Of a stretch of DNA of 21,525 nucleotides, positions 1 through 21,525 are shown piece by piece. The position numbers were made by a program, and so were the translations under genes. The stretch's first letter is position 1; the number at the start of each line of letters is the position of its first letter. The notes under the pieces were generated by a model. That model had not been told where the DNA came from. It was given only the letters and a program-made list of their open reading frames with translations, and made no database searches. The stretch is from a virus. Location: positions 1 through 21,525 of IMG/VR virus record IMGVR_UViG_3300010885_025520; one strand, 5' to 3'.

Positions 1-121
1 AGGTAATAGTAAGTGCGCCATCTTCATTAGCTGGTGCTGAAAATGATTGCTGAACTTCCGCAGAATCTTCCTGCTTGTCCCGAGCAATCGTAAAACCGAA
101 AAGAGAGAATTTGTTTGCCAT
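1..121 (-). CDS. 20: Portal vertex protein gp20 (N-terminal 40 residues only)
   Basis: An ATG at 121 opens a frame that runs off the left edge of the window; 40 codons are visible. The peptide begins MANKFSLFGFTIARDK and continues to SFSAPANEDGALTIT. An 'xLFGFxI' opening followed by a 'PxNEDGAxTI' stretch is typical of portal proteins of T4-like marine phages, as I recall that family. In T4, gp20 forms the dodecameric portal through which DNA enters the head. Position supports the call, because gene 20 follows gene 19 in T4. Upstream lie a GGAA (possible weak ribosome site), a hairpin and then gp19, so it may be expressed by read-through. Identification rests on 40 residues plus synteny. Confidence 0.8.
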   Translation of the reverse strand, partial: MANKFSLFGFTIARDKQEDSAEVQQSFSAPANEDGALTIT

Positions 122-152
122 AGCGTGTTATTCCAATTCAAAAAAGCATGAT

Positions 153-174
153 GGAGAGAACCGTAGTCCTCTCC
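153..174 (-). terminator. Hairpin with C(UACG)G tetraloop between gp19 and gp20
   Basis: On the minus strand the sequence forms a 9-bp stem (one G-U pair) closed by a TACG loop on a C-G pair, which is the extra-stable UNCG tetraloop class. A run of six T lies about 8 nt downstream. It sits between the gp19 stop and the gp20 start. It may be a weak or attenuating terminator, or an mRNA-stabilising 3' hairpin like the C(UUCG)G hairpins known between T4 genes. The offset T-run makes complete termination doubtful. Confidence 0.65.
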
Positions 175-189
175 GTATAATTATATAAA

Positions 190-732
190 TTAACTTGTTG
201 TATCTGTTTCCCACCATTGATAGGCGAATGTTACGCCATATTCTTCAATAGTGTCGTTTGATGACCAATCTAAATCAATTGGTGCCAAATCAAGAGGATA
301 TAATCCAACAAATTTATAAGTTTTCAATGTGTCGCCAGTTTTTCCATACTGAGTTACTTCAGCGTCTACAGTATAACCTGTAGGTGACTTAGCAGCACCA
401 GTACGAACATTACCAGCGTGACTATTAATGCCGTTCATCCAAGATTCAATTGCTTTACGAATCGTGAAATCTTCATCATTAATGATCTGTAATGTCCAAT
501 CTGTAAAGGAACGATTGCCAGCAAACTTTAGTTCACGACCAAAGTAATAAACTGGAACTGTACCAATTGTTGAACCAGGTAACTGTGCTGACTTGGCCAT
601 AAAAGTGGCCTTTTGTCCGGCAGCTACACCATTTGCAGCGATTGTTGGGAAGTTTAAAGTAACCTGAAATAGATTAGGACGAGCTCCGTCACCAATCATA
701 TTGGCTCTAAATTCTGCTACGTTGAATGCCAT
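190..732 (-). CDS. 19: Tail tube protein gp19
   Basis: This 180-residue protein matches the size and style of T4-family tail tube subunits (T4 gp19 has 163 residues). Hexamers of such proteins stack to form the inner tube inside the contractile sheath. It starts MAFNVAEFRANM, continues with GDGARPNLFQVTLNFP and ends in a YGVTFAYQWWE stretch; the 'RPNLFxVxxxxP' opening and aromatic 'VTFxYQxW' end are tube-protein hallmarks as I know them. The ATG at 732 has an AGGAG Shine-Dalgarno at good spacing, and a late-promoter element lies 22 nt further upstream. It follows the sheath gene and precedes the portal gene, as in T4. No truncation is visible. Confidence 0.93.
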   Translation of the reverse strand: MAFNVAEFRANMIGDGARPNLFQVTLNFPTIAANGVAAGQKATFMAKSAQLPGSTIGTVPVYYFGRELKFAGNRSFTDWTLQIINDEDFTIRKAIESWMNGINSHAGNVRTGAAKSPTGYTVDAEVTQYGKTGDTLKTYKFVGLYPLDLAPIDLDWSSNDTIEEYGVTFAYQWWETDTTS

Positions 733-754
733 TGTTTTCTCCTATTATCGTGGT

Positions 755-762
755 TATTTATT
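755..762 (-). promoter_or_regulatory. T4-type late promoter element before gp19
   Basis: Minus-strand AATAAATA fits the NATAAATA late consensus of T4-like phages. It lies 22 nt upstream of the gp19 ATG and overlaps the gp18 stop codon. The spacing leaves room for a short leader carrying the AGGAG site. It probably gives gp19 its own late transcript. Confidence 0.55.
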
Positions 763-2467
763 AGAACTTACCAACGACTTCTGTAAAGTCAACACCAGTT
801 CTGACGGCAACAAAGTTCAACTGAATGAAATTAATTGAACGAGCAGGCTTGATATAGATATCACCAACAAATTGATTAGAATCAATAACTTGTGAAGTAT
901 TATTTGTAGTATCACAAACAACACGGAAGTCATAGATACCACGGCGACCCTGAATATCTCTAAGGAACGGTGTTACCAAACCAATAAACTGAGCTCTTGT
1001 TGTTTCGTCATTGAATTCAAATAATGAATACTTAGCAGCATTTGCAATTGCTTTTTCCAAAACAATAAACAATCTACGAACATTGATACGGTCAAATGCA
1101 GAAGGCTTAGTTTGTAATGTTTTGTCACCATACAATACTGTGCCATTACCTGGAAAAGTTCCAACAGGATTAACACCTTGAGCGTACAATGTATCTCTTT
1201 GTGTTTTGTTTGGATTCCATGCTAACTTAACAACATTCTTTAAGTTACCACGATTAAAACCAGCAGGTGAGAACCATGGATCACGAACATTGTCGGTATT
1301 TACACATAGGCCGGCAATATCACCGTTTAACGGCACCCAACGATATACGTTGTTGTACTTATCAAACATGTATTTCCAACCAGAATCAGCAACAGCATAA
1401 GATGTTGAACGAGCCAATGCTGTATTCCAAGCAGCGATGTTTGTTGTTTCATTACCGGATTGATTAATAACATTGGCTGATGGAGGAGAAACAAAAGCAA
1501 TACAATCTTTACGAGAGTTAGCAATATTATCAATTACATATTGTTGTACTGGAATGGTAGCACCACCAGTCAACACTAAAGATATATCAACCTCATCTGC
1601 GTTTTTAAATAAATCATATGATATTTGTTGTTCTGCAACACTAGCAAAAACAGATGTTCCACCAGACAAAACAGAATCTACACTGGATGTTAATGTGGTA
1701 AATGTTGTAGTACTCACACCACCCCATGTAGCAAAGTTGGAAGAATAATTTACAGGATCAACAGCGTAAACATATTTTGAGTTATTAAAAATAACGTTTT
1801 TGTAGTAATTTGAATTACCTAAAGAATCTGTCGAATCTAAAGCTTTTGAAACATATGGAAATACTTCTAATACTGTATTTTTAACACCAGTAAATAAACC
1901 GCCTGTATCCATAACTACAATGTGCATTTCATCATTAGAACCACCAGCACCAGAAATTTGTGCTGAAGTTCCTGGAGCTCCATTGAATAAACTAGATACA
2001 CCAACTCCACTAATATTCCAACTAGAAAAAGATGCTACACCGCCATCAATAAGAGAAATGGTTAATGAATTACCCAAAGATCCAGGATAACGAGCCATAA
2101 AGGCACCGTAAATATTTCCGTTATTTGTATTTAAAAGTGAAGCTTGAAATACATCTTCGTTAGCAATTTGAGATTTTGTTGCACCAGAACTAGAATTATA
2201 GCTTAGTAAGTTGGCAGAACGAACCACTTGAAGATTATTTCCATAAGAAAGAAATGATGAAGCCGTGAAAAAAGAAGTTGCTGTGTTTGTATCGGGTTCA
2301 CCGAAACGGTTAACAAGTGTAATTTCACTACTTACTTGAATTCTTTTGTTTACTGGACCCCATTGAAAGTTTCCAACAAATGCACCGGCCGTAGTTAGTA
2401 CTGAAGGAACGACTGTGGTAAGGTCGACTTCAGATACGTTTACGCCTGGAGAGATTTGAAATGCCAT
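761..2467 (-). CDS. 18: Contractile tail sheath protein gp18
   Basis: This 568-residue protein opens MAFQISPGVNVSEVDLTT, the standard start of phage sheath proteins. About 100 C-terminal residues contain RRLFIVLEKAIANAAKY, 'FEFND', a 'GLVTPFLRDIQGRRGIYDF' stretch and a final 'FTEVVGKF', which is the conserved sheath C-terminal domain that pairs neighbouring subunits. The middle (about residues 110-330) is less conserved and probably forms the outward-facing domains. T4 gp18 has 659 residues, so this is a shorter member. The sheath contracts to drive the tube through the host envelope. The start has a strong AAGGAG site, and a late-promoter element lies 53 nt upstream. Flanking gp17 and gp19 match T4 order. 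Confidence 0.95.
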   Translation of the reverse strand: MAFQISPGVNVSEVDLTTVVPSVLTTAGAFVGNFQWGPVNKRIQVSSEITLVNRFGEPDTNTATSFFTASSFLSYGNNLQVVRSANLLSYNSSSGATKSQIANEDVFQASLLNTNNGNIYGAFMARYPGSLGNSLTISLIDGGVASFSSWNISGVGVSSLFNGAPGTSAQISGAGGSNDEMHIVVMDTGGLFTGVKNTVLEVFPYVSKALDSTDSLGNSNYYKNVIFNNSKYVYAVDPVNYSSNFATWGGVSTTTFTTLTSSVDSVLSGGTSVFASVAEQQISYDLFKNADEVDISLVLTGGATIPVQQYVIDNIANSRKDCIAFVSPPSANVINQSGNETTNIAAWNTALARSTSYAVADSGWKYMFDKYNNVYRWVPLNGDIAGLCVNTDNVRDPWFSPAGFNRGNLKNVVKLAWNPNKTQRDTLYAQGVNPVGTFPGNGTVLYGDKTLQTKPSAFDRINVRRLFIVLEKAIANAAKYSLFEFNDETTRAQFIGLVTPFLRDIQGRRGIYDFRVVCDTTNNTSQVIDSNQFVGDIYIKPARSINFIQLNFVAVRTGVDFTEVVGKF

Positions 2468-2520
2468 TTTGTTATCTCCTTGGATATGATGTTATTTTGG
2501 TAATTAAGATACCATACGAA

Positions 2521-2528
2521 TATTTATG
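2521..2528 (-). promoter_or_regulatory. T4-type late promoter element before gp18
   Basis: Minus-strand CATAAATA fits NATAAATA. It lies in the 72-nt space between the gp17 stop and the gp18 ATG, with 53 nt left for a leader that carries AAGGAG. A separate promoter suits a structural protein needed in many copies. Confidence 0.6.
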
Positions 2529-2539
2529 TAAGGCCATAT

Positions 2540-4225
2540 TTAGAGATTCCTCATAACATCTTTCATTAAACCCGAATAAACATCCGAACCGTCTGCTGCT
2601 TCCCACAAATCACCATCAATAATTTCATAATCTTTTTCCAAACCAGTTTCAATGATAGGTGCGGGTAATACTTCTTCGTCATACTGATTCATGTTTTCCA
2701 ATTGAATCTGTTTACGAATATCATGGTTAACAATTTCTCTAAAGTACTTTTGTGTGGTTGCCCAAGCAAAAATAACCAAAGTCATGGCCATGTCATCATT
2801 GGCACCTTCAGCAGCTGCAAATGATGTTTTGTGTTGTTCAAATGTGGTTAACTCTGAATAAGTATCAAAGTCGTTGATTAAAAGTTTATCACCTTCAATC
2901 AAAGTTTTCAGGTTTGAACAACCAACTTGTTTAACCTGAGTGGACATTTTCAGTCCCATTTGAATACCACGAGCAAATCCAGCCGATAATTGCTGTGGCT
3001 TTTTGTTACCGGTAAACACTTTCAAAAGATTCTCATACTCTAAATCTGCATGTATAAAGTCTGCCACCTGTGGATTGTTATTTATTTCTACCAAAACATA
3101 AGCATCATTATACATTCTAGCAGCATTCACAATCACCGTTGGAAATAGAATAGGCGATATGGATGAACTAGAATAAGTAGCCACCTGTTTATATGGTGTG
3201 GTCGATATATCAAATATAGAAAATGTTGAGGAGTCTAAATTTTTACCTTCTGATACATCAACCGACATACAATATAAATGGTCTGCTTTAATATCTTCAC
3301 CATTTTCTTTGATAGGATGTTCATAAATCTTCATCTTATCGTGTTGAGCAACAGGATCAATATATCTTAATTGCTGTAATTTGTAACCAGAAATCAAAGT
3401 ATTAGAAGAACCCAAGAATTCGGTTTCAAACTCTTGTGAGAACTGTCGTTGAGAAGTATTACGAATAGTTTCTTCTTTCCATTTCTCATCACGACCTGGT
3501 ACCATAGACCAATGAATCTCAAAATTCTTATAATTGTTTCTACCTTCAATTGAATCCATCCATAGTTTATAGAATAAATTCATACCATTTGGAGTCGAAA
3601 CAATAATAATCTTAGAAGATTTACCGGAGGAGATTACAGGATAAACTGAGTTAAAGAACTCATTGGCAATATTACCCGGTACGAAAGCGAACTCATCAAG
3701 AAACACAATGTTAAAAGAACCACCTCGGATTGCTGAGGATGATGTGGAGGCCGCAATAACCTTAGACCCGTTCTCTAGTTCTACGTTACCCTTATTCCAT
3801 GTCACCACGCCTTGCTGCAACCATTGTGGCAAATTCTCATATGCCAGTTGGTATTTGGCAAGAATGTCACGAGCAAGTGAACCTTTATTTGCCAGAACAG
3901 CTACGTTTTGAGCATCAGTAAATATGGTAGCCCAAAGTAGATAACCAACCGTGGTAGTAGTTTTACCTACCTGACGTGGACATTTGGTGATAACAAATCG
4001 ATTATCTTTAAAGAGTCCTAACATCTCTTTTTGGAAATCCCACATTCTAAATGGAATTAAACCTTCATCTACGTTTACAATCTTAATATAATTCATACAA
4101 AAATAAACAGGATCTTTCGAACACTTAATATATTCTTTTACTTCTTCTTCTGTAAATTTATGTTCAACGCCTACTTTTTTTAAGAGCGGATTATCACGAT
4201 AAGAATCATTGGTTTTTGTAACCAT
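2540..4225 (-). CDS. 17: Large terminase subunit gp17 (packaging ATPase and nuclease)
   Basis: This 561-residue protein (T4 gp17 has 610) is the motor that packages DNA through the portal and cuts the concatemer. The ATPase half has a Walker A motif PRQVGKTT at about 83-90, a hydrophobic Walker B FNIVFLDEFA at about 171-180 with the catalytic acid pair DE, and a coupling motif STPNG at about 210-214. The nuclease half has the RNase H-fold acidic residues: the first Asp in MSVDVSEG (about 323), Glu in LVEINN (about 380) and the Asp pair in GANDDMAM (about 477-478). All key residues are present. Its ATG overlaps the gp16 stop as TAATG, indicating translational coupling of the two terminase subunits. 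Confidence 0.97.
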   Translation of the reverse strand: MVTKTNDSYRDNPLLKKVGVEHKFTEEEVKEYIKCSKDPVYFCMNYIKIVNVDEGLIPFRMWDFQKEMLGLFKDNRFVITKCPRQVGKTTTTVGYLLWATIFTDAQNVAVLANKGSLARDILAKYQLAYENLPQWLQQGVVTWNKGNVELENGSKVIAASTSSSAIRGGSFNIVFLDEFAFVPGNIANEFFNSVYPVISSGKSSKIIIVSTPNGMNLFYKLWMDSIEGRNNYKNFEIHWSMVPGRDEKWKEETIRNTSQRQFSQEFETEFLGSSNTLISGYKLQQLRYIDPVAQHDKMKIYEHPIKENGEDIKADHLYCMSVDVSEGKNLDSSTFSIFDISTTPYKQVATYSSSSISPILFPTVIVNAARMYNDAYVLVEINNNPQVADFIHADLEYENLLKVFTGNKKPQQLSAGFARGIQMGLKMSTQVKQVGCSNLKTLIEGDKLLINDFDTYSELTTFEQHKTSFAAAEGANDDMAMTLVIFAWATTQKYFREIVNHDIRKQIQLENMNQYDEEVLPAPIIETGLEKDYEIIDGDLWEAADGSDVYSGLMKDVMRNL

Positions 4226-4644
4226 TACTCTTTACCTTTAAGTAATTTATTTAATTCATTTGTAGAACCAATAAAAATGGCTTTATCAATATTTGTGGAA
4301 GCATTATCTTTTTTAATGCCTTCCATTTCACGAATTTGTTTTTGAATGGCAAGAAGTTCTTTATTAGCATCTACCATATTTTTAAGTAGAGTTCCATACA
4401 CCTCAAATGCTCTTGGGTGCTGGCCTGCTTTGGCAATCTCCAGTATTTCTCCCATGGCTTCTTTACCTTGGTCAATAATACCTTGAAGATTTTCTTTTGA
4501 CTGTTCGTAGGCGTCAGTTAAGTCTTGTTGAAGTTCCTGTTCTTTGGCTTCTTTGGCCGCAGGCAAAGTTTCTTTTTTCTTTTCTTCAACGATTGTAGGA
4601 GTTACATCAAAAACTTCCGACATAGATTTTTCAAAATTATTCAT
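4225..4644 (-). CDS. 16: Small terminase subunit gp16
   Basis: This 139-residue protein lies directly upstream of gp17 with a 1-nt overlap. It is acidic at the N-terminus (MNNFEKSMSEVFDVTPT) and then strongly helical and charged, with a long predicted coiled coil at about residues 20-115 (for example KENLQGIIDQGKEAMGEIL and MVDANKELLAIQKQIREME). Small terminases of T4-like phages have this helical core that oligomerises into a ring, recognises DNA and stimulates gp17. T4 gp16 has 164 residues. Sequence identity in this family is low, so the call rests on size, helical pattern, 'HPRAFEVYGTLLKNMVDAN' (a family-like stretch) and position. Its Shine-Dalgarno is weak. Confidence 0.9.
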   Translation of the reverse strand: MNNFEKSMSEVFDVTPTIVEEKKKETLPAAKEAKEQELQQDLTDAYEQSKENLQGIIDQGKEAMGEILEIAKAGQHPRAFEVYGTLLKNMVDANKELLAIQKQIREMEGIKKDNASTNIDKAIFIGSTNELNKLLKGKE

Positions 4645-4659
4645 GGTTTAATATTTAAG

Positions 4660-5409
4660 TTAAAAAATTCCTGTTCCAGAAATAAACCATGTGTTTGCTG
4701 CAACCTGAATTAGTGTAGCCATACCATATGTAGTAACATTTCTTGAAGCGCTTATTGTATTACCAGCAAGATACATTGATACACCTGTGTTTGGAAATAC
4801 AGTTACATTAGCGCTCAATGATGTTCTAGAAATAATCATAATGGTCGAACCATTTGAAAATACTACATTTGATGTTGTTGGAATATACAATGTTGTATTT
4901 GATGATTGTGTGTAATAAATGTGCTTGCCTGCATCAGTTAACTGTAATGTATAATTTGTTGTTTGAGCATTTTGTGGAACTGTCTGCGCAGCTGCCGAAA
5001 TGTTTGTATTTTGGGTTGCATTCACGCCTTCTATAATAGCCATTCTAGTATTCTGGCTTACATCAGTACTTTCTATAACAGTCATTCTAGCATTTTGACT
5101 TACATCAACACCTTGAATTATAATAATATTATTAGATGCCGTGTTTGCAGTTGTTCTAGCAGACTGGTCAATCTGTGTATCTGAAACAATTGTATTGGCA
5201 TAATTATATGCAGCTTGTGCTTTTGCTTGTGCCGTAGCAGCTGATGATCTTGCAACAGAATCAAATGAACTACCAAATCCACCAGGTGTTACACCGTCAT
5301 GAATTGTTAAAAGTTTATTGGTTGTATCAATAATAATTTCACCTTCTGCACCTGTAATGCCAGAAATTATTGTATTTGCATATCGTTTAAATTGTAATGT
5401 TCTTGACAT
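4660..5409 (-). CDS. Small fibre-like protein inserted between gp15 and gp16
   Basis: This 249-residue protein has three visible parts. Residues 1-45 (LQFKRYANTIISG, then GEIIIDTTNKLLTIHDGVTP) resemble the N-terminal tropism-determinant-type domain seen at the start of many phage fibres. Residues about 55-137 are Ala/Asn-rich and then carry three copies of the 14-residue DVSQNxRMTIIEG-type repeat, at exact 14-residue spacing, that also fills the large fibre genes at 8259-21525. Residues about 150-249 form a beta-rich tip containing LQLTDAGKHIYYTQ and ending WFISGTGIF. It starts 1 nt after the gp15 stop and ends 15 nt before gp16, so it is cotranscribed with neck and terminase genes. It is probably a trimeric fibre or whisker; the attachment site is unknown. 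Confidence 0.8.
   Translation of the reverse strand: MSRTLQFKRYANTIISGITGAEGEIIIDTTNKLLTIHDGVTPGGFGSSFDSVARSSAATAQAKAQAAYNYANTIVSDTQIDQSARTTANTASNNIIIIQGVDVSQNARMTVIESTDVSQNTRMAIIEGVNATQNTNISAAAQTVPQNAQTTNYTLQLTDAGKHIYYTQSSNTTLYIPTTSNVVFSNGSTIMIISRTSLSANVTVFPNTGVSMYLAGNTISASRNVTTYGMATLIQVAANTWFISGTGIF
4999..5112 (-). repeat. Three 14-residue fibre repeats in the small fibre gene
   Basis: The encoded Gln of the SQN/TQN core recurs at residues 105, 119 and 133, a 42-nt period. It is the same repeat family as in the A genes but at a distant position in the gene order, which suggests shared ancestry or a shared structural role. Confidence 0.8.
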
Positions 5410-5410
5410 T

Positions 5411-6514
5411 TTATGGTCCTAAATCGATTGGGTTTGTATCTTGTTGAGTATTTAAATCATCTACACCAAATACATTTAAACTTATGTCAGTATTAAATCC
5501 GTTAGAATTAATAACAGTAGTATCAATATTTGGTAGTTCTGTTACTGTTGCAGTATATGTATATGCCGTATTTACATTTGCATCTGTTGGATTACTAACA
5601 ACAACAATTTGTGCTAAGTTAACCGGTGTTGTTGATGTTAAATTATATCCAGTAAAATTATAATTAGCATTTGATATCATTCCCCAAACAGGCAAAGAAG
5701 AAATAAAATTACCATTAATGTTGGTTAAATGTAAAATATTATTATTCCATACAACAACTTTTCCTGTTGCCGTTGCTGTACCTGGTGAATATCCTTGATA
5801 TACAAGTTCACCTGTTTGATATGTTCCTATTCCTGATTCTGCCATATTAAATACAACAATATCCGTAGAAGAAATTTGATTTAATATATTTGTAATAGAA
5901 GTTTGAATTAAATTTGTTTCACTAATTTTACCAAATATAAACCCTTTAACTGTAAAGTTTAAAGTCCAAATAATCATTCTTATTTCAGATTCTTTATCAC
6001 CTTCATACATAATATCTGAAGTGGAAGAATTTAAAATAATGGGAACTTCTTTAACAATCCCCATTTCCGGAATTAAATTTAATTTAATAGTATAATCTGG
6101 TGTAAAATAAGAAAGTATATGTTCAATTAATTGTGTACCATCTTCTACATTACGAACATAAATGTAAAGATTAAAATCAAAATTATATGGTACGGGATTA
6201 TATTGGGATACTACACCAGTTGATGTTTTAGCAAACTGTTTAAAATTAGTATTTTGTTTTCTTGATGCATCGTAAGTAAGGCCGGACATTTCAAAAGACA
6301 TTCTTGGTAGTGCTGTTTGAATTTTTTTACTTAAATCTGGATCATCTTCCAAACGCCTTACATAGAATTCTTTTGTTGCATAGACAATAGGTACCAAAAC
6401 TCTTTCAGCTTCGGTAAAATTAGGGTTGTAACGAACCAAGGTAAGATTCTTAAAAAGATTACCAAAACCTACAACTAATTTTCGAATAACTCTATTGTAT
6501 GTTGGTGTGGACAT
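5411..6514 (-). CDS. 15: Tail completion / sheath terminator protein gp15, with C-terminal extension
   Basis: Residues 1 to about 215 follow T4 gp15. They include the 'FGNLFKNLTLVRYN' start, 'VPIVYATKEFYVRRL', 'LPRMSFEMSGLTYD', 'VVSQYNPVPYNFDFNLYIYVRN' (long conserved block) and a 'GDKESEIRMIIWTLNFTVKGF' block. In T4, gp15 caps the tail and joins it to the neck. T4 gp15 has 272 residues and this protein has 367. The extra C-terminal part holds a small beta-domain at about 232-290 (GELVYQGYSPGTATATG) that resembles one in the neighbouring gp14, followed by a Thr/Asn-rich tail. The start overlaps the gp14 stop as TAATG, so the two neck proteins are translationally coupled. Confidence 0.93.
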   Translation of the reverse strand: MSTPTYNRVIRKLVVGFGNLFKNLTLVRYNPNFTEAERVLVPIVYATKEFYVRRLEDDPDLSKKIQTALPRMSFEMSGLTYDASRKQNTNFKQFAKTSTGVVSQYNPVPYNFDFNLYIYVRNVEDGTQLIEHILSYFTPDYTIKLNLIPEMGIVKEVPIILNSSTSDIMYEGDKESEIRMIIWTLNFTVKGFIFGKISETNLIQTSITNILNQISSTDIVVFNMAESGIGTYQTGELVYQGYSPGTATATGKVVVWNNNILHLTNINGNFISSLPVWGMISNANYNFTGYNLTSTTPVNLAQIVVVSNPTDANVNTAYTYTATVTELPNIDTTVINSNGFNTDISLNVFGVDDLNTQQDTNPIDLGP

Positions 6515-7401
6515 TATATTGTACCAAAAGGATTTTCTTCTGAGAAGTCAATAATTGAATTGCCTTCTGTTTGTAAAAGTTTATTACTATAAGTTTCATT
6601 GAATGAATTATCTAACAACGAATCATAGTTAGCTAATGCATATCGTGCATTACTTGAAGCACCAATAATTACTTGACCATTAATAAATTCACCAGCAATA
6701 TTACTTACCATTAATTCATTGTTTGCTCTACCCCAAGTTTGTACAACAGCAACGGCCGTAGCATTGGCTTGTGTAGAATCTGCTGCTTGGTAACAAATTT
6801 CATGTATAGTATAATTGGCTCCATTACCACCTGTAGTATTCAACTTAATCATATAAGCAGAATCATTAACAACATGGTCAATATCTTCAATACCGGTATC
6901 AATAATTTCTTGTGAGTATTTAAATTTCTCTAATCTAAGTTCATAAAAATATGGTTGCTTTCTTCCAAGCATGTGCATATCTTTTGACTGTTCGGTAAAT
7001 GTAATCTCATACAATTCACCAGTACCATTTAGAAAAGGTACATAAACTAAATCGCCTTCTCTTGGACGATTGAATGTATTTTGTGGTACTCTCTGTGAAA
7101 AAGACCTTCTTGATACCATTACTTTAACAACGTCTTTAATTTCTAAACCAAATTTGGAGAAAAATTCTTGTTGACCTTGGTAATCTAAAGGATCAGAAGA
7201 AAGATACATCTCCAAAGGAAATGCCGATTTGAATTTCTTAACTGGATCTTCACCATATAATAAATCACGAGCAAGATCATTATCGTTAGGGCAGTAGAAC
7301 GCATCAAATCCCATGATTTTCATGGATTCTACAATTAAATCCTCAACTACCCTTTGTTCGGCATTAGAGTTGTAGTTATTAAAATATACACTGGTAGGAA
7401 T
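6514..7401 (-). CDS. 14: Neck protein gp14, probably starting at an AUU codon
   Basis: The first ATG in frame is at 7323, but the frame stays open upstream to a TAG at 7411-7413. The added codons read PTSVYFNNYNSNAEQRVVED and then LIVES, which match the usual gp14 start in T4-like phages (short leader, YF, then an 'EQ..VEDLIVES' helix before 'MKIMGFDAFYCPN'). No ATG, GTG or TTG exists there. An ATT at 7401-7399, 8 nt after AGG, is the best start, giving 295 residues (T4 gp14 has 256). The middle has GLEIKDVVKVMVSRRSF and EGDLVYVPFLNGTGELYEI, typical of neck proteins joining head and tail. The last 100 residues carry a beta-domain shared with gp15. Identity is firm; the start is inferred. Confidence 0.85.
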   Translation of the reverse strand: MPTSVYFNNYNSNAEQRVVEDLIVESMKIMGFDAFYCPNDNDLARDLLYGEDPVKKFKSAFPLEMYLSSDPLDYQGQQEFFSKFGLEIKDVVKVMVSRRSFSQRVPQNTFNRPREGDLVYVPFLNGTGELYEITFTEQSKDMHMLGRKQPYFYELRLEKFKYSQEIIDTGIEDIDHVVNDSAYMIKLNTTGGNGANYTIHEICYQAADSTQANATAVAVVQTWGRANNELMVSNIAGEFINGQVIIGASSNARYALANYDSLLDNSFNETYSNKLLQTEGNSIIDFSEENPFGTI

Positions 7402-7412
7402 TTTAAGTACCT
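7399..7412 (-). promoter_or_regulatory. Ribosome site and AUU initiation codon of gp14
   Basis: Minus strand reads AGG, 8 nt spacer, then ATT. It is only 17 nt after the gp13 stop, in line with the tight packing of the other neck genes. If the ATG at 7323 were used instead, the gap would be about 95 nt and the protein would lose 26 conserved-looking residues. A base error changing ATG to ATT cannot be excluded. Confidence 0.55.
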
Positions 7413-7418
7413 ATCTTT

Positions 7419-8192
7419 CTAGTTTAGGAAAAATTCTAATGGAGCACCGTATTGTGTTTCCATTTGTTCTTCCAACTTTTCAATTTCAGATACCGCTTCT
7501 TCATAAATTTTATCACCATTAAGTGTTACACCACCCGGCAATTGTAATCCTGAGAATTTTTTAAGATTGTTAGCCCACGTTCTTTTGATTAATGCTGTGG
7601 CATATTCTTTAATCCAACGGTCATTCCAAACCCTATTGTATAATCCAGCATCAATACAGGCATAAGCTTCGGCAACTACAATTGTACCAGATGGTGCTTC
7701 AGAAGCTCCCCAGGCCCAATCAATAAATAGTTTTTTCATATGACGATTAAAACGAATAGGAACTTCTCCAGTAAACATCATCTCTAATGAACGTAAATGC
7801 TGTTGTGTCAAAGTATAATTGACGTATGATGCGGAGGTGAAGTCGTAGAGTTCGTTTAGACGTAGTTGATATCTAAGGTCAAACATATTAATAGTTGCCT
7901 GAGAATCCTGAAGTGGAAATATGCGAGTAATACCAACAATGTCTAATGGAACATTTGCTGAATCTACTACATTTGTTAAATCAATATATTTGTGATTGAT
8001 GTCTGTGGCATCTAGACGCTTGATATAATAGACTTTTTGTAGACCATCAAAATGATAATCTTGCCAATATTGAATGGCGTCATCGATTCGGTCTTCCAAC
8101 TGGTCATCATCAACGTTGATTTCAATGACAGGAAAACCCAATCTTCTTAAACAATAATCCTTTAAACTGGCTCTACTGGTTACGGCTGGCAT
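7419..8192 (-). CDS. 13: Neck protein gp13
   Basis: This 257-residue protein (T4 gp13 has 309) starts MPAVTSRASLKDYCLRRLG and continues with FPVIEINVDDDQLEDRIDDA and IQYWQDYHFDGLQKVYY, a strongly conserved signature of T4-like gp13. Later blocks such as RFNRHMKKLFIDWAWG and the basic stretch near WIKEYATALIKRTWANNL also fit. gp13 and gp14 form the neck complex that seals the filled head and receives the tail. The ATG has an AGGAG site at good spacing and a perfect TATAAATA late element 21 nt upstream. It is probably the first gene of an operon running through gp17. Confidence 0.95.
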   Translation of the reverse strand: MPAVTSRASLKDYCLRRLGFPVIEINVDDDQLEDRIDDAIQYWQDYHFDGLQKVYYIKRLDATDINHKYIDLTNVVDSANVPLDIVGITRIFPLQDSQATINMFDLRYQLRLNELYDFTSASYVNYTLTQQHLRSLEMMFTGEVPIRFNRHMKKLFIDWAWGASEAPSGTIVVAEAYACIDAGLYNRVWNDRWIKEYATALIKRTWANNLKKFSGLQLPGGVTLNGDKIYEEAVSEIEKLEEQMETQYGAPLEFFLN

Positions 8193-8213
8193 GAATATCT
8201 CCTAATAATGGAG

Positions 8214-8221
8214 TATTTATA
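8214..8221 (-). promoter_or_regulatory. T4 late promoter (perfect TATAAATA) before gp13
   Basis: Minus-strand TATAAATA is identical to the T4 late consensus. It lies 21 nt upstream of the gp13 ATG, with an AGGAG ribosome site between. It is the best late promoter in the window and probably drives gp13, gp14, gp15, the small fibre, gp16 and gp17. Confidence 0.8.
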
Positions 8222-8258
8222 CCTTGCTCCATTTAAGTTATTTTTAATGGCCGATAAA

Positions 8259-10850
8259 TTAAGCCGCAAATGTACCTGTATTGGCACCTGGTAATCTACG
8301 AGCAAACCATACTGAACCTGCTTGTGGTGTAACCGCACCGTTACCGTTAGCAGCGGTCATTAGAATTTGCAAACTGGTTCCTGTACCGTTTCTTAGTAAC
8401 AATTTAAATCTAAAGTAATGAGTTACAGATGCCGCTAGAGAACCAGTAGCAAAGTTATAGGTAGCAGAAGTTGTAGTGGTCGTGCCTCTAAAGTTAATGT
8501 TAGTTAAAGCGGTAACCGAACCAGGAGGCGCAGCAATACCAGACAAAGGCGATTGTTCATAATCTACCACCATTAAAGTTGGCGCTGCGGAGTTAGTAAA
8601 TTGCCAAGTAACTGCACCGGCAGTAGAACCTTTTAAACCAAGTGCATAGATATCGATTTCATAAAACGCATTGGCTACTAATGGAATATTAGATGTTGTA
8701 CCAAAGAAGTTGGCTTGAGTACCAGTAATTGCATTACCCGCAACAAGCAATCGGAAAGTAGAGGTGGAAGGAATAAATCCACGGCCAATCACCGAATCAG
8801 GAGTAAAGTATGCAGCCGCACCGTCATACTCAATTACTCCGGTTTTTTGTGTTGTTAATAATGAACCAGTAATGAGTCCAATTGGATGGGTTGTTGTCGT
8901 ACCGGCGGCTAAGTTGGCTGTACCGCCAATATATACGTTACCAGCAATACCTGCACCACCAGAAACAACCAAAGCACCTAATGTGGTTGATGTTGACGTT
9001 GTTGTATTGGAAACTAACAAATAACCAGCAGAGTTAACTGTGATTACTGGACCAATGTTGGCTACAGCGTTATTAGCTTTAGCAAAAGATGCTTGGGAAT
9101 AAATTTGATTTGATGTTATAGCAGTATTACTATAATCCAGCCTTATGTTCTGACTTACATCAGTACCCTCAATAATGGTCATCCTGGAGTTTTGTGATGT
9201 ATCAACACCATCACTTATATCCATCCTAGTATTACTAAAATTCAATCTTACGTTTTGACTAGCATCAACACCAATAGTTACGTTAGCTTGATTGTAAGCA
9301 GCTTGTGCTAAAACATTGGCGGTGTTACCGGTATTTCTAGCAATTTGGTCTATTGATGCACCACTACTTGCTGTAGCATATGTTAATTCTTTTGTTGAAG
9401 CGTTATAGTAAATAACATTTGATGTGTTTGCGGTATCTCTACGAACAGGATTAATGTATAATCCTTGATTAATGCCATTTAAATTATCTGGTGAAGCATT
9501 AATAATTATTGAATTTGCTGGTTGATTTAATGTTCCAGCATTTGAACCTAATGCTATGGAATTATTACCTTGACTATCATTGCCTGCATTAAAACCAATT
9601 GCAACAGATTTTATTTGTTGATTCAATTGGCCTGCCATATGGCCAATTGCTACAGATTCAGCTCCTTGGCCTGAATTGCCTGCATAGTCACCAATTGCTA
9701 CAGCTTCAGTTCCTTGTGTGCTTGCGCCAGCATAAGGTCCTATTGCAACAGCGTAATCTTTTTGATTATTGAATCCTGCTTGATCACCAATTGCAACAGA
9801 AACATATCCTTGTGAAGTATATCCTGCGCCAGCTCCAACGGCAACACCTCCTTCACTTTGGCCAATATTACCTGCACCGAATCCAACTGCAACTGCTGAA
9901 GCGCCTTGATATTGTTTGCCAGCTTGAGAACCAATAGCTACAGAATTTGTATTTTGTGAATCGTTACCTGCTTCTTTTCCAATAGCAACTGCTGAAATAC
10001 CTTGAAAAGATTTTCCGCTGCTATCACCAATGGCAACTGCTGATATTTCTTGTAATTTTTGAAAAGTTATGAGTGTGTCGTCTATTAATGCAACATCAGG
10101 CAATGCTGAAATTATTATTATTGTACCTGTTCCATCATAAGCACCAATCGTATCAATCGTTTGGCCACTATTGAGTCCAGGCATAATAACTTTCATTCCT
10201 ACACGCAACGTAGAAGTTACATTTCCTGCAATGTATAACCATGTGTCTGGATTTGGCGAACCACTATATGGTGTTGATCCAAGATATGTTGTTGTAATTG
10301 TTACTCCTTGACCAGCTTGGTAACCAATAGCAACGTTACTACTTGTTTGTTTTAATTGTCCAGCCACTAAAGTATTGGCAACTACAACATTACCCGTTGT
10401 AGCATTGGCTGTTAGAACTACTTGACTATTTACTGCTAACAAATAGTCATATGCGTCTTTTGTTCCTTGCGCTAGTTGACCACCAGAAGAATACAAATAA
10501 GTTCCGTTGGCCACATCAAAAGGACCACCAGTATTAATAAATTTTGAAGAATTAATACCAAAGTCACCATAAATTAATGAAGCAGAACCTAAGTCATTAT
10601 TTAAGATGTAATCAGTTGATGACTGTGTACCGTTATTGGAGTTTTGATTAACAATCTGAGAATAACTATTGGTATTGCTTTGGAAAGATGCAACAATTCC
10701 TGTATCAGAGAATGTTAATCTTGATCCAACTTGAAGTGTTCCTGAAGCAGAAGAAACTGATGGAGATTGTGGAGAAACGCTACCCACCACCAACGTAGAG
10801 TCAACGTTAGCGGTACCAAATATTCGAGTTCCTGTTTGTAGTTTTGCCAT
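8259..10850 (-). CDS. A4: YadA-head-like repeat fibre protein with its own C-terminal domain
   Basis: An 863-residue fibre protein. Residues 1-23 (MAKLQTGTRIFGTANVDSTL) are the leader shared by all A proteins whose start is visible. A first VAIGYQAG repeat at about 172-187 is followed by an 83-residue insert. Residues 271-446 form eleven consecutive 16-residue units with consensus xVAIGxxAGxxxQ, like the trimeric left-handed beta-roll head of YadA-type adhesins. A linker with INPVRRDTANTSNVIYYNAS follows. Three QN coiled-coil repeats lie at about 527-582 and a GALVVSGGAGIAGNVYIGG module at about 625-643. The last 200 residues start at TGVIEYDGAAAYFTP and end in a beta-rich part (SVWFARRLPGANTG), probably the receptor-binding tip. 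It lacks the A-type C-terminal tag and has no B partner. No signal peptide or membrane anchor is present. Confidence 0.85.
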   Translation of the reverse strand: MAKLQTGTRIFGTANVDSTLVVGSVSPQSPSVSSASGTLQVGSRLTFSDTGIVASFQSNTNSYSQIVNQNSNNGTQSSTDYILNNDLGSASLIYGDFGINSSKFINTGGPFDVANGTYLYSSGGQLAQGTKDAYDYLLAVNSQVVLTANATTGNVVVANTLVAGQLKQTSSNVAIGYQAGQGVTITTTYLGSTPYSGSPNPDTWLYIAGNVTSTLRVGMKVIMPGLNSGQTIDTIGAYDGTGTIIIISALPDVALIDDTLITFQKLQEISAVAIGDSSGKSFQGISAVAIGKEAGNDSQNTNSVAIGSQAGKQYQGASAVAVGFGAGNIGQSEGGVAVGAGAGYTSQGYVSVAIGDQAGFNNQKDYAVAIGPYAGASTQGTEAVAIGDYAGNSGQGAESVAIGHMAGQLNQQIKSVAIGFNAGNDSQGNNSIALGSNAGTLNQPANSIIINASPDNLNGINQGLYINPVRRDTANTSNVIYYNASTKELTYATASSGASIDQIARNTGNTANVLAQAAYNQANVTIGVDASQNVRLNFSNTRMDISDGVDTSQNSRMTIIEGTDVSQNIRLDYSNTAITSNQIYSQASFAKANNAVANIGPVITVNSAGYLLVSNTTTSTSTTLGALVVSGGAGIAGNVYIGGTANLAAGTTTTHPIGLITGSLLTTQKTGVIEYDGAAAYFTPDSVIGRGFIPSTSTFRLLVAGNAITGTQANFFGTTSNIPLVANAFYEIDIYALGLKGSTAGAVTWQFTNSAAPTLMVVDYEQSPLSGIAAPPGSVTALTNINFRGTTTTTSATYNFATGSLAASVTHYFRFKLLLRNGTGTSLQILMTAANGNGAVTPQAGSVWFARRLPGANTGTFAA
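9105..9272 (-). repeat. QN coiled-coil repeats of A4
   Basis: Three encoded repeats have Gln cores at residues about 532, 553 and 567, giving spacings of 21 and 14. The 21-residue unit has the RLNFSN extension after QNV, as in the other A proteins. Confidence 0.75.
9513..10040 (-). repeat. Eleven tandem 48-nt units encoding a YadA-head-like solenoid
   Basis: Eleven units of exactly 16 codons each run without interruption. The core is V-A-I-G-x-x-A-G-x-x-x-Q, with minor changes such as VAVG, IALG and, in the first unit, SSG in place of xAG. Units differ at the DNA level, so the array is old rather than freshly expanded. YadA-type heads usually have units of 14-15 residues, so 16 is a variant. 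Confidence 0.9.
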
Positions 10851-10857
10851 GGTGTTC

Positions 10858-10865
10858 TATTTATT
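10858..10865 (-). promoter_or_regulatory. Late promoter-like element before A4
   Basis: Minus-strand AATAAATA fits NATAAATA. It is preceded by AACGAG, giving a 14-nt block (10858-10871) that is identical before A3. Only 7 nt separate it from the A4 ATG, so a transcript starting at the usual distance would have almost no leader. Confidence 0.5.
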
Positions 10866-10869
10866 CTCG

Positions 10870-13800
10870 TTATAGGTTGTATCTGTAGGCTAAAGCATTG
10901 TAGTTTTGGTTAATTTCTGATTGAGAGAGTTCTTTGTTGTACACTCGGACAACAGGAATAGATCCTTGCCAAGGACCTCCACCCCAATATCCCCAACCAA
11001 CTGCAACTGGTGCTACAGCTGCATTAGCATTTAAATCTGTACCCATTGTTATTGTATCTTTTAATACTCCGTTGGAATATATTTTTGAAGATTTTGTTGT
11101 ATAATTATAAGTGTGTACAATTTGATACCAAGTGTTTGTATTTGGTTGAAAAGCATAATGACCAGACGCATAAAATCCAACAACAAGATATCCTTGCATA
11201 TATCCCATACCATAACTACTGCCTGCTGTTGGTGTAGATCCTAGTAAATCAAATATTTGATAATTTGGAAATCCGCTCGGTGTAGCTGCTCCAGTATTTG
11301 CACCATTCACCCAAGCCTCTACTGTAAAATCACTCTGATACATTCCTACAGAATTGCCGGTTGCTGTATTAAATTTAATAGACGTTTCAGTTGGAGAAGT
11401 AGTTCCATCAAAAGTCATAGATCCATAATTACTTGATGAAACGGCAACATTACCATTAAGAGTTCCATGATTTCCTTTACCACTAGTATCATACCAAGTA
11501 TTACCACCATTATAACTAGCAGGATTGGCTGCATCAAGATGTAATGTTAAATTTGCCGTAACGATTGGTGGATTCCAAGTGACTTCATCAAACTCATTGG
11601 TAACTGCAATTGTACCACCATTAAGTGTTTTTGAGCTTAATAAATTAATCGTATTTGCTGTATATGTCGTTGCAGTATTTCCAAGTTCTAATTGTGGACC
11701 AAAAAGAGTCATTGTATTACCTGCTTTTCCATATCCATAACCCCCTTGCCAAAAAGCTATGGATATTGCATTTTGCGTTGCATCGGTAAGTAAAGTAGCA
11801 CTACATCTATAATAACCATTATTTTCTGGTATCATGGTAGCATATATGTAATTTGGAAAAACTCCAGCAAAGGTTTGACCAGTACCAAAATTAAAATTTG
11901 TAAATTGTGTAGCATCGTTTGGAAAGAATGTGTTATTACCTGATACCATGGCTATTCCCGGAACATCCGTTCCTTTAGCTGAAATTGATATTGTATAATT
12001 TGTATTAGGAGTAACAGGAATTGAATTTTGTTTTATATTAGGATATATTGCATTATATGCAAATTTACTTGCTGTATAATTTCCATTAGGATCTAATTCT
12101 GTTGTTGATATTACATTAGCACCATTTATAATCCAAGGAGATACTGTAAGATTTTCTGTACTTACAAATAAATTTTTATTTGGATTGGGAGCATACGAAG
12201 TTGTAGTCGTATTATATTCTAACTGAGCGCCCCAAATGTATATTCCATAACCTGGAGTTCCAGCATATTGGTCTGATCCAGAATTATTAATAATTATTAC
12301 ATGATAAAGAAGGTTACTTCCTGTATTGAGTGTTTTAAAAGTGATACTGCATCTATACCATCCATTACCAACTGAAATTATTGAAGGAGTTCCTACCGAA
12401 CTATATTGTACTGTACCGCTTACTAAATTAAATTGAGCATATGCACTACTACCAGCTACATTTAATGTAAGTGCATTTCTTTCACCGGCTTTGGCATATA
12501 CGGATAATGTATACATTTGGTTAGGAATAAAAGAACTTGGATTTTGAGCAACTCCATAAAATGTGGTAGGTGAACCTGCCGTTTCTTGCAATTTTGTTGC
12601 GGTCGATGATCCATTAGGAGCAATAATTGTATTTGTTGTTAGTATTGAACTTACTAAACCCCAAGGAGATAAATTAAATTGTTGAGAATTTATTAATAAA
12701 TTTTTATTAGTATTAACATAAGTTACTTCATCAAAATTATTAATAGTTAACACATCACCTGAATTGTCTGTGCGAGTATTAAATAAATTGATTGCAGTAT
12801 TAGGTGTAGAAGTTGCAATAAAAGGACTTAAAGTATTACCTAATTGTAATTGTGGACCCCAAATATAAATTCCAGAAGTTCCATCTCCTGTGTTTGCTAA
12901 TCGATATGACCAGTTATCTGAACGACCACCACCGCCACCAATTGATTGTGCAACAAAACTCCAAGATGCTCTGTACCAACCGTTACCTACATTTTGTAAT
13001 AGTGGTCTTAAAACAACTCCTGTTTGTACTGGTGTTGTACCTGCTACAAAATCAAAAATTGTTCCATCAGCATTATTTCGAATTCTAAGAGTATTAAATT
13101 CTGCCGGTTTAAAAAACAATGATTGAGTATATACAAATCCTTGAGTAATTTGTCCATAACCATTTTGTTGTGATAATAATTCACTATTAGTTATATTAGG
13201 ATTAGCACCTGTATTTGCAACAAACTTATATGCAGTCATTGAACCATCGGGAGCAGTAGTTGCTGATGTTAATGTTACAGAATTATTTCCTCCCGTATAA
13301 CTATGACTCCAATTGGCATTATTCCAATCTGATGTGTATCTATGGAGTTGTGTGTTTGCTCGATTGATTGGTCCAATTGAATCTGTTGCAACATAATTAC
13401 TGGCTGATAAACCATATTCTAGTTGTTGACCCCACAAATACACTCCCGAAGTACCATTACCTGTATAATTTGTGGCATATGGACTATCTTGAATTAAAAA
13501 TAAAGTACCTAATAAAGTTGATTGGTCAGCAGATCCGGATGCAGCTATTCTCCACCAACCATTACCAGCCGGAGTAACACTATAACCTAATCCATTTGGA
13601 TTTGTATTTACACTAGATGTTACACCTGTAATTAAATTTATATTAACAGAAACCAAATTTACTGCCCCAATAAATCTTAAATTTAATTGAGACCTTTCGG
13701 CCGCCTTGGCATAAAAACTAAATGTTGCAGTTTGTCCAGCGGTAAATACAGAACGGTATTGTGAAAACCAATGTTCTGCAGTTGTAGAATCTTCAATAAA

Positions 13801-14754
13801 TTTTTGTGCAGTATAAGTGCCGTCAGGTGCAGTTGTTGCTGTTGTGAATGTTGTTGAACAATTATTTTTTGGCCAATTACTAGGATTTGAATAATCACTA
13901 GAAGAAATTAATAAATTTGGATTAGAACTTTTTGTTGTAGTAGAATATGCAATAGCACCACCACTTGAAGGATTATAACTCACTTCATCAAATTGGGCCG
14001 AATTACTTGCAAAATTAAATCTGTCCAATAACGCATTAGCATTTTGTCGTTGCTCTGCAGCCGTTAATGTTCGGTTGTACATTAGTACTGCAGCAATTTT
14101 ACCTTGAAAACCACGACCACCTGGATATCCACCAGAACCCAAGAAATAAGACCAGTTTGTTGGCCAACTCGCCGATGAAGAATTCTTAGCACCACCCAAT
14201 ACATTCCAGCCGGCCGGAATATTAAAAGTGCTTGTGTATAAAGTATTGTTATTGTAATAATTAACAACTCCGGTTCCTGAAGCCGGCAAACTACCATTGG
14301 CCCAATCGTTATTATTTCCAGTATCGGCAAGATTCCATGGAATTTGTCCTGCATTAAATCTTAATGAACGATCCAATGATGATGATGCATTACCTGTAGA
14401 AATAAGTCCAACTAAACCTGATATATAACCATAATCTGGTTGAAACAGTATTGTAACATCTTGATAGTCCTGTGATGCTGTTGAACCAATATAATTTAAA
14501 TCGGATGCTATGGCAAAATTAAAATAACTTTGTGTACCAGCACTAACAAAAGATACGTTTCCATTGATTGTACCGTGAGCACATTGACCACTTAAATCAT
14601 ACCAAGTATTTCCTGTGCCAGGATAGCTGGCAGGATTATTAGCATTTAAATATAAAATCAATCCATTGGTAACAACATTATCAGGAATCTTAGTTGGTAA
14701 ACCTGTAAAATATGTTCCTGCCGAAGTAATCCTGCTCACTATATTATTAGCCAT
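10870..14754 (-). CDS. B3: giant multidomain lectin-like fibre tip protein
   Basis: A 1294-residue protein. The leader MANNIVSRITSAG matches other B proteins. Residues about 27-245 form a LamG/concanavalin-like domain (GLILYLNANNPASYPG, NTWYDLSG, ending IAAVLMYNRTLTAAEQ). Four related modules of about 175-185 residues follow at about 278-457, 468-650, 683-857 and 858-1035. Each has N-L-L/F-type starts (weakest in the second), a 'TAPDGxxTAxKF' or similar block, a 'YAKAxERxxLxL' type strand, 'GNGWYRxS' and a 'GxYxWGxQLExG' end; these resemble carbohydrate-binding beta-sandwiches common in phage fibres. Residues about 1063-1294 are a second LamG-like domain. FDEV motifs sit at about 255, 674 and 1055, at module joints. 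The ATG is 2 nt after the A3 stop. Sugar binding on the host surface is inferred. Confidence 0.85.
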   Translation of the reverse strand: MANNIVSRITSAGTYFTGLPTKIPDNVVTNGLILYLNANNPASYPGTGNTWYDLSGQCAHGTINGNVSFVSAGTQSYFNFAIASDLNYIGSTASQDYQDVTILFQPDYGYISGLVGLISTGNASSSLDRSLRFNAGQIPWNLADTGNNNDWANGSLPASGTGVVNYYNNNTLYTSTFNIPAGWNVLGGAKNSSSASWPTNWSYFLGSGGYPGGRGFQGKIAAVLMYNRTLTAAEQRQNANALLDRFNFASNSAQFDEVSYNPSSGGAIAYSTTTKSSNPNLLISSSDYSNPSNWPKNNCSTTFTTATTAPDGTYTAQKFIEDSTTAEHWFSQYRSVFTAGQTATFSFYAKAAERSQLNLRFIGAVNLVSVNINLITGVTSSVNTNPNGLGYSVTPAGNGWWRIAASGSADQSTLLGTLFLIQDSPYATNYTGNGTSGVYLWGQQLEYGLSASNYVATDSIGPINRANTQLHRYTSDWNNANWSHSYTGGNNSVTLTSATTAPDGSMTAYKFVANTGANPNITNSELLSQQNGYGQITQGFVYTQSLFFKPAEFNTLRIRNNADGTIFDFVAGTTPVQTGVVLRPLLQNVGNGWYRASWSFVAQSIGGGGGRSDNWSYRLANTGDGTSGIYIWGPQLQLGNTLSPFIATSTPNTAINLFNTRTDNSGDVLTINNFDEVTYVNTNKNLLINSQQFNLSPWGLVSSILTTNTIIAPNGSSTATKLQETAGSPTTFYGVAQNPSSFIPNQMYTLSVYAKAGERNALTLNVAGSSAYAQFNLVSGTVQYSSVGTPSIISVGNGWYRCSITFKTLNTGSNLLYHVIIINNSGSDQYAGTPGYGIYIWGAQLEYNTTTTSYAPNPNKNLFVSTENLTVSPWIINGANVISTTELDPNGNYTASKFAYNAIYPNIKQNSIPVTPNTNYTISISAKGTDVPGIAMVSGNNTFFPNDATQFTNFNFGTGQTFAGVFPNYIYATMIPENNGYYRCSATLLTDATQNAISIAFWQGGYGYGKAGNTMTLFGPQLELGNTATTYTANTINLLSSKTLNGGTIAVTNEFDEVTWNPPIVTANLTLHLDAANPASYNGGNTWYDTSGKGNHGTLNGNVAVSSSNYGSMTFDGTTSPTETSIKFNTATGNSVGMYQSDFTVEAWVNGANTGAATPSGFPNYQIFDLLGSTPTAGSSYGMGYMQGYLVVGFYASGHYAFQPNTNTWYQIVHTYNYTTKSSKIYSNGVLKDTITMGTDLNANAAVAPVAVGWGYWGGGPWQGSIPVVRVYNKELSQSEINQNYNALAYRYNL

Positions 14755-14756
14755 AA

Positions 14757-14765
14757 TTATCCAAA
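14757..14765 (-). promoter_or_regulatory. A3-B3 junction: ribosome site within the last codons of A3
   Basis: The minus strand reads TTTGGATAA, then 2 nt, then ATG. GGA is the final glycine codon of A3 and lies 5 nt before the B3 start, so it can serve as Shine-Dalgarno. The same arrangement occurs at the other two A-B junctions. Confidence 0.6.
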
Positions 14766-15248
14766 AATTAAATCAAAACTATTGAATGTTGAGTTGTATG
14801 TTGTATACACTACAGAAATATTATTTGCATTGGCAAAACCAACACGACCAGAAACATATATGCTATTGGCTGCTGTAATACCAGAAGTGCCAACTGATAT
14901 AGCATTAGAAACAACTAATGTGTTATTAGAAGCAAAGAATTGTAAGTTGATTGTATTACTTAAATTACCGGAAGTATTTGCAACAATAATTGTATTGGGT
15001 AAATAACCACTTGTGGGTGCACCAGCGGTTAATTGTTTTGTGCCATCAACAAAAGTTATACCATTACCTGAACCAGTAATAACCATATTACCTGAATAAA
15101 GATTACCTGTAATTCCTGCACCACCAATAACTTGTAAAGAACCAGTTACATTACTGGTAGCATTATTAGGCGTAATATTACCCACAACTAAAACGCTTTG
15201 TACGTTAGCCGTTCCGTAAATTTGAGTATTTGATTTTAATAGTGCCAT
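14757..15248 (-). CDS. A3: minimal A-type fibre base protein
   Basis: At 163 residues this is the shortest A protein. It has the shared leader (MALLKSNTQIYGTANVQSVL), the 'TGSLQVIGGAGITGNLYSGN' module, 'GNGITFVDGTKQLTAG' and the A-type C-terminal tag (SIYVSGRVGFANANN, then YTTYNSTFNSFDLIFG). It has none of the QN repeats that fill A1 and A2. It therefore looks like A2 reduced to both ends, and shows what an A protein minimally needs. It is followed after 2 nt by B3, the largest B protein, suggesting that a short base carries a very large tip. The last codons TTTGGATAA include the likely ribosome site for B3. Whether it is an ancestral form or a deletion cannot be told here. Confidence 0.8.
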   Translation of the reverse strand: MALLKSNTQIYGTANVQSVLVVGNITPNNATSNVTGSLQVIGGAGITGNLYSGNMVITGSGNGITFVDGTKQLTAGAPTSGYLPNTIIVANTSGNLSNTINLQFFASNNTLVVSNAISVGTSGITAANSIYVSGRVGFANANNISVVYTTYNSTFNSFDLIFG

Positions 15249-15255
15249 AGTATCT

Positions 15256-15263
15256 TATTTATT
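15256..15263 (-). promoter_or_regulatory. Late promoter-like element before A3
   Basis: Minus-strand AATAAATA fits NATAAATA and is preceded by AACGAG, identical to the block before A4. It is 7 nt from the A3 ATG and lies between the B2 stop and A3. Confidence 0.5.
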
Positions 15264-15268
15264 CTCGT

Positions 15269-16153
15269 TTAATAACCATATGGAGATTTAAGTGCATTAA
15301 AGTTTTGAGTAATTTCGTCCAATGATAATGCTCTGTTGTATACACCAACTATAGAAATACTACCAGGAAACCATTCTGATGCAACAGGATCACCACCAAC
15401 ATAAAAAGGATGTTGTGCTGCTAAAGAACCTGAATTTGTCATAGTAGTATTCAATACACCATTAACATAATAATAAAAATTTGAATTATTTTTAACAATG
15501 CAAATATTGTACCAAACTCCAGTTGTAAGACCGGTAGGTAACATTGAAGTTTGGCCGCCAGACAAAAAATATTCAAAAGTAAAATTTTGATCTAGTTTAA
15601 CAAAATCTAATATACTTCCTCTATTTCCTACCGCACAAGCTGTGTAACCAAAACTGTTTGATTTTATCCAAATATTCCATGTAAATGAAGTTGTACTTGT
15701 ATAGATTGGCTGAGTGTATCCAGTATTGGCCGCATATGTTGGTGAACCACTAAAATCAAAATACCCTGTATTTGCAGAATTAAATCTTGGTGATACCGAA
15801 TTTGTTCCATTACTGGTAAAATTGGCGTTATAACCACTACCACTTATATCATACCAAGTATTACTTGAAAGGTTATAATTACTAGGATTTGTAGCATTTA
15901 AATATAATACTAATCCTGAGGTTACTACTAAATTTAAAGTAATTTCATCAAAATAATTTGAAACTTGTAGAGTACCAGTACTTAATAATCTTTGTGGAAC
16001 TCCCGATAAATTAACTTCATCAAAATAATTTGAAACTTGTAGAGTACCAGTACTTAATAATCTTTGTGGAACTCCCGATAAATTAACTTCATCAAATTGT
16101 CCTTGGACATATTGTATACCTGTTGATGTAAGCCTGCTCACTAAATTAGCCAT
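15269..16153 (-). CDS. B2: single-LamG lectin-like fibre tip protein
   Basis: A 294-residue protein. The B leader MANLVSRLTSTGIQY is followed by three FDEV/FDEI motifs, the spacers between them being two identical 24-residue copies. Residues about 77-294 form one LamG/concanavalin-like domain with SGLVLYLNATNPSNY, SNTWYDISGSG, a WNIWIKSN strand, GVWYNICIVKNN, NFYYYVNGVLN and the closing SISIVGVYNRALSLDEI. This fold often binds glycans or proteins, and sugar binding here is inferred. It is the simplest B protein: leader, linker and one tip domain. The ATG lies 3 nt after the A2 stop. The duplicated linker could lengthen the reach of the tip. Confidence 0.85.
   Translation of the reverse strand: MANLVSRLTSTGIQYVQGQFDEVNLSGVPQRLLSTGTLQVSNYFDEVNLSGVPQRLLSTGTLQVSNYFDEITLNLVVTSGLVLYLNATNPSNYNLSSNTWYDISGSGYNANFTSNGTNSVSPRFNSANTGYFDFSGSPTYAANTGYTQPIYTSTTSFTWNIWIKSNSFGYTACAVGNRGSILDFVKLDQNFTFEYFLSGGQTSMLPTGLTTGVWYNICIVKNNSNFYYYVNGVLNTTMTNSGSLAAQHPFYVGGDPVASEWFPGSISIVGVYNRALSLDEITQNFNALKSPYGY
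15945..16088 (-). repeat. Perfect 72-bp tandem duplication in B2
   Basis: The units 15945-16016 and 16017-16088 are identical over 72 bp, with the first 8 bp of a third unit following. They encode 24-residue linkers that start at FDE. Identity at every base, synonymous sites included, points to a recent duplication by slippage or recombination, although a collapsed or expanded assembly repeat is possible. Confidence 0.92.
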
Positions 16154-16156
16154 AAT

Positions 16157-16165
16157 TTATCCAAA
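16157..16165 (-). promoter_or_regulatory. A2-B2 junction: ribosome site within the last codons of A2
   Basis: The minus strand reads TTTGGATAA, then 3 nt, then ATG. GGA lies 6 nt before the B2 start. Confidence 0.6.
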
Positions 16166-18202
16166 ATATGTATCGATACTATTTAATGTTGAGTTATAAG
16201 TTGTGTATGCTAAACTTGTTGATGTGTTTCCAAATCCAACTCTGTTACCCACATACACACTATTGGCCACTCCAACTCCACCAGAAACTTGTAGAGCATT
16301 ATTAGAGTTTGAATATGACGAATATGTATTAGCAACAATTAATTGATTTGCAATTGAACCACCAGAGAAACCACCAGTAGAAGCAATTGTTAATGTATTA
16401 GATGTACCAACTGTTGATAAAGTAATACCCGATCCAGCAACCAAAGTTAATGGTGATATGGAAGTATTTGCAATTAAATCTGGTTGACCAGAAACTTTAA
16501 TTGTGGAAAAACTATTGGATGAAGAACCGGAACCAGAAACAGCAGCAGTTGTAATACTAGTTATACGACCATTAGATGCTACAGTAACAACAGGAACCAA
16601 TGTTGAACTACCATAAGAACCTGCTATTGGTGTAGTATATGTTACATCGGTGTTAGCTAATGCTTGAACAGAAACAATATTGGCATTTTGACTTGCATTA
16701 ACACCATCTGAAATGGTCATACGAGTATTACTGAAATCTAACCTTACGTTTTGGCTTAAATCAGTATTTTCTATAATCGTCATTCGACCATTTTGACTTA
16801 CATCCGTACCTTCGATGATGGTCATTCTAGAATTCTGACTTACATCCACACCTTGTACAATCGTAATAGCGGTGTTGCTATAATCCAACCTTACGTTTTG
16901 GCTAACATCAGTACCAAATAGAATTACTACGTTAGCGTTTGCTGAATTTAATCCTGCTTGTAAATAAGCAGAATTGGCATTAGCAGTTATAAGTCCACCA
17001 GCAGTTACATTGGCTTGATTATATGCCGATTGCATTTTACCATCGGTAGCAACACCATTAGCATTGGCAGTAATCAGTCCACCAGCAGTTACGTTTGCTT
17101 GTGCATATGCAGCAGTAGAATAATTATAAAGTTCTAATCCATTAACAACTGCCGTGGTAGCAATTAAGTTACCTTTGAAATAACTAGCATTTAAGTTTGC
17201 TTTAGCAAATGATGCATCATTAATATCAACGTTATTAGTTACGTCAACTTCAGGAGTATATCCTTTGAATACATAAAATTCTTTGGTGACGGAATCTCTT
17301 ATGATACCAGAATGAGCATTAACCACACCATCGTTATAATGTGCAGCAAATCCAATATCTTTAGTATCACTTGTGTAATTACCAATACCCAAAACAATTA
17401 ATGGATCGGCTACGGCTAACTGTTGTACATTTTGTGAACCAATATTTCCTGTAATGATTAGATTACCAGAAACAATAAGGTCTTGACTGATTGTTACGTT
17501 ACCGGATACAGTTTGATTTTGAGCACCAGTTAAAGATAACTTATTATTAATATTGGTGTTCTGGGTTAAGTCCACACCTTCAATGATGGTCATACGAGCA
17601 TTTTGGCTAGTATCAACACCTTGTACAATAGTTATAGCCGAATTACTGTAATCCAATCTTACGTTTTGGCTAGTATCAGTACCTTCGATAATAGTCATGC
17701 GACTATTTTGACTTACATCTGTACCTTCGATGATGGTCATACGAGCATTTTGAGTAACATCTACACCTTGTGTGTATATGGTATTAGCATTAGCAGTATT
17801 AAGACCACCTTGAATATAAACAATATTGGCATTAGCGGTATTTAATCCGCCTTGAAGATATGCACTATTGGCGTTAGCAGTGATTACATAAGAAAATAAT
17901 AAAGTTGAATTGGCATTTTCAGAAGCTAAAGCACCTTGAAGATATATTGTATTTGCTACAGAAGAACCAGCAGTAGTTTGTCTGGTACCATCAGCAAAAG
18001 TAATACCATTACCAGCTGCGGATGATCCAGAAATTACCAGGTTTCCTGTGTAAGTATTACCAAGAATTCCAACTCCACCAATAACCACCAAGGAACCTGT
18101 TGTGTTACTTGTAGAATTTACAGGCGTAATATTACCCACCGTCAATATATTATCAACGTTTGCGGTACCGTATACTCTTGTTCCTGTTAGTAGTTTTGCC
18201 AT
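16157..18202 (-). CDS. A2: coiled-coil-repeat fibre protein
   Basis: A 681-residue protein. The leader MAKLLTGTRVYGTANVDNIL and the GSLVVIGGVGILGN module (about 36-60) match A3. Two 14-residue Ala/Asn units (GGLNTANANxxYxQG) lead into five QN repeats at about 145-219. A middle domain at about 222-320 contains ADPLIVLGIGNYTSD, DIGFAAHYNDGVVNAHSG and EFYVFKGYTPEVD, a type seen in fibres of T4-like marine phages as I recall. Residues about 323-425 are Ala/Asn-rich, followed by five more QN repeats at 430-506. The remainder is beta-rich with ASNGRITSI and SGITLSTVGTSNTLTI. It ends in the A tag SVYVGNRVGFGNT, then YTTYNSTLNSIDTYFG. It is probably a trimeric shaft carrying B2, which starts 3 nt later. 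Confidence 0.85.
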   Translation of the reverse strand: MAKLLTGTRVYGTANVDNILTVGNITPVNSTSNTTGSLVVIGGVGILGNTYTGNLVISGSSAAGNGITFADGTRQTTAGSSVANTIYLQGALASENANSTLLFSYVITANANSAYLQGGLNTANANIVYIQGGLNTANANTIYTQGVDVTQNARMTIIEGTDVSQNSRMTIIEGTDTSQNVRLDYSNSAITIVQGVDTSQNARMTIIEGVDLTQNTNINNKLSLTGAQNQTVSGNVTISQDLIVSGNLIITGNIGSQNVQQLAVADPLIVLGIGNYTSDTKDIGFAAHYNDGVVNAHSGIIRDSVTKEFYVFKGYTPEVDVTNNVDINDASFAKANLNASYFKGNLIATTAVVNGLELYNYSTAAYAQANVTAGGLITANANGVATDGKMQSAYNQANVTAGGLITANANSAYLQAGLNSANANVVILFGTDVSQNVRLDYSNTAITIVQGVDVSQNSRMTIIEGTDVSQNGRMTIIENTDLSQNVRLDFSNTRMTISDGVNASQNANIVSVQALANTDVTYTTPIAGSYGSSTLVPVVTVASNGRITSITTAAVSGSGSSSNSFSTIKVSGQPDLIANTSISPLTLVAGSGITLSTVGTSNTLTIASTGGFSGGSIANQLIVANTYSSYSNSNNALQVSGGVGVANSVYVGNRVGFGNTSTSLAYTTYNSTLNSIDTYFG
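16685..16915 (-). repeat. Second QN repeat block of A2
   Basis: Encoded Gln cores are at residues 435, 456, 470, 484 and 505, giving spacings of 21, 14, 14 and 21. All are multiples of seven. Confidence 0.85.
17546..17770 (-). repeat. First QN repeat block of A2
   Basis: Encoded Gln cores are at residues 151, 165, 179, 200 and 214, giving spacings of 14, 14, 21 and 14. The 21-residue unit again has RLDYSN after QNV. Confidence 0.85.
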
Positions 18203-18227
18203 TTTTAAATTATTCTTTTAATTTGGA

Positions 18228-18235
18228 TATTTATG
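18228..18235 (-). promoter_or_regulatory. Late promoter-like element before A2
   Basis: Minus-strand CATAAATA fits NATAAATA. It directly follows the B1 stop codon and leaves 25 nt before the A2 ATG. Only a weak purine-rich ribosome site (AAAAGAA) is visible in the leader. Confidence 0.55.
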
Positions 18236-19909
18236 TTATGTAATGGAAGAAACTTCATCAAATTGATTGACCAATATATTACCAGTATTCAAAACTTTTT
18301 GTGGCGCAGTACTAAATGGAGTAGATGTATTTAATGTTACGCCACCTGTTACTGTAATTGTATTATTATTACTACTGTTATCCACAAAAGGTTCTGCTGC
18401 AAAATTATTTAATAGTAATACTGTATTTGCTACTGTTGGCAATGGACCTGTTGGGGGAGTAAAAACTACTGTATTCGCCGTAGTACTGGATGTTTGATAA
18501 GCTGTCGGTATTGAACCATTAATTATTCTTAAATTTGAAATATTGCCGTTAGTATATGTTGAAGCATTTAAATTACTTGCAATACCCATATATATATTTC
18601 CAGAACCAGAACTTAAAGAAGTTGCATAAGTTTGTGAACTAGCTAAAACTCCGTTAACAAAAGCTCTACATACATTGCTACTATCTCTAGTAAATGCTAA
18701 ATGTGTCCAAGTGCCTGTTTTTATAGGTCCATTTATAAAATTGTTTAAAGTATAATTTATTATTAAATAAGCAGATTGTCCGCCAGATAAAGATGCCATT
18801 CCCCATTGTAAATTGGCGCCACCAGCACTAAGATTAAATGCCCAAGTTGGTCCAGTTGAACCATAAGCCCAATTTCTATCGGCAATAACAAACGCATTAG
18901 TTAAATTTGTTGGATTAATCCAAGCTTCAGCACACATTGGAGTACCAGCAATAAAATCAAAACCAGTACTATAAGGTACGGTTAAATAACCACCACTTCC
19001 ATTAAATTTTAAGCTTTGAGAACTCATACTCACTTCATCAAATCCATTAGAAATCATTACGACACCATTACTTGTTGTGCTAGTAATAATATTTGTGTTA
19101 CTTCCTAATACAGGATTATTATTGGTGTTTGCTAAATTAATTGAAGTGTTTCCTGGAAAATAAAATGGACCAAGTGTATTAAATGTTGGTGTACCAGTTC
19201 TGAGTATTGTATTATTATTTCCACTAGAATCACCAAAAGGATTTTGTGAATTTGTTAATAATAATAATTTAGTATTTGCTATAGCAGTTAGTGGAGCAGT
19301 AGGAGGAATAAAATTATTATCGTATATACTTGAACCAACCACTATTCTATAATTAGAAATATATCCAGGAAGATAATAATTATAAGTAACTAAATTTGAG
19401 TGAGCTATTCCATAAGGTGTATAATCTGTCCAACCAGTTGCATTGGTTGTTGTTCCAATACTATTACCATTAACATAAATTGTAAATACTCCAGCAGATG
19501 TTCTAGTAACAGCAACATGATACCAAGTGTTTAAAGAAAAAGCGTATGAAAATGTAATATCTAATGCACCATTGTTGGCATAAATACGAGCCCCAGTCCA
19601 AGAAGATATTGTTCCTGTTAATTGAAATTCAAATCCATTATTACTTCCAACTCCACTAGTAGCATGACTTGAAAATATTTCAGCTGTATAAAAACCACTG
19701 GAAACATAACCATATCGTGTTAAATAAACCCAGCATTCAATGGTAAATGGATTACCTGTTAAATTTCCAATATTGGTTTTGGCCACATCAAAATAATCTG
19801 TTGCTGCTGTGCGATTAAACGCAACACTTCCAGAATTAAGGCTCACTTCATCAAAACCACCTGATGATTGAAATACTCCGTTAGAAGTTAATCGAGTTAC
19901 TGTAGGCAT
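18236..19909 (-). CDS. B1: two-domain LamG lectin-like fibre tip protein
   Basis: A 557-residue protein. The leader MPTVTRLTSNGVFQSSGGF is followed by FDEV at about 19. Two LamG/concanavalin-like domains follow, at about 19-250 and 289-530. Domain 1 has NPFTIECWVYLTRYGY, NTWYHVAVTRTSAGVFTIYV and VGSSIYDNNFIPPTAPL. Domain 2 has TPMCAEAWINPTNL, GTWTHLAFTRDSSNVCRAFV and FTPPTGPLPTVANTVLLL. Both end with a 'LLLxxxxxPFxDxSxNNNTI' calcium-site-like or closing strand, so they arose by duplication or are the same subfamily. Further FDEV motifs lie at about 290 and 550. The ATG is 3 nt after the A1 stop. Host-surface glycan binding is inferred. Two domains here, against one in B2 and six modules in B3, show modular growth. 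Confidence 0.85.
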   Translation of the reverse strand: MPTVTRLTSNGVFQSSGGFDEVSLNSGSVAFNRTAATDYFDVAKTNIGNLTGNPFTIECWVYLTRYGYVSSGFYTAEIFSSHATSGVGSNNGFEFQLTGTISSWTGARIYANNGALDITFSYAFSLNTWYHVAVTRTSAGVFTIYVNGNSIGTTTNATGWTDYTPYGIAHSNLVTYNYYLPGYISNYRIVVGSSIYDNNFIPPTAPLTAIANTKLLLLTNSQNPFGDSSGNNNTILRTGTPTFNTLGPFYFPGNTSINLANTNNNPVLGSNTNIITSTTSNGVVMISNGFDEVSMSSQSLKFNGSGGYLTVPYSTGFDFIAGTPMCAEAWINPTNLTNAFVIADRNWAYGSTGPTWAFNLSAGGANLQWGMASLSGGQSAYLIINYTLNNFINGPIKTGTWTHLAFTRDSSNVCRAFVNGVLASSQTYATSLSSGSGNIYMGIASNLNASTYTNGNISNLRIINGSIPTAYQTSSTTANTVVFTPPTGPLPTVANTVLLLNNFAAEPFVDNSSNNNTITVTGGVTLNTSTPFSTAPQKVLNTGNILVNQFDEVSSIT

Positions 19910-19912
19910 TCA

Positions 19913-19921
19913 TTATCCAAA
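19913..19921 (-). promoter_or_regulatory. A1-B1 junction: ribosome site within the last codons of A1
   Basis: The minus strand reads TTTGGATAA, then TGA, then ATG. GGA lies 6 nt before the B1 start. Confidence 0.6.
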
Positions 19922-21525
19922 AATTGTGTCAAGAGAATTTGTGTTTGCGTTATATACCTGATAGACTACTAAAATATTATTGGCATTGGCAAAACCAAAA
20001 CGGTTACTTACATACACATTAGAAGTTGCCAATGTATTATTAGAAGCAGTAAAGTAAACATTGCTATTACTCAAATAACCAGAAGCATTGGCAAATATAA
20101 TACTATTTGCAGTATATAAAACAGCAGAAGCTCCAGTATTTGCTTTATCGAATGCAGCTTGTGCTAATACGGTACCTGTGTTAGCTTGATTATAAGCAGA
20201 TGACATTTTACCATCGGTAGCAGCCATACTAGTGTTTTGGCTCGCTTCAATACCAAATAATACTACTACGTTAGCATTAGCTGAAGCCATCGCACCTTGT
20301 AACAATATAGTATTAGCGTTTTGACTTACATCTACACCTTCTATAATGGTCATCCTAGCATTTTGGCTAGTATCTGTACCTTGAATTATGGCAATAGCCG
20401 TGTTGCTATAATCTAATCTTACGTTTTGGCTTAAATCTGTATTTTCTATTACAGTTAATCTGGTGTTTTGAGTTGTATCAACACCTTGAATAATAGTAAT
20501 AGCGCTATTACTATAATCGAGTCTAACATTTTGGTTTGAATCTGTATTTTCTATAATAGTCATGCGACTATTTTGAGTAACATCTACACCTTGTGTGTAT
20601 ACAGTATTTGCTCTTGCTGAAGCATCTGTTGCTGCACCAGAAGCCGCAGTTGATTGTGTTGTACCATCGGGGAATACTATACCACTCAATGTTGTGTATA
20701 TTGTTGGTATCGAAATATTGGCAACAACTAATGTGTTGTTAGCATTATAAAAAGATATGCCATTGGTATTGGAAAGATAACCAGTAGTATTGGCAAAAAT
20801 TACGGAGTTTGCTAAGTAACCAGAAGCAGTAATACCACCAGTACCTGTAATAGCAGTATTAACAATCGATGTTATACGACCATTTGCTGCAAGAGTAATT
20901 ACAGGAACATAAGTTGTGTTACCATATACACCAGCAGTTGCAGTTAATGTAGTATAATCGGTGTTAGCTAACACTTGTAATGAAATAATATTTGCATTAG
21001 CTGAATTTAATCCACCAGAAGTTACATTGGCCTGATTGTATGCGGACTGCATTTTACCGTCAGTAGAAGAAATATTGGTGTTCTGAGTAAGGTCTACTCC
21101 TTGAATAATAGTAACTACAGCATTACTATAATCTAACCTTACATTCTGACTAACATCAGTACTTTCAATAACAGTAAGTCTGGTATTTTGAGTTACATCA
21201 GTACCTTCTATTACTGTCAACCTGGTATTCTGTGTAGTATCAACTCCAACAGTTACGTTAGCTTGCGCATAAGCAGAAGAAGAATAAGAACTTAAATCTA
21301 TACCATTAACAACTGCTGTGGTAGCAATTAAATTTGATTTTACATAACCAGCATTTAAGTTTGCTTTGGAAAATGATGCATCATTAATATCTATGTTGTT
21401 AACTGCATCTACTTCTGGTGTGTATCCTTTGAATACATAAAATTCTTTAGTACCGGAATCTCTAATAATACCAGCATGAGCATTAACGCCATCATTATAG
21501 TGTGCTGCAAAACCAATATCTTTAG
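19913..21525 (-). CDS. A1: coiled-coil-repeat fibre protein (5' end outside the window)
   Basis: The frame is open from the right edge to the TAA at 19913, giving about 536 visible residues and no visible true start (a TTG near 21220 is internal). The first residues, KDIGFAAHYNDGVNAHAG and EFYVFKGYTPEVDAVNN, match residues about 281-325 of A2, so roughly 280 residues may be missing. Next come INDASFSKANLNAGY, VVNGIDLSSYSSSAYAQAN and a block of four QN repeats. A beta-rich part with AANGRITSIVNTAITGTG and a second block of seven QN repeats follow. The end carries the A tag NVYVSNRFGFANANN, then NANTNSLDTIFG. It is closely related to A2 but has a different repeat count, and B1 follows after 3 nt. 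A trimeric shaft carrying B1 is inferred. Confidence 0.82.
   Translation of the reverse strand, partial: KDIGFAAHYNDGVNAHAGIIRDSGTKEFYVFKGYTPEVDAVNNIDINDASFSKANLNAGYVKSNLIATTAVVNGIDLSSYSSSAYAQANVTVGVDTTQNTRLTVIEGTDVTQNTRLTVIESTDVSQNVRLDYSNAVVTIIQGVDLTQNTNISSTDGKMQSAYNQANVTSGGLNSANANIISLQVLANTDYTTLTATAGVYGNTTYVPVITLAANGRITSIVNTAITGTGGITASGYLANSVIFANTTGYLSNTNGISFYNANNTLVVANISIPTIYTTLSGIVFPDGTTQSTAASGAATDASARANTVYTQGVDVTQNSRMTIIENTDSNQNVRLDYSNSAITIIQGVDTTQNTRLTVIENTDLSQNVRLDYSNTAIAIIQGTDTSQNARMTIIEGVDVSQNANTILLQGAMASANANVVVLFGIEASQNTSMAATDGKMSSAYNQANTGTVLAQAAFDKANTGASAVLYTANSIIFANASGYLSNSNVYFTASNNTLATSNVYVSNRFGFANANNILVVYQVYNANTNSLDTIFG
20222..20590 (-). repeat. Second QN repeat block of A1
   Basis: Seven encoded Gln cores have spacings of 14, 21, 14, 21, 14 and 28 residues. 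The last unit is stretched by an Ala/Asn-rich piece (LLQGAMASANANVVVLFG) but keeps the multiple of seven. Confidence 0.85.
21071..21247 (-). repeat. First QN repeat block of A1
   Basis: Four encoded Gln cores have spacings of 14, 14 and 21 residues, the long unit again following QNV. Confidence 0.85.

Follow-up and report, generated by a model that had tools for sequence, protein, structure and literature searches.

Does a row of seven genes that alternates between two protein families encode several separate fibres, or a single fibre built in segments? The row lies in a 21.5-kb fragment of a viral contig (the window, i.e. the whole stretch of 21,525 nucleotides that was analysed) from a T4-like phage, in which a gp13-like Ad2 protein and a T4-type neck protein were recognised by PHROG/Pfam models, and the ORFs after the neck proteins are read, by sequence and order, as gp15, gp16, gp17 (terminase), gp18 (sheath) and gp19 (tube). 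All seven fibre ORFs are carried by the minus strand, directly upstream of gp13, in the order A1, B1, A2, B2, A3, B3, A4, then gp13; the counterpart position in T4, upstream of gene 13, is held by gene 12 and wac. Coordinates and gaps given in an earlier sequence-only reading of this DNA agree with the ORF list, including its A-to-B spacing of 2-3 nt (3 nt for A1-B1, 3 nt for A2-B2 and 2 nt for A3-B3); the B-to-A gaps are 33 nt (B1-A2), 20 nt (B2-A3) and 19 nt (B3-A4). The features are as follows.

19913-21523, minus: A1, tagged rod that opens the row; 536 aa lie inside the window, whose edge cuts off the 5' end (ORF list)
19916-20017, minus: A tag of A1, C-terminal 34 aa (alignment and HMM over 97 distinct tagged genes)
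18236-19909, minus: B1, proposed joint protein, 557 aa, two Laminin_G_3 domains (ORF and domain search)
19841-19903, minus: B1 repeat 1 (repeat scan)
19028-19090, minus: B1 repeat 2 (repeat scan)
18248-18301, minus: B1 repeat 3 (repeat scan)
18228-18234, minus: ATAAATA, late-promoter-like, before A2 (motif scan)
16157-18202, minus: A2, middle rod, 681 aa, leader and tag (ORF and alignment)
18059-18202, minus: A leader of A2 (alignment)
16160-16258, minus: A tag of A2 (alignment)
15269-16153, minus: B2, proposed joint protein, 294 aa, contiguous three-repeat core and one Laminin_G_3 (ORF, domain and repeat scan; AlphaFold confidence low)
15938-16144, minus: B2 three-repeat core, repeats at 16082-16144, 16010-16066 and 15938-15994 (repeat scan)
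15256-15262, minus: ATAAATA 7 nt before A3 (motif scan)
14757-15248, minus: A3, short middle rod, 163 aa, leader and tag (ORF and alignment)
15105-15248, minus: A leader of A3 (alignment)
14760-14861, minus: A tag of A3 (alignment)
10870-14754, minus: B3, proposed joint protein, 1294 aa, Laminin_G_3 at residues 1136-1282 and several other domains (ORF and domain search)
11578-14742, minus: B3 repeats, the first apparently split (14701-14742 and 13978-14007; the pieces score only 4.0 and 4.3), the second 12721-12780, the third 11578-11640
10858-10864, minus: ATAAATA 7 nt before A4 (motif scan)
8259-10850, minus: A4, last rod, leader without tag, AIGxxAG repeats, own C-terminal domain (ORF and alignment)
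10770-10850, minus: A leader of A4 (alignment)
8214-8220, minus: ATAAATA before gp13 (motif scan)
7419-8192, minus: gp13-like neck protein (Ad2 head-tail adaptor), where the fibre row ends (PHROG/Pfam)

The common leader that had been noticed in the A family was found at the N-terminus of A2, A3 and A4 (23-48 residues, consensus MAxLxxGTRxYGTANV...), two of the pairs among these proteins being 73.9% and 65% identical in their first 23 residues. The N-terminus of A1 itself lies outside the window; its nearest relative, a tagged gene of 1375 aa in L255/L089 (39% identity over 636 aligned columns), has no A leader. At the other end, A1, A2 and A3 carry a C-terminal tag of about 34 aa, VYVxNRVGFxN...VYNxxTNSLDTIFG, whose last residue is directly followed by the stop codon, and alignment of the C-termini showed A4 to be without it. 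Of 148 tags, 144 lie at distance 0 from the C-terminus and the others at distance 1. Between leader and tag, IIEGxDxSQNxRM repeats were found in A1 and A2, and A4 has AIGxxAG repeats as well. A1-A3 gave no Pfam match and no strong PHROG match, and full-length A2 matched nothing when searched against phages.

The strict A-B-A-B-A-B-A alternation was borne out by the ORFs and by other viral contigs. Loci anchored on gp13, which were picked without reference to fibres, provided the first independent cases: in L046, L069 and L021, tag, B and leader follow one another upstream of gp13. Such parts were found near gp13 in only 5 of 67 gp13-selected groups, so that a location close to gp13 is not usual. 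Scanning with the tag gave 79 loci and scanning with the leader gave 77. A B gene lies within −8 to +15 nt after most of the 97 distinct tagged genes; a B recognised by HMM comes next in 85 of 96 such genes, a strong preference for the A-B adjacency by which the sequence-only reading had proposed to judge its claim, and, by eye, most of the remaining 11 also have B next, either adjoining or beyond a small ORF. Gene maps of 84 groups repeatedly show tag, B and leader in this order, and the rule (a tagged gene, then B, then a leader gene) is kept in about 80 distinct viral-contig groups; this conservation excludes chance as the source of the alternation. When only the minimal form of B (described below) was used for the scan, all 19 checked loci had a tag upstream and a leader downstream, many of these loci being also among the contigs from the earlier tag and leader scans.

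The rule was then tabulated for distinct genes with complete ends. Tagged genes located after a recognised B have the leader in 13 of 13 cases, compared with 0 of 66 among tagged genes without a recognised B before them, plus L199, where by eye the leader follows a divergent B (Fisher p = 4 × 10−14, related sequences being counted). Leader genes that precede B have the tag in 14 of 14 cases, and those that do not precede B in 0 of 94 (p = 7 × 10−18, with the same counting of related sequences). Judged from the sequences, a tag means that B comes next, and a leader means that B comes before. Because first-in-row tagged genes have no leader and leader genes without a B next to them are never tagged, the leader appears to behave as a socket for B and not as a virion anchor. 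First-in-row genes begin in many unrelated ways, with Mtd_N in 5 of 10 tested, as one would expect if leaders docked on B and the virion held the first rod only. No ORF fusing tag to B or B to leader was found among the contigs, and inheritance of the gene order as a block could yield part of the rule. For metagenomic T4-like phages, the rule provides an aid to the annotation of fibre genes.

Two features of these neighbourhoods were seen in passing. In L106 (10116), L131 (10121) and L136 (10119), a small ORF (MIKIDF...HLxxxHGLTDxEIEAMKQQR) lies between tag and B, and B in these loci starts with MADRYWVGGSGTWD or similar. The genes before many first-in-row rods end in IDGGTY, IDNGFF or DGGxF (L255 5964-6185 and 6185-10312, L259, L118, L103), and some of them overlap the next gene by 1 nt; these ends may be a second docking tag, on the virion side.

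The B family had been described as tip-like, with a common leader bearing an FDEV motif. The motif is present there, but it belongs to a repeat some 20 residues long, RLTSTGTLxVxxxFDEV, that occurs about three times in each of B1, B2 and B3, not just in the leader. Genes located directly between tag and leader genes comprise 89 distinct B, including B1-B3, or 74 after removal of redundancy; of the latter, 62 have exactly three repeats, 8 have two, 4 have one and none has four, at a threshold giving 0.011 false hits per shuffled protein. At this threshold B1 and B2 have three repeats, whereas B3 is weaker, with only two. Among these B genes, the length ranges from 71 to 1343 aa, so that the number of repeats does not track length. 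In many phages B is minimal, i.e. 71-78 aa that amount to the core alone, with no adhesin, between a tagged and a leader gene. Larger B have extra domains before repeat 1, between repeats or after repeat 3: the repeats of B1 (residues 3-23, 274-294 and 537-554) are arranged around two Laminin_G_3 domains, in B2 a single such domain follows an unbroken core, in B3 the first repeat is apparently split by an inserted domain, and the B of one relative has a glycine-rich domain. The lectin-like domains of the sequence-only reading are thus Laminin_G_3 (PF13385), two in B1 and one each in B2 and B3 (118, 68.8 and 57.9 bits, respectively; cut-off 27.6). Virion proteins with Laminin_G_3-like domains (phrog_3545, 8510, 24074 and 5939) match these inserted domains and not the three-repeat core.

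A 73-aa B modelled by AlphaFold with 47 aligned cores was all beta, with strands at residues 6-8/13-16/19-21, 34-36/39-41 and 52-54/59-62/65-67, forming matching sets, one for each repeat (pLDDT 86.8, pTM 0.71; only two of the five core models were confident and three were poor); for B2, the confidence was too low for use. Given the repeats, we infer a threefold symmetry of the core. No relative of the core was found in the PDB by sequence or by fold, a BFVD search returned one uncharacterised 74-aa phage protein, and no Pfam family covers minimal B. Since the conserved part of B is the three-repeat core, often alone and placed between tagged and leader genes, B looks more like a connecting piece, on which lectins may be mounted, and the description as a tip family does not hold up well.

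The window has seven sense-strand copies of ATAAATA, six of which lie just before A2, A3, A4, gp13, gp18 and gp19 and none before B; the late-promoter element previously reported before A2, A3, A4 and gp13 is accordingly there. Of 113 leader genes, 61 have ATAAATA in front of them; of 101 B genes, none has. TATTTATA, which was also considered as the late promoter, proved too strict a pattern, ATAAATA being the common element. In about 43 of these 61 leader genes the element lies only 4-8 nt upstream of the start codon, and before A3 and A4 the distance is 7 nt. As T4-like spacing would put the transcript start almost at the ATG, leader genes with the element this close may be expressed as leaderless late mRNAs.

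The arrangement of rod, connector and rod has a counterpart in the knee of the T4 long fibre, where gp35 is a monomer between the gp34 and gp36 trimers (PMC3004832; PMC5537660), genes 34 and 35 are co-transcribed and gene 36 has its own late promoter (PMC3004832). The two systems share the gene order proximal rod - connector - distal rod, a near-zero gap between rod and connector (in T4, 8 nt for 34-35 and 62 nt for 35-36) and a late promoter of the distal rod, which is here represented by ATAAATA sequence elements only. The window repeats this layout three times, whereas T4 has one knee per fibre, and T4 gp35 (about 372 aa) has no detected three-repeat core, unlike B. Among 48 families compared by hhalign, the leader matched the gp36 N-terminus at rank 1 (E = 1.3 × 10−5); the B repeat matched the gp35 C-terminus weakly, at rank 3 (E = 0.011), and the tag matched the gp34 C-terminus weakly, at rank 4 (E = 0.023), some of the better-ranked families being divergent tags. 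Each of these three pairs scored better than any off-diagonal pair, and HMM searches with the T4 gp34 C-end, gp35 and the gp36 N-end did not detect the expected genes at significant scores. Homology with the T4 knee is therefore no more than suggested; because only the leader match ranks first and the HMM searches were empty, we limit the wording to an analogy, namely that the A/B joint probably works like the T4 knee. That B is a monomer that bends the fibre between trimers is likewise only suggested by the three-repeat core. For the baseplate anchoring of the T4 proximal rod through its N-terminus, the candidate counterpart is the Mtd_N start of 5 of 10 first-in-row genes, the start of A1 lying beyond the window. 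The meeting of the gp35 monomer with the gp34 trimer, and the end-to-end joining of rods, have been named as future work (PMC5537660); a 73-aa three-repeat joint with its short tag and leader would be a small, testable model of such a gp34-gp35-type junction.

The S16/T2-type gp38 adhesin is also a single chain with three equivalent elements 120 degrees apart that binds a trimer end, and it carries variable glycine-rich recognition domains (PMC6851490). B resembles it in the three elements per chain and, in one relative, in the glycine-rich domain. However, the elements of gp38 are three helices with Trp and gp38 ends the gp37 fibre, whereas B has three beta repeats and a rod gene comes next. 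The identification of B as such an adhesin (three-helix attachment, polyglycine sandwich) was rejected given the all-beta model and the lack of a PDB fold match.

Twelve loci have two successive joints, and in these the types of tag, B and leader all follow the joint and not the phage, with identities of 0.57-0.75 within a joint across phages vs. 0.35-0.42 between the joints of one phage. Such joint-bound types would be expected for specific interfaces and equally for an old, ordered chain that was merely inherited. Genes with leader as well as tag, which a chain of several joints requires, come from the window and just 11 sequence groups, most of them apparently a single phage family, besides L134 and L150; the multi-joint case therefore rests on few lineages. 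In the window phage itself, the joints need not be specific, as similar tags and similar leaders recur across A1-A4. L181 and L219 count as close relatives because they share sequence with contigs whose gp13 is 86-87% identical. Both L181 and L219 carry two tag-B-leader sets separated by a 955-aa gene; thus, even near relatives differ in how many joints they have and in how these are linked.

Taken as a whole, the pattern makes it somewhat probable that the products of the seven genes form a single tail fibre built in segments, with rods linked by three joints. The A proteins would be trimeric rods, and in each joint the three-repeat core of B would meet the tag at the C-terminus of one rod and the leader at the N-terminus of the following one, so that the genes would be arranged as their products are in the fibre: A1 (virion side) - B1 - A2 - B2 - A3 - B3 - A4 (far tip). 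B would probably be one chain whose three repeats give a near-threefold symmetry fitting the rod trimers (cf. monomeric gp35). The leader would dock on B, only the first rod would dock on the virion, and A4 would be the end tip. The lectin domains around the repeats could form sugar-binding heads at each joint and would then let one fibre touch several surface sugars. The gene order, the rule for tag, B and leader, the three repeats and the joint-bound types of two-joint phages are observations; the physical contacts, the trimer and monomer states, the direction of the chain and the binding of sugars are inferences. If this chain of rods exists, phages lengthen and re-equip fibres by adding joint units, and the row suggests a way in which the fibres that recognise bacteria may become longer and more varied. 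The broader proposition, that a previously undescribed three-part joint (tag, three-repeat B and leader) is widespread in uncultured T4-like phages and can be repeated into multi-joint fibres with lectin heads at each joint, two-joint phages having distinct plug-and-socket-like sets, we consider evenly balanced.

The sequence-only reading had instead proposed three separate fibres, each an A shaft with a B tip, and a self-contained A4, with the leader anchoring each A on the virion. The leaders common to A2-A4, the nearly touching and probably co-translated A-B pairs and the lectin-like domains of B1-B3 are all compatible with this arrangement, and L181/L219, with their two sets, suggest that several fibres per virion are possible. 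However, the leader occurs only after B, first-in-row genes lack it (0/66, i.e. 66 of 67 with L199 included) and begin with something else on the virion side, e.g. Mtd_N, and B can be reduced to a 73-aa core; hence separate fibres fit less well and appear unlikely. The chain of linked rods is favoured over them because it accounts for leaderless first rods, tagless last rods and adhesin-free B.

Joints might also be interchangeable, any B joining any rods into fibres of variable length and composition, as would be allowed by the likeness among the window's three tags and among its three leaders; given that two-joint relatives keep distinct tag, B and leader types for each joint, which speaks for specific pairing, we regard free exchange as rather improbable. 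Finally, B could stay outside the virion and help the rod encoded before it as a chaperone or assembly factor, in the way that T4 gp38 serves gp37. The location of B directly after its partner gene and the small size of minimal B would suit such a function, whereas large B with inserted Laminin_G_3 or glycine-rich domains are unlike a chaperone and a leader gene always follows B, making this role very improbable.

A search of isolated phages (50,697 records) by tblastn with the A2 leader region and two minimal B found nothing credible, although short low-complexity queries may be masked, and no report of such an A-B fibre array was found among the open-access papers searched. As far as these searches reach, the tag-B-leader connector is thus found in many uncultured aquatic phages and in no isolated phage searched.

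Mtd_N, which starts several first-in-row tagged genes and also protein F in the window, belongs to the virion-side end only, and tag, B and leader are unrelated to it. Between gp15 and gp16 (4660-5409), the window encodes a 249-aa protein with Mtd_N and coiled-coil repeats as in the A rods, and longer versions of this protein are found at the equivalent place in L013, L026, L047 and L260.
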